In this document: piece after piece, positions 1-64,000 of the stretch | Layout of the letters: each line of letters starts with the position of its first letter | How positions within the stretch are numbered: the stretch's first letter is position 1 | NCBI GenBank assembly: GCA_017472605.1 | Contig: JAFUPV010000046.1 | Coordinates: forward strand, 1-64,000 | DNA from: Lachnospiraceae bacterium | Lineage (GTDB): Bacteria; Bacillota; Clostridia; Lachnospirales; Lachnospiraceae | DNA: 64,000 nt | Direction of reading: 5' to 3' | Notes under the pieces: generated by a model | Databases searched by the model: none | What the model was told of the DNA's origin: nothing | What the model saw: the letters and a program-made list of their open reading frames with translations, nothing else | Made by a program: the position numbers and the translations under genes

Positions 1-632
1 CTGTGGAAGGCGCCATCGGTATTGCTGAGAAAGCCAACAAGGTCCGTCAGAAACCGCTTCGCGTTATCCTGAACGGTCTTGGCAAAGACGCTGCACAGAT
101 CATTTCCCGTATCAACGGCTTCACCTATGTAGAGACTGAGATGGACTACTACACCGGCGAGGTTAAGGAAATCTCCCGCACCTGCTACTCCAAGGATCCG
201 AACAGCGCACGTGCAAAGGTTAACTGCTACGGTTCCAACGATGTAACTGAGGGTGTTGCTATCATGTGGAAAGAGGGCGTAGACGTTTCCATTACCGGTA
301 ACTCCACCAACCCGACCCGTTTCCAGCATCCGGTAGCTGGTACCTACAAGAAGGAGTGCAACGAGAAGGGCAAGAAGTACTTCTCCGTAGCTTCCGGCGG
401 TGGTACAGGCCGTACCCTTCATCCGGACAACATGGCAGCAGGTCCTGCTTCCTACGGTATGACTGATACCATGGGACGTATGCACTCTGACGCTCAGTTC
501 GCAGGTTCCTCTTCCGTTCCGGCTCACGTAGAGATGATGGGTCTGATCGGTGCAGGTAACAACCCGATGGTTGGTATGACTGTTGCTGTTGCAGTAGCGA
601 TCGAAGAGGCTGCTAAGGCTGATAAGTTCTAA
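1..632 (+). CDS. GGGtGRT family protein, 5'-truncated by window start
   Basis: The reading frame is open from the left edge, so the N-terminus lies outside the window; the visible GTG at 3 is probably an internal valine. The 209 visible residues contain the exact GGGTGRTLHPDNMAAG segment that names the GGGtGRT family, plus a glycine-rich C-terminus (GLIGAGNNPMVGMTVAVAVAIEE). Members are about 330 residues, so roughly a third is missing. The family's biochemical role is not established; as far as I recall it is often found beside an iron-sulfur scaffold (NifU-like) gene, which would lie upstream here. Codon use is strongly biased (GGT, GTA, CTG), suggesting high expression. Family assignment is firm; function is open. 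Confidence 0.88.
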   Translation, partial: VEGAIGIAEKANKVRQKPLRVILNGLGKDAAQIISRINGFTYVETEMDYYTGEVKEISRTCYSKDPNSARAKVNCYGSNDVTEGVAIMWKEGVDVSITGNSTNPTRFQHPVAGTYKKECNEKGKKYFSVASGGGTGRTLHPDNMAAGPASYGMTDTMGRMHSDAQFAGSSSVPAHVEMMGLIGAGNNPMVGMTVAVAVAIEEAAKADKF

Positions 633-635
633 TAT

Positions 636-656
636 TTCCTGAAAAAACAGGAATTT
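636..656 (+). terminator. weak hairpin after the GGGtGRT gene
   Basis: TTCCTG (636-641) pairs with CAGGAA (648-653) around an A6 loop, followed by only three T. It is a short stem directly behind the stop codon and may be a weak terminator or RNA-stabilising hairpin. Confidence 0.35.
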
Positions 657-757
657 AGGGAACAGAGAGATACAGAAGAACATGTCAGGATACGGACGAT
701 GCGACATGATTTGTACATAGTTCGTACACTGCGGTTACCATACGAAACATAACGATA

Positions 758-803
758 AAGGCGCATGCACAATGATTGATGCATGCGCCTTGTCTTGTTT
801 CTC
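758..803 (+). terminator. intrinsic terminator
   Basis: A perfect 11-bp inverted repeat, AAGGCGCATGC (758-768) and GCATGCGCCTT (781-791), is followed by a T-rich but interrupted tract (GTCTTGTTTCT). It separates the GGGtGRT gene from the CAP-domain gene. The rest of the 633-914 gap holds no gene I can support. Confidence 0.7.
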
Positions 804-914
804 TGCGGGAAGAAACAAGTGTAAATTTGAACGGGTATGCCGGGGACACGTTTCCGGGTGTCTGGATTTGTCTAATCAGAAAAGCAGGAACGTCTGACAA
901 GGAGGAAGTTGACG

Positions 915-2420
915 ATGAAGAAAATGACAGGAAAAAAGATTGCGTATTGTTTGTGTGGACTGTTGTGTGCGATCATGCTTGCCGGATTTCGGGAAGAACC
1001 GGCGAAACGGCAGATTTGTATCATTGAACTGGTATCCGGTAATGAAATGGAACGTGCTGTTGAACAGGAATCGGAGCCTGATACGGCAGCAGAGGAAGAA
1101 ACGGAAGATACGGAGCAAGAGCTCATGGAACCAGGAACGGAAGAAAGCAGTGAGACTGCATTCCAAGGCGATGATTTTTGCTCACGTTTCCAGGTGATTT
1201 CTGATGAAGAAACTGACTATGCATTTTATGTCAATGCAATTCATGCAGAGGAGCAGATTATCGGACGAATGCTGCAGGAAAGAAATCCGGCATGGACATA
1301 TGACTCGCTCTCTCTTTATGACATTAATCTGGAAGCGGAGGCAGCAGACGAACTGCGGTTCCGATGTTTTTTTGACGATGCTGATGTGATTCTGTATCGG
1401 TTGGACGAAGAAGGAGAATTACTGGAAACACAGCTGGAAGCAGATGAAGAAGGCTGGTACAGCTTTCAGACAGAAGCAGAGCGCTGGCTTGTGGCGGAAC
1501 TGGCGCAGAAGGGGAGTGATTCGGAATCGGGTGCAGAAGGATCCGAAGATGAGACATCGGAACCGGAAGTAAACAACACTCCCGCCGGGGAAAAGCAGGA
1601 AACCGGAACGGAAGAAGGTGCCGCAAAGCAGGAAACCAGGACAGAAGAAGACGCTGCAAAGAAGGAGAGCGGAGCAGAAGAGACTGGCGCAAATCAGGAG
1701 AGCAAAGCAGAAGAGACTGCCGCAAAGCAGGAAACCAGAACAGAAGAGACTGCTGCAAGTCAGGAGACGGTGACTGAATCATCAGCAGCGGTACCAAAGA
1801 CTACGGAACAGGCAACGGCAGAAGTTATGGAAACACCGCATCAGCACAGTTATATGGAAACCGGACGGAAAGAAGCAACCTGCGCGGAAAGCGGAAGTAT
1901 CATGTACAGCTGTACCATTTGTATGGCGACGAAAAGTGAATGGATTCCGGAAACCGGTGCTCATAACTGGAATTTGATTACATCCAATAAAGATAATACC
2001 TATCAGTGTTCGATGTGCGGTCAGCAGTACAGGGAAGCGAACCCTGCTTATGTACCATGGAGAGAAGCGACAGCGGAGGAAAAAGCACAGTGTCTTGCCG
2101 CGATCAATGCGGAAAGGGCGAAGTTCGGATTTGCGCCATTGTCGCTGAGAGCGGATTGCGGTGCTCAGGCCTGGGCAAATCGGCTGGCAGAACGGAACCA
2201 ATCGGAACACGATCCATCGTCCCCGTTTGTGTATGACGAAGGAGTGGGATACAATTCCTCTCCGGCGGAGGCGGGGATCGGTCAGTGTTATACATGTCTT
2301 GGCTTCGCCGGAGGGGCAGGAGACTACTATAATACAGATCCGTACATTGAAATTGGTATGGCATATCATGAATTGACCGGGCTGTATTACTACTGTATCC
2401 GGCATGTAGTGACGCGATAA
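915..2420 (+). CDS. Secreted CAP-domain (SCP-like) protein with Glu-rich repeats
   Basis: 501 residues. The ATG at 915 is chosen because it sits 9 nt after AAGGAGG (899-905); an in-frame TTG at 909 is too close to that site. Residues 1-30 form a basic start plus hydrophobic stretch typical of a signal peptide. Then follow an acidic low-complexity region with repeated EETAAKQE-like units (about 195-300) and a Cys-rich segment with two CxxC pairs (YSCTIC, YQCSMC; about 310-370) that could bind metal. The end is a CAP-like domain (LAAINAERAKFGF...LSLRADCGAQAWANRLAE, then SEHDPS) in which N, R and H of the fold are visible. CAP proteins of Clostridia are extracellular; their substrate is mostly unknown. 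The domain looks C-terminally short. A preceding promoter is not evident. Confidence 0.72.
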   Translation: MKKMTGKKIAYCLCGLLCAIMLAGFREEPAKRQICIIELVSGNEMERAVEQESEPDTAAEEETEDTEQELMEPGTEESSETAFQGDDFCSRFQVISDEETDYAFYVNAIHAEEQIIGRMLQERNPAWTYDSLSLYDINLEAEAADELRFRCFFDDADVILYRLDEEGELLETQLEADEEGWYSFQTEAERWLVAELAQKGSDSESGAEGSEDETSEPEVNNTPAGEKQETGTEEGAAKQETRTEEDAAKKESGAEETGANQESKAEETAAKQETRTEETAASQETVTESSAAVPKTTEQATAEVMETPHQHSYMETGRKEATCAESGSIMYSCTICMATKSEWIPETGAHNWNLITSNKDNTYQCSMCGQQYREANPAYVPWREATAEEKAQCLAAINAERAKFGFAPLSLRADCGAQAWANRLAERNQSEHDPSSPFVYDEGVGYNSSPAEAGIGQCYTCLGFAGGAGDYYNTDPYIEIGMAYHELTGLYYYCIRHVVTR

Positions 2421-2497
2421 CCAGATTTCGCATTCCACGCAGGCGGTAAAACAGCAATAATTGTCACTTTTTGTCGAAAAAATACGATAAAAAATTC

Positions 2498-2526
2498 TTG
2501 ACAGAATGATTGGAATCTGCTATTCT
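2498..2526 (+). promoter_or_regulatory. Promoter of the giant SpaA-repeat gene
   Basis: TTGACA (2498-2503), a 17-nt spacer, and TATTCT (2521-2526): perfect -35 and 5/6 -10. It rules out translation starting at the in-frame ATG at 2510, which lies upstream of the transcript start. Confidence 0.85.
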
Positions 2527-2547
2527 GTCGATATCACAGGAAAACAT

Positions 2548-2617
2548 CCTGCCGGTCGGACTTTTTTTGCCGGCAGGAGAAAATGCCAGGCGATTTGAGC
2601 GATCAAATGCCGTTTTT
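2548..2617 (+). promoter_or_regulatory. Structured 5' leader: two hairpins
   Basis: First hairpin: CCTGCCGG (2548-2555) with CCGGCAGG (2570-2577), perfect, with a T7 tract inside the loop. Second: GGC-g-ATTTGA (2589-2598) with TCAAATGCC (2603-2611), loop GCGA, followed by T5 (2613-2617), itself terminator-like. I could not match this leader to a known riboswitch class: the conserved cores of c-di-GMP-I, ykkC and SAM-I are not present. Confidence 0.55.
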
Positions 2618-2625
2618 GTACGTAA

Positions 2626-2661
2626 GAGTAATGAATGGAGGAAATTCATTGCTCTTTTTTT
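2626..2661 (+). terminator. Intrinsic terminator inside the leader (attenuator candidate)
   Basis: GAGTAATGAA (2626-2635) pairs with TTCATTGCTC (2645-2654) with one G-U pair, followed directly by T7 (2655-2661). It lies between the promoter and the coding start of the giant surface-protein gene, so transcription must read through it. Confidence 0.8.
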
Positions 2662-2684
2662 GTGCTCAAAAAGGAGGAATTCCC

Positions 2685-2759
2685 ATGCATCATCATCGTG
2701 CGCCGCCAAAACAGAGAGAATCAGGTCGCAGTATGGAAGGAAAAGAAAGGAAGAAATGA
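2685..2759 (+). CDS. 24-codon upstream reading frame, starts MHHHR, coupled to next gene
   Basis: An ATG 7 nt after a strong AAAGGAGG begins MHHHRAPPKQRESG..., ends ERKK, and stops with a TGA (2757-2759) that overlaps both candidate start codons (ATGATG) of the giant gene. The ribosome site is better than that of the main gene. The overlap makes translational coupling likely. Three consecutive His codons right after Met recall amino-acid leader peptides but fall short of the seven of the enteric his leader. Being translated is inferred, not shown. Confidence 0.55.
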   Translation: MHHHRAPPKQRESGRSMEGKERKK

Positions 2760-5700
2760 TGAATTCCAGATTTAAGAGAAAAAAGCTGAAATCACAGATT
2801 TTAAGCGTTGCAATGACACTGTGCATGGCTCTGCAGTCTCTGAGCGCAACCACTGTCTATGCAGCCGAAATGGAACCGGGGACAGCTGCGCAGGAAGCAG
2901 AAGCCGACATGGCACTGTCGACGGGTGGAATAGAAGAAACGATGCCGGGGAATGAATCGCCGGAGACAAAATCCTGGGAAAATCCGGATGAGAATGGAGA
3001 AGAATCCGTTTCGATGAGCGGACTGTCAGCGACGGAAATGGATGAAGGATTAACAGAAATCGGGACAGAAGAATCCGTTTCGATGAGCGGGCTGTCAGCG
3101 ACGGAAATGGATGAAGGATTAACAGAAATCGGGACAGAAGAATCCGTTTCGATAAGCGGGCTGTCAGAAGAGAAAACAGAGGAAGAATCGACGGCGATGA
3201 ATGAAACTGCGGTGGTGGAATCGGAAGCTGGACTGGAGGAGACAGGAGCAGAAGCAGAAACTCAGATACTTCTGTTTCCTGATAATCCGGCAGCCTGTTT
3301 TGCAGCCGGGGATGAAGGTGCCGTCTATTCGGCAGAAGCGGAAACGTACCGGCCTGGAAGATATGCATGGCGCAGGACATCTATGGAACAGGAGGAAGCG
3401 GTTGCAGTATTCATCAATTCGCTTCTTTCCAGAGTTGGAAAAGGGTACACACTAAACAGCCCGGATAATGTGAATTACTATGCCTGCAATACACTGATCT
3501 CGGAGGCCTTTGAGGATCTCGGAATTGATATCCGCAAAATCCTCGGCGGAACCGGCTGGGCAAATACAGCTGACTGGAAAGCGATGCTTGACACGCATCA
3601 GGTTGGCGATGAGATTACCTTCAGCGGTACCAACGAGATTACGTTTGAAATCATTGCGAAAGATACAACAATCCTGGGGAATCCGGATGCTTTTCAGGAA
3701 CCGGGAACGATTATTCTGTGGATTGAGCCGGGAAAAACGACTGGTCACCTTGGTGTTTCGCTGGGATATTTTGAGCGGGTAACAGATGGAATGGATCCGG
3801 CCTGGAACGGAGCTGCAATTCAGGAAAAGACGCTGGATTCAATTCGGGAATTTCTGATTGCGTCCTATGGCGCAGACCGAAACCTGATGTACGGAAACAA
3901 TCAGATCTATGGCCTTGCAAATGTACAGTTTTCATCTGAGTACATCGGAACGGATGTGGGAATTCTTGGGGATGCCTATGGAAATATTCTGCAGTACTCC
4001 GGCCCCTACAATGGAATTTTCAAGGTTGACGCATTGAATACAACCTATGGAGTCAGTGTCAATAATTTTGTAAACGGAAAAGAGGGAAGCACCGTTGCCT
4101 ATGTGCTGCAGCCGACAGAGCCGAAAACGGCAGAAGGATATGCATATTTTACAAAATATGGAGAAGCACTTGGAACACCGATAAAAGGGGCAGCGTTTAC
4201 CGTTTACGATTCCAGGGAACATGCAGAAGCGCATGATGGTGTGACGGGTGTTGTAGGAACAATCACAACGGATGCGGATGGAAAGGCGGCTGCCTGGCTG
4301 TCGACAAACCATGATTATTACGCAGTTGAATCCGTCACGCCGGAAGGGTTGAAACCGGAGCCGGATAAAATCTGGCATATCTGGCTGGATCCTTACGTGG
4401 AAGCGCCGACAATGAATATTGGCGTTCCAAATTCGGAAATTCAATCGGGAACAGTAAAAGTAATTAAGAAGGATGCAGTAACCGGTCAGGAGCTGTCCGG
4501 TGCAGAGTTTACACTGTATGAATGGAGCGCTGCAGCTGGTAATTATACCGAAGTTGCAAAACTGACTGATCAGGAGGATGGTACATACACTCTTTTTGGC
4601 TACACACCACGTGCAACCGGTGCGTATTACGAAACGGACAAGCTGATTTATACCCAGGACAATAGCGGAAAGTTCAAGGTTGCTGAGACCGGTCTTCCGG
4701 CTGGTCATACCGGTACCTGGGAGCGTGAGTTTGTACTGGATGAAGATGGAAAAACATTTGTGTACACAGCGGAAAATACCCCATGGTATGGAACCGTCTC
4801 TTTGACGAAACTGGATGCGGATACCAGAGAGGAACTGAAAGGTGCGACATTCATTCTGCAGGAGTGGAGCAGTACAGAGAATAATTATGAAACGGTCGGA
4901 ACGTTTACCGATCATGGCGATGGAACCTATGATCTGAATCAGTATACGATCCGCAGCAGCCAGACCGAGGTAACCGATGGAAAGATCTGGTATACACCGG
5001 ATAATCAGGGAAGATTTCGGATCGCAGAGTCAAAGGCACCGGAGAACTATATTGGCGGATGGTCAACCACATTTGTCCTGACAGAAGACCGTCAGGTATT
5101 CTATTACGATGTGGAAAATGTTCTTGGCAGTGAAGAACTGATGATTCTGAAAAAGGATGACCGCGGAACGGTGCTTGCCGATGCAGCCTTTGGCGTGTAC
5201 ACAACAAGAGAGGAGGCGGAAGCAGCAAGCAATGAAAACCGGGGAAATCCGGCTGCGATTCTCGTGACGGGAGCGGATGGAACCGCAAGTGCGAAGCTTT
5301 CGATTGGTTCGTATTATGTGAAAGAGCTGATCGCCCCGGAAAACTATAAGCTGGATGAAACGGTTTACGGCCCGTTTTCCGTAAGCAGCAATCCGGAACA
5401 GAACGGTATTCATGAGATTGTGAATTATCCGGATAATGGTACGGTGGAACTGACAAAGACCGGTCTGAACACAGACGGCCTGCTCCATGGCCTGGAAGGA
5501 GCCGTTTTTGCAGCATATACAACGAAGGAAGCCGCAGAAGCAGGAACCATTGGCAACACGGATACAGCAGCGTATGTCTGGACGACGGATTCTAATGGTA
5601 AGGCCAAAGGAACGGTGGAACCGGGCAGTTACTGGATCAAAGAGATCCAGGCTCCGGAGGGCTATGAACTGGATGTTACTGTCTATGGAGGTGTCAGTGG

Positions 5701-8700
5701 TTATGCGGTAAGTGCAGTGGATGGATCCGTTACTGTCCCGGTGAAGGAGAACACTCCGCTGACCGGTAAAGTAAGGATCCGAAAGGTCGGAGCAAATGAC
5801 CAGGGACAGGAAGTTCCGCTTGCCGGAGCTGTCTTTGCTGTTTATGACAGGAAGGACGCAGCCGAAGCAGGAAACGAGGAAAACACGGAGACCGCCGCAG
5901 CCGTGATTGTGACCGGCGCAGATGGAACCGCGGTGACAGGAGAACTGAAGGCCGGTCATTACTGGGTGAAAGAGATCGCAGCTCCGGATCATTACCAGCT
6001 GGATGAGACTGTTTATGGCGGAAGCAACGGGTTCGTGGTTGGATGGACGACACCGGTTCGTAACGTCTCCGTGGATCCCAATGTTCCTGCAGGCGGTATG
6101 GTTGAGGTGAGCAAACAGGGGGCATATCCGGATGGAACCGTGTCCGGACTGGCAGGTGCCATGTTTGCCGTTTACAGCAGCAGGGATGCGGCAGAGGCAG
6201 GAAACGCAGAGAATACGGAGACTGCAGCTGCAGTGATAACAACGGACAGGGATGGAAAGGCGAAGACAGCTGAACTGGAAGCCGGATATTACTGGGTGAA
6301 GGAGATTGCTGCACCTGCCGGATATGTACTGGATGAGACCGTCTATGGCGGTCCGGACGGATTTAAGACCGGCTGGGATGTGCCGGTGCGGGCTGTGGCT
6401 GCCAATGACAATGTGCCGATGACCGGAAAACTGTCACTGGAAAAGGATGGCTATACGTTCAACGGTGAGGCTGCTGCACTGGCGGACGCGGAATTTGCGG
6501 TGTACGCAAGCAAGGCAGACGCGGAAGCAGCGGAACATGCAGTAACCGTCCTGAAAACAGGTGCGGATGGAACGTCAGAAACGCAGGAGCTGGCAGCTGG
6601 CTATTACTGGATCCGTGAGACGAAAGCCCCGGAAGGTTATTATCTGGACGATACGGTTTATGGAGGAGATGACGGATTTGTGGTAGGCTGGACCTTCGAT
6701 CAGGTGGCCGTATCCGTCAACACAAACCTTCCGAAGGAAGGAAAACTGACGCTGACCAAGGAAGGAAAAAATGAATCCGGCGAACTGGGAGTCCTTGCCG
6801 GTGCCGTGTTTGGCATCTACAAATCCAGAGAAGATGCAGAGAACGGAACACTGGAAAATACGGCTAATGTATACCGGATGCTGACAGACAGCGACGGTAC
6901 AGCGGTATCGGAACTGCTTGCCTGTGATGAATACTATGTGAAGGAACTGCAGGCACCGGATGGTTATGAATTAAATGAAACGGTATACGGACCGCTTGAA
7001 GTCGGTATCCGGAATGATCTGGTGGAAGTGCCGGTGGAGGAGAATATCCCGAAGATGGGCATCCTGCGTCTGGAAAAAGTGGATTCCCTGACCGGAAATC
7101 TGCTGGATGGAGCTGTTTATACGGTCTATACCGATGCCAACGGCAGAAAAGAAGCGGGAACCATTGCGGTAATGGACGGAACCGGAAGCATCGAACTGCC
7201 CTATGATGTGTACTGGGTGAAAGAAACAGCGGTTCCATATGGCTACCAGCTGGATGAGACCGTTTATGGACCGTACACCGTTGGCGGACCAGAGGGAGAT
7301 GTGGATGTCCCTCCGATTCGGGAAGAGGAACAGAGGATTGAAATACGCCTGGAGAAGCGGGATGCAGAAACAGGAGAAGCGCCACAGGGAGATGCGACCC
7401 TTGCCGGTGCTGTGTTTGAGCTGCGTGCCGCAGAGGCGATTGTTCATCCGGATGGAGCAACCGGAGTTGTTTATGAAGCCGGTGAGCTGGTTGCGACTCT
7501 GGTAACGGATGAAAAAGGACATGCTTCCGTTTCAACGGATGAGGACGGAAACTGGCTGCACTGCGGTCAGTACGAGCTGGTTGAGGTGAAAGCTCCGGCT
7601 GGTTATGTGCTGGATCCGACGCCCCACGCAGTGGACGCGTCCTATGACAGGACACAGGTAACGGCTGACCTGGTATCCCATGACGCGGGAATCGTTTGGA
7701 ATCAGATCATCCGGCAGCCGGTGGTTCTTCACAAGTTCGCGGATGAGAAACAGGCACCGGCCAATGAGCTTCCGGGTGTAGGTTTTACGTTCTACCTGCT
7801 GTCTGATGTCTGCAGAGCCAACGGAGTGGACAGTTATTATGACCTGCCGATGAACGAAAAAGGCGTTGATGTCACAAAGCTGGAGCTGGACGGTCTGGCT
7901 GTCAGGATCGGTGGAAACGGGGAAACGGAACTGTTCTCAGATATGAATGGTAAGGTGCGTACCGTACCGCTTGTTTACGGAGAATATCTGGTGGTGGAGA
8001 CCACGCCGAATCCCTATTACCATGCCAGCGCGCCGTTTACCGTGACCGTTCCAACGGTACAGACAACGGATGAAAACGGCAATGAGGTGGAGATCCATAC
8101 CATTGATTACCAGCCGACCCTTCCGTTTGAGGTTTCCGTGATCAACTGGGCGGCGAGGGCATATCTGCAGATTGAGAAGATCGACGCGGAGACAGGAAAG
8201 CCGGTACGGAATGCAGCGGCACAGTTCCAGATCCTGAATGCCCAGGGAAAGCCGGTGGTTCAGCATTACTGGGATGGAAAGGAGGAGGTGGAAACGGATC
8301 GTTTCACCACCAATGCGGAGGGAATCCTGCGTACCTGGCAGACCCTGAAAGCAGGAGAGTATACATTGGTTGAGGTGAATGCGCCGGTTGGCTATATCAA
8401 GGGGGATCCGATGCCATTCAGCATCAAAGCCAGCGGTGTCACGTTCGAGCTGGAGGGAGAGACTTATCCGGCCAAGATCAGTTACACCGCAGATGGGGAG
8501 CCGGTTGCTGCGCTTGCGGTTAAGAACACAGCGATCACACTGGAGATTTCCAAGTCCGATATCACAACCGGTGAAGAGATCGCTGGTGCTGTCCTGAGCA
8601 TTTATAAGCAGAAGGAGGATGGAACAAAGGGTGATATTGCCACTTATCAGTCCGAAGAAGGGATTGAGACAGAAGCAATCTGGACAACCAATGGAACAAA

Positions 8701-10630
8701 GACCGTGATCAAGTGTCTTCCGGCTGGAAACTATATCCTGGAAGAAGTATCTGCACCGACCGGGCAGGGATATGTGAAGGCGGAAGCGGTTCCATTTACG
8801 ATTGAGGAAACGGGAGACATTCAGCGTGTGGAAATGAAGGACGATCATACAAAGATTCACATTTCCAAGACAGATATCGCAACCGGAGCAGATGTGCCGG
8901 GAGCAAAACTGCAGATCCTGAATGCCAGCGGAGACGTATTTGACGAGTGGACAACAGATGGAAGCGAGCATGTGATCGAGTACATGCCGGTAGGTGAATA
9001 CACGTTAGTTGAAATCCAGGCTCCAACGGAGGACGGTTACGTTCATGCAGAGGACGTAAAGTTCGAAGTAAAAGAGACAGGAGAAATTCAGACCGTGGAA
9101 ATGAAGGATGATCATACGAAGGTTCACATTTCCAAGACCGATATTACAACTGGAGCAGATGTACCGGGAGCAAAGCTGCAGATTCTGGATGCCAGCGGAG
9201 AAGTATTCGACGAGTGGATAACAGATGGAAGCGAGCATGTGATCGAGTACATGCCGGTGGGTGAGTATACGCTGGTGGAGATCCAGGCTCCGACAAAGGA
9301 CGGATATGTTCATGCAGAGGACGTGAAGTTCGAAGTGAAGGAGACCGGAGAGATCCAGACTGTGGAAATGAAGGATGATCATACGAAAGTAGTGATTTCC
9401 AAGAAAGATATTACAAATGGAGAAGAGCTGCCCGGAGCAACGCTTCAGATCATCAATGAAACAGGTAACATCGTTGAGGAATGGGTATCGGAAGAAGAAC
9501 CGCATCTGGTTGAATATCTTCCGGTTGGTTCGTATATTCTTCGCGAGATCACTGCCCCGGAGGGATATGCATCGGCAGTGGATGTCTCCTTTACGGTGAC
9601 AGAAACAGGCGGGATCCAGCCGGTTGAAATGGTGGACGATATCACAAAGGTATCGATCCGCAAGACAGATATTGTTACCGGAGAGGACATCATCGGTGCA
9701 ACACTGACGCTGACCGATTCCATGGGAACGGTTATTGATGAATGGGTGACAGATGGAACGGAGCATTATATAGAGAAACTTCCGGTTGGAACCTATACGC
9801 TTCGTGAGACCATTGCACCGTCCGGATATGTTCTGGCTTCTGATATTTCATTTTCCGTGACAAGTACACTGGAAATCCAGAAGGTTGTCATGACTGATGA
9901 TTACACGAAAGTGGAAATCAGTAAGAAGGACATTGTGACCGGAACGGAAATTGCCGGAGCAACCCTGACAATTACGGATTCAGAGGGAAAACAAATTGCA
10001 CAGTGGATCACGGATGGAACCGTGCACCGAATTGACCGTCTGGCAGCAGGAACCTATACGCTGACCGAAACGACCGCACCGTATGAGCAGGGATACACGA
10101 CTGCAGAAAGCGTGGAGTTTACCGTAGCAGCAACGGGAGAAATCAAGAAGGTTGTTATGGAAGACAGTAAGACAACAACAGAGATCAGAAAGACAGATAT
10201 CCTGACCGGAGAGAACCTGGCCGGAGCGGTTCTGATTCTGACAGAAAAGGAATCCGGAAGAGAGATTGAACGCTGGGTATCCAATGAGGAAGCACATACC
10301 ATCACCGGTCTGGTTCCCGGACGGACTTACATTCTGAGTGAGGCGGCGGCACCGGATGGATATGAGATTGCAGCTCCTGTGGAATTTACGGTGGAAGATA
10401 CCGATAAAGTCCAGATCGTTGTCATGAAGGATGTACCGACTCAGGGAAAAATTGTCAGTACAACAGAAGAGGAAACAGAAGAGGATACGTCGGAAGCAGA
10501 GGAGCGGGAGGAAGTAATCCTTGGAATTGAAGATGACAGCTGGCTTCATGGAATACTTCTGCTTGGAATCGGCACGACAATTCTGTTGCTTGCTGTTTAC
10601 CTGGCAGTGGAACGCAAGAGCGGGGAATAA
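2759..10630 (+). CDS. Giant surface protein: C40/CHAP-like head plus about 20 SpaA/Cna-B repeats
   Basis: 2,623 residues from the ATG at 2759 (the ATG at 2756 is only 2 nt from AGGAAG). A signal peptide ends near TTVYAAE (about 35-38). An acidic linker with 23-residue repeats (ESVSMSGLSATEMDEG) follows. About 205-400 resembles an NlpC/P60 or CHAP cysteine peptidase: Cys243 in YYACNTL and His330 in TTGHLGV. From about 460 come roughly 20 SpaA/Cna-B beta-sandwich repeats of 75-95 residues, each with a start like V-K-xD-xxTG-x-L-x-GA-x-F and an end like ExxAPxGY; these normally hold Lys-Asn isopeptide bonds. The C-terminus is an acidic stretch, one membrane segment (HGILLLGIGTTILLL...) and a basic tail, without a recognisable LPxTG before it. 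No sortase gene is nearby. Likely an adhesin or stalk; target unknown. Confidence 0.85.
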   Translation: MNSRFKRKKLKSQILSVAMTLCMALQSLSATTVYAAEMEPGTAAQEAEADMALSTGGIEETMPGNESPETKSWENPDENGEESVSMSGLSATEMDEGLTEIGTEESVSMSGLSATEMDEGLTEIGTEESVSISGLSEEKTEEESTAMNETAVVESEAGLEETGAEAETQILLFPDNPAACFAAGDEGAVYSAEAETYRPGRYAWRRTSMEQEEAVAVFINSLLSRVGKGYTLNSPDNVNYYACNTLISEAFEDLGIDIRKILGGTGWANTADWKAMLDTHQVGDEITFSGTNEITFEIIAKDTTILGNPDAFQEPGTIILWIEPGKTTGHLGVSLGYFERVTDGMDPAWNGAAIQEKTLDSIREFLIASYGADRNLMYGNNQIYGLANVQFSSEYIGTDVGILGDAYGNILQYSGPYNGIFKVDALNTTYGVSVNNFVNGKEGSTVAYVLQPTEPKTAEGYAYFTKYGEALGTPIKGAAFTVYDSREHAEAHDGVTGVVGTITTDADGKAAAWLSTNHDYYAVESVTPEGLKPEPDKIWHIWLDPYVEAPTMNIGVPNSEIQSGTVKVIKKDAVTGQELSGAEFTLYEWSAAAGNYTEVAKLTDQEDGTYTLFGYTPRATGAYYETDKLIYTQDNSGKFKVAETGLPAGHTGTWEREFVLDEDGKTFVYTAENTPWYGTVSLTKLDADTREELKGATFILQEWSSTENNYETVGTFTDHGDGTYDLNQYTIRSSQTEVTDGKIWYTPDNQGRFRIAESKAPENYIGGWSTTFVLTEDRQVFYYDVENVLGSEELMILKKDDRGTVLADAAFGVYTTREEAEAASNENRGNPAAILVTGADGTASAKLSIGSYYVKELIAPENYKLDETVYGPFSVSSNPEQNGIHEIVNYPDNGTVELTKTGLNTDGLLHGLEGAVFAAYTTKEAAEAGTIGNTDTAAYVWTTDSNGKAKGTVEPGSYWIKEIQAPEGYELDVTVYGGVSGYAVSAVDGSVTVPVKENTPLTGKVRIRKVGANDQGQEVPLAGAVFAVYDRKDAAEAGNEENTETAAAVIVTGADGTAVTGELKAGHYWVKEIAAPDHYQLDETVYGGSNGFVVGWTTPVRNVSVDPNVPAGGMVEVSKQGAYPDGTVSGLAGAMFAVYSSRDAAEAGNAENTETAAAVITTDRDGKAKTAELEAGYYWVKEIAAPAGYVLDETVYGGPDGFKTGWDVPVRAVAANDNVPMTGKLSLEKDGYTFNGEAAALADAEFAVYASKADAEAAEHAVTVLKTGADGTSETQELAAGYYWIRETKAPEGYYLDDTVYGGDDGFVVGWTFDQVAVSVNTNLPKEGKLTLTKEGKNESGELGVLAGAVFGIYKSREDAENGTLENTANVYRMLTDSDGTAVSELLACDEYYVKELQAPDGYELNETVYGPLEVGIRNDLVEVPVEENIPKMGILRLEKVDSLTGNLLDGAVYTVYTDANGRKEAGTIAVMDGTGSIELPYDVYWVKETAVPYGYQLDETVYGPYTVGGPEGDVDVPPIREEEQRIEIRLEKRDAETGEAPQGDATLAGAVFELRAAEAIVHPDGATGVVYEAGELVATLVTDEKGHASVSTDEDGNWLHCGQYELVEVKAPAGYVLDPTPHAVDASYDRTQVTADLVSHDAGIVWNQIIRQPVVLHKFADEKQAPANELPGVGFTFYLLSDVCRANGVDSYYDLPMNEKGVDVTKLELDGLAVRIGGNGETELFSDMNGKVRTVPLVYGEYLVVETTPNPYYHASAPFTVTVPTVQTTDENGNEVEIHTIDYQPTLPFEVSVINWAARAYLQIEKIDAETGKPVRNAAAQFQILNAQGKPVVQHYWDGKEEVETDRFTTNAEGILRTWQTLKAGEYTLVEVNAPVGYIKGDPMPFSIKASGVTFELEGETYPAKISYTADGEPVAALAVKNTAITLEISKSDITTGEEIAGAVLSIYKQKEDGTKGDIATYQSEEGIETEAIWTTNGTKTVIKCLPAGNYILEEVSAPTGQGYVKAEAVPFTIEETGDIQRVEMKDDHTKIHISKTDIATGADVPGAKLQILNASGDVFDEWTTDGSEHVIEYMPVGEYTLVEIQAPTEDGYVHAEDVKFEVKETGEIQTVEMKDDHTKVHISKTDITTGADVPGAKLQILDASGEVFDEWITDGSEHVIEYMPVGEYTLVEIQAPTKDGYVHAEDVKFEVKETGEIQTVEMKDDHTKVVISKKDITNGEELPGATLQIINETGNIVEEWVSEEEPHLVEYLPVGSYILREITAPEGYASAVDVSFTVTETGGIQPVEMVDDITKVSIRKTDIVTGEDIIGATLTLTDSMGTVIDEWVTDGTEHYIEKLPVGTYTLRETIAPSGYVLASDISFSVTSTLEIQKVVMTDDYTKVEISKKDIVTGTEIAGATLTITDSEGKQIAQWITDGTVHRIDRLAAGTYTLTETTAPYEQGYTTAESVEFTVAATGEIKKVVMEDSKTTTEIRKTDILTGENLAGAVLILTEKESGREIERWVSNEEAHTITGLVPGRTYILSEAAAPDGYEIAAPVEFTVEDTDKVQIVVMKDVPTQGKIVSTTEEETEEDTSEAEEREEVILGIEDDSWLHGILLLGIGTTILLLAVYLAVERKSGE
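3001..3169 (+). repeat. 69-bp tandem repeat within the giant gene
   Basis: Copies at 3001-3069 and 3070-3138 are almost identical and a third partial copy runs to about 3169. The period is 23 codons, so the frame is kept. It encodes the acidic linker after the signal peptide. Confidence 0.85.
8840..9385 (+). repeat. Near-identical SpaA repeat pair
   Basis: Two neighbouring SpaA repeats (both with KTDI.TGADVPGAKLQIL and YMPVGEYTLVEIQAP) are nearly identical at protein and DNA level, unlike the rest of the array. This points to a recent duplication by recombination between repeats. Confidence 0.75.
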
Positions 10631-10676
10631 GTGAACACGGAAATAGATAAAATAAGAATAATTACTGAAATTGTGA

Positions 10677-10705
10677 TTGACAGATGGAGAAAAAGGTGAT
10701 ACACT
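10677..10705 (+). promoter_or_regulatory. Promoter P1 of the metal-operator-like module
   Basis: TTGACA (10677-10682), 17-nt spacer, TACACT (10700-10705). The spacing and position relative to the downstream operator match promoter P2 at 17517 exactly. Confidence 0.75.
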
Positions 10706-10712
10706 TAAGATA

Positions 10713-10728
10713 GTTAGAAGAGACTAAC
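10713..10728 (+). promoter_or_regulatory. Operator-like palindrome 1 (GTTAG-N6-CTAAC)
   Basis: GTTAG (10713-10717), AAGAGA, CTAAC (10724-10728), at the expected transcript start of P1. The same segment can fold in RNA: TTAGAAGAGAC (10714-10724) is a perfect complement of GTCTCTTCTAA (10733-10743). Sites with TTAG...CTAA arms are typical of DtxR/IdeR-type metal repressors; assignment to that family is inference. Confidence 0.6.
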
Positions 10729-10756
10729 AATGGTCTCTTCTAAAAATAAAGAATGT

Positions 10757-10773
10757 GGTTAGATTAAACTAAC
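10757..10773 (+). promoter_or_regulatory. Operator-like palindrome 2
   Basis: GGTTAGATTAAACTAAC, a 17-mer that recurs unchanged at 17670-17686 in front of the DUF2325 gene. GTTAG and CTAAC are perfect inverted arms around ATTAAA. Confidence 0.6.
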
Positions 10774-10813
10774 TTCTAAAGAAAAGTGAATGAATGAACA
10801 AAAACAGCATAGC

Positions 10814-10867
10814 TGACATAACGAACAGAACTGACATAGCTAACAGAACTGACGTAACGAACAGAAA
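10814..10867 (+). repeat. Three 18-bp tandem repeats in the leader
   Basis: Copies of TGACATAACGAACAGAAC at 10814-10831, 10832-10849 and 10850-10867 with two to three differences each. They end in the ribosome site of the 38-residue gene. In one frame (ATG at 10794) they read as 6-codon repeats (DITNRT/DIANRT/DVTNRK), but that frame lacks a convincing ribosome site and runs on into the next gene out of frame. Confidence 0.8.
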
Positions 10868-10879
10868 GGAGGTAGACCA

Positions 10880-10996
10880 ATGTCCGCTTTACTTAATCCG
10901 ATTATCAATGAATTACTGTCAATTGCAATTCCGGCTGTGGTAATGATTCTCTGCGTTTCCATTAAGTCTGCCAGTAAAAAAGCGTTGTCTGCTTGA
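10880..10996 (+). CDS. 38-residue hydrophobic peptide (single membrane segment)
   Basis: ATG 7 nt after AAAGGAGG (10866-10873). The product begins MSALLNPIINELLSIAIPAV, continues VMILCVSIKSAS and ends KKALSA. It has one hydrophobic segment (about 10-28) and a basic tail. I do not recognise the family. It resembles in size and layout small membrane regulators or type I toxins, but no antisense RNA was identified. It is the first gene behind promoter P1 and both GTTAG-N6-CTAAC palindromes, so it probably belongs to the same regulon as the DUF2325 gene. Coding status rests on the very good ribosome site, correct stop and hydrophobic pattern. Confidence 0.6.
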   Translation: MSALLNPIINELLSIAIPAVVMILCVSIKSASKKALSA

Positions 10997-11146
10997 TTCT
11001 TTTCATGGATAATGATATGATATTCCTGTAGAGTCACGTGAATTCTGCAGTCGAAACAGTGCTGATTGACAGCGGTATGTTTTGCTTGTTTCTATAACGC
11101 TGTTTGCAGATGAGTCATGGACAAAAACTGCGGGAGGAATCAGAAA

Positions 11147-11366
11147 ATGGTTAGAAAAATCGTCAGAGATCCCATGTTTCTGGCGCAAAAGTCGGAGCTG
11201 GCCGGACCTGCGGACCAGCAGGTTGTAACCGATCTTCTGGATACGCTTCGCGTCAATCTGGATCATTGTGTCGGACTTGCCGCAAACATGATTGGTGTCA
11301 GAAAGCAGATCATTGCAGTAAGTGTTGGAGCATGAGATTGATCATTGTAATGGAATTGTCATTTAG
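11147..11366 (+). pseudogene. def: Peptide deformylase remnant with internal deletion
   Basis: Starting at ATG 11147 (GGGAGG 10 nt upstream) the frame reads MVRKIVRDPMFLAQKS...DHCVGLAANMIGVRKQIIAVSVGA and stops at 11335. This is the N-terminal third of a clostridial peptide deformylase including motif I (GLAANMIG). Immediately after, in the +1 frame, the sequence reads LEHEIDHCNGIVI and stops at 11364-11366: this is the normal deformylase C-terminus with the metal-binding HExxH motif. The middle part with motif II (EGCLS) and about 60-65 codons is absent. So the gene suffered an out-of-frame internal deletion and cannot make an active enzyme. A functional def must exist elsewhere, since formyl removal is essential. 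Confidence 0.85.
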
Positions 11367-11377
11367 GAGGGAGTCAG

Positions 11378-11551
11378 ATGGAAACTTTCTATTATATCGT
11401 AGCGGGAATTGACGGTGATTATGCAAATCTTCAGCGGACAGACATCGAAAGTGATGACTTGAAGCTGGTTGCGAGAGCATTATTGCCGGAAGCGATACAA
11501 GAGGGAACAAAACTGAAATATGAAATGTTTCAATATGAAATAATTGAATAA
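11378..11551 (+). CDS. 57-residue DUF3006-like protein
   Basis: ATG 7 nt after AGGAGGG, whose first bases overlap the stop of the def remnant, so it was once coupled to that gene. The product starts METFYYIVAGIDGDYANLQ and ends GTKLKYEMFQYEIIE. The pattern (I-x-GDYA near the N-terminus, LPE-x-IQEG-x-L near the C-terminus) resembles the small beta-rich DUF3006 family, whose members often start with an RIEGDYAV-like motif. Function is unknown. It may be intact although its neighbour is broken. Confidence 0.5.
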   Translation: METFYYIVAGIDGDYANLQRTDIESDDLKLVARALLPEAIQEGTKLKYEMFQYEIIE

Positions 11552-11572
11552 CAGGAAGAAATCAAAAGGACC

Positions 11573-11632
11573 GCCGATGGGAATGGAACGAAGCAGAATA
11601 TGCTCAGAATCGTTTCGTACCATCGGCTTTTT
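11573..11632 (+). terminator. Terminator-like inverted repeat
   Basis: GCCGATGG (11573-11580) and CCATCGGC (11620-11627) are perfect complements, followed by T5. The loop is long (39 nt), so efficiency is uncertain. The remaining 11552-11857 gap contains this and the promoter below. Confidence 0.6.
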
Positions 11633-11778
11633 GACGGAAATCCAGGCAGGTGCTCTACTGTGGATTGGGCGGATCCTGCTGAATCCTGCAGATTGCTGCC
11701 AGAGAAGGAAGTCGGATTGCAAATGACAGCGCGTATAGTCGAAAGAAAATTGGCTGTATGACATAATGTGACAAATGT

Positions 11779-11812
11779 TTCGCTTTCCATTTTGGCGAAG
11801 CAGTGATAGAAT
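11779..11812 (+). promoter_or_regulatory. Probable promoter of the ATPase-HEPN operon with overlapping palindrome
   Basis: TTTCCA (11784-11789), 17-nt spacer, TAGAAT (11807-11812). The -35 lies inside an inverted repeat TTCGC (11779-11783) and GCGAA (11795-11799), a possible operator. Confidence 0.5.
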
Positions 11813-11857
11813 AGAAGAAGCTTACAAAGGAGGAAAAAACAGGAAAGGAGAGGATGA

Positions 11858-14800
11858 TTGTTGAATAAGACCAGATTCCTGGATGAATTCAGGCATGAGT
11901 TATGCGCTGCGAAAGAGAAAAGACTTCTCTTACTGGATGCCGGTAAGGAACTTTTGGAGAAATTTGACAGGGATGAGTGTCTTGCAAAAGATAATCTGGA
12001 AGAGATTTGTTCGATTGGCGAGCAGATTTGCAGGATGCAGAAAAGGATGGAAGAGATCTGGCCGTTTTTGTGCGGGAAGGAAAAAATGCCGTCGTCAATG
12101 AATGCCATTGAAAATCGGTGCGTGTGGCTGGAGGCGCAGATGGAGCTGATTCCTTTTTTCTGCTCACTGACTTCAGATGACATGGGAATACAGAGGATGC
12201 TGGAAGAATCCGGCAGAAATCTGGAGAAGCTGGGGGAAATGAGTGATGATCTGTCTGCTGCGATGGAGCCTTTTCGTACCTTTCGCAGTCTTCTCGAAGA
12301 AAAAGAGAACAGAAAACGGTTTCAGCTTGCGCGCAGCCTGAGAGATTTTTTTGATCCGGAACTTCTGCTTGCTGTCTGTTTGGGAATTGTTGAGGCAAAA
12401 GAGAAGGAAATTGGTTTGGAATCTGCAGCAGAACCGGTGCGCGAAATTGCCGCCGCAAAAGTAACGGTACAAGATTCGGAGAAAGGCCGGCAAGGTACAG
12501 ATACAGTGGAGTGTGAGGCGTGGACAGGTACCGATGCAGAATATGCCGGACTGAAAGCGCCGGAGGCGGAGAGTCATGAGCCGGAAGTGCTGGAAACGGA
12601 GAGTCATGAGTCGAAAGCGCCGGAGGCGAAGAGTCATGAGCCGGAAGTGCCGGAGGCGGAGAGTCATGAGCCGGAAACTCTGGAAGCGGAGAGTCATGAG
12701 CCGAAAGCGCCGGAAACAGAGTACGGGGAGCCGGGAGTGGCAGGGACAGCGTGTGATAAGGAAGTCTGCGAAGCAGGGTATCTCGTGGATGGGGAACGGA
12801 CTAAGAGAATGGAAACGGTTATCGTATGCCGGAATTTGATTCAGGAAAATAAGATTTACTGTGCGTTGGCTTATGCAAAGGCACAGGCAATTGCAGATTC
12901 GCAGATAGAGCCGTACTATAAAGAACTGGCCTATGCGGTGAACGATCCTATGGCGGAATGTACCTATAATTCAGATACTATCTTTCTGATTTATTTCAAT
13001 GACGATGAGCAGGATGAATATCTCACTGTGGCAGCCATGCTCCGGAACTATTTTTATAATCAGTGCAGCTTTGACTATCAGATGCTGCAGCTGATGGAGT
13101 CGGCGTCTTCCTTCCGACTGATGGAAAATAGCCTGCTTCGCTCCGTGATGTATGATCTGCTGAACTTTAAGCGGAAATATCACTGTGGAATTGACCGCTA
13201 TGCGGATTACAGAGAAAAAGAGCGCAGGGATTGGGAAAAACGACTGGATGAGGTAAAGCTGGAAGCAGGAAAGTATTACAGCACCTATGTTCATGGAATG
13301 ATTAAAGAAACTGCGTCCCATAAGCGGGTGATTGAAACAAGAAAGATGATTTTTCATGCGAATGGAGAACTCAGTACATATCTTCAGGGTGTCCAGAACG
13401 ATGAGAGAAGTCTGCTTCCGGAGCTGAAACAGTTTCTAATGAATGATTATGTAAAAGAGCAGGGTGAAATCTGCGCCGAGAACATTGATAACAGGAAATT
13501 GAATGCGGTTCTTGATTCGTTTTGGGGGAAAGCCGGAAATCAGATGAATGTGATCCGGCATTCCTCAGATCTGATGAGCCATCTGAGAAACAACCTGCTT
13601 GCAGCTCTCAGAAAAACGGTTGCCGTTTTGTGCAGCTATGTCCATCTGCTGGATTCCTGTATGGAGGAAGAAGAGGGAACGGCACGCAGTGAATACAGCA
13701 AACTGAAAAAGACGCTGTTGGAGCGGATGGAAGTTCTGATCTGCGAGATGGAAGAGAAAGACGGAAGAGAGGCAGGGAGAGAAGCAGGGGAAACAGGAAC
13801 TGTGATTCTGGCAGGAGCGCTTCGGGAACTGAAAGCCAGACTGGATGGAAGCTGGAATGAAAATTCCAGCCGCTGGTTCTATCTGGATTTTCTGAAAGGG
13901 CAGGAGGTTCTTCTGGATGAGGATAATTTGCCAATGATGAATTGTGTGGAGGAACTGCCTCAGCTGGATATCAGCAGACGGATACTTGCTCATGCAGAAG
14001 CAGACGGAGCGGAAATCACATGGGAAGAGTGTCTGGATCGAATTTTCAATGGATATGATAATTATGGATCAGCAGCCCGCGTGCTGGAATATCTCTGTCA
14101 ACAGTGTCCGAACCGGGCAGACGAACTGCGCAGCAGGTATAATCTGGAGGAAGCAATTGAGTTTCCTCAGAATGACGCACTGGCAAGAAAGAATGGGTTT
14201 ATTGCGGATCTGGAACTGGCTCAGAGCTATGGACAGATTGATTATACAGACAGGGACAGAAAAGAAGCGATGGTCCAGATTGCCGACCGCTGGTATCAAT
14301 GGGCGGTGGAAACGAAGAATTTTCAGTTCTTCTACCGGATTCTGGAGGGATTTTCTCATAAAGTGAAAGAAGAATCCAGGATTCACGGAAAACGCCTGAC
14401 CCACAGCCTGCAGATGTTTCAGCAGGAACATCCTGAGTTGACGGAACGGGAAAAAGAGGCGGCAAAACTGGTGAAGGAACGGATTGAATCGCAAAACTAT
14501 TCAGCTGCAGAGGACTTGCTGAACCGGATTTTGTCGAAGGATCTGGAGAACAGTCAGGAAATCATGGAGACGGATTATCTGAACCTTTTTCTTCAGGAAT
14601 ATGAAACCAATTATTTCAATGTTTCTCAGGCAGGAATTTCTCTGAGAACACAGATTTTATGTAAAGGAAAAAATAAAGACCGAAAAGCAGCGGAACGTCT
14701 GGCAGACAGCTGGCTGTCCAATGGTGCAAGGGCAGGTGAAGAGAAAATTCAGGTGCTGCTGATAAATCTTGGATTTGCGGTGGAACAGGTTCAGGAACAG

Positions 14801-16372
14801 GAAAAAATCTGTGATAAGATAGAAAACTATCAGGTATATCTGAAAAAGCCGGTGAATGGAAGAAAGAATAACTATGTGCATCCAATTGCTGCTTTCGGAT
14901 CCGGAGCAGAGCAGGATGGGTTTCGTGTTGTCTGCCTCCATGGAAGAACAGACGCCAGAAGATTGATGGATACGTTTCGGGAGATCGGAAATGCCAGACA
15001 CACGCTGGTTCTCCTGGATTACTCGCTGACGATTGATGAAAGACAGATTCTGGCCAGAGGACTGAAGCTGGAGCTGTCCGGCAGAATCTTCGCAGTCATC
15101 GACCGTGTTGTCATGGCCTTTCTGATCAATCATGGAATGGAAACGTCTGTGAACCGGATTCTAATGGCTGTTATTATGCCATACGCGGCTTATCAGCCCT
15201 ACATCAGCGAGTCTGCGGTAGTCATGCCTCAGGAGATGTTCATGGGACGAAGACGGGAACTGGAAACGATCGAAGCCTGGGATGGAGTGAATATTGTCTA
15301 TGGCGGGCGTCAGCTTGGAAAATCAGCCCTTCTGCGCATGGCATGGAAGGATGTAGATCGGAATGAAAACGGAGACCGTGCTGTTTTGGTGGACATAAAA
15401 GGGTTGAATGACAGAAAAGCTGCGGAAAAAATTTCCTTTGAACTGGCGGAGGCAGGAATCCTTTCAGAAAATGAAATCAGTGAGGACTGGTACCAGCTGA
15501 CGAGACAGCTGAAGCGAAGATTGAGAAGCGGAGAGCCGGCAATTCCTTACTTACTTCTGCTTCTGGATGAAGCAGATACCTTTCTTGAAAGCTGCGAGGC
15601 GGTGAATTATGCGCCTTTCGATGCCTTGAAAGATGTTCAGTCCATTGGAAGCGGACGATTCAAGTTTGTGATAGCCGGTCTTCGCAATGTTGTGCGGTTC
15701 AAGCGAAAAACCGCTTTGAAGGAAAACAGTGTTCTGACACATATGAGATCGCTGACTGTGAAACCATTCTGTGCTGCGGAAGCAAGAACTCTTCTGGAGG
15801 AGCCGCTCTCGTACCTTGGTTTTCGCTTTCCGAAAAACCGGGAAACCGATGCGCTGATCTCAACAATTTTCAGCGCAGCCAACTATTTTCCTGGGCTGAT
15901 CCAGATGTACTGTGAAAAGCTTCTGGAAACCGTGATGAAGGATTATGCCGGATATTCAGCAAAGGACACGCCTCCCTATGTGGTTGGTGAGGAGCAGATT
16001 AAGAAGGTGCTTGCACAACAGGAAATCCAGCAGCAGATAAGGGAGAAGTTTTTCATCACATTAAAAGTAGATAACGATGATTTCTACTATATCATTGCTC
16101 TGATCATGGCATTCCGTTATCATGACGATGACCGGAATTATGGCGTGTCTTCACCGGAAGATATTATTCAGACAGCCAGAGACTACGGAATTGAAAAAAT
16201 CGGTCAGATGGAGACGGAGACGGTTGCGGCATTGATGGAAGAGATGTGTGAACTGAATCTTCTCTGGTCAGCGGGAAACGGAGGCTATCGCTTTGCACGT
16301 CACAGTTTTTGTCAGATGATGGGAGATTCAACCCAGATTGACAAAGAACTGGTGAATTATATGGGGGAATGA
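11858..16372 (+). CDS. Large STAND/AAA-type ATPase, probable conflict-system core
   Basis: 1,504 residues from a TTG start (11858; a second TTG follows) 5 nt after AAAGGAGAGG. No signal peptide or membrane segment. Order: helical N-terminus (1-190); a hydrophilic region of six 10-residue ESHEPE repeats (about 234-293); a long helical region (about 300-1000); an alpha/beta segment ending in LVLLDYSLT...GRIFAVIDRVV (about 1040-1090); then the ATPase core with FMGRRRELETIE just before Walker A GGRQLGKSAL (Lys1155), Walker B LLLLLDEAD (Asp1237, Glu1238), a sensor-like VIAGLRNVVRFKR, and a winged-helix-like C-terminus (MCELNLLWSAGNGGYRF). The GRxxEL-before-P-loop layout is typical of STAND/AAA_16 enzymes. 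The next gene, 1 nt away, carries HEPN. Together they suggest a sensing ATPase with an RNase partner; this role is inferred. Confidence 0.75.
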   Translation: MLNKTRFLDEFRHELCAAKEKRLLLLDAGKELLEKFDRDECLAKDNLEEICSIGEQICRMQKRMEEIWPFLCGKEKMPSSMNAIENRCVWLEAQMELIPFFCSLTSDDMGIQRMLEESGRNLEKLGEMSDDLSAAMEPFRTFRSLLEEKENRKRFQLARSLRDFFDPELLLAVCLGIVEAKEKEIGLESAAEPVREIAAAKVTVQDSEKGRQGTDTVECEAWTGTDAEYAGLKAPEAESHEPEVLETESHESKAPEAKSHEPEVPEAESHEPETLEAESHEPKAPETEYGEPGVAGTACDKEVCEAGYLVDGERTKRMETVIVCRNLIQENKIYCALAYAKAQAIADSQIEPYYKELAYAVNDPMAECTYNSDTIFLIYFNDDEQDEYLTVAAMLRNYFYNQCSFDYQMLQLMESASSFRLMENSLLRSVMYDLLNFKRKYHCGIDRYADYREKERRDWEKRLDEVKLEAGKYYSTYVHGMIKETASHKRVIETRKMIFHANGELSTYLQGVQNDERSLLPELKQFLMNDYVKEQGEICAENIDNRKLNAVLDSFWGKAGNQMNVIRHSSDLMSHLRNNLLAALRKTVAVLCSYVHLLDSCMEEEEGTARSEYSKLKKTLLERMEVLICEMEEKDGREAGREAGETGTVILAGALRELKARLDGSWNENSSRWFYLDFLKGQEVLLDEDNLPMMNCVEELPQLDISRRILAHAEADGAEITWEECLDRIFNGYDNYGSAARVLEYLCQQCPNRADELRSRYNLEEAIEFPQNDALARKNGFIADLELAQSYGQIDYTDRDRKEAMVQIADRWYQWAVETKNFQFFYRILEGFSHKVKEESRIHGKRLTHSLQMFQQEHPELTEREKEAAKLVKERIESQNYSAAEDLLNRILSKDLENSQEIMETDYLNLFLQEYETNYFNVSQAGISLRTQILCKGKNKDRKAAERLADSWLSNGARAGEEKIQVLLINLGFAVEQVQEQEKICDKIENYQVYLKKPVNGRKNNYVHPIAAFGSGAEQDGFRVVCLHGRTDARRLMDTFREIGNARHTLVLLDYSLTIDERQILARGLKLELSGRIFAVIDRVVMAFLINHGMETSVNRILMAVIMPYAAYQPYISESAVVMPQEMFMGRRRELETIEAWDGVNIVYGGRQLGKSALLRMAWKDVDRNENGDRAVLVDIKGLNDRKAAEKISFELAEAGILSENEISEDWYQLTRQLKRRLRSGEPAIPYLLLLLDEADTFLESCEAVNYAPFDALKDVQSIGSGRFKFVIAGLRNVVRFKRKTALKENSVLTHMRSLTVKPFCAAEARTLLEEPLSYLGFRFPKNRETDALISTIFSAANYFPGLIQMYCEKLLETVMKDYAGYSAKDTPPYVVGEEQIKKVLAQQEIQQQIREKFFITLKVDNDDFYYIIALIMAFRYHDDDRNYGVSSPEDIIQTARDYGIEKIGQMETETVAALMEEMCELNLLWSAGNGGYRFARHSFCQMMGDSTQIDKELVNYMGE
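12557..12736 (+). repeat. Six 30-bp coding repeats in the ATPase gene
   Basis: Six consecutive 30-bp units (12557-12586 and onward), each encoding a PEAESHEPEV-like decapeptide. The last unit is the most diverged. They form a charged linker and create a repetitive open frame on the opposite strand that is only a shadow. Confidence 0.85.
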
Positions 16373-16373
16373 G

Positions 16374-17450
16374 ATGGACAGTATATGGTGGAATCAGATT
16401 TCAAATGCAAATCGCTTTATCCGTGAGGTGATCTCTGCTGCGCTTACAGCGGGCAGTCTCATTCTGGTACTGCCGCCCCGGACGCCCTGGTACCAGTCCA
16501 TGTATGAGCGGATTAAAAATGGGCTGCGTGAGCTGGATGCAGCGAATTCCTTTGAACGGATCCCGTGCCCGCAGGAAGAAATTGGAAGATACTTTCTGGA
16601 CCATTACTGTACGCGGGAGGAAATCAATCGATATCGAAAAGGAAAAACCTATGCGGAATTTCTGGGAGAATCGGAACAAAATCTTCTGCATAACAGGTAT
16701 ATCTGGGTTTCGGATATCCCAAAAGAAAAGGGCAGTGAATGGATCGGATTTTTGACCGTATACCAGGATTCCTGCAGAAGGAATGGGCTGCGCCCCGGTG
16801 TTTTTATTCTTGAAACAGAGCAGGAAACGTTGTTTCAGAAGCGAAAGAACATTCATTTCTTTGTTCTGGAACAATATTTGACACCCTATGACAAGTTTGC
16901 TTTCTGCACGCTTGCCGCATCGAAAACCTTCTGCAAGGAAAACCTGAAACAGTATCTGGCTGAACTTGTTTCCGGAATCTGCTCGGCAGATGCGGAACTC
17001 TGCGCTCTTTGCATGAAACATGGCAGTGCATTTCTGGAAAATCCGGAAATGACGATTGAGAAACTTTGCAGCATGGAAAAAAGAAGTGATGGGAGCCGGT
17101 TTCATTCAGAGGAAATTCGAAAGGAAATCGATGCTGCGATCTGGGAGGTACAGATTAAGCTGCTGTTTCCGATTATTGAACGGTATCGGCGAAATTTTAT
17201 TCTTCGCCATGTCACAGAAATTGAGCAGGTTCTTCCCTACACCAATTCGATGAATGAAAGAGTGAATGATCCGATGGAAGTTGAGATTGGTATGCTGTGT
17301 TTTCTCTCCCAGAGCGGACAGGTGGAGACAAGCCAGAGAGAAGCGCAGAAGCTGGCAATCTTCAGAGAAGCAAGAAATAAGCTGGCTCATGTGTATTGTC
17401 TGAATCTGGAGGATGTGGAACAGATGCTGATTATTGGAAATAAGTATTGA
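16374..17450 (+). CDS. HEPN-domain protein paired with the STAND ATPase
   Basis: 358 residues. ATG lies 1 nt after the ATPase stop, with GGGGGAATGAG serving as ribosome site inside the upstream gene, so the two are coupled. The C-terminal helical part contains FREARNKLAHVYCL: Arg334, Asn335 and His339 form the RNxxxH signature of HEPN RNases. The N-terminal 200 residues look like a Rossmann or degenerate P-loop fold (SLILVLPPRTPW; YIWVSDIPKEKG; PGVFILETEQE) without a usable Walker A; this is a guess from pattern. HEPN domains in defence systems usually cut RNA or tRNA after activation. The pairing with a STAND ATPase fits a sensor-effector arrangement. I do not recognise the family as a named system. 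Confidence 0.68.
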   Translation: MDSIWWNQISNANRFIREVISAALTAGSLILVLPPRTPWYQSMYERIKNGLRELDAANSFERIPCPQEEIGRYFLDHYCTREEINRYRKGKTYAEFLGESEQNLLHNRYIWVSDIPKEKGSEWIGFLTVYQDSCRRNGLRPGVFILETEQETLFQKRKNIHFFVLEQYLTPYDKFAFCTLAASKTFCKENLKQYLAELVSGICSADAELCALCMKHGSAFLENPEMTIEKLCSMEKRSDGSRFHSEEIRKEIDAAIWEVQIKLLFPIIERYRRNFILRHVTEIEQVLPYTNSMNERVNDPMEVEIGMLCFLSQSGQVETSQREAQKLAIFREARNKLAHVYCLNLEDVEQMLIIGNKY

Positions 17451-17516
17451 GAACAGGAAAGGAAGGGGCTTTTGATAAGGTTTCTGAAACGCTGCAGAAA
17501 AAATTTGCAGAAATGA

Positions 17517-17545
17517 TTGACAGGACAGAAGATTTCGGATATACT
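17517..17545 (+). promoter_or_regulatory. Promoter P2 of the metal-operator-like module
   Basis: TTGACA (17517-17522), 17-nt spacer, TATACT (17540-17545). The distance from -35 to the downstream GTTAG palindrome is 36 nt, the same as at P1. Confidence 0.85.
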
Positions 17546-17550
17546 GAAGG

Positions 17551-17570
17551 TGGTTAGGAAAAACTAACCA
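17551..17570 (+). promoter_or_regulatory. Operator-like palindrome 3
   Basis: TGGTTAG (17551-17557), GAAAAA, CTAACCA (17564-17570): perfect 7-bp arms at the expected start of transcription from P2. Confidence 0.7.
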
Positions 17571-17625
17571 ATAAAAAGATGCGAAAGAAAAAAGCAGACT
17601 ACAGAACATACCCTCCTCTGTAACA

Positions 17626-17662
17626 TGCGGGCATGGCACAGAACCCATGTCCGCAGCTTTTT
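17626..17662 (+). terminator. Intrinsic terminator between P2 and the DUF2325 gene
   Basis: TGCGGGCATGG (17626-17636) pairs with CCATGTCCGCA (17645-17655), 11 bp with one G-U, followed by GC and T5 (17658-17662). A transcript from P2 would be about 110 nt if stopped here. A 14-codon frame (17579-17623, starts MRKKKADYRTYPPL) lies inside but has no ribosome site. Confidence 0.75.
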
Positions 17663-17664
17663 CA

Positions 17665-17691
17665 ACATGGGTTAGATTAAACTAACCATGT
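17665..17691 (+). promoter_or_regulatory. Operator-like palindrome 4
   Basis: Contains the same 17-mer as palindrome 2 (17670-17686). With one bulged G the arms extend to ACATGG(G)TTAG and CTAACCATGT. The part ACATGGG is also complementary to CCCATGT (17644-17650) in the terminator stem, so alternative RNA folds are possible. Confidence 0.6.
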
Positions 17692-17767
17692 AGGTAAGAG
17701 ACGATAAAGATATGCTCAGGCAGCGCAGGGTGTGATGAGAAAAGAGAACGAGAGATGGAGGAATCTT

Positions 17768-18052
17768 ATGAGTATTGTAATCATTGGTGGAAATGAGTGT
17801 ATGGTCTGTCAGTATGAGAAAATCTGTAAAGCCCATGGCTGCCGCGCCAAGGTATTTGCGAAAGAGAATGGGAGCTTTCGAAAAAAACTGGGCAGTCCGG
17901 ACCTGATGATTCTGTTTACGAATACGGTATCTCATAAGATGATGAATACTGCTGTCAGTGAGGCGAAGCGAAATCAGATCCGTGTTGCAAGGATTCATTC
18001 CAGCAGTGCAGCAGCATTGACGAATGTTCTTGCAGAATACTGTGCGGGCTGA
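17768..18052 (+). CDS. DUF2325 domain protein
   Basis: 94 residues; ATG 6 nt after GGAGG (17757-17761). The product MSIVIIGGNECMVCQYEK... followed by PDLMILFTNTVSHKMMNTAV and ARIHSSSAAALTNVL is a typical DUF2325 protein: a Rossmann-like fold with IIGGN near the start and a TNTVSH and HSSS pair. Two Cys (NECMVC, EKICKAHGC) could bind metal. Function is unknown. In Clostridia I associate such genes with iron-uptake loci, which fits the metal-type operators in front of it, but that link is inference. It follows P2, a terminator and palindrome 4, so expression may need read-through or a second unseen promoter. Confidence 0.82.
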   Translation: MSIVIIGGNECMVCQYEKICKAHGCRAKVFAKENGSFRKKLGSPDLMILFTNTVSHKMMNTAVSEAKRNQIRVARIHSSSAAALTNVLAEYCAG

Positions 18053-18139
18053 AAATGGGTGAAGATGCATCAAATCCGGTTAAGAACGGTCAAAAACGGG
18101 GGAATTTCTGCTTTGTCATGGCCTTTTGACGCGAAAAAG

Positions 18140-18168
18140 TTGACAAATAGAAAAAAAACAGGTAGAAT
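18140..18168 (+). promoter_or_regulatory. Promoter of the DUF6465 gene
   Basis: TTGACA (18140-18145), 17-nt spacer, TAGAAT (18163-18168). Confidence 0.85.
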
Positions 18169-18219
18169 GGCTAGCGTTGCAAGAGGATATTTGTTTTGAC
18201 TTACATAAGGAGACAAAAA

Positions 18220-18504
18220 ATGAGCAAAGAAAAGACAATAAAGGCAGAAACCGTTGAAAAGGAAGCGGTAAAGAAGGCAGCTAAGAAGACTGTTGTGAAG
18301 GCAGCACCGAAAGCTGATATTTTTGTACAGTTTGCAGGAAGAGAGGTTGCAGTGAACGAGCTGGCTATCGCGGCGAAGCAGGCATTCGTTGATGCTGGAA
18401 ACAAGGCAGGCGATGCAAAGGATGTGAAGATCTATGTAAAGCCGGAAGAGTCTGCAGCGTACTACGTGATCAACGATGAATTCAAAGGAAGAATTGCTCT
18501 GTAA
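18220..18504 (+). CDS. DUF6465 family protein
   Basis: 94 residues; ATG 8 nt after AAGGAG. An N-terminal Lys/Ala/Glu-rich tail (about 1-36, with KKAAKKTVVKAAPK resembling histone-like tails) precedes a compact domain IFVQFAGREVAVNEL...VKIYVKPEESAAYYVIND. The KIYVKPEE-AAYYV end is what I recognise as the DUF6465 family of Lachnospiraceae. No known function. The basic tail could contact nucleic acid; that is speculation. It is a single-gene unit with its own strong promoter and terminator, so it is probably well expressed. Confidence 0.75.
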   Translation: MSKEKTIKAETVEKEAVKKAAKKTVVKAAPKADIFVQFAGREVAVNELAIAAKQAFVDAGNKAGDAKDVKIYVKPEESAAYYVINDEFKGRIAL

Positions 18505-18563
18505 TCGGCAGGATTTCAGAAAGAACGGCTGACAGGAATGTTGGCTGAGGCAATGAGGAAAGG

Positions 18564-18597
18564 CATCGGTCTCGATGGAGAGGCCGGTGTCTTTTTT
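18564..18597 (+). terminator. Intrinsic terminator after the DUF6465 gene
   Basis: CATCGG-TCTC (18564-18573) pairs with GAGA-GG-CCGGTG (ending 18589) with a 2-nt bulge and one G-U, followed by T6 (18592-18597). Confidence 0.75.
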
Positions 18598-18683
18598 ACT
18601 GTATATACATCCATGGAAATGGAACAGTGACATGTTCAATCGGATTTATAAAAAAGTGCGATGAAAAAAATCCTGTGCAACAA

Positions 18684-18704
18684 AACATGGCCGGGCTGCA
18701 TGTT
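18684..18704 (+). promoter_or_regulatory. Inverted repeat upstream of the ECF sigma gene
   Basis: AACATG (18684-18689), 9 nt, CATGTT (18699-18704). It follows TGCAAC, which resembles an ECF-type -35; the region may be the autoregulated promoter of the sigma factor operon. Confidence 0.4.
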
Positions 18705-18768
18705 ATTAATGAAAATATTTTCAGAAGAACGATTCGGTGACCGGTAACCGGATCAGAAAGGGGAGCAG

Positions 18769-19242
18769 ATGCAGGAGAAACAATTGGTATTGCAGATTTA
18801 TGAAAGACATAAGGATGCGCTGTACAGATTGTGCTATTTCTATATGGGAAATCCACAGGACGCTTCGGATGCCCTGCAGAATACGTTGATCCACCTGATT
18901 GAGTATGAGGGCAGGTTTGAATCGGAGGCGCATGAGAAGGCATGGCTGATGAAAGTGGGTGCCAATGAATGCAGGCAGATGCACAGGCAGTGGTGGAAAC
19001 GCAGGGTTTCATGCAGTGAGGAATTGGTTTTTGAATGCAGAGAACAGCAGGAGCGGTATGAAAAGAATGAAACACTGCAGGCAGTTCTTGCGCTTCCGGA
19101 AAAGTATCGGATTCCGATCTATATGCATTATTATGAAGGATACTCAACACAGGAAATTGCGCAGATCCTTGGAGCAGGAGAAGCGACGGTGCGCTCATGG
19201 ATGCGGCGCGGAAGAATCCAGCTTCGAAAAAAGCTGGAGTAA
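18769..19242 (+). CDS. ECF-type RNA polymerase sigma factor
   Basis: 157 residues, usual for group 4 sigma factors. Region 2 is visible at about 10-75 (ALYRLCYFYMGNPQDASDAL, then HLIEYEGRFE) and region 4 at about 100-157 (LPEKYRIPIYMHYYEGYSTQ, EIAQILGAGEATVRSWMRRG). There is no region 3. The ATG follows AAAGGGGAG. The next gene encodes a one-pass membrane protein with an LCP domain, in the place where an anti-sigma factor is usual. The signal is unknown; the LCP domain suggests cell-envelope or wall-polymer status. Confidence 0.9.
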   Translation: MQEKQLVLQIYERHKDALYRLCYFYMGNPQDASDALQNTLIHLIEYEGRFESEAHEKAWLMKVGANECRQMHRQWWKRRVSCSEELVFECREQQERYEKNETLQAVLALPEKYRIPIYMHYYEGYSTQEIAQILGAGEATVRSWMRRGRIQLRKKLE

Positions 19243-19300
19243 AATGAAAGGTTTGTGTTGAAGGAATTGATTTGTTTTGATAGTGACTGGGAGGTTTTTC

Positions 19301-20326
19301 ATGGAAGAAAGAAAGATTCGGGAAGCATGTGATCAGGTACGGATGTCAGCCGGACAGGAGCAGATTCTGTTTCATTCCGCCTGGAAACGCGCAGAGCAGA
19401 AAGGAACGAGAAGGGAAACTATGCCGACACGTGTGATTTCGGCAGTAAGCATGGCTGCAGTGGTGATACTGCTGTGCATCGCAGTCGTTCCGGGGATGTG
19501 GCGCAGTGACAGGAATGGGCCGGCAACCGTTTCTTCTGCGGAGGCAGAGTCTCTTTCGACGAAAGAGGAGAATCAGCCGATAGACGGGTTTGAAAATTAT
19601 CTGGTTATGCAGGTTCTGCCTGACGGGGAGGATGCGGCACAGTCAGAAATCATGTCGATGCTGGTGTTTTCTCTGAATACGGAAACCGGGCGCATGAACC
19701 TGCTGGAGATACCGGATATGTCGGAGGAATGGGAGAAAGAAGAAAGGCTGACGCAGCTGCTTGGCATTGACTTTACCGGTTACTACCGGATGGATATCCG
19801 TGAACTGATCCGGATGATTGACAGGATCGGCGGACTGCGTGTTGATGTATCGGAAGAAGAAATAAGCGCATTAAATTCATACCGGGCACAGCTTGCAATG
19901 ACTGTCGGTATTGCAAGTCCGCTGGTTACAGATGCGGGAGAACAGGTTCTGGACGGAGTTCAGGCAGTTGCATGGGGCAGAATTCGTTATCAGGGAGATC
20001 CGATGAGCCGGGTGGATCGGAATATGGACTTCTGGCGGATCCTTCATGAAACGATAACAGAAAGCCGTGTATATTCGCTGGGCGAATGGATGGAAGGGAT
20101 ACAGTGCCTGTCTGAATCGGGCCAGACAGATCTGAGCGCGGAAGAGATGGCAAAGCTGTTGGTGCGGATTACGCGAATTTCATGGGAGAACTATGCAGTT
20201 GTGACAGAGTTTGAATCAATCGAAAGGACAGAGACAGGAACGATTCAGGTTAAGGAGTCAGAGAATCTGCGCAGAGAAACGGCCGTCTTTCTATATGGAA
20301 GCAGACAGGAAGACTCCTCGCAGTGA
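19301..20326 (+). CDS. Membrane protein: anti-sigma-like N-terminus with extracytoplasmic LCP domain
   Basis: 341 residues from ATG 19301 after GGGAGG; an in-frame TTG at 19277 lacks a ribosome site. Residues 1-43 are a cytoplasmic, helical, charged segment; 44-64 a membrane span (VISAVSMAAVVILLCIAVV); about 90-270 a LytR-CpsA-Psr-like domain (MLVFSLNTETGRMNLLEIP, DIRELIRMIDRIGGLRVDV, VLDGVQAVAWGRIRYQGDPM, then RVDRNMDFWRIL). LCP proteins transfer polymers to peptidoglycan or act as envelope sensors. Here the usual first Arg/Asp pairs are only partly kept, so catalytic function is uncertain. The position behind an ECF sigma gene and the short cytoplasmic tail suggest it sequesters the sigma factor. 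That is an inference. Confidence 0.72.
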   Translation: MEERKIREACDQVRMSAGQEQILFHSAWKRAEQKGTRRETMPTRVISAVSMAAVVILLCIAVVPGMWRSDRNGPATVSSAEAESLSTKEENQPIDGFENYLVMQVLPDGEDAAQSEIMSMLVFSLNTETGRMNLLEIPDMSEEWEKEERLTQLLGIDFTGYYRMDIRELIRMIDRIGGLRVDVSEEEISALNSYRAQLAMTVGIASPLVTDAGEQVLDGVQAVAWGRIRYQGDPMSRVDRNMDFWRILHETITESRVYSLGEWMEGIQCLSESGQTDLSAEEMAKLLVRITRISWENYAVVTEFESIERTETGTIQVKESENLRRETAVFLYGSRQEDSSQ

Positions 20327-20410
20327 CAGAATCCGTCAAAATGTTTCATAAATTCTCCTTCCGATGGAACATGCTGTTGAATTGTGTCGAAATAAATAGA
20401 TGGAAAATGC

Positions 20411-20439
20411 TTGCGCAGATCGACCGGACGTGGTATGGT
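20411..20439 (+). promoter_or_regulatory. Possible promoter before the 41-residue gene
   Basis: TTGCGC (20411-20416), 17-nt spacer, TATGGT (20434-20439). Confidence 0.4.
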
Positions 20440-20523
20440 AATCGTGTCAGAAGAATTCCGGATTCGGAGGATGCCGCCGGATTTTGCGGCGATTTGTCCG
20501 GAACATCGAAAGGGGGACAGCGA

Positions 20524-20649
20524 ATGGCATGGTTACTGACCGGGATTATCCTTGTCGTTTTTCTTTGCCGGGTAGGATGCCTGTGTATTACAGCAAAGCG
20601 GGCTGATCAGGAAATTGAACAGTTCAGACAGAAGATGTTACAGCAATGA
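20524..20649 (+). CDS. 41-residue membrane peptide
   Basis: ATG 7 nt after AAAGGGGG. The product starts MAWLLTGIILVVFLCRVGCL and ends with a charged helix (KRADQEIEQFRQKMLQQ). One membrane span followed by a short cytoplasmic helix. Not a family I know. It stands between the LCP-type membrane protein and a secreted protein in the ECF cluster. The frame is open upstream to 20323 without a convincing start, so the short version is preferred. Confidence 0.5.
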   Translation: MAWLLTGIILVVFLCRVGCLCITAKRADQEIEQFRQKMLQQ

Positions 20650-20694
20650 GAACGTAAAGTGGACGGTAATCTCATATACGAATGATAAACAGCG

Positions 20695-20738
20695 GAAATA
20701 CTGCTGCCGATTGCGATTGGCAGTGGTATTTTCTTTTT
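20695..20738 (+). terminator. Intrinsic terminator
   Basis: GAAATACTGCTGCC (20695-20708) pairs with GGCAGTGGTATTTTC (20719-20733) with wobbles, followed by T5. Confidence 0.65.
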
Positions 20739-20769
20739 CGGAAAATCAGAAAAAAGGAGAATGAGGAAT

Positions 20770-21888
20770 ATGTTAAGAAAAAAATGGGGAAATAAGGAAT
20801 GGATGAGGGAAATGCTGGCAGGTCTGTCCATTCTGACTGGTTTCATTGCTGGAGGCTGCGTGTCTGATTCCGTGTCTGTCTGTCATGCGGAAACATGTCT
20901 GGAAGAAATCTATACCTATCGGGCAAATACACCGGACGTTCACCGGGAGTTTCCGGAGGTGATTGAGCAGGAAGGAATGAGATATCGGCTTGAAGGAGTG
21001 ACATATGAGGTCAGTTCGGTGGCGGATACCATTGGGATTACCAGTGCGGATCTGATCGCAGAAGAACCGCATCAGCCGGATTTGGAAATCCATGTGGATG
21101 ACCGGCTTTACCGGCTGGAGGAAACAAAAAAGGAAGAGTGGATTCTGGATGGACGAAATCAGCTTGTTTCTGCGCATCAGCTGTTTCTGGACGGACAGAT
21201 GATACCGGATACGATAACCGTTTCTGCACTGGATCCGCTGACAGGAGAGACTGTGACGGGAGAGATTGGAAGGCTGGAAACGGTGTCTGCGGGAACGGAC
21301 TGGCGGATTGGTGCACTGGAGCTTCCCGTTACCTATTTGAATTACGGAAATGAAGCAGGGGAGTATGACATTGCTGGTAACATTGTGACGCTGATTGACG
21401 ATACACCGGCTTTTGAAAATTATGAACATGTGATTCTGCAGGTGAACGGAAGGGATGAGCAATGGAATCGGATTACAGATATCGTCTGGGACGGAGAGGC
21501 CTATCTGAACAGCTATGGAGCAGTCTGCCGGAAAGCAAAAGCCACCGGTGATGTTCTGGTGGAATGTTACCGGACCATATATCAGGGGGAAATCCGTCTG
21601 CCTGATTTGTCGATGGTCCGATATACCGATTACTACGAATCAGAAACGCAGTATCTGATTACGGCAAGAGTAACCTATCAGCCGGATGAGGAGAAACTGC
21701 CGATTGATTCCGGGGAAGAAGAAAAGGAGGAACAAATGAAACAGGCCTGTCTGTCTGAACTGGATTCTCTGTCGCGAAAAAACACAGTTCTGGCGGCAGT
21801 CGGGGGAATCAGCGGACTGATGACAGCAGGATGCCTTGCACTTCTGATGGGCAGAAAACATGAAATGAGCCAGGAAAGAAAAGGTTAA
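20770..21888 (+). CDS. Secreted or membrane-anchored protein of unknown family
   Basis: 372 residues from ATG 20770, 10 nt after AAAAAGGAG; the ATG at 20761 is only 1 nt from it. N-terminus is basic and followed by a hydrophobic stretch (MLAGLSILTGFIAGGC) that could be a signal peptide or an imperfect lipobox. The middle (about 50-310) is soluble, beta-rich and extracellular in style, with many TVSALDPLTGETVTGEI-like stretches. The C-terminus has a membrane span (VLAAVGGISGLMTAGCLALL) and a short charged tail. No family is recognised. It closes the ECF sigma cluster and may be a target of that sigma factor or a wall-associated sensor. Confidence 0.6.
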   Translation: MLRKKWGNKEWMREMLAGLSILTGFIAGGCVSDSVSVCHAETCLEEIYTYRANTPDVHREFPEVIEQEGMRYRLEGVTYEVSSVADTIGITSADLIAEEPHQPDLEIHVDDRLYRLEETKKEEWILDGRNQLVSAHQLFLDGQMIPDTITVSALDPLTGETVTGEIGRLETVSAGTDWRIGALELPVTYLNYGNEAGEYDIAGNIVTLIDDTPAFENYEHVILQVNGRDEQWNRITDIVWDGEAYLNSYGAVCRKAKATGDVLVECYRTIYQGEIRLPDLSMVRYTDYYESETQYLITARVTYQPDEEKLPIDSGEEEKEEQMKQACLSELDSLSRKNTVLAAVGGISGLMTAGCLALLMGRKHEMSQERKG

Positions 21889-21966
21889 AAAAAGTTGGTT
21901 TGGATGGCAGAATTAAACGAATATTTGATTCCCTGTGAAGTCTTGCTATACAAATTTTTTCTGCAA

Positions 21967-21975
21967 TGCTATACT
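21967..21975 (+). promoter_or_regulatory. Extended -10 promoter of the GH74-GH31 genes
   Basis: TGC-TATACT (21967-21975), an extended -10 element; no good -35 is seen at the normal distance. Confidence 0.55.
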
Positions 21976-22069
21976 GTCAGCAGAAATGACGGTATTGGCT
22001 TGTTTGTATGCCGCCTATCCAAAGAACCAGGAGACCTGTGTCTCGGGAAAATACATCATGGAGGGACCA

Positions 22070-24421
22070 ATGAAAACAATTTCTTATCAATATCGGAATC
22101 TGCCGATTCCGGGAGGCGGATATGTGACAGGACTTCTGTTCCATCCGCAGAAAGAAGACGTGTTTTATGCAAGGACAGACATCGGAGGCACGTATCGGTT
22201 TGATCGGACGAAAGAACGGTGGATCAGTCTGATTTCCCACGTTACAATGGAAGATTTAAGCGAAACCTTTCCCATTTCGATTGCGCTGGATCCCGGTCAG
22301 CCGCAAATGCTGTACATAGCCTGCGGAGAAAACAAAGAAGGAAAAGGAGTTCTTGCCATCTCCGATGATTATGGAGAAACCTTTTGCTATGAGAAGATAC
22401 CGGTGCTGATCCATGGAAATCTAAACGGCCGCGGAACCGGTGAACGTCTTCTTGTCGATCAGAAGAATTCGGAAAGGCTTTATTTTGCCAGCCAGCAGGA
22501 AGGCCTGTGGGTCAGCGAGAATCGTGGAAAAGAGTGGAGAAAGCTGACAGCCATGCCGGAGGATTATCTGACATTTGTCGGTCAGACAGAACGGGCTCTG
22601 TTTGTTGGTACGGCAGGTGTAACAACAAGAAAAAGTGAAACAATGCGCGGTCATTGTCTTTATGTTTCCTATGACGGCGGTCAATCCTTCACTATGGCAG
22701 AAGTTCCAGAAAGTCACGAAATAGATGGCTGCCGCATGAACGGTCTGGCAGCTCAGCGTTTTTGCATCAGCAGCGGCTTTCTCTATGTGACGTTTGCCTC
22801 TACAGGACGCCGTTCCTATGTGATTGAGAACGGATACAGCTGTGATTCCGGCGATACGATCGATGGTCATGTGGCAAGGTATGCGCTGAGCGAAGACGGA
22901 ACGATCGGCGCAATGGTAGAAATTACGCCTGGAAGCTGTTCTCCGGCAAAAGGAAGCGGTCAGGAGAAAATCCGGCGTGGACAGATTCTGGATTATGGAT
23001 TCTCCGGTATCAGCGCTTCCGACCGGACACCGGGACTGGTGATTGCCAGCACCATTGTAAAAGATGATGGAGACAGTGTTTTTTTGTCGCTGGACTATGG
23101 CGCTACCTGGAAACAGGTACTGTATGATCTGGAAGATGGGGAACTTCGTTTCCGTGCGCCGTACATGAGACCGGAATGCAATGGCGGACATTCTCTTCTT
23201 CACTGGCTCAGCGACCTGAAGATTAATCCTTATAACGAGAAGGAAGCCTGGTTTAATACAGGAACCGGAGTGTTCCGGACGCAGAATCTGATGGATGATG
23301 TCTGTGTCTTTTCCGACTGGTGCGATGGAATTGAGGAGACGGTTCATCTGAATGTGTACAGTCTGCCTTCCGGTCCGACCAGAGTTCTAGATATCCTGGG
23401 CGATCTGGGTGGTTTTGCTTTTGAGGAACTGGATCAGCCCTGCGAAAATTCCTTTGCGGATGAAAAGGGAAACCGGTACATTACCTGCATTAATGCAGAT
23501 TTTTCGGATGAACATCCGGAACATATCATTGTGACACCCAGGGGAAACTGGACCGGTCTGACAAAGGGTGGTCTGATCCTGAGCCATGATTACGGAAAAT
23601 CGTTTGAGCGCCTTGCAATGCCATTTGGACTGTCGGAAGAAATTGATGAAGCACTGCATGGAATTGAGCATCCCAATGTAAACTCCGGCTGGGTTGCGAT
23701 GTCACCGGACTGCAGAAACATTGTCTGGTCCATAGCAGATATGATCTGGCTTCCGGTCAGCCGCATGGTGGTCAGCAATGACGGAGGAAAGAATTTTGTC
23801 CGCAGTCAGGTATTTCGGAAGGATGGAAGCAGGAAGCAGGAAGGTAATGTGAAGGTTTATTCCGACCGGCTGGATTCGCAGCTGTTCTACGGATTTGGGG
23901 AACAGTCCGATTTCTATATCAGTCATGATGGAGGAAACACATTCCGGGAATATCTGCTGCCGGAAGAATTTCCGAAGACGGATTTTGGAAAGATTGACTG
24001 TGCCAATAAGACAGAGGTGCGCGGAGAAAGCGGAAGAAGCGGGGTATTTTACCTTGCTTTAAATGAAGGAGGCCTCTGGAAGCTGATCTATGAGAAGAAC
24101 ACGGATTCCGTAAAGATAAAGCGGCTGACAAAAGAAGGGGATGCCGTGTACCGTGCCGGACTTGGAATCGGCAGTCCAAAAGCCGATTACTTCAGAGATT
24201 CGAAAGCAGTCTATTTAAACGGACGGATTGATGGTGTCTACGGATTTTATCGAACCTGCAATGACGGGGAAACGCTGGAACGTCTGAACACAGAAAAACA
24301 GATGTATGGTGAGATCAACAGCATCGATGGGGACAGCCGTGAATTTGGTCGGTTCTATCTGGCAACCGGATCCAATGGTCTGCTTTATGGCGAACCGGTG
24401 AAAGAAGAAAAACCAATGTGA
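22070..24421 (+). CDS. GH74 family xyloglucanase, cytoplasmic
   Basis: 783 residues from ATG 22070, 5 nt after GGAGG. The N-terminus GGGYVTGLLFHPQKEDVFYA followed by RTDIGGTYRFD is the hallmark of GH74; the Asp in RTDIGG is the expected catalytic base. Repeated sialidase-like blade motifs (SDDYGETF, SYDGGQSF, SLDYGATWK, SHDYGKSF, SHDGGNTF) fit the two seven-bladed propellers. GH74 enzymes cut xyloglucan backbones or release units from oligosaccharide ends. No signal peptide is present, so it acts on imported oligosaccharides. The gene is followed 61 nt later by a GH31 alpha-xylosidase-like gene, completing a xyloglucan-degrading pair. Exo or endo mode cannot be told from sequence alone. Confidence 0.85.
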   Translation: MKTISYQYRNLPIPGGGYVTGLLFHPQKEDVFYARTDIGGTYRFDRTKERWISLISHVTMEDLSETFPISIALDPGQPQMLYIACGENKEGKGVLAISDDYGETFCYEKIPVLIHGNLNGRGTGERLLVDQKNSERLYFASQQEGLWVSENRGKEWRKLTAMPEDYLTFVGQTERALFVGTAGVTTRKSETMRGHCLYVSYDGGQSFTMAEVPESHEIDGCRMNGLAAQRFCISSGFLYVTFASTGRRSYVIENGYSCDSGDTIDGHVARYALSEDGTIGAMVEITPGSCSPAKGSGQEKIRRGQILDYGFSGISASDRTPGLVIASTIVKDDGDSVFLSLDYGATWKQVLYDLEDGELRFRAPYMRPECNGGHSLLHWLSDLKINPYNEKEAWFNTGTGVFRTQNLMDDVCVFSDWCDGIEETVHLNVYSLPSGPTRVLDILGDLGGFAFEELDQPCENSFADEKGNRYITCINADFSDEHPEHIIVTPRGNWTGLTKGGLILSHDYGKSFERLAMPFGLSEEIDEALHGIEHPNVNSGWVAMSPDCRNIVWSIADMIWLPVSRMVVSNDGGKNFVRSQVFRKDGSRKQEGNVKVYSDRLDSQLFYGFGEQSDFYISHDGGNTFREYLLPEEFPKTDFGKIDCANKTEVRGESGRSGVFYLALNEGGLWKLIYEKNTDSVKIKRLTKEGDAVYRAGLGIGSPKADYFRDSKAVYLNGRIDGVYGFYRTCNDGETLERLNTEKQMYGEINSIDGDSREFGRFYLATGSNGLLYGEPVKEEKPM

Positions 24422-24482
24422 GATTAGGAGGGGCGCAGCCCTTTCAATTCAATATATTTACAGAAGGAGTGGCAGCAGAAGT

Positions 24483-26561
24483 ATGCATATTTATCAGGAA
24501 GAAAACCGTCTGATTATAGCAGACGGAAAGACACAGGTATGGATTGAGCCGTGGGGAGAGAATTCTCTTCGTGTACGAATGACGGGTGTGCCCCAGATGG
24601 ATACCAATGACTGGGCTCTGACCGAGCCGGTGGCAGAGACAAAGCCGGAGATTACATTTGAGACAATCGATGTGACGGATCCATGGTATCGCGGAGAGGA
24701 ATACGCAGGCTATCATCAGACCGGTGTACAGGCAAAGCTGGTCAACGGTAAGATTACCGCGAAAGTTTCTCATGAAGGCTGGATCAGTTTCTATAATCAG
24801 AAGGGGGATCTGCTGACGGAGGAATACTGGAGAAACCGCAACCGGATCAACCGTTACTGCGTACCGCTTCGTGTGGACGCAAGAGAGCTGAAGCCGGTAC
24901 AGGGCTCTTCCGATTTTGAACTGACGGCAAGATTTGAAGCCTTTGATGATGAGAAAATCTTCGGAATGGGCCAGTACCAGGAAATGCATATGAACAAAAA
25001 AGGAGCTGTGCTGGAGCTTGCTCACCGCAACAGTCAGGCCAGTGTACCTTTCATGGTTTCCAACCGAGGATATGGCTTCTTCTGGAACAATCCGGCAATC
25101 GGAACGGCAACCTTTGGTACCAATAAAACGGAGTGGTATGCCAGAAGAACAAAGAAGCTGGACTATTTTATCACGGCGGGAGACACACCGGCTGAGATTG
25201 AAGCCCAGTATTCGCTGGCAACCGGAAGAACACCGATGATGCCGGAATATGGTCTGGGCTACTGGCAGTGCAAACTGCGCTACCGGAATCAGGAAGAGAT
25301 TCTTGCTGTTGCAAGAGAGCATAAAAGACGCGGGCTGCCCATGGATGCTATTGTAATTGATTTCTTCCACTGGACCATGCAGGGTGATTTCAAGTTTGAG
25401 CCCCGTGACTGGCCCGATCCGGAGGCAATGGTACAGGAACTGAAGGAGCTGGGAATCGAGACCGTTGTTTCTGTGTGGCCGACCATTGATGAGAGAAGTG
25501 AAAACTTTGGAAAAATGAATGATATGGGCTATCTGGTCAATGCGGACCGCGGTAATTCGAACCACATGACATGGATGGGCAACACCATTTTCTACGATGC
25601 GACGCATCCGGGCGCACAGAAATTCGTCTGGGAACGCTGCAGGGAAAATTACTATAAAAAGGGAATCCGCTGTTTCTGGCTGGATGAGGCGGAACCGGAG
25701 TACGGTCCGTATGATTTTGATAACTACCGCTATTATGCAGGTCCGGCGCTCCAGTGCACCAATACCTATCCGGTAGGCTATGCGAAGGGCTTTTATGATG
25801 GATTAAAAGCAGAGGGAGAAACGGACATTTTAAGTCTGGTTCGCTGCGCGTGGGCAGGCAGTCAGAAATACGGTGTGCTTACCTGGTCCGGAGATATCTA
25901 TTCTTCCTTCCGGGCGATGAGAGAGCAGCTGCAGGCCGGCCTGAACATGGGAATGGCCGGTATCCCGTGGTGGACTTCCGATATCGGTGGTTTCCTTGGA
26001 GGAGATATCTCGGATCCTGCGTTTAAGGAGCTTCTGGTGCGCTGGTTTGAGTGGGGCGCATTCTGTCCGGTATTCCGCATGCACGGTGAGCGATCCCCGT
26101 GGTACGAGAGAGAGCAGGAGTTTATCAACAATGTCCGTCAGCTGACCAGTGGACAGGACAATGAGGTATGGAGCTTTGGCGAGGATAACTATGAGATTCT
26201 GACAAAGTATCTGTTCATCCGTGAGCGCCTTCGCCCATATATCCGTGAGTGCATGAGGGCTGCAAGTGAGACTGGAGCGCCGGTTATGCGTCCGCTGTTC
26301 TTTGATTTCCCTCAGGATTCTGCTTGCTGGGATGTGGAGGATTCCTACATGTTCGGTCCGGATCTGCTGGTTTCCCCTGTGATGGAAGCGGGAGCAGTTA
26401 CCAGAGAAATCTATCTGCCAGCCGGAACACGCTGGGTGGATGCATATACGAAGGCGGTTTATGAGGGCGGTCAGCGGGTAACGGTTCCTGCGCCGCTTGG
26501 AATCATACCGGTTCTTGTGCGCGAGGGAAAAGAGTACGATATTTATCAGGAGGAAGCATAA
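24483..26561 (+). CDS. GH31 alpha-xylosidase-like glycosidase
   Basis: 692 residues; ATG after AAGGAG. The N-terminal beta-sandwich (1-230) precedes the TIM barrel, with GYWQCKLRYRNQEEIL, then FWLDEAEPEYG holding the nucleophile Asp401, and LTWSGDIYSSF holding the acid/base Asp471. The WQ-K-RY and WLDEAEPE motifs are those of alpha-xylosidases of the YicI group rather than alpha-glucosidases (usually SEP or NEP). It would remove alpha-1,6-xylose from xyloglucan oligosaccharides. No signal peptide. It is 61 nt behind the GH74 gene, so the two are likely co-transcribed. Xylose released could feed the xylulokinase gene at 36.2 kb. Confidence 0.88.
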   Translation: MHIYQEENRLIIADGKTQVWIEPWGENSLRVRMTGVPQMDTNDWALTEPVAETKPEITFETIDVTDPWYRGEEYAGYHQTGVQAKLVNGKITAKVSHEGWISFYNQKGDLLTEEYWRNRNRINRYCVPLRVDARELKPVQGSSDFELTARFEAFDDEKIFGMGQYQEMHMNKKGAVLELAHRNSQASVPFMVSNRGYGFFWNNPAIGTATFGTNKTEWYARRTKKLDYFITAGDTPAEIEAQYSLATGRTPMMPEYGLGYWQCKLRYRNQEEILAVAREHKRRGLPMDAIVIDFFHWTMQGDFKFEPRDWPDPEAMVQELKELGIETVVSVWPTIDERSENFGKMNDMGYLVNADRGNSNHMTWMGNTIFYDATHPGAQKFVWERCRENYYKKGIRCFWLDEAEPEYGPYDFDNYRYYAGPALQCTNTYPVGYAKGFYDGLKAEGETDILSLVRCAWAGSQKYGVLTWSGDIYSSFRAMREQLQAGLNMGMAGIPWWTSDIGGFLGGDISDPAFKELLVRWFEWGAFCPVFRMHGERSPWYEREQEFINNVRQLTSGQDNEVWSFGEDNYEILTKYLFIRERLRPYIRECMRAASETGAPVMRPLFFDFPQDSACWDVEDSYMFGPDLLVSPVMEAGAVTREIYLPAGTRWVDAYTKAVYEGGQRVTVPAPLGIIPVLVREGKEYDIYQEEA

Positions 26562-26642
26562 ACGGGCCCTCAGAGAAAAATGGCTCTTAGAATGCGGCGC
26601 AGAGAATGTCGAATGGTGTCGAAAAATGTCGAACGATTTTAC

Positions 26643-26671
26643 TTGCATAATCCGACAGAATCTGATATAGT
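26643..26671 (+). promoter_or_regulatory. Promoter pointing into the 34-bp repeat array
   Basis: TTGCAT (26643-26648), 17-nt spacer, TATAGT (26666-26671). No gene follows for 640 nt; the transcript would cover the tandem repeats. Confidence 0.65.
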
Positions 26672-26760
26672 ATAGGCATACCAAAGAGATACACAAAATG
26701 TACAAAAGCCTGTAGCTTACGTAAGAAAGAGAAGGTATGAAATACAGAAGCCGGATTTTT

Positions 26761-27056
26761 CGAAAGAAGTAAGAAGTACTGAAGTTGGACGTTACGAAAG
26801 AAGCGAGAAGTACTGAAGTTGGACGTTACGAAAGAAGTAAGAAGTACTGAAGCTGGACGTTACCAAAGAAGTAAGAAGTACTGAAGCTGGACGTTACGAA
26901 AGAAGTAAGAAGTACTGAAGTTGGACGTTACGAAAGAAGCAAGAAGTACTGAAGTTGGACGTTACGAAAGAAGTAAGAAGTACTGAAGCTGGATGTTACG
27001 AAAGAAGGAAAAGGTACCGAAGCTGGACGTTACGAAAGCAGTAAGAAGTACCGAAG
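26761..27056 (+). repeat. 34-bp tandem repeat array, 8 copies plus a partial
   Basis: Unit begins CGAAAGAAGTAAGAAGTACT and ends GAAGTTGGACGTTA. Full copies start at 26761, 26795, 26829, 26863, 26897, 26931, 26965 and 26999; a partial ninth ends near 27056. Copies differ at few positions (T/C in GAAGYTGG, GTAA/GCGA/GCAA), with the last two most diverged. The period is not a multiple of three and each unit carries TAA, so it is not coding. There are no unique spacers, so it is not CRISPR. Confidence 0.92.
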
Positions 27057-27166
27057 CAATTTGTATGTAACCGCCGCCAATGAACTGCTGATACAAAAGA
27101 CGGAATGTTGGCAGAACCGATCCTGGCGACTGGTGATGGTTATGTCAAAAAAGATACGAGAGAGGA

Positions 27167-27214
27167 AACAGCGATATGACTGAAGTTTACCAATCAGTGA
27201 TATCGCTGTTCTTC
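27167..27214 (+). terminator. Long hairpin after the repeat array
   Basis: AACAGCGATAT (27167-27177) and ATATCGCTGTT (27200-27210) are perfect complements, and ACTGA/TCAGT extends the stem beyond a G-G mismatch. A CTTCT tract follows. Likely an intrinsic terminator for the repeat-containing transcript. Confidence 0.6.
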
Positions 27215-27220
27215 TATGTA

Positions 27221-27249
27221 TTTACTTTTCTGCGCGGATATGGTATGAT
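27221..27249 (+). promoter_or_regulatory. Promoter of the 568-residue secreted protein
   Basis: TTTACT (27221-27226), 17-nt spacer, TATGAT (27244-27249). Confidence 0.6.
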
Positions 27250-27315
27250 AACCGTAACTATCAACGTGAATGCGGGAATTTCCATCCGCAATCGGGAAAA
27301 GAAAGGATGAGTGTT

Positions 27316-29022
27316 ATGAAACGAAAAATTGCTGTAATGATGTCTACTGTTCTGGCAGCAGGAGCAACCGTTGGGATGGTACCGGCCGCAGCGCAGGAAA
27401 CCGGTTCTGCAACAGAGGAAATGATGGCATATGTTCAGGAGGCAAGCGCATTGCCAAATTACCAGCTGGAAGAAACCGTTACTATGGAAGCGGAAGGTGT
27501 TGCAATGACGATGACTGTTACCGGAATGAAGGGAGAAAACGGAATTTCCGGTGTGGATCTCTATGCTGCATTTGAGGTTCCTGAGCTTGCGGTGGCTTAT
27601 GAGGTTTCCCTGGAAGATCTGGTAAGAGTGCTTCCGGATGCCTGCTATCTGAATACCGGCGAAATTTTTGATACGGTTTCCGAGCTTATGGGAAATGGAA
27701 TCGCTGAGCGTTTTGTTAAGATGTTCGGATTGACTGAAGACTGGATTCGAATCCCCTGCACCAGTGTGGACGAAGGAATTCCGATGGAACAGATTGGAAA
27801 ACTGGTTGCGGATGTTCAGACGCCGATGATGGAATGCTATTCTGTAGTTCCGGTTACCGAGGTTGAGAACGGATGGCAGATGACCATGAACAATGAGGTT
27901 TATCTCCAGATGATCGATGCCATGGTTTTTGTGATGGATGAGAATCTGGCGCTTTGGGTCGATGACAGTCTTGCAGTGCTGAAAGAACTGAATCTGGATC
28001 CGATGCAGCTGCTGGAAAACGACTATGTAACTGCAGCGGTTGAAGGAATCCAGGAAATTGATCCGCTGTTCAATATGGATGAAATTTCTGCCGCAATGAC
28101 AGAGGAGCTTGATCTGGAGTCGATGCAGGCGATGCTGGATTCTGTCAACGGTGCTTACGTGGAAGAGGCGCTGAAAGAAGAAGGTGTTGATTTTTCAATG
28201 CTCTCCAGCCAGATGAAAGAAGAGCTGGAACGTGAAGGCATGGAGATCAACTATACTTATACATTAACCAAAGGAGAGAATGGCGGCTATGCGATTCTTG
28301 TCGATGGGGTGATGGGAGCAGATGGTGTGGAATCGGATGTAAGAACGGAAGCTTCTGTTACTCCGATTGAGGCATTCGCGGTAGAAGCACCGGAAAATTG
28401 TGTGGAACTGGCTGATCTTGTAAGAGATGTGGCTGCTACCACTTACATGCTCTATTACCTGGGTGAGGGTGAGTTTATGGAGTCCCTCGATATTGATACG
28501 ATGGATGATTCCTATGAAATCGATGAATCGGAAGAATATGTAATGGAAACCGTGACGTTTGATGGAAATCGTTTCCTGATGAAAGACTGGTATGGCACAG
28601 AACTTGCCTGGATAACCTATGATGAGCAGAAGCTGAGTCTGGACACCGTGAATTCTGCTCCGCAGTATGCCTATCTTGATTTTGCAGATGGAAGTGACTA
28701 TATCTCACTGTCGATAATGGATTATGCAACATTTGCGGATTACCATGAGACCGATATCACCTACTATACAGAACAGTTTGCAGTTGCCGAGGTTTCTGAA
28801 ATCGCAAATACAACGAGCGGATCGAATACAATTCAGTACTATACAGTGACCTTTGCAAATGAAGAGGATGAGGAACCATGCTACATGCTTGTGTATGGCA
28901 TGGATCTGGGCAGCAACAGTGCGGTTATTGCAGAATATGCCGTGTACAGCCCAATGACAATGGCAGATATCCATTCACTGATCAACAGTACATTTACTTC
29001 TGTTGAACTGGTTGCTCAGTGA
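27316..29022 (+). CDS. Secreted protein of unknown family
   Basis: 568 residues from ATG 27316, 9 nt after GAAAGG; the ATG at 27307 touches that site. A clear signal peptide (MKRKIAVMMSTVLAAGATVG, cleavage near MVPAAAQ) is followed by an acidic, Met- and Glu-rich soluble protein with no lipobox, no membrane span and only a few Cys. Two halves can be seen: about 50-370 with EETVTMEAEGVAMTMTVTGM and a YTYTLTKGENGGY section, and about 380-568 with repeated beta-hairpin style segments. Nothing in it identifies a fold I know; some lipoproteins that sense or carry lipids start similarly. It is a single-gene unit. Function unknown. Confidence 0.6.
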   Translation: MKRKIAVMMSTVLAAGATVGMVPAAAQETGSATEEMMAYVQEASALPNYQLEETVTMEAEGVAMTMTVTGMKGENGISGVDLYAAFEVPELAVAYEVSLEDLVRVLPDACYLNTGEIFDTVSELMGNGIAERFVKMFGLTEDWIRIPCTSVDEGIPMEQIGKLVADVQTPMMECYSVVPVTEVENGWQMTMNNEVYLQMIDAMVFVMDENLALWVDDSLAVLKELNLDPMQLLENDYVTAAVEGIQEIDPLFNMDEISAAMTEELDLESMQAMLDSVNGAYVEEALKEEGVDFSMLSSQMKEELEREGMEINYTYTLTKGENGGYAILVDGVMGADGVESDVRTEASVTPIEAFAVEAPENCVELADLVRDVAATTYMLYYLGEGEFMESLDIDTMDDSYEIDESEEYVMETVTFDGNRFLMKDWYGTELAWITYDEQKLSLDTVNSAPQYAYLDFADGSDYISLSIMDYATFADYHETDITYYTEQFAVAEVSEIANTTSGSNTIQYYTVTFANEEDEEPCYMLVYGMDLGSNSAVIAEYAVYSPMTMADIHSLINSTFTSVELVAQ

Positions 29023-29076
29023 TAACAAAAAGCAAGAAATAGCAAGAATTGCAATGCAGGATACATGATTTGCTAT

Positions 29077-29104
29077 TTTTCAATGTCCGGATTTTGTGTA
29101 TAAT
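29077..29104 (+). promoter_or_regulatory. Promoter of uxuA-uxuB-marR
   Basis: TTTTCA (29077-29082), 16-nt spacer, TATAAT (29099-29104). Confidence 0.5.
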
Positions 29105-29183
29105 TGATAGATAGGAGGGCGCTGTCAGCAGGAGGTCCGTGTTTTGAAAGCGCCTTTGAAATAACGAGAAGGAAGGTATTTTT

Positions 29184-30251
29184 ATGCAGATGACAATGAG
29201 ATGGTACGGTACCGGACATGATACCGTAACTTTGAAGCAGATCAGACAGACCGCTTATGTAACCGGTGTAATCACAACTCTTTACAACAAGATGCCAGGT
29301 GAAATCTGGACGCTGGACGAGATTCTGGCTCTGAAAAAGGAAGTTGAAGATGCGGGACTGACCCTTCCCGGTATTGAAAGCGTGAATGTCAGTGACGCGA
29401 TTAAGACCGGTTCTTCGGAAAGAGATAAGGATATTGACGCTTATATCAAGACGCTTGAGAATCTTGGTAAAGCAGACATTCACATGGTATGTTACAACTT
29501 CATGCCGGTGTTTGACTGGACAAGAACAGAACTGGCACGCGTCCGCAAAGATGGTTCTACAGTTCTCGCATACAGCCAGAAGACAATCGACAGCATTGAT
29601 CCGGCAAAAATGTTTGATTCCATCTCCGGTGATATGAACGGAACGGTAATGCCGGGCTGGGAACCGGAACGTATGGCAAAGGTAAAAGAACTGTTTGAAC
29701 TGTACAGTGACATTGATGAGGAAAAGCTGTTTGCAAATCTGAAATATTTCCTGGAAGCAATCATGCCTGTCTGTGATAAGTATGACATCAACATGGCAAT
29801 TCATCCGGATGATCCGTCCTGGAGCGTATTCGGACTGCCGCGTATCATCAACAATAAGGAACACATCATGCGCATGATGAAGATGGTTGACAACCCGCAC
29901 AATGGTGTTACTTTCTGTACCGGTTCCTATGGAACAAGTTTAAGCAACAATCTGCCGGAGATGATCCATGCGCTGAAGGGAAGAATTCATTTTGCACACA
30001 TCCGTAACCTGCAGTTTAATGATGGCGAGAATGATTTCGAAGAAGCAGCACATCTGTCCTCCGACGGTACCTTTGATATGCCTGCAATCATGAAGGCTCT
30101 TTATGAGACAGGATTTGATGGAATCATCCGTCCTGACCACGGAAGAATGATCTGGGATGAGAAGGCAATGCCTGGCTACGGTCTCTACGACAGAGCGCTT
30201 GGAGCAGCTTATCTGTGCGGACTTTGGGAAGCAATTAAGAAGGAGGCATAA
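29184..30251 (+). CDS. uxuA: Mannonate dehydratase
   Basis: 355 residues, close to the length of Firmicute UxuA. It converts D-mannonate to 2-dehydro-3-deoxy-D-gluconate in glucuronate breakdown. Visible family features: MTMRWYG at the N-terminus, GIESVNVSDAIK, CYNFMPVFDWTRTEL (active-site region), MAIHPDDP (metal-binding His/Asp), FCTGSYG, HFAHIRN and RPDHGRMIWDE near the C-terminus. Cytoplasmic. It is followed 3 nt later by uxuB and then by a MarR gene, so the three form an operon. KDG kinase and aldolase genes are not in the window. Confidence 0.95.
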   Translation: MQMTMRWYGTGHDTVTLKQIRQTAYVTGVITTLYNKMPGEIWTLDEILALKKEVEDAGLTLPGIESVNVSDAIKTGSSERDKDIDAYIKTLENLGKADIHMVCYNFMPVFDWTRTELARVRKDGSTVLAYSQKTIDSIDPAKMFDSISGDMNGTVMPGWEPERMAKVKELFELYSDIDEEKLFANLKYFLEAIMPVCDKYDINMAIHPDDPSWSVFGLPRIINNKEHIMRMMKMVDNPHNGVTFCTGSYGTSLSNNLPEMIHALKGRIHFAHIRNLQFNDGENDFEEAAHLSSDGTFDMPAIMKALYETGFDGIIRPDHGRMIWDEKAMPGYGLYDRALGAAYLCGLWEAIKKEA

Positions 30252-30254
30252 TCG

Positions 30255-31868
30255 ATGAAATTATCTCTGGACAGCATTACAAGAGAAGCTTCCGTCTGGG
30301 AGCAGGCTGGAATCCGTTTACCGAAATATGATGTAAAGGCAGTTGCCGAAAAGACGAAGAAGGAACCCACATGGATCCATTTCGGAGCGGGTAACATCTT
30401 CCGCGGTTATATCGCCGGGCTGCTGAATGATCTGCTGGATAAGGGAGAAGCTGACACCGGTCTGATCGCAGCAGAGACCTTCGACTATGACATTGCGGAC
30501 ATGATCTACAAGCCGTTTGACAGCCTGACCCTTCTGGCAACGCTCCTGCCAACCGGAACAACGAAGAATAACGTCATTGCAAGCATTGCTGACTGCATCA
30601 AGGCAGATTACAGCAAAGAAGAAGAAATCGGCCGCCTGAAGGCAATGTTCCGTTCTGAAAAGCTCCAGATGGTAAGCTATACGGTAACGGAAAAGGGCTA
30701 TGGTCTGACAAATATCAACGGCGAACTTCTTCCGGTGGTGCAGCAGGACATTCAGTCCGGTCCGCAGTCTGTGAAGCACGCTATGAGCATTACTGCAGCT
30801 CTCCTTTATGAGCGTTATCAGGCAGGTGCTTATCCGATTGCTGTGGTGAGCATGGATAACTGTTCACACAATGGTGAGAAGCTGAAGAATGCCGTTCTGA
30901 CGGTTGCGCGCGCCTGGGTTGCAAATGGAAAAGCGGAAGCAGGATTTACCGCTTACCTGGAGGATGAAACCAGAGTAAGTTTCCCCTGGAGCATGATCGA
31001 CAAAATCACTCCCCGTCCGGCAGAGGCTGTTAAAAATCAGCTGTCTGCTCTTGGTGTGGAGGACATGGAGCCGGTCATCACTTCCAGAAACACGTACATT
31101 GCGCCTTTTGTCAATGCAGAAGAGCCGCAGTATCTGGTAATCGAAGACCGTTTCCCCAATGGAAGACCTGCACTTGAGAAAGCAGGCGTGTATTTTACCG
31201 ATCGTGATACGGTAAACCGCGTGGAACGCATGAAGGTTACTACCTGTCTGAACCCGCTCCATACCGCTCTTGCTGTTTACGGCTGTGTGCTGGGCTATAA
31301 CCTGATTGCGGATGAGATGAACGATCCTCAGCTGAAGGGACTAGTTGAGAAGATTGGATACGAAGAAGGCATGAAGGTGGTAACAGATCCTGGCATTCTT
31401 TCTCCGATGGATTTCATCCATGAGGTTATTGACAAGCGTCTTCCGAATCCGTTTATGCCGGATACACCACAGAGAATCGCAACGGATACGTCACAGAAGA
31501 TTCCGGTACGTTTTGGTGAGACCATCAAATCCTATGTGGCTTCCGATGAACTGGATGCTTCTGAACTGACCTATATCCCGCTGGCACTGGCAGGATGGCT
31601 CCGTTACCTTCTGGCAGTGGATGATGAGCTTCAGCCGATGACTCTCAGCAGTGATCCGATGCTGGAACAGCTTCAGCAGCAGCTGGCAGGAATTGTTGTG
31701 GGAGATTTGTCTACCTATAAGGGACAGCTGAAAGAAATTATGAGCAATCCGAATATTTTCGGCATCAGTCTTTACGAAGCAGGACTGGCAGAAAAGGTTG
31801 AGGATCTGTTTATTCAGGAAATCGCTGGTGCAGGCGCAGTGAGAAGAACACTGGAGAAATATCTGTAA
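30255..31868 (+). CDS. uxuB: Fructuronate reductase (D-mannonate oxidoreductase)
   Basis: 537 residues; mannitol dehydrogenase superfamily. It reduces D-fructuronate to D-mannonate with NADH, one step before UxuA. N-terminal Rossmann motif FGAGNIFRGYIAGLLND (about 36-52), then SMDNCSHNGEKL (about 200), FPWSMIDKITPRP and TCLNPLHTALAVYG (about 330) are characteristic. ATG is 7 nt after AAGGAGG inside the 3' end of uxuA's final codons, so the genes are tightly coupled. No uxaC is seen in this window. Confidence 0.93.
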   Translation: MKLSLDSITREASVWEQAGIRLPKYDVKAVAEKTKKEPTWIHFGAGNIFRGYIAGLLNDLLDKGEADTGLIAAETFDYDIADMIYKPFDSLTLLATLLPTGTTKNNVIASIADCIKADYSKEEEIGRLKAMFRSEKLQMVSYTVTEKGYGLTNINGELLPVVQQDIQSGPQSVKHAMSITAALLYERYQAGAYPIAVVSMDNCSHNGEKLKNAVLTVARAWVANGKAEAGFTAYLEDETRVSFPWSMIDKITPRPAEAVKNQLSALGVEDMEPVITSRNTYIAPFVNAEEPQYLVIEDRFPNGRPALEKAGVYFTDRDTVNRVERMKVTTCLNPLHTALAVYGCVLGYNLIADEMNDPQLKGLVEKIGYEEGMKVVTDPGILSPMDFIHEVIDKRLPNPFMPDTPQRIATDTSQKIPVRFGETIKSYVASDELDASELTYIPLALAGWLRYLLAVDDELQPMTLSSDPMLEQLQQQLAGIVVGDLSTYKGQLKEIMSNPNIFGISLYEAGLAEKVEDLFIQEIAGAGAVRRTLEKYL

Positions 31869-31905
31869 AACCGGTCGCCTGCAGCCGGATAGGGAGGAAA
31901 AACAA

Positions 31906-32352
31906 ATGAACAGCCGATCATTAACAATGGCGGTAAATGAACTGCTGGTAAAGCTGTTTCACGATATCATGACCATTGAGGAAAAAGCAATCATTACCGA
32001 GGAATTCAAGGATATCACAAACAATGATATGCATGTGATTGAAGCAATCGGCAATGCGCAGCCTGTTATGGTATCTGCAGTTGCCAGAACCTTGTCGGTC
32101 ACGCAGGCAACGGTAAACATTTCCATGAATGGCCTTGAAAAGAAGGGCTACATCAATCGGGAACGCAGTACAGAAGATAAACGTGTTGTTTTTGTAACGT
32201 TAACAGAAAAGGGAAAGAAAGCATACAATCATCATCGCGATTTCCATAAAAAAATGATTCACAGCATCGTTGATAACATGGATGACAGCGAGAAGGAAGT
32301 AATGATGAAATTCCTCAACAATTTAATTGGTTTCTTTGACAGTTACCGCTGA
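31906..32352 (+). CDS. MarR family transcriptional regulator
   Basis: 148 residues, usual MarR size. A winged helix-turn-helix at about 50-110 includes VSAVARTLSVTQATVNISMN and a wing with ERSTEDKRVVFVTLTEKGKK. ATG after GGGAGG. The N- and C-terminal helices would form the dimer interface. The overall pattern is close to FabT-like MarR proteins that control fatty-acid genes, but its place 37 nt behind uxuB suggests control of the hexuronate operon; neither is proven. No obvious MarR-type palindrome is seen in front of uxuA. Confidence 0.88.
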   Translation: MNSRSLTMAVNELLVKLFHDIMTIEEKAIITEEFKDITNNDMHVIEAIGNAQPVMVSAVARTLSVTQATVNISMNGLEKKGYINRERSTEDKRVVFVTLTEKGKKAYNHHRDFHKKMIHSIVDNMDDSEKEVMMKFLNNLIGFFDSYR

Positions 32353-32402
32353 GAAAACTCCGAACGAGGAACAGAACTGAGAATCGGCCGAATGTGAAAC
32401 AA

Positions 32403-32457
32403 ATCCCCGGACAGCCGTGCGAATGGAAGCGCACAGCTGCCGGGGATGCGTGTTTTT
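32403..32457 (+). terminator. Convergent terminator between marR and the AI-2E gene
   Basis: ATCCCCGG (32403-32410) pairs with CCGGGGAT (32440-32447), with an inner GTGCG/CGCAC stem; GCGTG and T5 follow. It also provides a stem for the minus-strand gene that ends at 32496. Confidence 0.75.
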
Positions 32458-32495
32458 GGATGATGAATGGTGAAAGATCCGTCAGGATTCCCGCA

Positions 32496-33758
32496 TTATC
32501 GGAATCGTTTTGCAATCTGTTTGGACAGGATAGAAAACGCCCGCTGGAGCATGAAGAACAGGCGCTTCAGAAGACGATGGATTCGAAGTGGCTTCTGAGA
32601 GGGATGTTCTGCCCACTTCTCTTCGCTGATCTGCCGGCTGCATAGTCTTGAATGGGCATGCTCGCGAATGATGCGGTAGATAACGGAAAAAGCAGGGATA
32701 AAAAGGAGCATTCCGACCAGTCCCATCAGAGAACCGCCAACAGAGACGGCAACCAGAACCCAGAGAGACGGGAGACCAACACGGCTTCCAACGACATGGG
32801 GATAAACCAGGTTGCCTTCCAGCTGCTGGATGACCAGAAAGGTGACAACAAAAATCACAGCCTTCATGGGATCAACCATGACAATGAGGAAAGCACCGAT
32901 GGCACAGCCGGCAAATGCGCCAAAGATCGGAATCATTGCGGTGACAGCAATGAGAACGCTGATCAGGACGGCATAGGGAAGCCTGAGAATCGTCATTGCG
33001 ATAAGGAACAGGGCACCGAGGATGCAGGCTTCGATGAACTGCCCGCTGAAGAAATCGCAGAAGGTTGTGACACAGAGCTGACCGATAGAAACGGCACGGT
33101 CACAGATTCGCTCAGGCAGGAATGCATAGAGAAGCATCTTCAGCTGGCGGCTCAGCGCTTCTTTGGAAAAAAGCAGATAAATCGCAAAGAAGAAGGAAAC
33201 AACGACATCCGTGGCACCGGAGAAGACAAGTGAAACAACGTTTGTTGTAGTAGAGAGAATCTGGATCGCGTAGTCCTGCACCCATTTGGAAATCTGTTCC
33301 AGTGAAAGCGAATTCAGTGACGGAAACTGGGCAGCAATCTCAGCCTGAACGGTTGTGGTGTCCACACCTTTTTCCAGAAGCCATTCATTTAACTGAGCAA
33401 GCGCACCGGGAATGGATTCAAAGATGCGGACAATCGTTTCACCGATAGTTGGCACAACAAGCTTAAGAACCGAATAAAGAATGGTGCAGATCAGGGAGAT
33501 CGTAAGAATCAGGCTGACCGGACGGCGGAAACGGATGAACCGTGACTGACGACTCACATATTGAAACAGAAGGCGTTCAATCCAACGCATGGGAATGTTG
33601 ATCAGGAACGCAACGAAAGCTCCTACAATGAACGGCTTGACGGCATGGATGAAATAAGAAAAATAATCCGTCAGATGACCGAAGTGAAGGAGAAGGAACG
33701 CTAGAAAAAGTGTAAATGCGATCAGAAACATCGATCGTTTCAATGATTTTTCTTTCAT
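32496..33758 (-). CDS. AI-2E family transporter (PerM-like)
   Basis: 420 residues from ATG at 33758, 5 nt after AAAGGTGG; an upstream in-frame ATG at 33776 has no ribosome site. Seven to eight membrane spans are visible, starting SMFLIAFTLFLAFLLLHFG, with the family's central block LRLPYAVLISVLIAVTAMIP and the conserved PIFGAFAG plus QQLEGNLVYPHVVGSRVGLP end. Members export small molecules or ions; AI-2 export was proposed for one and sodium-proton exchange for others, so the substrate is uncertain. The C-terminal 40 residues are basic and cytoplasmic. It has its own promoter and converges with marR. Confidence 0.9.
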   Translation of the reverse strand: MKEKSLKRSMFLIAFTLFLAFLLLHFGHLTDYFSYFIHAVKPFIVGAFVAFLINIPMRWIERLLFQYVSRQSRFIRFRRPVSLILTISLICTILYSVLKLVVPTIGETIVRIFESIPGALAQLNEWLLEKGVDTTTVQAEIAAQFPSLNSLSLEQISKWVQDYAIQILSTTTNVVSLVFSGATDVVVSFFFAIYLLFSKEALSRQLKMLLYAFLPERICDRAVSIGQLCVTTFCDFFSGQFIEACILGALFLIAMTILRLPYAVLISVLIAVTAMIPIFGAFAGCAIGAFLIVMVDPMKAVIFVVTFLVIQQLEGNLVYPHVVGSRVGLPSLWVLVAVSVGGSLMGLVGMLLFIPAFSVIYRIIREHAHSRLCSRQISEEKWAEHPSQKPLRIHRLLKRLFFMLQRAFSILSKQIAKRFR

Positions 33759-33813
33759 GGGAACCACCTTTTTCATGGGATAGGAACCACAGGGTTCCTG
33801 TCAATTGAAACGC

Positions 33814-33842
33814 ATTCTATTTTATCTCAGCGGAACAGACAA
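33814..33842 (-). promoter_or_regulatory. Promoter of the AI-2E gene
   Basis: On the minus strand TTGTCT (33842-33837), 17-nt spacer, TAGAAT (33819-33814). Downstream in the leader AGGAACC and GGTTCCT (33782-33799) form a perfect 7-bp hairpin with a 4-nt loop. Confidence 0.65.
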
Positions 33843-33950
33843 TGTCAAGTAAAGGGGCATTTCTTAACGGATTCTTTATAATTGGCAGCGGATCCGGAAT
33901 CTGCCAGCGAAAGACAGGTCAGGACACGCAGGAAAAAATCAGTAAAATGA

Positions 33951-33979
33951 TTGTAAATTCCGCTGAAATCACGTATAAT
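33951..33979 (+). promoter_or_regulatory. Promoter of the GH9-greA genes
   Basis: TTGTAA (33951-33956), 17-nt spacer, TATAAT (33974-33979). Confidence 0.75.
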
Positions 33980-34021
33980 CAAAAGCAGTTACATTACCTT
34001 GTGTTCAGGAGGAAGAGAACC

Positions 34022-35644
34022 ATGATCCATGTAAATCAGACCGGATATTTACCGGAGATGAGGAAATTGATTCCGGTAAGCGAGCCGGGCCGCTATCGGA
34101 TCTGTCAGGCAGATGGTATCTGTTGTAAAGAAATTGATGCAAAAGATGCGGGAATTGATGAAGCCGCAGGGGAACGGGTGTACCTGCTTGACCTGACGTC
34201 GATTCAGCAGCCGGGAGTTTACCGGATTGAAGATCCCCAGGCGAATTCGAAAGAGATTACAATTGCACCGGACGTGCTGAACCAGCTTCATTGGGATTTG
34301 ATGAAAATGTTTTATTACCAGCGATGCGGCTGCGGATTAAAGGAGGAACATGCAGGCTGTTTTGCCCATGATGTCTGCCATAATCGCCCTGCAAAGCTGT
34401 GGGAGAATCCGGAGATTACGCTTGATGTGACAGGAGGCTGGCATGATGCCGGTGATTTCGGCCGTTATGTCACTGCGGCGGCGACAGCAATCGGTCATCT
34501 GCTTTATGCGTACCGTCTGTTTCCGGAGTGTTTTGAGGAATCACTGGAGATTCCGGAATCCGGTAACGATCTCCCTGATATTCTTAATGAGTGCCGCTGC
34601 GAGCTGGAATGGATGCTGAAGATGCAGAGAGCGGACGGCGGTGTTTACCACAAAGTGACAACGCTGCGTCATGCTGACTTTGTCATGCCGCAAGAAGATC
34701 AGGATGATTTGTTTGTGTTCCCTGTTTCTTCAATGGCGGTCGGTGATTTCTGTGCCGTAACTGCTCTGGCATCCAAAATCTACCGGAAATATGATGCTGC
34801 GTTCGCAAACCGTCTGCAGACTGCCAGCGAAAAGAGCTGGGAATGGCTGAAGGAAAATCCGGAATTTCAGGGATTCCGAAATCCGGAGGGCTGCAATACC
34901 GGTGAATATGACGATACCACGGATCTGGATGAACGTCTGTGGGCAGCGGCTGAAATGACGCGGATGACACAGGGCAAAAAGGGAATGAAAGAATTAAAGG
35001 AACTTTACGAAGCATGTCCGACCAAAACAGAGCTTGGCTGGGCGGATGTGTCCGGATTTGCCGGTCTCTGTGTGTTGACAGACTGGAAAGGATACACCGG
35101 AGTGGAGATGGCTGAGAAGTTCCGCCATGATTTCGTAAAGCGGGCAAAAAGCCTGGCAGCTCAGTCACAGAAGAGCGGTTATGGTGTTTCCCTGAAGCCG
35201 GAGGAGTTCGGTTGGGGAAGCAACATGAATGTACTTAACAACGGCATTGTGCTGGTCATGGCTTATCTGTTTACCGGAGATAAGGCGTTTGAAGAAGCGG
35301 CGTTTTGCCAGCTTGATTACATCCTTGGCTGCAATCCGCTGGATATGAGCTATGTGACTGGTCATGGAAGCGGTGCATTCCGAAATCCGCATAATCGTCC
35401 TACCGTTGCCGATGGAATCGATGACCCGATTTCCGGATTTGTTTCCGGCGGGCCGAATGGGAAACCATGTGATCCGGATGCGCTCCGCCTGATTCCGGAG
35501 GGAACAGCGCCGATGAAGTGCTTTGCGGATGCCTGGGAGTGCTATTCGCTTAATGAAATCACAATCTACTGGAATTCTCCCATGGTTTTTCTGACAGCCT
35601 ATGCAACCAGAAAATTTTATCGGGAGGAAGTAGAAAATGGGTGA
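34022..35644 (+). CDS. GH9 family glycoside hydrolase, cytoplasmic
   Basis: 540 residues from ATG 34022 after AGGAGGAAG. An N-terminal Ig-like CelD_N domain (IHVNQTGYLPEMRKLIPVS, 1-85) precedes the (alpha/alpha)6 barrel. GGWHDAGDFGRYV carries Asp142 and Asp145, GAFRNPHNRP carries His457, and SLNEITIYWNSP carries the proton donor Glu512: the full GH9 catalytic set. No signal peptide, dockerin or CBM, so it is likely an intracellular enzyme acting on cello- or xyloglucan oligosaccharides, in keeping with the cytoplasmic GH74 and GH31. The 3' end overlaps greA by 8 nt. Confidence 0.9.
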   Translation: MIHVNQTGYLPEMRKLIPVSEPGRYRICQADGICCKEIDAKDAGIDEAAGERVYLLDLTSIQQPGVYRIEDPQANSKEITIAPDVLNQLHWDLMKMFYYQRCGCGLKEEHAGCFAHDVCHNRPAKLWENPEITLDVTGGWHDAGDFGRYVTAAATAIGHLLYAYRLFPECFEESLEIPESGNDLPDILNECRCELEWMLKMQRADGGVYHKVTTLRHADFVMPQEDQDDLFVFPVSSMAVGDFCAVTALASKIYRKYDAAFANRLQTASEKSWEWLKENPEFQGFRNPEGCNTGEYDDTTDLDERLWAAAEMTRMTQGKKGMKELKELYEACPTKTELGWADVSGFAGLCVLTDWKGYTGVEMAEKFRHDFVKRAKSLAAQSQKSGYGVSLKPEEFGWGSNMNVLNNGIVLVMAYLFTGDKAFEEAAFCQLDYILGCNPLDMSYVTGHGSGAFRNPHNRPTVADGIDDPISGFVSGGPNGKPCDPDALRLIPEGTAPMKCFADAWECYSLNEITIYWNSPMVFLTAYATRKFYREEVENG

Positions 35645-36137
35645 GCGTCTGACACAGGGCGATGTGGAAAAAATCAAACAGGAAATCGAATACCGGACGC
35701 TTGTTGTGCGAAAAGAAGCAATCGGAGCCGTGCAGGAAGCAAGAGCTCAGGGAGATCTGAGTGAGAATTTTGAATACTATGCGGCAAAGAAAGACAAGAA
35801 CAAGAATGAAAGCCGGATCCGGTACCTGGAACGGATGCTGAAAAATGCTACGATCATTTCCGATGACTCCGCGGAGGGCGTTGTCGGTCTGAACAAACAG
35901 ATTGAGGTCTATCTGGAAGATGAGGATGTTACGGAGACGTTTAAACTGGTAACATCTGTGCGCTGTGACTCGATCTCCGGGAAGATCAGCATTGAATCGC
36001 CGATGGGGAAAGCCATCAACGGCCACCGGGTGGGAGACCGTGTCTTTGTACGGATCAATGACCGGATTGGTTACTATGTTGTGATCCGTTCCATTACAGA
36101 CGGAGACGATTCCGATGATACAATCCGTCCATACTGA
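35637..36137 (+). CDS. greA: GreA/GreB family transcription elongation factor
   Basis: 166 residues. It stimulates cleavage of backtracked RNA in RNA polymerase. The N-terminal coiled coil has GAVQEARAQGDLSENFEYYA, with the acidic D-x-x-E tip (GDLSENFEY), followed by the C-terminal FKBP-like domain (SIESPMGKAINGHRVGDRVF). The start overlaps the GH9 stop by 8 nt and uses a ribosome site inside that gene (GGGAGGAAG), which is unusual for a housekeeping factor. A second greA may exist elsewhere, with this one serving as a paralogue. Confidence 0.9.
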   Translation: MGERLTQGDVEKIKQEIEYRTLVVRKEAIGAVQEARAQGDLSENFEYYAAKKDKNKNESRIRYLERMLKNATIISDDSAEGVVGLNKQIEVYLEDEDVTETFKLVTSVRCDSISGKISIESPMGKAINGHRVGDRVFVRINDRIGYYVVIRSITDGDDSDDTIRPY

Positions 36138-36192
36138 CGTACATGAATGGTATTTCAGATAACATACATATCAAACAGAGAAAAGAGGAGAA

Positions 36193-37665
36193 ATGATGCT
36201 TTATATTGGAGTTGATTTAGGAACTTCTGCAGTCAAGGTGCTGCTGATGGAAGGAAATGGAACAATTAAGAAAACGGTATCCAGGGAGTATCCGCTCTAC
36301 TTCCCGAATCCGGGCTGGTCGGAACAGAAGCCGGAAGACTGGTATGCTCAGAGCATAGCCGGAATCAAAGAACTTCTGGAAGGCGAAGATAAGAGTCAGG
36401 TTGCTGGAATCAGCTTTGGCGGTCAGATGCACGGCCTGGTAATTCTGGATGAGAATGATGAGGTAATCCGCCCGGCCCTTCTGTGGAACGATGGACGTAC
36501 CTATGAGGAGACAGACTATCTGAATCAGGTAATCGGACAGGATAAGCTGTCTGAGTATACGGCTAACATCGCCTTCACCGGCTTTACGGCGCCGAAGATT
36601 CTCTGGGTGAAAAATAAAGAGCCGGAGAATTTTGCCCGCATTCAAAAAATCATGCTTCCGAAGGACTACATCGCCTACAAGCTGACCGGTGTTTTCGCAA
36701 CCGATGTTTCGGATGCTTCCGGCATGCTTCTGTTTGATGTTAAGAACCGCTGCTGGTCAAAGGAAATGTGTGAGATCTGCGGAATTACTGTGGATATGCT
36801 GGCCGGAATCTATGAGAGCTATGAAAAGATTGGCGTGGTAAAGGCCGATGTGGCTGCTGAACTGGGAATTGGTGAGAACGTGATTGTTGCTGCTGGTGCC
36901 GGTGACAACGCTGCCGCTGCGGTTGGTACCGGCACAGTCGGAGAAGGTATGTGCAACATCTCTCTGGGAACAAGCGGAACCATCTTCATTTCCTCAAAAG
37001 AGTTCCGGGTAGATCAGTATAATGCGCTTCACGCCTTCGCTCACGCAGACGGAACGTACCATCTGATGGGATGCATGCTCAGCGCTGCTTCCTGCAACAA
37101 GTGGTGGATGGAAGAAATCCTCGGAACGAAAGCCTATGCGGATGAGCAGACTGCGATCACAAAACTGGGCGAGAATCATGTATACTTCCTCCCATATCTG
37201 ATGGGTGAGCGTTCTCCGCACAATAATCCGAAGGCAAGAGGCACGTTCATCGGCATGACCATGGATACCAGCCGCGCGGACATGTATCAGGCGGTTCTGG
37301 AAGGCGTTGCGTTTGCGCTGAGAGATTCCTTTGAGGTTGCCAAGTCACTGGGAATCCAGATTGAACGCACCAAGATCTGCGGCGGAGGCGCAAAGAGCCT
37401 GCTGTGGAAGAAGATGATTGCCAATATTCTTAATGTTAAGGTTGATGTGATCGAGAGCGAGGAAGGCCCCGGTCTTGGCGGCGCAATGCTGGCTGCAGTG
37501 GCAAACGGAGAGTATCCGGATGTGGAGACTGCTGCCGCTGCGATTGTAAAGGTCGTAGATACCGTAGTTCCGGAACCGGAGCTGGTGGAAAAGTACGAGG
37601 CACGCTATCAGCAGTTCAGACAGATCTATCCGGCATGCAAGCCGCTGTTTGATGTGATTGCGTAA
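36193..37665 (+). CDS. xylB: Xylulokinase
   Basis: 490 residues, FGGY kinase family. ATP-dependent phosphorylation of D-xylulose, feeding the pentose phosphate pathway. Visible: YIGVDLGTSAVKVLLM (phosphate-1), SFGGQMHGLVILDE with the substrate-binding Met-His typical of xylulokinases, GDNAAAAVGTG (adenosine region), LGTSGTIFISS (phosphate-2) and GERSPHNNPKARGTFIGM. ATGATG after AGAGGAG; the first ATG was taken. It is a single gene with its own terminator; a xylose isomerase is not in the window. It could use xylose released by the GH31 enzyme. Confidence 0.92.
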   Translation: MMLYIGVDLGTSAVKVLLMEGNGTIKKTVSREYPLYFPNPGWSEQKPEDWYAQSIAGIKELLEGEDKSQVAGISFGGQMHGLVILDENDEVIRPALLWNDGRTYEETDYLNQVIGQDKLSEYTANIAFTGFTAPKILWVKNKEPENFARIQKIMLPKDYIAYKLTGVFATDVSDASGMLLFDVKNRCWSKEMCEICGITVDMLAGIYESYEKIGVVKADVAAELGIGENVIVAAGAGDNAAAAVGTGTVGEGMCNISLGTSGTIFISSKEFRVDQYNALHAFAHADGTYHLMGCMLSAASCNKWWMEEILGTKAYADEQTAITKLGENHVYFLPYLMGERSPHNNPKARGTFIGMTMDTSRADMYQAVLEGVAFALRDSFEVAKSLGIQIERTKICGGGAKSLLWKKMIANILNVKVDVIESEEGPGLGGAMLAAVANGEYPDVETAAAAIVKVVDTVVPEPELVEKYEARYQQFRQIYPACKPLFDVIA

Positions 37666-37693
37666 AGACAGAACGGATAACCAATGAATGTAC

Positions 37694-37763
37694 AAAAGCC
37701 TGTTTGAATCATGTGCCGCAGAAAGGGCTGTGCACAGAATCAAGCGGGCTTTTGCGCCTTTTT
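37694..37763 (+). terminator. Terminator after xylB
   Basis: AAAAGCC (37694-37700) and GGGCTTTT (37746-37753) form the outer stem with TTGA/TCAA inside; GCGCC and T5 (37759-37763) follow. Confidence 0.65.
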
Positions 37764-37786
37764 GCAGGTTGGAGAGAGAAAACGGA

Positions 37787-37869
37787 TTGGATTTCTTCTG
37801 TGATTGTCTTACACTAAAGTGATGCATTGCCAAGTTGGGCTTGCGAAAATCTTCTATCTATATTATAAT
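37787..37869 (+). promoter_or_regulatory. Two tandem promoters before the LCP gene
   Basis: TTGGAT (37787-37792)-17-TACACT (37810-37815) and TTGCGA (37841-37846)-17-TATAAT (37864-37869). Each -10 is followed within a few bases by AAAGTGATGC, a small duplication. The rest of the 37666-37969 gap holds only the terminator. Confidence 0.65.
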
Positions 37870-37969
37870 AAAGTGATGCCTTCCGATGATTTGCTGGGAA
37901 GCAAAATCAGGGGGCGATAACAGGGAAATCAATGAAATGAGTGGTTTGTCTGTTAAGGAGGAAGGATGA

Positions 37970-39442
37970 ATGGCGAATTTAACAGAAGAAGAGAAAGAAA
38001 TATTGTTTCGTGCCCATGAAATCCGGGAACGGATCCGGGCGGAGGAGCTGGAGGCCGGTGAGATCACGCTGGAAGAAGCGACGCGTCAGGCAGATGAGGA
38101 ACTGGATGAACTGAATGCCAGAAAAAGATACAATAGTCAGAGACGATATCGGTCTTACGAGGCGGAGACGGATGAAGGGTTCGCGCCGGATCGTGAGGCT
38201 GATCTGGAAAGAGACTCCTACGACATGCCGGAGCGAAGCCGCGTGTCTGAGGATGCCAGCTATGCCAATGCGTATGATGCAAACGAAGATGCGGATGAGA
38301 GTGATCTTTCTGCAAAAGAGGTGCGTCGGCGCAGAAAACAGGAACGGAAACGGGAAGCAAGGCAGAATGCAGAAGCGGAACGGGTGGCAAGACAGATCAA
38401 AAGAGAAGCTGCTGCGGTAAAACCGTCAGGTCAGCGGAACGCGGACGAAAGAAAAGAAGAACGAAAGACAGCGCGAAAACAAAAGCGTAAAGAGAAAAAG
38501 AATGGACTGGGCAGGCGCATGCTCCGATTCCTTCTTGCTCTGCTTCTGATCTTTGTGATTCTTGTGCTTGCCGCCTATGTTGCTGTGCGGGCGATGATCA
38601 CTCAGACAAACTACAAGCCTTACGAAACGTCCTATGTGCGGGCGGCAGATGTGGCATCGGATCCATTTGTTACCAACATTCTGCTGATCGGAACGGATAA
38701 CCGTGTTGCCAATGACGCGTCCCGCTCGGATGCAATGATTCTTCTTTCAATCAATCGAAAGAAAGGGAAGCTGGTAATGACATCCATCATGCGTGACAGC
38801 TATGTTACCATACCGGGTGTCGGCCAGAACCGGATCAACCACGCGTATCAGGTCGGTGGAGCGGCACTTCTGATCCAGACCATTGAAGAAAATTTCAAGG
38901 TTGGCGTGGATCAGTATGTACAGGTTGACTTTTACGACTTCATGGAAGTGATCGATGCTTTTGGCGGTGTGGAACTGACAATCACACCGGAGGAACTGCC
39001 CTACGTCAACGGCTATATCAGTGAACTGAACCACGTAGAAGGGAAAGAAGAAGGATACAGCTTCCTCAATGAAGCAGGAACCCAGCTTGTTAACGGAAGA
39101 CAGGCTCTTGGCTATTCCAGAATCCGAATCATCGGCACAGATTTTGCGCGGACGGGAAGACAGCGCGCCGTTCTGGATGCGCTGATCCGGAAAGTGAAAT
39201 CCAATCCGCTTCGGATCATTACTGCCTGCAACACCGTGCTTCCGGATTTAACAACGAACATCAGCGACAACGAAATGGCAGCACTGCTTGTGTCTGCCCC
39301 CATGTATCTGTTCTATTCACTGGAGCAGGTTCAGGTACCGATCAACGGAACCTGGTGGAACGATAAGATGGGCGAACAGGATGTACTTGGCATTGACTTT
39401 GCCAACAACAATGCGCAGCTGCGCAGTCTGATATACGACTGA
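37970..39442 (+). CDS. LytR-CpsA-Psr (LCP) family wall-polymer ligase
   Basis: 490 residues; ATG after AAGGAGG. A long charged cytoplasmic N-terminus (1-180; rich in Arg/Glu with coiled-coil character) is unusual for the family. One membrane span follows at about 185-207 (FLLALLLIFVILVLAAYVAV), then the LCP domain: LLIGTDNRVANDASRSDAMI, MTSIMRDSYVTIPG, NRINHAYQVGG, and LGYSRIRIIGTDFARTGRQR, with the Asp and Arg residues that bind pyrophosphate present. LCP enzymes join teichoic acids or capsule to peptidoglycan on the outer face of the membrane. Phosphorylation of the N-terminal tail is conceivable, not shown. Confidence 0.9.
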   Translation: MANLTEEEKEILFRAHEIRERIRAEELEAGEITLEEATRQADEELDELNARKRYNSQRRYRSYEAETDEGFAPDREADLERDSYDMPERSRVSEDASYANAYDANEDADESDLSAKEVRRRRKQERKREARQNAEAERVARQIKREAAAVKPSGQRNADERKEERKTARKQKRKEKKNGLGRRMLRFLLALLLIFVILVLAAYVAVRAMITQTNYKPYETSYVRAADVASDPFVTNILLIGTDNRVANDASRSDAMILLSINRKKGKLVMTSIMRDSYVTIPGVGQNRINHAYQVGGAALLIQTIEENFKVGVDQYVQVDFYDFMEVIDAFGGVELTITPEELPYVNGYISELNHVEGKEEGYSFLNEAGTQLVNGRQALGYSRIRIIGTDFARTGRQRAVLDALIRKVKSNPLRIITACNTVLPDLTTNISDNEMAALLVSAPMYLFYSLEQVQVPINGTWWNDKMGEQDVLGIDFANNNAQLRSLIYD

Positions 39443-39567
39443 AAAAGTCTTTGAGACAGTCCCAAAAGACCGGACTGCCGCGCGGGAGAGTCCCAATGGT
39501 CCGGCTCCCTGCCACAGAAGAATCTGCACAAGATAGGATATGAACGCTTGAGAGGATTCGAAATGTT

Positions 39568-39816
39568 ATGATGTATGTTTTTATCTGTCCGAAATGCGCA
39601 AAAACCAGAATGGTAAGTCTGCAAAGACAGCTCAGCTGCAGTGCCTGCGGAAGATCCATGGCCAACTGCGAGATTGATTTTACCGACTGGATCCGTCTGG
39701 ATGAGTCGCAGCGGCAGAAGATGATTTATGTATATAGTCATACAGAAGATAAAAATCTGTGTTTCTTTCGGCCAATGCCTGTTTATAACAGATGGGAAAG
39801 AAATTATTTCTGTTAA
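39568..39816 (+). CDS. 82-residue zinc-ribbon-like protein
   Basis: 82 residues (MMYVFICPKCAKTRMVSLQR, then LSCSACGRSM). Two CxxC pairs spaced about 17 residues suggest a rubredoxin-like zinc ribbon at 7-28. The rest is charged and short, ending with a Cys. The start ATGATG follows GAGAGG at an unusually large distance, so translation efficiency may be low. No family is recognised. It lies between the LCP gene and glmM without a clear operon link; glmM has its own promoter just downstream. Confidence 0.5.
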   Translation: MMYVFICPKCAKTRMVSLQRQLSCSACGRSMANCEIDFTDWIRLDESQRQKMIYVYSHTEDKNLCFFRPMPVYNRWERNYFC

Positions 39817-39823
39817 CTTATTT

Positions 39824-39852
39824 TTGAAGCCGGCGGCATATGCTGCTATAGA
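39824..39852 (+). promoter_or_regulatory. Promoter of glmM
   Basis: TTGAAG (39824-39829), 17-nt spacer, TATAGA (39847-39852). Confidence 0.6.
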
Positions 39853-39873
39853 ATGACTGATTAGGAGACGACA

Positions 39874-41217
39874 ATGGGAAAATATTTTGGAACAGACGGA
39901 TTTCGTGGAGAAGCAAATGTAGGACTGACTGTGGAGCATGCGTTTCAGGTCGGAAGATTTATTGGCTGGTACTATGGTCAGGAGCACAAATGTAAGGTCG
40001 TGATCGGAAAAGATACCCGCCGCAGCAGCTACATGTTCGAATATTCACTGGTAGCAGGATTGACAGCCTCCGGTGCAGACGTGTATCTGCTCCATGTAAC
40101 AACGACACCAAGCGTGTCATATGTTGTAAAAACAGAGGACTTCGACTGCGGAATCATGATTTCTGCCAGTCATAATCCTTACTATGACAATGGAATCAAA
40201 CTGATCAACAGTGCCGGCGAGAAGATGCCGGAGAACGTGATTGCACTGGTGGAGGATTATCTGGATGGCAGGAGCGGAGAAATTCCCTATGCAGTAAACG
40301 ATCAGATCGGATGCACCGTTGACTATGCGGCAGGACGCAACCGCTATGTGGGCTACCTGATCTCCCTGGCGACCCATTCGTTCCGCGGAGTAAAGGTGGG
40401 ACTGGACTGCGCCAACGGAAGCTCCTGGATGATTGCCAAAAGTGTGTTTGATGCGCTGGGGGCAAAGACATTTGTGATTCACAATGAACCGGACGGTCTC
40501 AACATTAACACCAACTGCGGTTCCACTCACATTGAGAGTCTGCAGGAGCTGGTGAAAGAAAAAGGCCTTGATGTCGGCTTTGCCTTTGATGGTGATGCGG
40601 ACCGCTGTCTCTGTGTCGATGAAAACGGAAATGTGGTTGACGGCGATCTGATCATGTATATTTACGCAGCCTACCTGAAATCGCGGGGGGCACTGGAAAA
40701 GAATACAGTAGTTACTACAGTCATGTCCAATTTCGGTCTCTATAAGGCATTGGAGAAAGCCGGAATTGACTATGAGAAAACTGCAGTTGGCGATAAATAT
40801 GTGTACGAAAACATGCAGACAAACGGGTTTATTATTGGCGGCGAGCAGTCCGGCCACATCATCTTCAGCAAATATGCAGCAACCGGTGACGGAATTCTTA
40901 CTGCACTGAAGATGATGGAAGTCATGCTTGCGAAGAAAATGCCTCTTTCAAAGCTGGCTGATCCGGTGACAATCTATCCGCAGCTTCTGAAGAATGTGCG
41001 TGTTGCGGATAAGAATGCGGCAATGGAGGATCCGGATGTAAAGGCTGCCATTGCAGCGGTGACGGAAGCTCTGGGAGATACCGGAAGAATTCTTGTTAGA
41101 GGAAGCGGTACCGAACCGGTAGTCCGTGTCATGGTTGAAGCGGAAAATGACGAAATCTGTCAGACGCATGTGGAGCAGGTAATTTCAGTGATGCGTGCAA
41201 AAGGACATTGTAAATAA
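39874..41217 (+). CDS. glmM: Phosphoglucosamine mutase
   Basis: 447 residues, alpha-D-phosphohexomutase family. It interconverts glucosamine 6- and 1-phosphate in UDP-GlcNAc synthesis. MGKYFGTDGFRGEAN at the N-terminus, the phosphoserine loop IMISASHNPYYDNGIKL (Ser near 96), the magnesium loop AFDGDADRC, the sugar-binding GGEQSGHI and the phosphate loop RGSGTEPVVRVM are all present. GEQSGH with TDGFRG favours GlmM over phosphomannomutase. It precedes glmS by 101 nt, which supports the assignment. Confidence 0.93.
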   Translation: MGKYFGTDGFRGEANVGLTVEHAFQVGRFIGWYYGQEHKCKVVIGKDTRRSSYMFEYSLVAGLTASGADVYLLHVTTTPSVSYVVKTEDFDCGIMISASHNPYYDNGIKLINSAGEKMPENVIALVEDYLDGRSGEIPYAVNDQIGCTVDYAAGRNRYVGYLISLATHSFRGVKVGLDCANGSSWMIAKSVFDALGAKTFVIHNEPDGLNINTNCGSTHIESLQELVKEKGLDVGFAFDGDADRCLCVDENGNVVDGDLIMYIYAAYLKSRGALEKNTVVTTVMSNFGLYKALEKAGIDYEKTAVGDKYVYENMQTNGFIIGGEQSGHIIFSKYAATGDGILTALKMMEVMLAKKMPLSKLADPVTIYPQLLKNVRVADKNAAMEDPDVKAAIAAVTEALGDTGRILVRGSGTEPVVRVMVEAENDEICQTHVEQVISVMRAKGHCK

Positions 41218-41318
41218 AAAACAGAAAAGCACAAAAGTAAGTGACACAGAAATGGGATCAGACAGGCTGAGAAAGATACTCAGTAATAAAGATCCGGACA
41301 GCGCAGGGAGGAATTACT

Positions 41319-43145
41319 ATGTGTGGAATTGTTGGTTATGTTGGTCAGAAGCAGGCAGCACCAATCCTGCTTGACGGTTTGTCAAAGCTGGAGTACAGAG
41401 GGTATGACTCAGCCGGAATTGCGATTTTGAACGAGGATGAAATCCGGATCGTAAAGGCAAAGGGAAGGCTGAATGTTCTTCGTCAGCTGACGGGAAACGG
41501 AGAAAACATGCCGGGAACCATCGGCATTGGTCATACCAGGTGGGCGACTCATGGGGAGCCTTCGGTGACGAATTCGCATCCTCACTATAACAGGAACCGG
41601 TCCATTGCCGTCGTTCACAATGGAATCATTGAAAACTATCAGCAGCTGAAAGACCGTCTGACGAGGAAGGGCTATGAATTTCTTTCTCAGACGGATACGG
41701 AAGTGGTAGCCCATCTGCTGGACTACTACTATAAAGGGAATCCGCTGGAAGCCATAGCGAAGGTTATGACAAGAGTGGAAGGCTCCTACGCACTGGGAAT
41801 TCTGTTTCAGGAGCATCCGGACACGATCTATGCAGTCCGCAAGGGCAGTCCGCTGATCGTAGGTGTTTCAGAAACCGGCAATTACATTGCTTCGGACGTT
41901 CCGGCGATTCTGAAATATACACGCGATGTCTATTACATCGAGAACATGGAAATTGTCCGCATGGATGCCGGGCAGGTCACTTTCTTCAATCTGGATCAGG
42001 AAGAAATCACCAAGGAATTGCACACGGTTTCCTGGGATCTGGAGGCAGCAGAAAAAGGCGGCTATGAGCACTTCATGCTGAAAGAAATTTACGAACAGCC
42101 AAAAGCGGTTCGCGATGCGATCAGTCCGCGCATTAAGGACGGAAGGATCGTTCTGGATGAGATGAATCTTTCGGATGACGGGATTCGTGAAATCAGGAAG
42201 ATCTGTATCGTTGCCTGTGGTTCGGCCTACCATACCGGTGTGACAGCGAAATATGTATTGGAAGGACTGACAAGACTTCCGGTGGAGGTTGATCTGGCAA
42301 GCGAGTTTCGTTATCGTCAGCCAATCATGGAAGACAATACCCTTGTTATTGTAGTCAGTCAGTCCGGCGAGACGGCTGATTCGCTGGCCGCTTTGCGTCT
42401 TGCTCATGAGATGGGTGAGCGTGTGCTTGGAATCGTAAATGTTGTGGGAAGCTCCATTGCCCGTGAAGCGGACAATGTTCTTTATACCTGGGCAGGCCCG
42501 GAAATTTCGGTTGCCACGACAAAAGCGTACAGCGCCCAGCTGGCTGTTTTCTATCTGATCGCCGTTCACTTTGCAAGGGTGAGAGGACAGATTGGAGAGG
42601 ATGAGTATGGGCAGCTGATTGAAGAACTGAAGCAGCTTCCGGATAAAATTGCGGCGATCCTGGGTGATCGTGAGCGGATTCAGTGGTTTGCCAGCAAATT
42701 TTCTTCGGCAAGGGACATTTTCTTTATTGGACGCGGTGTAGACTATTCCGTTTCTCTGGAAGGTTCGCTGAAGCTGAAGGAAATTTCCTATATTCATTCC
42801 GAGGCGTATGCAGCGGGAGAACTGAAACACGGACCGATTTCCCTGATTGAAAAGGGAACGCTGGTGGTCAGTGTGGTAACGCAGCCGGAGCTGTTTGACA
42901 AAACAGTCAGCAACATGGTGGAAGTAAAATCGAGAGGCGGATATCTGATGACGGTAACGACCATCGGAAACTATTCCATCGAAGATACCGCAAACACAAC
43001 AATGTATATTCCAAAGACCAGCCGGTGGTTTACCGCATCTCTGTCCATCGTACCGCTTCAGCTGTTTGCCTACTATGTGTCGCTGGCAAAAGGACTGGAT
43101 GTGGATAAGCCGAGGAATCTGGCAAAATCAGTAACCGTTGAGTAA
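41319..43145 (+). CDS. glmS: Glutamine-fructose-6-phosphate transaminase
   Basis: 608 residues. It makes glucosamine 6-phosphate from fructose 6-phosphate and glutamine, the first step of UDP-GlcNAc synthesis. Cys2 (MCGIVGYVG) is the amidotransferase nucleophile; GHTRWATHG and the HNGIIENYQQ motif follow. Two SIS domains hold the isomerase site (IVACGSAYHTG, VVSQSGETADS, SYIHSEAYAAGELKHGP). The C-terminus ends DKPRNLAKSVTVE as usual. The 101-nt upstream gap contains a small hairpin CTGAG/CTCAG but not the conserved core of the glmS ribozyme. Confidence 0.97.
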   Translation: MCGIVGYVGQKQAAPILLDGLSKLEYRGYDSAGIAILNEDEIRIVKAKGRLNVLRQLTGNGENMPGTIGIGHTRWATHGEPSVTNSHPHYNRNRSIAVVHNGIIENYQQLKDRLTRKGYEFLSQTDTEVVAHLLDYYYKGNPLEAIAKVMTRVEGSYALGILFQEHPDTIYAVRKGSPLIVGVSETGNYIASDVPAILKYTRDVYYIENMEIVRMDAGQVTFFNLDQEEITKELHTVSWDLEAAEKGGYEHFMLKEIYEQPKAVRDAISPRIKDGRIVLDEMNLSDDGIREIRKICIVACGSAYHTGVTAKYVLEGLTRLPVEVDLASEFRYRQPIMEDNTLVIVVSQSGETADSLAALRLAHEMGERVLGIVNVVGSSIAREADNVLYTWAGPEISVATTKAYSAQLAVFYLIAVHFARVRGQIGEDEYGQLIEELKQLPDKIAAILGDRERIQWFASKFSSARDIFFIGRGVDYSVSLEGSLKLKEISYIHSEAYAAGELKHGPISLIEKGTLVVSVVTQPELFDKTVSNMVEVKSRGGYLMTVTTIGNYSIEDTANTTMYIPKTSRWFTASLSIVPLQLFAYYVSLAKGLDVDKPRNLAKSVTVE

Positions 43146-43276
43146 TTTGACGGATGCGGAGAAGAAAATAAGAGAGAACAGGGAACTTGTCGGTACAAAT
43201 GATAAGAAAAGGAGCCCGGGAGGGGATGGGTCTTTGAATCCCTGAAATGAGTAAGTGAGCAGGAGGAAAGCAGCAA

Positions 43277-44407
43277 ATGAGAATTGAAATGATTGAACGT
43301 TATCTTGACAGCCTGATTGAGAACAGTACACTGGATTTTCCGGCGTGGAACATCGAGGTGGCAAGGAAAGGAAAGAAGTCCGGATGGAACTACATCGACG
43401 GCTGCATGATCCTTGCCATGATTGAAACCTGGAAAATAACCGGTGTAGAGAAATACCTTAACTTTGCCGAGAGCTATATCAGCCATCGGGTAAAGGAGGA
43501 TGGAACCATTGACGGCTATCGTGTGGAGGAATACAACATCGACAATGTGAATGCGGGAAAAACCCTGTTCCTTCTTTACGATATCACCGGAAAGGAAAAA
43601 TATAAAAAGGCGGCTGATCTGGTCTATTCCCAGCTGCTTGGACAGCCGAGAACCGCTGAAAACAACTTCTGGCACAAGAAGATTTATCCCAATCAGGTCT
43701 GGCTGGACGGAATGTACATGGGACAGCCGTTTTACATGGAATATGTGACAAGAAACGGTCAGAAGGAGCTTTATAAAGATATCTATGGTCAGTTTGCCAA
43801 TGTAGTAAAATACATGCGTGACGAGAAAACCGGCCTGTATTACCACGCCTATGATTCTTCCAGAGAGATGTTCTGGTGTGACAAGGAAACCGGCCTTTCC
43901 CAGAACTTCTGGCTTCGCGCCCTGGGCTGGTATTCCATGGCGCTGCTGGATACGCTGTCCCAGGCTGATCCCAGCTACATGCCAGAAGAATATGAAAATC
44001 TGAAAAAAGTTTTTGTTGACCTGATGGATTCCATGCTGAAGTTCCAGGATGAAAGCGGCATGTGGTATCAGGTGGTAAACATGGGCGGTCGTGAAAGAAA
44101 TTATCTGGAGACCAGCGGAAGTTCGATCATGGCATACAGCCTTCTGAAAGGTGTCCGTCTTGGTTTCCTGGATCAGAAATACCGTGATGCTGCCATTAAG
44201 GCATTTAACGGAATCTGTGAGCGCTATCTTCGTGAGAAGGATGGAACTCTCAGTCTTGGCGGAATCTGTCTGGTGGCTGGCCTTGGTGGTCCTCAGATGC
44301 GTGACGGCAGCTATGATTACTACATGTCAGAGCCGATTGTCGAAGACGATGCCAAGGGTGTAGCACCGTTCCTGCTGGCTTACACAGAGCTTCGAAGAGA
44401 GGATTGA
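43277..44407 (+). CDS. GH105 unsaturated uronyl hydrolase
   Basis: 376 residues; ATG after AGGAGG. Family GH105 (YteR/YesR type) removes the unsaturated uronic acid from rhamnogalacturonan oligosaccharides made by pectin lyases. The (alpha/alpha)6 barrel pattern is visible: GWNYIDGCMILAMIETW near 40, NIDNVNAGKTLF near 85, QVWLDGMYMGQPFYMEY near 143 with the proton-donor Asp, and SSSIMAYSLLKG-like tail (ETSGSSIMAYSLLKGVRLG). No signal peptide, so it works in the cytoplasm. It lies between glmS and a DUF6472 gene. With uxuAB it points to pectin or glucuronate use. Confidence 0.9.
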   Translation: MRIEMIERYLDSLIENSTLDFPAWNIEVARKGKKSGWNYIDGCMILAMIETWKITGVEKYLNFAESYISHRVKEDGTIDGYRVEEYNIDNVNAGKTLFLLYDITGKEKYKKAADLVYSQLLGQPRTAENNFWHKKIYPNQVWLDGMYMGQPFYMEYVTRNGQKELYKDIYGQFANVVKYMRDEKTGLYYHAYDSSREMFWCDKETGLSQNFWLRALGWYSMALLDTLSQADPSYMPEEYENLKKVFVDLMDSMLKFQDESGMWYQVVNMGGRERNYLETSGSSIMAYSLLKGVRLGFLDQKYRDAAIKAFNGICERYLREKDGTLSLGGICLVAGLGGPQMRDGSYDYYMSEPIVEDDAKGVAPFLLAYTELRRED

Positions 44408-44514
44408 TCCCAAAAGGGATTCGCTGCCTGTTTTGCCGGATACAGCGATCTTTTTGACCTGTGGGATGGGTACAGGGGTTCAGAACGAGAAAGGAAATGG
44501 ACAGGGGAGAGAGA

Positions 44515-44697
44515 ATGGCAAGAACAAACTGTGAGGAATGTGCATATTTTTCTTATGACGAGGAGTATGACAGTTATGAATGCGATTTCGCGCTGGATGA
44601 GGATGAGATTGCCCGTGCTGCCGTCTATGGAGACTATTATGTCTGCCCTCATTTTCAGTACCGGGATGAATATCGGATTGTGAGAAAGCAGATTTAA
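44515..44697 (+). CDS. DUF6472 family small Cys-rich protein
   Basis: 60 residues from ATG 44515 after GGGGAGAGAG. Four Cys (NCEECAYFSYDEEYDSYEC and YYVCPHFQ) probably bind zinc or iron. The acidic core YDEEYDSYEC and the C-terminus DEYRIVRKQI match the DUF6472 family that I associate with Lachnospiraceae. Function unknown. It stands 18 nt before the C40 peptidase gene, so both may be co-transcribed. A longer in-frame version from 44461 has no ribosome site. Confidence 0.7.
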   Translation: MARTNCEECAYFSYDEEYDSYECDFALDEDEIARAAVYGDYYVCPHFQYRDEYRIVRKQI

Positions 44698-44715
44698 TAC
44701 GGAAAGGTTTTAGCA

Positions 44716-46242
44716 ATGAAAGAACGTAAGAGCAGAGATAAACTGACTGTGGTCGTTGGAGTGCTGATCATCATTCTGACAGCCATGGCCCTGATGCTTG
44801 GTGCTACCATGTATTACAGACAGGGGATCAATCAGGAAACAGAAGAAACAACAACAAAACCAACGGTGAAGATTCCGGACATTACCAATGCGCCGACAGA
44901 ACCATCGACGCCGGCAGCAACAACACCAGCAGCAACAACACCGGCAGCAACAACGCCGGCAGCAACAACGCCGGCAACGACAACACCGGCAGCAACAACG
45001 CCGGCAACGACAACACCGGCAGAGACAACCCCGGCGGCGACAACGCCGGCAGAGACAACATCTGCAGTAGAGTCTGGAGAACAGAGCAGCTCCAATCGGA
45101 CTGGATATCTTGCTGAGGTTGAAGCGGCAACTCTGCAGAAGAGTGGTTCTCACCGCGTTGATATCACTTCAATGACTCAGATCACGGCGCAGGAGGTGCG
45201 CACGCTGATTGAAGCCTACACCGTGCCGGATATGCCATATCTGGACGGTTCAGAGCGGACAGCCGGAGACTTCGATTACACGTTAAAGCGCAGAAATCTG
45301 TCTGCCATCGCGGATCCGGTCGCACTTCAGTACGGTGTACTGGTGGGAAATACGGCAGTCCGTGCGTTCCCAACCTGGCAGAAGATGTCCAATGGAACCG
45401 GTTACGACTCCTTTGACTATCTGCAGGAGAGCCTGCTGATGGCAGGTGAAGGTGTTGCAGTCCTTCATCAGACAGAAGATAAGATATGGAGCTTTGTTCA
45501 GGCAGACAGCTATAACGGATGGGTTCAGACGGAAATGATCGCATTCTGTACGCTGGATGAGATGAAGTCCTTTGTGACGGCTGACTCGTTTGCTGTTGTG
45601 ACAGAACCGGTTCTGACAGCGGAAGGTGTAGCTCTGCGAATGGGAACCAGACTCCCGCTTGTGAAAGTCGTAGACGGTGCCGCTGTCCTTCAGATGGCAA
45701 AAAAGGATGACAGCGGAAAGCTGAAGGTAATAGAGACAGCGGTGGATGCAGGAATGATCTCGGAAGGTTATCTGGCACTCAGCGAAGATGCGATTGTCGA
45801 GCAGGCAAAGAAGCTTCTTGGAACAAACTATGGCTGGGGCGACAGCAATGCCTACATGGACTGCAGCTCTACCCTGCGCGCAGTCTACAACTGTTTTGGA
45901 ATTGTGCTTCCAAGAAACACGTCCTGGATGCCAAACTGCGGTCTGAAAGTAACGGATGTCCGGGAAATGGGAACGCAGGAAAAACGGGATCTGATCGCCT
46001 CCCTTCCGAAGGGAAGCATCCTGCTGATCAATGGTCATGCGATGATGTATGTCGGTCAGATAGACGGTGTGGAGAGCATGCTTCACAATGTAACCCAGTA
46101 TAAGCCGTCAGCAGGAGCGGAGATTGAGCGTCCGCTGAAGTGTGTGATTACTCCGATTGATATCTGCAACACGGCTGACGCAAACTATGTGGATCTGTAT
46201 CGCTATGTGATTGAAGTGGACTGGTCAAAAATCAGCCAGTAA
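44716..46242 (+). CDS. Membrane-anchored NlpC/P60 (C40) peptidase with SH3-like domains
   Basis: 508 residues. A cytoplasmic start and membrane span (TVVVGVLIIILTAMALMLG, about 10-30) leads to an extracellular Thr/Ala/Pro repeat region (PAATT and PAETT units, about 57-115). Then two SH3-like regions (about 150-340) and a C40 domain: EQAKKLLGTNYGWGDSN, MDCSSTLRAVY with the catalytic Cys, KGSILLINGHAMMYVG with the catalytic His. Such enzymes cut D-Glu-diamino acid bonds in peptidoglycan stem peptides. The Thr-rich stretch may span the wall. The gene is followed by a strong bidirectional terminator. Confidence 0.88.
   Translation: MKERKSRDKLTVVVGVLIIILTAMALMLGATMYYRQGINQETEETTTKPTVKIPDITNAPTEPSTPAATTPAATTPAATTPAATTPATTTPAATTPATTTPAETTPAATTPAETTSAVESGEQSSSNRTGYLAEVEAATLQKSGSHRVDITSMTQITAQEVRTLIEAYTVPDMPYLDGSERTAGDFDYTLKRRNLSAIADPVALQYGVLVGNTAVRAFPTWQKMSNGTGYDSFDYLQESLLMAGEGVAVLHQTEDKIWSFVQADSYNGWVQTEMIAFCTLDEMKSFVTADSFAVVTEPVLTAEGVALRMGTRLPLVKVVDGAAVLQMAKKDDSGKLKVIETAVDAGMISEGYLALSEDAIVEQAKKLLGTNYGWGDSNAYMDCSSTLRAVYNCFGIVLPRNTSWMPNCGLKVTDVREMGTQEKRDLIASLPKGSILLINGHAMMYVGQIDGVESMLHNVTQYKPSAGAEIERPLKCVITPIDICNTADANYVDLYRYVIEVDWSKISQ
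44905..45063 (+). repeat. Codon repeats encoding PAATT/PAETT units
   Basis: Fifteen-base units with GCAACAACACCGGCA pattern are repeated about ten times. The low complexity gives long open frames in other frames and on the other strand that are not genes. Confidence 0.85.
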
Positions 46243-46268
46243 CGTAATACAATAAGAAAAGGAAAGAA

Positions 46269-46329
46269 AAATCCCCCTGTCAGTGACTGCAGCCAGTTTT
46301 CTGGATGCCTGCCGCTGACAGGGGGATTT
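46269..46329. terminator. Bidirectional terminator
   Basis: AAATCCCCCTGTCAG (46269-46283) and CTGACAGGGGGATTT (46315-46329) are perfect 15-bp complements between two convergent genes; A- and T-rich flanks on both sides. Confidence 0.85.
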
Positions 46330-46360
46330 CCGTTACGCGTGTTTCTTTCGCTTAATTCTG

Positions 46361-47737
46361 TTATGCGTTAGCCAGATATTCTTTGTAGGTTACAATCGCC
46401 TGCTTCATGACTTCTTTTCCGGGAGCGCCCTTCGTCAGACGCTTTTCCACGCAGGTTTCCATGCTGATCTCGCTGTAGATATCCTCTTCAAATACCGGGC
46501 AAATTGCCTTGTATTCCTCCAACGGAAGCTCGTCCAGAGAAATCTTCTTCTCGATGCAGAGAAGAACCAGCTGGCCGATGATGCCATGTGCATCGCGGAA
46601 CGGAACGCCGTGCTTAACGAGATAGTCTGCCGCGTCCGTAGCGTTGGTAAATCCGTTCTTTGCGCTTGCTTCCATGCGGTCTTTGCGGAAACGCATGGTT
46701 GCAATCATGTCTGTGAACAGAGCCAGACAGCCCTTTACCGTATCCATGGCATCAAAAGCCATTTCCTTGTCTTCCTGCATGTCTTTGTTGTAAGCCAGCG
46801 GCAGACCTTTCATGGTGGTCAGGAGAGACGTGAGAGCACCATAGACACGGCCGGTCTTTCCGCGGATCAGCTCGGCAATGTCCGGGTTCTTCTTCTGCGG
46901 CATGATGCTGGAACCGGTGCTGTAGGCATCATCCAGCTCAACAAACTGATACTCGTTGGTATTCCAGATAATGATCTCCTCACAGAAACGGGAAAGGTGC
47001 ATCATGATCAGGGACAGTGCGCTTAAAAATTCAACCAGATAGTCTCTGTCAGCAACAGAATCCATGCTGTTTCCGGTTGCACGGTCGAAACCGAGAAGAG
47101 AAGCTGTGTACTCACGGTCCAGCGGATAGGTGGTTCCGGCAAGCGCTCCTGAGCCGAGCGGACATACATTCATGCGGCGGCGGATGTCACCGAGACGGTC
47201 ATGGTCTCTCATGAACATTTCAAAATAAGCACCAAAGTGATGAGCCAGAGTGATCGGCTGTGCTTTCTGAAGATGCGTAAATCCGGGCATGTAAGTATCC
47301 AGATTTGCTTCCATTGTCTCAAGAAGAGCAGAGAGCAGTTTCTTCAGAAGCTCAGAAGTCTCATCAATCTCATCTCTGGTAAACAGCTTCATGTCAAGAG
47401 CAACCTGATCGTTGCGGCTTCGGCCGGTATGAAGCTTCTTGCCCACATCACCGACCCGTTCGATCAGATGAGCTTCGACAAAGCTGTGGATGTCTTCGCT
47501 GCCGTCATCAAACGTCAGAACGCCGGCTTTGATATCCTCCAGGATGCCGTTGAGTCCGGCAATGATGGTATCTTTTTCCTCATCCGTCAGGATTTCCTGT
47601 TTGGCAAGCATTGTCACATGGGCGATGCTTCCGCGGATATCCTGTTCATAAAATTTGCAGTCAAAGGGCAGAGACGCGTTAAACGCGTCTACCAGTTTGT
47701 TTGTTTCCTTTGTAAAACGTCCTCCCCATAATTTCAT
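46361..47737 (-). CDS. argH: Argininosuccinate lyase
   Basis: 458 residues, the normal length. It splits argininosuccinate into arginine and fumarate. MKLWGGRFTKETNKLVDAFN at the N-terminus, HTGRSRNDQVALD (about 85-97), TRDEIDE, GFTHLQKAQPITLAHH and the signature GSSIMPQKKNPDIAELIR (with the catalytic Ser in SSIMPQK) are present. ATG after AAGGAGGAA. It follows yfhO by 39 nt on the same strand, with no other arg gene near. A TATATAA stretch in the gap might give it its own promoter. Confidence 0.97.
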   Translation of the reverse strand: MKLWGGRFTKETNKLVDAFNASLPFDCKFYEQDIRGSIAHVTMLAKQEILTDEEKDTIIAGLNGILEDIKAGVLTFDDGSEDIHSFVEAHLIERVGDVGKKLHTGRSRNDQVALDMKLFTRDEIDETSELLKKLLSALLETMEANLDTYMPGFTHLQKAQPITLAHHFGAYFEMFMRDHDRLGDIRRRMNVCPLGSGALAGTTYPLDREYTASLLGFDRATGNSMDSVADRDYLVEFLSALSLIMMHLSRFCEEIIIWNTNEYQFVELDDAYSTGSSIMPQKKNPDIAELIRGKTGRVYGALTSLLTTMKGLPLAYNKDMQEDKEMAFDAMDTVKGCLALFTDMIATMRFRKDRMEASAKNGFTNATDAADYLVKHGVPFRDAHGIIGQLVLLCIEKKISLDELPLEEYKAICPVFEEDIYSEISMETCVEKRLTKGAPGKEVMKQAIVTYKEYLANA

Positions 47738-47776
47738 AGGTAGTTCCTCCTTATATAATAGGTATTGCCGTCCCCA

Positions 47777-50700
47777 TCAAGGTTTGTCGGCATGATGTTT
47801 TTTGCGATAAGCAGAGAGCGGGACAGAAGCATTTGTCTTTCTTGTCTCCATGTGTTCCTCAACCAGTTCATCAATCGTACTGCTGTCGTTTGAGACTTTT
47901 CTTTCGGGAGCTGCGGGAGCCGGTTTGCGGGCAGGCGCTTTTTTGGATGTCTTGCTTCGCGTGCCGTTTCGGTGCCTGTCGTTTCGGTATTCATCCTCAT
48001 CATATCCGTCATCCGGATAATCGTCGTCGCTGTACCCGTCCTCCTCATAGTCGTCATGGTCATAACTGTCATCATCCAGATCGTCCTCGTAGATTTCATC
48101 CCCGTCCTCATAGGAAGCCGCGGATGATTCCATGTCATCCATGTCATGAAGCCGTTTCTCTTCCAGGGCATCCTGCTTTTTTGAGAGGTGCCACTGTCGG
48201 ATCAGCAGGCGGAGCATGATCAGAAGAATCAGACTGATCAGTGAAATCATCAGACCAATGTTAAAACCGGGCGGTGTATACTTCATCCGGATGGTATGAG
48301 TTCCAGCCGGGACATCAAAGGAGAGGAATGCCTCTTCATAGGAAGCGGTTTCTACCCTGGTTCCATCAACAGTCACTTCCCAACCCTTATCGTAGGGAAT
48401 GGAGAGGAACATGGTTCCGTCATTGGTGCTTGTAACCGTTCCACGAATCGACGTGGAGGAGTAGCTTTCAAGTTCCAGCGGCTCACTGTTCAGGATCTCG
48501 TACATCTGAGCAAGAACATCTTCATTGAGAACATAAGCGCTGACATTGATTCCCTGACCGGATTTGTTGGAATCCACGTTGGTAATTGTCAGAACCGTTC
48601 CTGCCGGAGCGTCGGACGCGGAACAGAAGTAACTGCGGCCGAGATAGTCATATTCCTTGCTGAACTGCGTTCCGTCATTGTAGGTAATCTTAACTTCAGC
48701 AGGACCGGATTTGTTGACATAGACGTAAATGTAGCCGGTGTCGTCGAGCGTCACGGTAACAGTAGAGGTATCATTATTTGCAACGTTTGTCTGAAGAACA
48801 AACAGATCCTCTTCAATGCCGAGCGCATGGGCGAGACTGTTCCAGTTTACACCGGGATTCACATCGGTGCTGTTCCAGGAAACGCCGACATTACTGTCAA
48901 CAACAAATCCCAGAGGAAGCACATAGGTGTTTTCATAGAAATAGATGTCATCCTTCTGGTCCACATCCGGGTTATAGTTCTCGGAATAGACAAGCTTTCG
49001 GAAGTTGTCTTCTGTCTGTTCCGAGGAGGAAATGGAATACTTGATTCCAAGGAGCATGTTTGCAGCCCAGGACCATCCTTCGGTGCCATAGGCGTTGGTG
49101 GAAGACTCCATACCGAGTTTTTTGTAGAATGCAGTCAGATCCGCATAGGTAGTGGAGGAGAAGATGGATGCAGAGCGGTAGTCAAGCCAGGCACCATCGT
49201 TCTTGGTCCGGTTGGAAACTTTCTCCGTGCGGAAGAAATCACCGTCATTTTCTTCTTCAACCATGGCACTGAAACGGCGTACCGCCTCATCATCCTTGAC
49301 ATAGCTGGGACGGCTGACGGTCGTCACACTGGTAGTAGCCATGTTAACGGAGGTTTCCACAATGATGGCACAGAGGGCGGCTACAAAGAGAAGGCCGCGC
49401 CATTTTTTTCTGGTGGTCGTCTTTACATAGGTCAGTCCAGCATAGATGGCGATGAAGGCGAGAGACAGATAGAAGCTCTCCCAAGTGTAGAAATAGTCAT
49501 CCTTCGGCACATCGTTGGTCAGGTTCTCGCCAAGCTTTTCCGCCAGAACAACAAAGCCCACTGCAAAACAAAGTGCTTTGAGAACATCCTTTCCGGAGCG
49601 GTCCTCCAGACCGCGGTAGCCTTTGTAGCCCATTACCAGAACAAGGAAAATGTAAATGAAGGACTGGCGGCAGGGCAGAGAATTGGGGTAATGGAAGCCG
49701 TGCCAGATGAAATTCAGGATGTTCAGACTGAAGCTTAACAGGAAGAACAGAAGCAGCAGTCCGTAGACCATCTTTTCCCGGAACGGAACCTTTTTATTCA
49801 TCAGGTACAGCGGGACGAAAACAAGGATCGCGACGCCGCAGTAGATGTTGGGCCAGTGATCCAGACCAATCTCAACCGTCGTATTCATCAGGTGTCGGCT
49901 GAGCATGTCGAAAATGGTGAAATAGGAGGAGGCGCTCTTTGGGAAACTAAAGTTTCCGGAAGCGGTAGACGACAGTGCTGTGATCGTCGGAATCAGCAGA
50001 ATCGCAGCCAGTCCTCCTGCCAGCAGCGAATAAATCGCGAAATTCAGAACCTTTTTCGGATAGTTGTAATCATCTCCGCGGTAGAGGATCAGCTGGATGG
50101 CAAAGTAAAGAACAAGGCTGATGCAGACCATGATGGAGATGTAGTAGTTGGAATAGATGCAGATGGCAAGTGAGATGCAGTAAAGCATGCATTTGTTTTT
50201 CCGGACAAGCTGTTCCAGCCCCAGAATAATCATCGGGAAGAGGAAAAGGCAGTCGAGCCACATGATATTCCAGCTGTAGGCGGCCATGTAGCCGCTGAGG
50301 CCATAGAAAATTCCAAAAAAGGCAGAACCGATGCTGTTGGTTTCGTTGTGCCGGTTCAGGTACCAGGTCATTGTCAGGCTGGAGAGAGCCATGCGAAGGA
50401 CAATGCCGTAGGTGATGAATTCGATGACATATGCGCGCGGACAGAGAACAAGCAGCCAGTTAATCGGGCTGGACAGGTAGTAGGAATAGAGAGCAAGGAA
50501 ATTATTTCCAAGTCCGATATCCCATGTGTAGAACAGGCTGTCAAAGGAACTGAGCTTGTCCTTGTACTCCTGAAAGAACGGCGCATACTGGTGATAGAGG
50601 TCTGTACGAAGAAAGCTCTTGTCACCGAATGGGAAGATTTCTTTGCCGGCGAAAACAATCAGCATCACAAGGATGGGAACGAAAAAAGCCAGCAGGTAAG

Positions 50701-50779
50701 GAAGACAGGGATAATCCAGAGGGTTTCCATGATACCTTTTTGATGCGTTTGCTGGCGGTGCAGTTTTCTTAATTTTCAT
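47777..50779 (-). CDS. YfhO family membrane protein with acidic C-terminal tail
   Basis: 1,000 residues from ATG at 50779, 6 nt after AAAGGAG. About 12-14 membrane spans over 1-470 (first: LPYLLAFFVPILVMLIVFAG) include the family's KSFLRTDLYHQYAPFFQEYK loop. A large extracellular domain follows (about 480-850) and one more span (GLMISLISLILLIMLRLLI). The last 120 residues are a low-complexity tail first rich in Asp, Glu and Tyr, then basic. YfhO proteins are GT-C-like; one member was linked to lipoteichoic acid glycosylation. Directly upstream is gtrA, whose family flips or handles polyprenyl-linked sugars, which fits a wall-glycosylation role. The tail is unusual. Confidence 0.88.
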   Translation of the reverse strand: MKIKKTAPPANASKRYHGNPLDYPCLPYLLAFFVPILVMLIVFAGKEIFPFGDKSFLRTDLYHQYAPFFQEYKDKLSSFDSLFYTWDIGLGNNFLALYSYYLSSPINWLLVLCPRAYVIEFITYGIVLRMALSSLTMTWYLNRHNETNSIGSAFFGIFYGLSGYMAAYSWNIMWLDCLFLFPMIILGLEQLVRKNKCMLYCISLAICIYSNYYISIMVCISLVLYFAIQLILYRGDDYNYPKKVLNFAIYSLLAGGLAAILLIPTITALSSTASGNFSFPKSASSYFTIFDMLSRHLMNTTVEIGLDHWPNIYCGVAILVFVPLYLMNKKVPFREKMVYGLLLLFFLLSFSLNILNFIWHGFHYPNSLPCRQSFIYIFLVLVMGYKGYRGLEDRSGKDVLKALCFAVGFVVLAEKLGENLTNDVPKDDYFYTWESFYLSLAFIAIYAGLTYVKTTTRKKWRGLLFVAALCAIIVETSVNMATTSVTTVSRPSYVKDDEAVRRFSAMVEEENDGDFFRTEKVSNRTKNDGAWLDYRSASIFSSTTYADLTAFYKKLGMESSTNAYGTEGWSWAANMLLGIKYSISSSEQTEDNFRKLVYSENYNPDVDQKDDIYFYENTYVLPLGFVVDSNVGVSWNSTDVNPGVNWNSLAHALGIEEDLFVLQTNVANNDTSTVTVTLDDTGYIYVYVNKSGPAEVKITYNDGTQFSKEYDYLGRSYFCSASDAPAGTVLTITNVDSNKSGQGINVSAYVLNEDVLAQMYEILNSEPLELESYSSTSIRGTVTSTNDGTMFLSIPYDKGWEVTVDGTRVETASYEEAFLSFDVPAGTHTIRMKYTPPGFNIGLMISLISLILLIMLRLLIRQWHLSKKQDALEEKRLHDMDDMESSAASYEDGDEIYEDDLDDDSYDHDDYEEDGYSDDDYPDDGYDEDEYRNDRHRNGTRSKTSKKAPARKPAPAAPERKVSNDSSTIDELVEEHMETRKTNASVPLSAYRKKHHADKP

Positions 50780-51287
50780 GGGAATCTCCTTTCGCATGGG
50801 AATTGCTTTTTGCGGAACGAAAAACCAGAAGCTTACTGCCAAAATAGTTGATGATCAGAACAATGACATTGCATCCGATCTTCATCAGCGGTTCATTCCA
50901 GCAAAACAGGTCAACGGTCAGGATCATGAGCACCAGGTTGACCACATAGGAAAAAATCCGGCAGGAGAAGAACGGGATCAGTTCCCGTCTCAGACCTTCG
51001 ATCGACCAGTCTGTGCTCAGAAACACAAATACCTTGTTAACAAAATAAGCAAACAGAACAGCCAGGATCCAGGCAACGGTTGTTGAGATCCCGGTGCTGA
51101 TGCCGATGGCCTTGCAGACAAAGTAGGTGACATAGTCCACAAGTGTGGTCAGGACACCACAGATCAGATAGCTGATCACTTCGTAGGTACAGAACCTGGA
51201 CAGAAGCGGATTTGATGCTGCCCATCGGCTGATCCTGAGATTGACAGCCCACCGGATCAGTGGATGCTGCAGAACTTTCTCCTTCAT
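50769..51287 (-). CDS. GtrA family membrane protein
   Basis: 172 residues from ATG at 51287, 7 nt after GAGG; the ATG at 51293 is too close. Four membrane spans (YEVISYLICGVLTTLVDYVT..., TVAWILAVLFAYFVNKVFVF, YVVNLVLMILTVDLF, NVIVLIINYFGSKLLVF) with the GtrA pattern G...T..DY...N....F..... GtrA proteins take part in moving undecaprenyl-linked sugars. The 3' end overlaps yfhO by 11 nt, which suggests coupled expression and function in the same envelope modification. Confidence 0.9.
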   Translation of the reverse strand: MKEKVLQHPLIRWAVNLRISRWAASNPLLSRFCTYEVISYLICGVLTTLVDYVTYFVCKAIGISTGISTTVAWILAVLFAYFVNKVFVFLSTDWSIEGLRRELIPFFSCRIFSYVVNLVLMILTVDLFCWNEPLMKIGCNVIVLIINYFGSKLLVFRSAKSNSHAKGDSHEN

Positions 51288-51312
51288 TATCATACCTCAT
51301 TTCTTTCCTTTT

Positions 51313-51334
51313 CGTGTACAAAAACAGATACACG
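51313..51334 (-). promoter_or_regulatory. Inverted repeat before gtrA
   Basis: CGTGTA (51313-51318) and TACACG (51329-51334) around 10 nt lie about 25 nt upstream of the gtrA start. Possible operator or leader hairpin. In the rest of the 51288-51648 gap I see a TATAAT-like element near 51420 and a CGGTG/CACCG hairpin near 51500, but no gene. Confidence 0.4.
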
Positions 51335-51648
51335 GGCACATTTAAGAACGTGAAAATGACTTGCCGGAATCATCCGAAGATTTCTGAATCTGGCTCTTTA
51401 CTTATTTCTGGATTTCGAATATAATAAAGACATTATGCACGGTTTCCGTCTTGCCTGATTCGGCAGGAAACAGTACAAGTATTGTCATGTTCACAGGCGG
51501 TGAAACACACCGCTTCCTATTTTAATATAGAGTGCAGAAAAAGTAAATCACTTTATTGCAAAACAATTTGAACAATGAGTGAAAATCCGGCAAAGAATTG
51601 CCTTGCAGGAATTTGCCGGATCTCACATAAATGAAAGGAGTCTGTCCC

Positions 51649-52590
51649 ATGGATCAGGAGGAGCGCCGCAGGGCAATGTTACGGCAGCGAGGAGAACTCA
51701 GTGAAGAGACCAGCAAAACGCGTGCCCCAAAGAAAACCTCATTATCCAGCCGAAAGCTGGCTGCACGAAAGAGACAGCAGAGACAGCAGTACATCCGGCT
51801 CGGCCTATATGCCGGAGCAGTCATCATTGTCATTCTGGTCATCATTTCTCTGTTTACCGGAGGCAACGAAAAAAATCCAAAAGAAACCGATGCAATCGAA
51901 GCTGGTGCAACGGTAGGGGAAAGCGAAGAAATAAGCAGCCAGGAGGAAGAAAACGAATCCACACTGGAGACAACCGAAGAAACGACTGAAAAAACAACGG
52001 AAGAACCAACGACTCAAAAGCAGACAGAAAGCAATGCGAAAAATCCGCTGAACGTTGTGATTCCCCGCTGGATCGAACAGAATTTTATCCGGATCAATGA
52101 ATTTTCCAGACCATGCATTGCTCTGAACGAAGTAAAGTACATCGCCATCCACTGGGTCGGCAATCCCGCGACCACAGCAATCAACAACCGCAACTATTTT
52201 GATCATCTCGGTGATCCGGAGGATCCTGCCTACGGAAAGACCCATGCCAGCGCCCAGTTTGTCATCGGTCTCAATGGAGAAATCATTCAGTGCATGCCGC
52301 TGAACGAGCTTGCCTACGCGGTGGGAGATGCCTACAATCCCTACACGCTTTCCATTGAAGTCTGCCATCCGGACTGGGACGGTAAATTCACAGATGTGAC
52401 CTATCAGTCACTGGTAAAGCTGACTGCCTGGCTGATGCAGCAGTTTAATCTGGACATTGACAGTGTGCTCCGTCACTACGACTGCACCGAAAAAGAGTGC
52501 CCGAAGTACTATGTGACCAATCCGCAGGCGTGGGAACAGCTGAAACAGGACATTGTGAACTACAGCAATTCCCATCCCGGTATTCTGTAA
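51649..52590 (+). CDS. N-acetylmuramoyl-L-alanine amidase (Amidase_2/PGRP), membrane-anchored
   Basis: 313 residues from ATG 51649, 8 nt after AAAGGAG; the in-frame ATG at 51631 overlaps that site. A basic cytoplasmic segment (1-50), a membrane span (LGLYAGAVIIVILVIISLFTG, about 50-70), a Thr/Glu linker and the amidase domain (about 140-310). Zinc ligands are seen in VKYIAIHWVGN (His), VLRHYDCTEKECPKYY (His and Cys), and the catalytic region TLSIEVCHPDWDGKFT. It cuts between MurNAc and L-Ala of peptidoglycan at the outer membrane face. The neighbouring gtrA-yfhO unit is divergent, so the two may share a regulatory gap. Confidence 0.88.
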   Translation: MDQEERRRAMLRQRGELSEETSKTRAPKKTSLSSRKLAARKRQQRQQYIRLGLYAGAVIIVILVIISLFTGGNEKNPKETDAIEAGATVGESEEISSQEEENESTLETTEETTEKTTEEPTTQKQTESNAKNPLNVVIPRWIEQNFIRINEFSRPCIALNEVKYIAIHWVGNPATTAINNRNYFDHLGDPEDPAYGKTHASAQFVIGLNGEIIQCMPLNELAYAVGDAYNPYTLSIEVCHPDWDGKFTDVTYQSLVKLTAWLMQQFNLDIDSVLRHYDCTEKECPKYYVTNPQAWEQLKQDIVNYSNSHPGIL

Positions 52591-52629
52591 ATCGTATTGA
52601 ATTCTGTACAATTTTACGGGTTAAAGCAC

Positions 52630-52658
52630 TTTACAATCCGTTTGAATCGAGATAGAAT
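52630..52658 (+). promoter_or_regulatory. Promoter of ackA
   Basis: TTTACA (52630-52635), 17-nt spacer, TAGAAT (52653-52658). Confidence 0.8.
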
Positions 52659-52704
52659 ATAGATAAGTCAAAGCCGCGGACAAGCGGCAGAATGGAGGAT
52701 ATGA

Positions 52705-53892
52705 ATGAAAGTTTTAGTTATTAACTGCGGCAGCTCTTCTTTAAAGTATCAGCTGATCGATTCTGAGACAGAGCAGGTTCTGGCAAAAGGTATTTGCGAG
52801 CGTATCGGCATCGATGGCGTGCTGACTCACAAGCCGACCGGAAAGACACCGGTTAAGCTTCAGACCGCAATGCCGACCCATACAACAGCAGTAAGCCTTG
52901 TTCTCGAGCAGCTGACAGACAAAGAGAACGGTGTGATCGCGTCTCTGGACGAGATCGGCGCAGTTGGTCACAGAGTTGTTCACGGCGGTGAGAAATTCGC
53001 TTCTTCCGTTGTAATCAACGATGAAGTAATGGCTCAGGTTGAAGCCTGCAACGACCTTGCTCCTCTTCACAACCCGGCAAACATCATCGGTATCAATGCC
53101 TGCAAGGAACTGATGCCAAACGTTCCGATGGTAGGTGTGTTTGACACCGCGTTCCATCAGACCATGCCGAAGGAAGCGTACATGTACGGTCTCCCATACG
53201 AATACTATGAGAAGTACGGCGTTCGCCGCTACGGCTTCCACGGAACAAGCCACAGCTTCGTTTCCAAGAGAACCGCAGAGCTCCTTGGCAAGAAGCCGGA
53301 AGAGCTGAATGTGATCGTCTGCCATCTGGGCAACGGTTCCTCCATCAGCGCAGTTAAGGGCGGCAAGTGTGTTGATACCTCCATGGGTCTGACTCCTCTG
53401 GAAGGTGTTCCGATGGGAACCAGAAGCGGAAGCATCGACCCGGCTATCGTTGAGTTCATTGCAAACAAGGAGAACATGGATGTTCATCAGGTTCTGAATG
53501 TGCTGAACAAGAAGTCTGGCGTTGAGGGCGTTTCCGGTGTATCCAGCGACTTCCGTGATCTGGACAATGCTTCCAAAGAAGGAAACGAGCGCGCTGCAAT
53601 CGCCGTTAAGATGTTCTCTTACAGCGTTGCCAAGTACATCGGTGCTTATGCAGCAGCCATGAATGGTGTTGATGCCATCGCGTTCACTGCCGGTGTAGGT
53701 GAGAACGACGGTGTTGTTCGCGCACAGATCTGCAGCTACCTGGGATACCTTGGTGTTGTGATCGACGATGAGAAGGTTTATCAGCGTGGAGTCGAGCAGG
53801 AAGTAAGCAAGCCGGAGTCCAAGGTTCGCGTTATGGTAGTTCCGACCAACGAGGAGCTGGCGATCGCTCGCGAAACCGTAGCTTTGCTGTAA
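52705..53892 (+). CDS. ackA: Acetate kinase
   Basis: 395 residues. It makes acetate and ATP from acetyl phosphate. [18 protein letters not shown] at the N-terminus, [50 protein letters not shown] and [10 protein letters not shown] are all characteristic; the substrate-binding Arg and catalytic Asp/Arg positions ([21 protein letters not shown]) are kept. No pta gene lies next to it, although ackA is often the second gene of pta-ackA. Codon use is strongly biased towards GTT, ATC and CTG, as in highly expressed genes such as dnaK here. Confidence 0.97.
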
Positions 53893-53907
53893 TCAGAATT
53901 CTGACAT

Positions 53908-53949
53908 AAATCCGGCGGAACCTGTCACTTGCATGTTCGCCCGGATGGA
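53908..53949 (+). repeat. 42-nt dispersed repeat, copy 1
   Basis: Starts AAATCCGGCGGAACCTGTCA and ends CCCGGATGGA; 36 of 42 positions match 61161-61202. Ends can pair (ATCCGG/CCGGAT). It lies between the ackA stop and its terminator. Confidence 0.7.
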
Positions 53950-53961
53950 GAAATAAAACGA

Positions 53962-54006
53962 AAAGACACGATGTCACCGAATCAGGAAACATCGTGTCTT
54001 TCTTTT
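53962..54006 (+). terminator. Terminator after ackA
   Basis: AAAGACACGATGT (53962-53974) and ACATCGTGTCTTT (53989-54001) are perfect 13-bp complements, followed by C and T4. Confidence 0.85.
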
Positions 54007-54090
54007 ATGCGGGCAGTGGGTCGGGCGCATCCGGAAAGCAGGGCAAAGACGCCTGCGCACGCATCCGGCGTCACCCGGAAACCAGGCCCC

Positions 54091-55119
54091 CTACTTTTCA
54101 GAAGACGTTTCTTCCATATAAGAAAGAACCATCGCCAGTTCATCCTCGTACATGCAGTACAGCGGATCCGCCGCTTTCACATGATTTAGCACCTCCTCAA
54201 AAGGCATCCAGCAGACGGATTCCACCTCCGCTTCCTGTAATTGGAGACTGTCCGTGTCCAATGGCTTCTCATACACATAAACTGTACTGATTTCACGATT
54301 GCGAAACGGCTTTCCATAAAACGTATCTTCACAATAACCGTGATGATAACCAACAAAAGCCAGATCGGTGGCCTGCGCAGAGATTCCCAGTTCCTCCTCC
54401 TGCTCCCGCAGAGCGGCTTCCTCAAAATCCTGTCCGGCTGACAGGTGTCCTGCAGAAGACGTGTCAAAACAGCCAGGATGGGCATCCTTATTGGTGCTGC
54501 GCTTCTGGAGCAGCACCTCAAATTTACCGGCTGCCAGCCGCCGGACAATCCAGATATGAGCCGTTCCGTGAAGAGAACCATCCAGATGGGCAAGTGTCCG
54601 CTCCTTCACCTCACCGGTGCAGCTGCCGTCCGGGCGGCGGATGTCAAACAGCTCCAGCCGTTTTCCGTCCAGAAACGCCTCTCTCAGCTGATCCTGCTCG
54701 TAGCAAAGCTTCAGCGAGAAAAACGGCTGACCATCCGCAAGCAGACGAAGAAAAATCCGGTCTCCGTCCCACAGCGGCAGACTCATCACTTCCGACTTTG
54801 GAATCCACTTCAACACACCCTCCTGACAGTCGGTCAGTTCCCCATCGAACCGGTCTGCTGTATACAGACACATATACTCCGACTGATCCCCCGGCGTATT
54901 CACAAACGTGACAAGTCCGCGAAACTGCCATCCTGTCAGCGTCAGACCTGTTTCCTCCCGTGTCTCCCGCAAAATACATTCCTCCGGACTTTCACCCGGT
55001 TCAAAGTGCCCTCCGACACCGATCCACTTTCCTTTATTAATATCCTGCTTCTTCTTAATCCGATGAAGCATCAGAAAACAGTCATCCGCTTCAATATAGC
55101 ACAGGGTTGTTAACTTCAT
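54091..55119 (-). CDS. Double-NUDIX hydrolase fusion
   Basis: 342 residues from ATG at 55119 after GAGGAGGAA. Residues 1-155 form a MutT-like NUDIX domain with the full box GHFEPGESPEECILRETREE followed by TGL. Residues 165-340 form a second NUDIX domain of the IDI/YfcD type (HIWIVRR, LLQKRSTNKDAHPGCFDTSS, AGHLSAGQDFEEAALREQEE, LGI). The first box is typical of 8-oxo-dGTP or nucleotide hydrolases; the second resembles enzymes acting on isopentenyl diphosphate or unknown substrates. Each alone is common, while the two fused in one chain is less so. No interruption lies between them, so it is a real fusion. Confidence 0.88.
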   Translation of the reverse strand: MKLTTLCYIEADDCFLMLHRIKKKQDINKGKWIGVGGHFEPGESPEECILRETREETGLTLTGWQFRGLVTFVNTPGDQSEYMCLYTADRFDGELTDCQEGVLKWIPKSEVMSLPLWDGDRIFLRLLADGQPFFSLKLCYEQDQLREAFLDGKRLELFDIRRPDGSCTGEVKERTLAHLDGSLHGTAHIWIVRRLAAGKFEVLLQKRSTNKDAHPGCFDTSSAGHLSAGQDFEEAALREQEEELGISAQATDLAFVGYHHGYCEDTFYGKPFRNREISTVYVYEKPLDTDSLQLQEAEVESVCWMPFEEVLNHVKAADPLYCMYEDELAMVLSYMEETSSEK

Positions 55120-55229
55120 GTTCCTCCTCCTCGCATTCGAATAGAATCCCTTCTGTGCCCAGTATATCAGTCTCTTTCTTCGATGTCCAACATTTATTTT
55201 TATTTTCACTTTTCTATTTTGCATTGTTA

Positions 55230-55238
55230 TGATATAAT
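55230..55238 (+). promoter_or_regulatory. Extended -10 promoter of lepA-hemW
   Basis: TGA-TATAAT (55230-55238); no clear -35 at the usual distance. Confidence 0.55.
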
Positions 55239-55329
55239 TCTGAACAGTGATTTACCGGAAGAGGATGCACAGCTTCACTTTTCAGGGACAGGACACTCAA
55301 CGGTAATTCGTACTGTAATATAGAAAGGC

Positions 55330-57156
55330 ATGGTGGTTTTTATTAATCAGTTAGATCAGAGCAAAATCAGAAATTTCTGTATCATTGCCCACATCGACCA
55401 CGGCAAATCCACGCTGGCTGACCGTATCATTGAGCATACCGGTCTGCTGACAAGCCGTGAGATGCAGGAGCAGATACTTGACAATATGGACCTGGAGAGA
55501 GAACGCGGTATCACAATCAAGTCCCAGGCGGTTCGCACCATTTATCGTGCAAAAGACGGTCAGGAGTATATTTTCAACCTGATCGATACGCCAGGTCATG
55601 TTGACTTTAACTACGAGGTGTCCAGAAGCCTTGCTGCCTGCGACGGAGCAATCCTTGTTGTAGATGCGGCGCAGGGAATTGAAGCGCAGACACTGGCAAA
55701 TGTCTACCTGGCCCTGGACCATGATCTGGACGTTTTCCCGGTCATCAACAAGATCGATCTGCCCAGTGCGGAGCCGGATCGCGTGGCTGCCGAGATTGAA
55801 GACATCATCGGTCTGGAAGCGGAAGATGCCCCGCGCATTTCCGCCAAGAACGGAATCAACATCGAAGACGTTCTGGAAGCGGTCGTAGAAAAAGTGCCGG
55901 CGCCGAAGGGAGATCCCAGCGCACCGTTAAAGGCACTGATCTTCGACTCGGTATATGATTCCTATAAAGGCGTCATCATTTTCTGCCGTATCATGGAGGG
56001 AAGCGTCCGCAAAGGAACACAGATCCGCATGATGGCAACCGGAGCGTGTGAGCAGGTGGTTGAAGTCGGCTATTTCGGAGCCGGTCAGTTTATTCCCTGC
56101 GAAGAACTGTCAGCCGGCATGGTAGGCTATATCACAGCAAGCATCAAAAACGTGCGCGACACCCGCGTCGGTGATACCATTACCGACAATGAAAAACCGG
56201 CTGCCGAACCGCTGCCGGGCTATAAGAAGGTTCTCCCGATGGTTTACTGCGGTCTCTACCCGGCGGACGGAGCAAAATACGGCGATCTGCGTGATGCCCT
56301 GGAGAAGCTGCAGCTGAACGATGCAGCACTTCAATATGAACCGGAGACCTCCGCAGCGCTTGGATTCGGTTTCCGCTGCGGTTTCCTCGGTCTTCTCCAT
56401 CTGGAAATCATCCAGGAACGTCTGGAACGTGAATACAACCTGGATCTGGTGACGACGGCGCCCGGCGTTGTCTATCACATTTATAAGCAGGATGGAACCA
56501 TGATGGAGCTGACCAACCCCTCCAACATGCCGGATCCGTCGGAAATCGAGCACATGGAGGAGCCGATGGTAAGCGCTCAGATCATGGTGACCAGCACCTA
56601 CATCGGAGCCATCATGGATCTTTGTCAGGAGCGACGCGGTGTCTACCTTGGCATGGAATACATCGAAGAGGGACGTGCGCTCCTTCGCTATGATCTGCCG
56701 CTGAACGAGATCATCTATGACTTCTTCGACGCGCTGAAGTCCCGTTCCCGCGGTTATGCGTCCTTTGACTATGAGCTGAAGGGTTATGTACCATCTGAAC
56801 TGGTCAAGCTGGACATTCTGGTAAACCGTGAGCAGGTGGACGCGCTGTCCTTCATCGTCTTTGCGGAAAGTGCCTATGAGAGGGGAAGAAAGATGTGTGA
56901 GAAGCTGAAGGAAGAAATTCCGCGTCAGCTGTTTGAAATCCCGATCCAGGCTGCCATCGGAAGCAAGATTATTGCCCGTGAAACAGTCAAAGCGATGCGC
57001 AAGGACGTTCTTGCCAAGTGCTATGGCGGAGACATCACCAGAAAGAAGAAGCTGCTGGAGAAGCAGAAAGAAGGTAAGAAGCGCATGCGCATGGTAGGAA
57101 ACGTGGAGATTCCGCAGAAGGCCTTCATGAGCGTGCTGAAGCTGGACGAGGATTAA
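55330..57156 (+). CDS. lepA: Elongation factor 4
   Basis: 608 residues. GTPase that back-translocates or remodels ribosomes. G1 [15 protein letters not shown]2 [10 protein letters not shown]3 DTPGHVDF, G4 NKIDLPSA near the N-terminus; LepA-specific C-terminal part with [20 protein letters not shown] and [23 protein letters not shown] after GAAAGGC, a modest ribosome site. The hemW gene starts 3 nt after its stop, the usual order in Firmicutes. Confidence 0.97.
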
Positions 57157-57159
57157 CCG

Positions 57160-58410
57160 ATGGAAGCGAGGAAACTTGGCCTTTATCTCCACATCCCGTT
57201 CTGTGTGCGAAAATGCAATTACTGCGATTTCCTGTCGGCACCGTCGGACGAGGAATCACGAAGCGTCTATGTGAATGCGCTGTGTCATCAGATTCGGGAA
57301 GCCGGAGCGAAGATGAAATCCTCCTATGCGGTGGATACCATCTTCTTCGGCGGAGGAACGCCGTCCATCCTGACAGGAGAGCAGCTGGCACAGATTCTTG
57401 GTGAAATGAAGGCGTCCTTTCTGGTAGCAGAGGATGCGGAGATCACCATTGAGTGCAATCCGGGAACTGCAGATTGCAGGAAGCTGAAGCAGCTTCGCCA
57501 GGCGGGCTTCAACCGGCTGAGCATCGGCCTGCAGACTGCGGATAACGATCAGCTGAAGCTTCTGGGGCGCATTCACACGTGGGAACAGTTCTGCCGGATA
57601 TGGGAGGAGGCTGCCGAAGCCGGCTTCACCAACTGCAGTGTGGATCTGATCAGTGCTTTGCCCGGGCAGACGGTGGAATCGCTGAGACAGACGCTGAATC
57701 AGGTTCTTACCCTGACACCGCCGCCGGCCCATCTGTCGGCATACAGCCTGATTGTGGAGGAGGGAACTCCGTTCTTTGAACGCTATGGAGACGGAAACGG
57801 TCTTCCCGATGAAGAGGAGACGCTGGCGATGGACCGGCTGATCTGGTCCGTCATGGAAGAATGGGGCTATGAGCGCTACGAGATTTCCAACTACGCAAAG
57901 CCGGGCTGTGCATCCCGTCATAACCGGAAATACTGGGACTGTGACGAGTATCTTGGTCTTGGTCTTGGCGCTTCTTCCTATTTAAGAAGCGACTGCGGCC
58001 TGTGTCAGAGTGTTCAGGGGACGGAAACAGAAGCAACGGAAAATGCGGCGGTTTCTTTGCAAAACCGGGAGAAAGAAGACAGTCGTTATGTGCGGCTCAA
58101 ATGCCGGTCCGGGCTAACCGCCTATTGGAATCAAAAGGAAGTCGGTTCGTGGTGGGAGGAAATTCTTCCGGTCACAAAGAAAGAGGAGATGGAGGAATAC
58201 ATGTTTCTCGGTCTTCGGAAAACAGAAGGAATTGCTGCCGATGCGTTTGAACAGCGGTTTGGCTGTCCGCCGGAAGAAATTTATGGAACGGTAATGGATA
58301 AGTACATTGGCCTGGGACTGATGGTTTGGGAGAGGAACCGGCTGTTTCTGACTCAGGCAGGCATGGAAGTTAGCAATCAGATCATGGCGGACTTCCTGCT
58401 GGATTCGTAA
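57160..58410 (+). CDS. hemW: Radical SAM heme chaperone HemW
   Basis: 416 residues. CVRKCNYCDF holds the Cx3Cx2C cluster-binding motif; FFGGGTPSIL, ECNPGTAD, RLSIGLQT and SAYSLIVEEGTPF follow, as in HemW. The longer N-terminal Cys of true HemN is missing, so it is not a coproporphyrinogen dehydrogenase. Known HemW proteins bind heme and deliver it to enzymes. A HemN_C-like C-terminal region is seen (MFLGLRKTEGIAADAFEQRF). It starts 3 nt after lepA, with GGATTAACCG as the gap, so translation is coupled. Confidence 0.92.
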   Translation: MEARKLGLYLHIPFCVRKCNYCDFLSAPSDEESRSVYVNALCHQIREAGAKMKSSYAVDTIFFGGGTPSILTGEQLAQILGEMKASFLVAEDAEITIECNPGTADCRKLKQLRQAGFNRLSIGLQTADNDQLKLLGRIHTWEQFCRIWEEAAEAGFTNCSVDLISALPGQTVESLRQTLNQVLTLTPPPAHLSAYSLIVEEGTPFFERYGDGNGLPDEEETLAMDRLIWSVMEEWGYERYEISNYAKPGCASRHNRKYWDCDEYLGLGLGASSYLRSDCGLCQSVQGTETEATENAAVSLQNREKEDSRYVRLKCRSGLTAYWNQKEVGSWWEEILPVTKKEEMEEYMFLGLRKTEGIAADAFEQRFGCPPEEIYGTVMDKYIGLGLMVWERNRLFLTQAGMEVSNQIMADFLLDS

Positions 58411-58460
58411 CTTCTTAAAAAATGAAATGCGGTGTTCGATGCCGCTGGAAAGGATAAAAC

Positions 58461-59069
58461 ATGTATCAGGTAAATCATGTGGTAAAGCTGGATGGAAAAA
58501 AGTTCTATGATGTTTCCCTCTGGAACATGTTCTGCAGAAAAAAGGCACTTTCGATCATGCTTCTGATCGTTTACGCAGTCGGTCTGAGTACCATTGCGAC
58601 TGCGATGCCGGCTCTGCGCTCCGGAAACACAAACGGATTCATCATGAATGCCGGAATCGGTATCATTGTGCTGATCATGACGTTGTACATGACTTACAAC
58701 AACATCAGCCGTCTGAAGCGTTCCTCACGCAACGAGGAATTTCTTGCCAAGACAGAAAAGCACATCAAAATGGATGAGGATCAGATCATCAACTACCGTG
58801 TCTCTGTCAGCGAGCAGATCAGCTATAAGTGGGATCAGGTTGTCGGCGTCTATGATCTGAAGGACGATGTCGTGTTCTGTATGAAAGACGAACAGATTCT
58901 TCTGCTGGAAAAAAGCAAGCTTGAGACAAAGGAGCTGGAGTTTATTCGCGCCAAGGCAGACGTGCGCATGCTCTGGAAGAAATCGGCTCCAATGGCTCTG
59001 TGGCTGGTGATCGCAGCGGTGGTGACAGTTGTCTGCGTTGCTGTCGGTGTTACACTTTATTTCGGATAA
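58461..59069 (+). CDS. YcxB-like membrane protein
   Basis: 202 residues. Two membrane spans in the first half (ALSIMLLIVYAVGLSTIATA; GFIMNAGIGIIVLIMTLYMT) and one at the C-terminus (MALWLVIAAVVTVVCVAVGV). The central cytoplasmic part (MDEDQIINYRVSVSEQISYK, WDQVVGVYDLKDDVVFCM) has the pattern of YcxB-like C-terminal domains, where a short beta-rich module follows one or two spans. Function is unknown. It sits between hemW and the heat-shock locus and probably has no promoter of its own. Confidence 0.6.
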   Translation: MYQVNHVVKLDGKKFYDVSLWNMFCRKKALSIMLLIVYAVGLSTIATAMPALRSGNTNGFIMNAGIGIIVLIMTLYMTYNNISRLKRSSRNEEFLAKTEKHIKMDEDQIINYRVSVSEQISYKWDQVVGVYDLKDDVVFCMKDEQILLLEKSKLETKELEFIRAKADVRMLWKKSAPMALWLVIAAVVTVVCVAVGVTLYFG

Positions 59070-59248
59070 GCGTCTGTCCGAAAGATGATGGGAAACCGGA
59101 TCTGCGCAAACTGCGTGTGTTCCATTTCCTTTTCCAATGCCTTCCGGTTTCCGGCGGGCATTTTTCTTTGCGCGGCAGCATGTCCGGTCAGCCGGATCTG
59201 TGTTTGTGTTTTCTTCATAATGTTTATAGAAAGTTTTGAAAAAAGGTG

Positions 59249-59277
59249 TTGACATTCCTATAGGAACGTGCTATTTT
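59249..59277 (+). promoter_or_regulatory. Heat-shock promoter of hrcA operon
   Basis: TTGACA (59249-59254), 17-nt spacer, TATTTT (59272-59277), directly before CIRCE. Confidence 0.8.
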
Positions 59278-59284
59278 ATAGATG

Positions 59285-59311
59285 TTAGCACTCGGGTATG
59301 TTGAGTGCTAA
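59285..59311 (+). promoter_or_regulatory. CIRCE element
   Basis: TTAGCACTC (59285-59293), 9 nt, GAGTGCTAA (59303-59311): the perfect consensus binding site of HrcA, at the transcript start. The operon is therefore repressed by its own first product. Confidence 0.98.
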
Positions 59312-59380
59312 TAAATGGAAAGCAGATACAATTTGAACAATTCGTTCAATGGAGTCTGTTTTACGAAGGGAGTGAGCAAA

Positions 59381-60415
59381 TTGGAACTGGATGACAGAAA
59401 ATGGAAAATCTTCCATGCGATCATTAAGAACTATCTGGAGACCGGCGAACCGGTTGGCTCACGTACGATTTCCAAGTACACGGATCTGAATCTCAGTTCC
59501 GCGACGATCCGGAACGAGATGGCCGATCTGGAGGAGATGGGACTGATCATTCAGCCTCACACCTCTGCCGGAAGAATTCCTTCCGATAAAGGCTATCGTC
59601 TCTATGTTGACCGGATGATGGCGGAAAAAGACAAAGAAGCCACAGAGATGAACAAAATGCTGATCAACCGGGTAGACCGTCTGGAGCTGGTGCTCAAGCA
59701 GCTTGCAAAGCTTCTTGCCAACAACACCAACTATGCAGCAATGATTTCCGGTCCTCAGTACCACGGCAACAAGCTGAAGTTTCTTCAGCTGTCCAAAGTG
59801 GAAGCGGGAAAGCTTCTTGCAGTTATTGTCGTGGAAGGCAACATCGTTAAGAACACCATCCTCGACATCGACGAGGAAGTGACAGAAGAAGGTCTTCTGA
59901 AACTGAATGTGCTTCTCAACAGTGCCTTAAACGGGCTGACGATCGATCAGATCAATCTGAACCTGATCACGCAGCTTCGTGAAGAAGCCGGTGAGTACAG
60001 CAGTGTGGTGGCAAGTGTACTGGAAGCAGTCGCGGACGCAATTAAGTATGAAGCCGAGCGCCCTCAGATCTACACCAGCGGCGCAACCAACATCTTCCGC
60101 TACCCGGAGCTGGTTGATAATGAAAACGCCAGCCGCCTGATCTCCACTCTGGAAGAGAAGGAACAGCTTGCCAAGCTTCTTCAGACCAGTGAAGACAGGG
60201 AACAGGGCAATGAGATCCAGGTCTACATCGGCGAGGACTCCAAGGTGCAGAACATGGAGGACTGCAGTGTCATTACTGCCAGATACAATCTGGGCGATGG
60301 TCTTACCGGAACGGTCGGTGTCATCGGACCGAAGCGGATGGACTATGAAAAGGTAGTCGGCACGCTGAAAACTCTGCGTGAGCAGCTGGATGATATTTAT
60401 AAGAAAAAAGAATAA
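59381..60415 (+). CDS. hrcA: Heat-inducible transcription repressor HrcA
   Basis: 344 residues from a TTG at 59381, 8 nt after AAGGGAG (59366-59372). The product begins MELDDRKWKIFHAIIKNYLE, as usual for HrcA; the in-frame ATG at 59315 would add 22 unrelated residues and lacks a ribosome site. N-terminal winged helix (GSRTISKYTDLNLSSATIRN), central GAF-like domain and the C-terminal GLTGTVGVIGPKRMDYEKVV motif. It represses hrcA-grpE-dnaK-dnaJ at the CIRCE site and is tuned by GroEL. Confidence 0.96.
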   Translation: MELDDRKWKIFHAIIKNYLETGEPVGSRTISKYTDLNLSSATIRNEMADLEEMGLIIQPHTSAGRIPSDKGYRLYVDRMMAEKDKEATEMNKMLINRVDRLELVLKQLAKLLANNTNYAAMISGPQYHGNKLKFLQLSKVEAGKLLAVIVVEGNIVKNTILDIDEEVTEEGLLKLNVLLNSALNGLTIDQINLNLITQLREEAGEYSSVVASVLEAVADAIKYEAERPQIYTSGATNIFRYPELVDNENASRLISTLEEKEQLAKLLQTSEDREQGNEIQVYIGEDSKVQNMEDCSVITARYNLGDGLTGTVGVIGPKRMDYEKVVGTLKTLREQLDDIYKKKE

Positions 60416-60473
60416 CTGTCCGTTCTGCAGTCAGGCAGACCGTTCAGAATGATAAAAGAAAGGCGGATCGATC

Positions 60474-61145
60474 GTGGCAGATAATGTGAATATCACGGAC
60501 GAGATCATGAAAGATGAGCTGGAAGACAGCGTAGAAGAGATGGCAGCTGAGAGCGCGGAAGCGGACCAGGAAACGGACGCGGACGAAGCCGGGGAAACTG
60601 CACAGGACGCAGAAGAGGCAGCTGAATCCGAAGAAACGTCGGAAGGCAAAGAAAAGAAAAAATTCTTTGGAAGAAAAGATAAGAAAGACAAGAAGGATAA
60701 GCAGATCGAGGAGCTGAACAAGCAGGTAGAAGACCTGACCGACCGTGTGAAACGAAACATGGCCGAGTTTGACAATTTCCGCAAACGCACCGACAAAGAA
60801 AAGTCAGCGATGTTTGACATGGGCGCGAAGGCAATGATCGAAAAAATCCTTCCGGTTATCGACAATTTCGAGCGGGGCCTTGCACAGGTTCCGGAAGACA
60901 AGAAAGATGACGCGTTTGTAGGCGGCATGGAAATGGTTTACAAACAGATGCTTAAGAGTCTTCAGGAAGCCGGTCTGGAACAGATCGAGGCTGTCGGCAA
61001 GGAGTTTGATCAGAATCTTCACAACGCAGTGATGCATGTGGAAGATGAAAATCTGGGTGAGAACGTGGTGGCAAACGAGTTCCAGAAGGGTTACACCTAC
61101 AAGGGAACCGTAGTCCGGTTCTCCATGGTACAGGTCGCAAACTGA
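60474..61145 (+). CDS. grpE: Nucleotide exchange factor GrpE
   Basis: 223 residues from GTG 60474 after AAAGGCGG. A long acidic N-terminus (1-55, rich in Glu, Ala and Asp) followed by a Lys-rich segment is longer than in E. coli GrpE but common in Lachnospiraceae. The coiled coil carries RVKRNMAEFDNFRKRTDKEK, the four-helix part KILPVIDNFERGL, and the beta wing ENVVANEFQKGYTYKGTVVR with the conserved end VRFSMVQVAN. It releases ADP from DnaK. It is 58 nt downstream of hrcA. Confidence 0.96.
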   Translation: MADNVNITDEIMKDELEDSVEEMAAESAEADQETDADEAGETAQDAEEAAESEETSEGKEKKKFFGRKDKKDKKDKQIEELNKQVEDLTDRVKRNMAEFDNFRKRTDKEKSAMFDMGAKAMIEKILPVIDNFERGLAQVPEDKKDDAFVGGMEMVYKQMLKSLQEAGLEQIEAVGKEFDQNLHNAVMHVEDENLGENVVANEFQKGYTYKGTVVRFSMVQVAN

Positions 61146-61160
61146 ATTTTTAAAACAGGA

Positions 61161-61202
61161 AAATCCGACGGAACGTGTCACTGGCACGTTTGCCTGGATG
61201 GA
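61161..61202 (+). repeat. 42-nt dispersed repeat, copy 2
   Basis: Starts AAATCCGACGGAACGTGTCA and ends CCTGGATGGA; 36 of 42 positions match 53908-53949. Here AACGTG and CACGTT form a perfect inner stem. It lies between grpE and dnaK. Confidence 0.7.
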
Positions 61203-61229
61203 TAAACAATGCAGTCACTTGTGCTCTGC

Positions 61230-63189
<1,960 letters not shown>

Positions 63190-63303
63190 TCCAAAGGATC
63201 GGAAGAAAGTAAACTCCGAACAACAGAATCCTGTTGTGTGTCCGGCAAATGACGTGACCGCCGCGGCAGGAATCGAATAAAAATAAATGCCGGTTTGGCA
63301 TCG

Positions 63304-63324
63304 GCTGCGGGGCTTTCCCGCAGC
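63304..63324 (+). terminator. Stable hairpin between dnaK and dnaJ
   Basis: GCTGCGGG (63304-63311) and CCCGCAGC (63317-63324), 8 bp with a 5-nt loop but no T-run: more likely an RNA-processing or stability element than a terminator. Confidence 0.5.
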
Positions 63325-63360
63325 TGCAAAACGGCTCTAATGGTATATCCAGCAGCAATA

Positions 63361-63388
63361 CTCTTGGGGTCAAAGCTCCGAGAGTTTT
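63361..63388 (+). terminator. Weak terminator-like hairpin before dnaJ
   Basis: CTCTTGG (63361-63367) pairs with CCGAGAG (63378-63384) with one G-U, followed by T4. It could reduce dnaJ expression relative to dnaK. The rest of the 63190-63558 gap holds no gene I can support. Confidence 0.4.
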
Positions 63389-63558
63389 GCCATGTTAAAC
63401 GGGCTTTTCAGCAGAGAGCTCACAGACTGCTTACAGACCGCGGACAGTGTGCGGACAAAGGCACGGATGACGGGAATCCGGGCGAAAAAACGTTTGCTGG
63501 TTCGGCAGGAGCAGTTGGTTGATATGAATCTGCTGCAGCTTCGGGAAAGGATAATAAA

Positions 63559-64000
63559 ATGGCAGAAAAAAGAGATTACTACGAGGTCCTCGGTGTGCCG
63601 AAGACTGCCGATGATGCGGCAATCAAAAAAGCATACAGAGAAATAGCGAAAAAGTGCCATCCGGATATCAATCCCAGCGCGGAGGCGGCCGAGAAATTCA
63701 AGGAAGCTTCCGAGGCCTACGAGGTACTGAGTGATAAAGAAAAACGTCAGCGCTACGACCAGTTTGGTCATGCTGCTTTCGGTGAGGGCGGCGGAGCAGG
63801 CGGCTTTGGCGGCTTCGGCGGTTTTGAAGGCGGAGATATGGGTGATATCTTCGGCGATATTTTCGGTGATCTGTTCGGCGGCGGACGCAGCCGTGGCGCA
63901 AGAAACAATGGTCCGATGAAGGGTGCAAACCTTCGCGCCTCCATCCGCATCACCTTTGATGAGGCGGTAAAGGGATGTGAAAAGGAGATGGAGCTGAACC
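63559..64000 (+). CDS. dnaJ: Chaperone DnaJ, 3'-truncated by window end
   Basis: The first 147 residues are visible; the frame is still open at 64000. ATG 8 nt after GGAAAGG. The J domain ([20 protein letters not shown] and KKCHPDINP with the HPD tripeptide) is followed by the G/F region ([32 protein letters not shown]) and the start of the substrate-binding domain ([20 protein letters not shown]), where the zinc-finger part would come next. DnaJ stimulates DnaK ATPase. It is 369 nt downstream of dnaK. Confidence 0.97.

What the first reader, a model, noticed from the sequence alone, without database searches (positions are those of the whole stretch)
11858..17450. Candidate undescribed two-gene conflict system: STAND/AAA ATPase plus HEPN protein
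Seen: a 1,504-residue protein with Walker A (Lys1155), Walker B (Asp1237-Glu1238) preceded by a GRRRELE segment, and, 1 nt later, a 358-residue protein with RNxxxH (Arg334, His339). Known: STAND ATPases and HEPN RNases are recurrent parts of bacterial immunity, in which the ATPase senses and HEPN cuts RNA. Inference: this pair is a sensor-effector unit. I cannot match it to a named system: the ATPase's long helical region and repeat linker and the HEPN protein's unusual N-terminal half are not features of the types I know.
Basis: partly seen in the sequence, partly recalled or inferred. Interest (0 to 1): 0.78.

Follow-up and report, generated by a model that had tools for sequence, protein, structure and literature searches.

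The report
Mobile ATPase plus HEPN RNase pair
Two neighbouring genes, found side by side in many gut and soil bacteria, encode a giant ATP-binding protein and a small protein that looks like an RNA cutter; together they probably form a switch that shuts a cell down when it is attacked, but nobody has tested this.

Summary
Observation confirmed. A 1504-aa ATPase (11858-16372) is followed 1 nt later by a 358-aa protein (16374-17450) with a HEPN RNxxxH motif. Neither has a significant Pfam, PADLOC, NCBIfam or PDB match. They are a widespread unit: 77 of 80 relatives kept from a genome scan have the partner directly downstream (the other 3 stop at a contig edge), as do 10 of 10 further same-phylum loci (one interrupted) and 8 of 16 plasmid loci examined. 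R334 and H339 are invariant in 64 aligned partners. Both genes are under purifying selection, co-inherited (Mantel r 0.83), taxonomically scattered, and without conserved neighbours. The partner's N-terminal half is predicted AAA-like without Walker motifs. Relatives swap modules: pPIWI-RE or a sigma-70 factor before the ATPase, a PNK-like domain after HEPN. Best reading: an NTP-switched sensor plus RNase-effector conflict module. Closest known: the predicted nSTAND2 two-gene operon (Kaur et al. 2021), an inactive STAND fused to GT4 or HEPN; family identity was not testable. A crude defence-island control showed no enrichment, and no function is tested. Verdict: new variant of a known, untested kind.

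The parts
11858..16372 (+). Large ATPase, 1504 aa (TTG start at 11858 or 11861)
   Evidence: relatives
11858..12802 (+). Fast-evolving N-terminal region, residues 1-315, with an acidic repeat linker at about 230-285; most relatives are longer here
   Evidence: block identity to nine relatives 5-26% (two blocks of one relative with 10 or fewer aligned positions left out) against 18-69% for residues 316-1504; lengths
12803..14497 (+). Conserved middle region, residues 316-880, fold not modelled (helical by eye)
   Evidence: 26-49% identity in three blocks to eight relatives, 18-26% to the most distant one, L031
14858..15232 (+). Conserved region before the ATPase, residues 1001-1125, fold unidentified
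   Evidence: 41-69% identity to nine relatives; within the part shared with plasmid relatives
15245..16369 (+). AAA/STAND-like ATPase module, residues 1130-1504: Walker A K1155, Walker B D1237-E1238, N1342-G1346 NYFPG motif, candidate Arg finger R1280
   Evidence: invariant in 10 sequences; K1155, D1237, E1238 and P1345 also invariant in 43, where R1280 is not among the columns at 90% or more
16374..17450 (+). Partner, 358 aa: pseudo-AAA domain plus HEPN
16374..17075 (+). Pseudo-AAA (inactive-STAND-like) domain, residues 1-234: five strands at 28-32, 59-64, 108-113, 143-148, 160-164, then helices; no Walker A and no conserved Walker B acid
   Evidence: AlphaFold2 model, pLDDT 90.6, pTM 0.81; fold named from strand order, since no fold search was possible
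17118..17438 (+). HEPN-like helical region, residues 249-355, with motif R334-N335-x-x-x-H339
   Evidence: model; invariance; sub-threshold HEPN_Swt1 matches on 3 of 9 partners scanned singly, not on this one

Best explanation
This is a mobile two-gene conflict module. The large protein is an NTP-dependent switch: its fast-evolving N-terminal part and conserved middle region would sense an invader-derived signal, and ATP binding at the P-loop would drive assembly. The small protein docks through its inactive AAA-like domain and is the effector: when copies are brought together on the assembled ATPase, their HEPN domains form RNase sites (Arg334, His339) that cut cellular RNA and stop growth before the invader multiplies. 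Shown: the pair, its motifs, co-inheritance, purifying selection, patchy spread. Predicted: an AAA-like fold without Walker motifs joined to a helical HEPN-like domain. Inferred: ATP hydrolysis, complex formation, RNase activity, RNA target, trigger and defence role.
For: Also in 10 of 10 further same-phylum loci, one interrupted by a stop. No solo partner: 8 of 398 phylum genomes matched its profile, all beside the ATPase. 64 of 70 measured pairs lie within -45 to +12 nt, 25 with a 4-nt overlap. R and H invariant in 64 of 64 partners and in 32 of 32 of a wider set. Mantel r 0.83 over the 40 loci common to two alignments, 0 of 2000 permutations as high. Order labels scattered on the tree: 15 changes, least possible 5, shuffled mean 17.9. 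No neighbour cluster in more than 7 of 79 loci. Found in 10 of 397 family genomes and in neither congener searched. Predicted pseudo-AAA plus helical domain. Fusion of a relative to the known conflict module pPIWI-RE. Published prediction of the same layout.
Against: PADLOC families near the pair (58; 149 of 200 neighbour genes scanned) are no more than in random stretches of relatives' genomes (62; 138 genes). No hit in 50,697 phage records, and none in one viral-contig scan with the single window protein. The HEPN assignment rests on motif, helices and sub-threshold scores on relatives; the window partner has no HEPN_Swt1 match, and that model also gives sub-threshold matches in 4 of 14 control genomes. 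In 8 of 16 plasmid loci examined no HEPN partner was found, so the ATPase can do without it. R1280 is not conserved at 90% in the 43-row alignment. Profile comparison found no similarity between the partner and the ATPase (probability 0.2%).
Confidence: 0.67

Rival explanations
1. Toxin-antitoxin-like addiction pair: the HEPN protein is a toxin held off by the large ATPase, and the pair is kept because loss is costly; any anti-phage effect is secondary.
For: Strict adjacency with frequent 4-nt overlap; HEPN toxins are known from HEPN/MNT pairs (starts of abstracts in the listing); scattered distribution; plasmid carriage of relatives.
Against: The large gene comes first and usually encodes 1462-2209 aa, far larger than antitoxins that I know of (recalled), with N-termini that in distant relatives carry pPIWI-RE or a sigma factor; 8 of 16 plasmid relatives show the ATPase without the HEPN partner.
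Confidence: 0.15
2. Cellular RNA-processing or regulatory switch, not immunity: the ATPase directs RNA cleavage or transcription in response to a metabolic or stress cue.
For: One relative has a complete sigma-70 factor at its N-terminus; two relatives have an AAA_33 (PNK-like) domain after HEPN and a third a sub-threshold one, reminiscent of the Las1-Grc3 nuclease-kinase (start of abstract, listing); no defence-island enrichment.
Against: Patchy presence, absent from both congeners searched, no conserved neighbours, fusion of a relative to pPIWI-RE.
Confidence: 0.14
3. A detached branch of BREX-related (DUF499, HEPN-fused) systems, using inactive STAND and ORC/Cdc6-type ATPases.
For: BREX papers describe inactive STAND proteins (BrxB, BrxF) and HEPN fused to DUF499 ATPases (passages of PMC12839542, and PMC3710099).
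Against: No DUF499 or PglZ model appears among the Pfam matches of either window protein up to E 10; no neighbour cluster spans more than 7 of 79 loci, so no methyltransferase, helicase or PglZ gene is a constant companion.
Confidence: 0.04

Closest known systems
nSTAND2 two-gene operon (Kaur et al. 2021, eLife, PMC8195603; a prediction; section 15 read in full, other passages)
   Same: Mobile two-gene operon; one protein with an intact NTPase, the other with an NTPase-like domain whose binding motifs have eroded, fused to an effector that is often a HEPN RNase.
   Different: The section gives no accession numbers and supplements could not be read, so sequence kinship was not tested. GT4-fused partners were not seen here, though they were not searched for systematically. 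No profile link between our two proteins was found. pPIWI-RE or sigma-70 N-termini and HEPN-AAA_33 partners are not mentioned in that section.
HEPN superfamily, Swt1-like branch (PF18731; PMC3710099 passages)
   Same: C-terminal helical region with RNxxxH. Sub-threshold HEPN_Swt1 matches on 3 of 9 partners scanned singly (L022, L150, L156) and, genome-wide, on the partners of G437 (the same gene as L150), G756 and G698 among 18 genomes.
   Different: All scores on partners are below the curated cut-off; the window protein has none, and 4 of 14 control genomes also give sub-threshold matches.
pPIWI-RE systems (PMC3702460; abstract and passages)
   Same: A Bradyrhizobium relative of the ATPase carries the X, MID and RNaseH domains of pPIWI-RE at its N-terminus, with a sub-threshold pPIWI_RE_Z match in the gene before it.
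   Different: The passages describe pPIWI-RE alone or with a REase and a DinG helicase; the words ATPase and HEPN do not occur in the main text. The window protein has no such domain.
BREX and BREX-related systems (PMC12839542; abstract, outline and passages)
   Same: Theme of an inactive STAND beside an active AAA+ ATPase; HEPN as auxiliary RNase.
   Different: No methyltransferase, PglZ or helicase gene recurs beside the pair; no DUF499 or PglZ match in Pfam.
MADS mad8 ATPase (PADLOC)
   Same: Weak local match around the P-loop (E 0.0035, residues 1146-1226).
   Different: Local and weak; no constant companion gene.

Membership tests
nSTAND2 two-gene system | Two adjacent genes, mobile, no fixed context | tested here: met
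   adjacency; scattered spread and no fixed neighbours (consistent with mobility, not proof)
nSTAND2 two-gene system | One NTPase intact, the other with eroded NTP-binding motifs | tested here: met
   Walker A and B invariant in 43 ATPases; partner predicted AAA-like without them; no P-loop in the N-terminal half of 13 distant partners
nSTAND2 two-gene system | Inactive NTPase fused to GT4 or HEPN effector | tested here: met
   HEPN motif; GT4 not seen
nSTAND2 two-gene system | Conserved arginine finger in both proteins | tested here: inconclusive
   R1280 invariant in 10 ATPases but not at 90% or more in 43; no candidate identified in the partner
nSTAND2 two-gene system | Sequence kinship with nSTAND2, S29/Dap3 and RNA12 NTPases | not testable with these tools
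   no reference sequences in hand; supplements not readable; fold search switched off
HEPN superfamily | Rx4-6H catalytic motif in a helical bundle | tested here: met
   the bundle is from a prediction and was not compared with solved HEPN folds
HEPN superfamily | Significant profile match to a HEPN family | tested here: inconclusive
   HEPN_Swt1 E 0.009-0.15 on 3 of 9 partners, below cut-off; none on P0002
HEPN superfamily | RNase activity | not tested
   needs biochemistry
STAND NTPases | Significant match to a STAND or AAA family | tested here: inconclusive
   P0001: ATPase_2 E 0.067. AAA_22 over its cut-off in six distant relatives (L017, L019, L020, L022, L147, L156; best 2.8e-9); nSTAND1 7e-5 in L147, below cut-off
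BREX or BREX-related system | BrxC/DUF499 ATPase with methyltransferase, helicase or PglZ | tested here: not met
MADS | mad8 with the other mad genes | tested here: not met
   only a weak P-loop match; no recurring companion; mad3 models match 3 of 149 neighbours and 2 of 138 controls

The most novel reading that the evidence does not exclude
The ATPase is a general chassis. Its N-terminus accepts different recognition modules (guide-binding pPIWI-RE, a whole sigma-70 factor, TPRs, fast-evolving regions), and the inactive-AAA-HEPN partner, sometimes with a PNK-like kinase that would turn cut ends into 5'-phosphates, is a shared RNase output. Argonaute-like guided recognition and promoter recognition would then feed one RNA-cutting switch, a class of immune receptor not yet tested.
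Probability: 0.3. Interest if true: 0.82.

Novelty: new variant of a known kind. Interest (0 to 1): 0.57.

Why it matters
If true, a large set of unannotated giant ATPases in gut Bacillota and on plasmids of several phyla becomes one testable immune family with a defined effector, conserved catalytic residues and swappable N-terminal modules. The pPIWI-RE and sigma-70 fusions would show how guided or promoter-type recognition can be wired to an RNase. It would also give an experimental entry to the predicted two-NTPase (active plus inactive) conflict operons.

Tried and rejected
Family and PDB searches of the window proteins gave nothing significant. A genome-contig scan with the partner alone found no relative; aligned relatives of the ATPase were needed. 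The 98 nearest genomes contain only the own copy. Phage records and one viral-contig scan gave no relative. No empty site could be defined, because the flanks are not conserved in the two congeners. GC content of the pair is like that of the first 40 kb of the window. Rows dropped before counts: G192 and G219, whose matches cover only the low-complexity linker region; 15 of 26 phylum hits, short P-loop matches; the Sinorhizobium hits, a fragment of which one record was looked at. Alignments took chosen rows: A3 64 of 68 complete partners, A4 43 of 76 ATPase cores, A6 149 of 200 neighbour genes. Defence-island enrichment was considered and not supported. BREX and MADS membership were rejected; a TA reading was kept as a rival. 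CoCoNuTs (start of abstract only) were set aside without testing.
Full report
What is in the sequence. Neither matches Pfam, PADLOC, NCBIfam or PDB significantly. The best scores are ATPase_2 E 0.067 and mad8 E 0.0035 for the ATPase and, for the partner, nothing HEPN-like. Profile searches of the PDB also failed.

It is a real unit. In the 98 nearest genomes only the own copy exists, and the two congeners lack it. Among 397 genomes of the family 12 gave a match; two of these (G192, G219) cover only the low-complexity linker, leaving the own copy and nine relatives. All nine carry a P0002 homologue directly downstream. The first ORF pass found the partner in 71 of 80. A six-frame check found it in 6 more, two of them cut by the contig end; the other 3 (L074, L077, L102) stop at or within about 200 bases of a contig edge. 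In a draw of 398 phylum genomes 26 matched the ATPase profile; 11 are long matches including the own copy, the other 15 short P-loop matches. The 10 other long-match loci (one from the same class, nine from the same phylum only) were fetched and all 10 have an adjoining partner, some with weak scores. One, L155, has the partner interrupted by a stop and only a 917-aa ATPase frame. The partner profile alone hit 8 of 398 genomes, all beside the ATPase, so no solo partner was seen. Of 70 measured pairs, 64 lie within -45 to +12 nt and 25 overlap by 4 nt.

Conservation. R334 and H339 are two of only seven invariant positions in 64 partners (of 68 complete ones in hand) with 32% mean column identity. 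They are also invariant in 32 of 32 of a wider set that includes Bacillota, Rhodothermota, Pseudomonadota and Actinomycetota. In the ATPase, the Walker A core, Walker B and R1280 are invariant in 10 sequences; Walker A and B, but not R1280, stay so in 43. dN/dS is 0.03-0.15 for the HEPN gene (5 of 14 tried pairs computable, the rest saturated) and 0.016-0.12 for the ATPase core (6 of 13). Residues 1-315 of the ATPase are poorly conserved (5-26% identity in blocks, leaving out two blocks of one relative with 10 or fewer aligned positions), while 316-1504 are conserved (18-69%). The window copy (1504 aa), L040 (1462) and L072 (1514) are short forms; most complete relatives have 1728-2209 aa, while L069 (793 aa) and L082 (split frame) look partial or broken. 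N-terminal regions of 71 members matched only TPR families in Pfam at 1e-4, and none in the window copy.

Fold. AlphaFold2 of the partner on 10 sequences gave pLDDT 90.6 and pTM 0.81. Five strands alternate with helices in the order of an AAA core, with no P-loop and no conserved Walker B acid, then a helical lid, then a helical region 249-355 with R334 in helix 321-338 and H339 just after it. HEPN_Swt1 gave sub-threshold scores on 3 of 9 partners scanned singly (E 0.009-0.15). In three of 18 genomes searched with PF18731 a sub-threshold match falls on the partner gene (G437, G756, G698), none in the own genome; the only match over the cut-off lies elsewhere in G741, and 4 of 14 control genomes also give sub-threshold matches. 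hhalign found no similarity between partner and ATPase (probability 0.2%).

Mobility and context. Distances of ATPase and partner correlate (Mantel r 0.83 over the 40 loci common to both alignments, 0 of 2000 permutations as high). Order labels need 15 changes on the ATPase tree of 43 rows (least possible 5, shuffled mean 17.9, as low in 9 of 200), consistent with transfer but not proof. Among 473 neighbour genes the largest similarity cluster spans 7 loci; nearest neighbours include housekeeping genes such as methionyl-tRNA synthetase. PADLOC on 149 of 200 nearest neighbours matched 58 families at 1e-15, the 25 shown including DpdF, Cas10, Cas5_IIId, Csn2 and PsyrT; 138 control genes from 11 random stretches of seven relatives' genomes matched 62, 19 of the 25 shown being DNA methyltransferase models. 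Families, not genes, are counted, so this is a blunt test, and it gives no enrichment.

Modularity. tblastn in plasmids gave 26 and 27 records. Of 16 distinct loci examined, 8 have a HEPN partner: Salinibacter, Bradyrhizobium, Methylocystis, Agrobacterium, Thiodictyon, S. fungicidicus, Azospirillum, Microvirga. In the other 8 the profiles found none: Brasilonema, S. xanthophaeus, S. cattleyicolor, Euzebya, Cupriavidus, Bosea, Burkholderia, Streptomyces NBC_01546. The Bradyrhizobium ATPase begins with pPIWI_RE X, MID and RNaseH domains (E 1.9e-7, 6.9e-10, 2.8e-22); the Azospirillum and Microvirga ATPases are annotated with the RNaseH domain. The Brasilonema ATPase begins with a complete sigma-70 factor, regions 1.2 to 4 (E 9e-11 to 6e-25). 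Bradyrhizobium and Azospirillum partners add an AAA_33 domain after HEPN (E 3.2e-11, 7.4e-15; that AAA_33 includes PNK-like kinases is recalled), Agrobacterium a sub-threshold one. In Cupriavidus the next gene is DrmE-like.

How it most likely works. The ATPase is the switch and probably the sensor; the pseudo-AAA half docks the effector; HEPN copies brought together cut RNA. HEPN RNases commonly act as dimers with a composite site (recalled), so ATP-driven oligomerisation is a plausible trigger. Only anatomy, conservation and inheritance are shown; activity, trigger, target and defence role are inferred.

Compared with what is known. The closest match is nSTAND2 of Kaur et al. 2021 (section 15 of PMC8195603 read in full): a mobile two-gene operon, both NTPases, one eroded and fused to GT4 or HEPN. 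The layout is the same; kinship of the families was not testable. In one library search the name nSTAND2 appeared only in that paper among the 20 rows listed of 1,132. Searches for HEPN with STAND, pPIWI-RE, inactive STAND and polynucleotide kinase showed no paper on this pair in the rows listed; most subscription papers are not held. BREX-related systems share the theme but not the genes (passages of PMC12839542); the MoxR-vWA iSTAND systems of PMC7159879 (passages) have an inactive STAND but a different core. On re-checking I lowered the best explanation from 0.68 to 0.67, because R1280 is not conserved in the larger alignment and the HEPN_Swt1 control also rings, and raised the regulatory rival from 0.13 to 0.14.

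Noticed in passing
window 10713-10728, 10758-10773, 17553-17568, 17671-17686: GTTAGN5ACTAAC occurs exactly four times in the 3.68-Mb genome as held, all on the + strand of this contig, two on each side of the gene pair; the reversed control pattern occurs once on each strand. It looks like a DtxR-type metal box (recalled), or could mark the cassette's ends; not found in the 80 relatives' loci.
   Followed up: partly
L018:5789-12655 (Brasilonema plasmid pBOCT2): A complete sigma-70 factor fused to the N-terminus of the ATPase in one annotated ORF of 2289 aa.
   Followed up: partly
L019:3284-14239, L160:2549-13989, L179:1282-13082: ATPase with RNaseH N-terminus (pPIWI-RE domains Pfam-tested in L019 only) followed by a HEPN-type partner annotated as AAA family ATPase (AAA_33 tested in L019 and L160).
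   Followed up: partly
L161:8538-11336 (Cupriavidus plasmid): A DrmE-like protein (DISARM, PF24957 E 1.5e-12) directly follows the ATPase where others have the HEPN partner.
   Followed up: no
L022 (Agrobacterium plasmid pTiCFBP4996): A WYL-domain gene precedes the ATPase-HEPN pair; after the pair come a hypothetical gene, a ThiF-family gene and a patatin-like phospholipase gene, which looks like a defence cluster.
   Followed up: no
L158:8562-11246 (Euzebya plasmid): An 895-aa protein with weak TPR matches follows the ATPase where others have the HEPN partner.
   Followed up: no
window 11140-11340: A short fragment that by eye reads like the start of a peptide deformylase, upstream of the pair; possibly a remnant of an insertion.
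   Followed up: no
window 2510-10630: A 2706-aa repeat-rich surface protein (SpaA or Cna-B like by eye) just upstream.
   Followed up: no
L155 (G768:C16): The relative's partner gene is interrupted by an in-frame stop near the start of the HEPN part, and its ATPase frame is only 917 aa.
   Followed up: no
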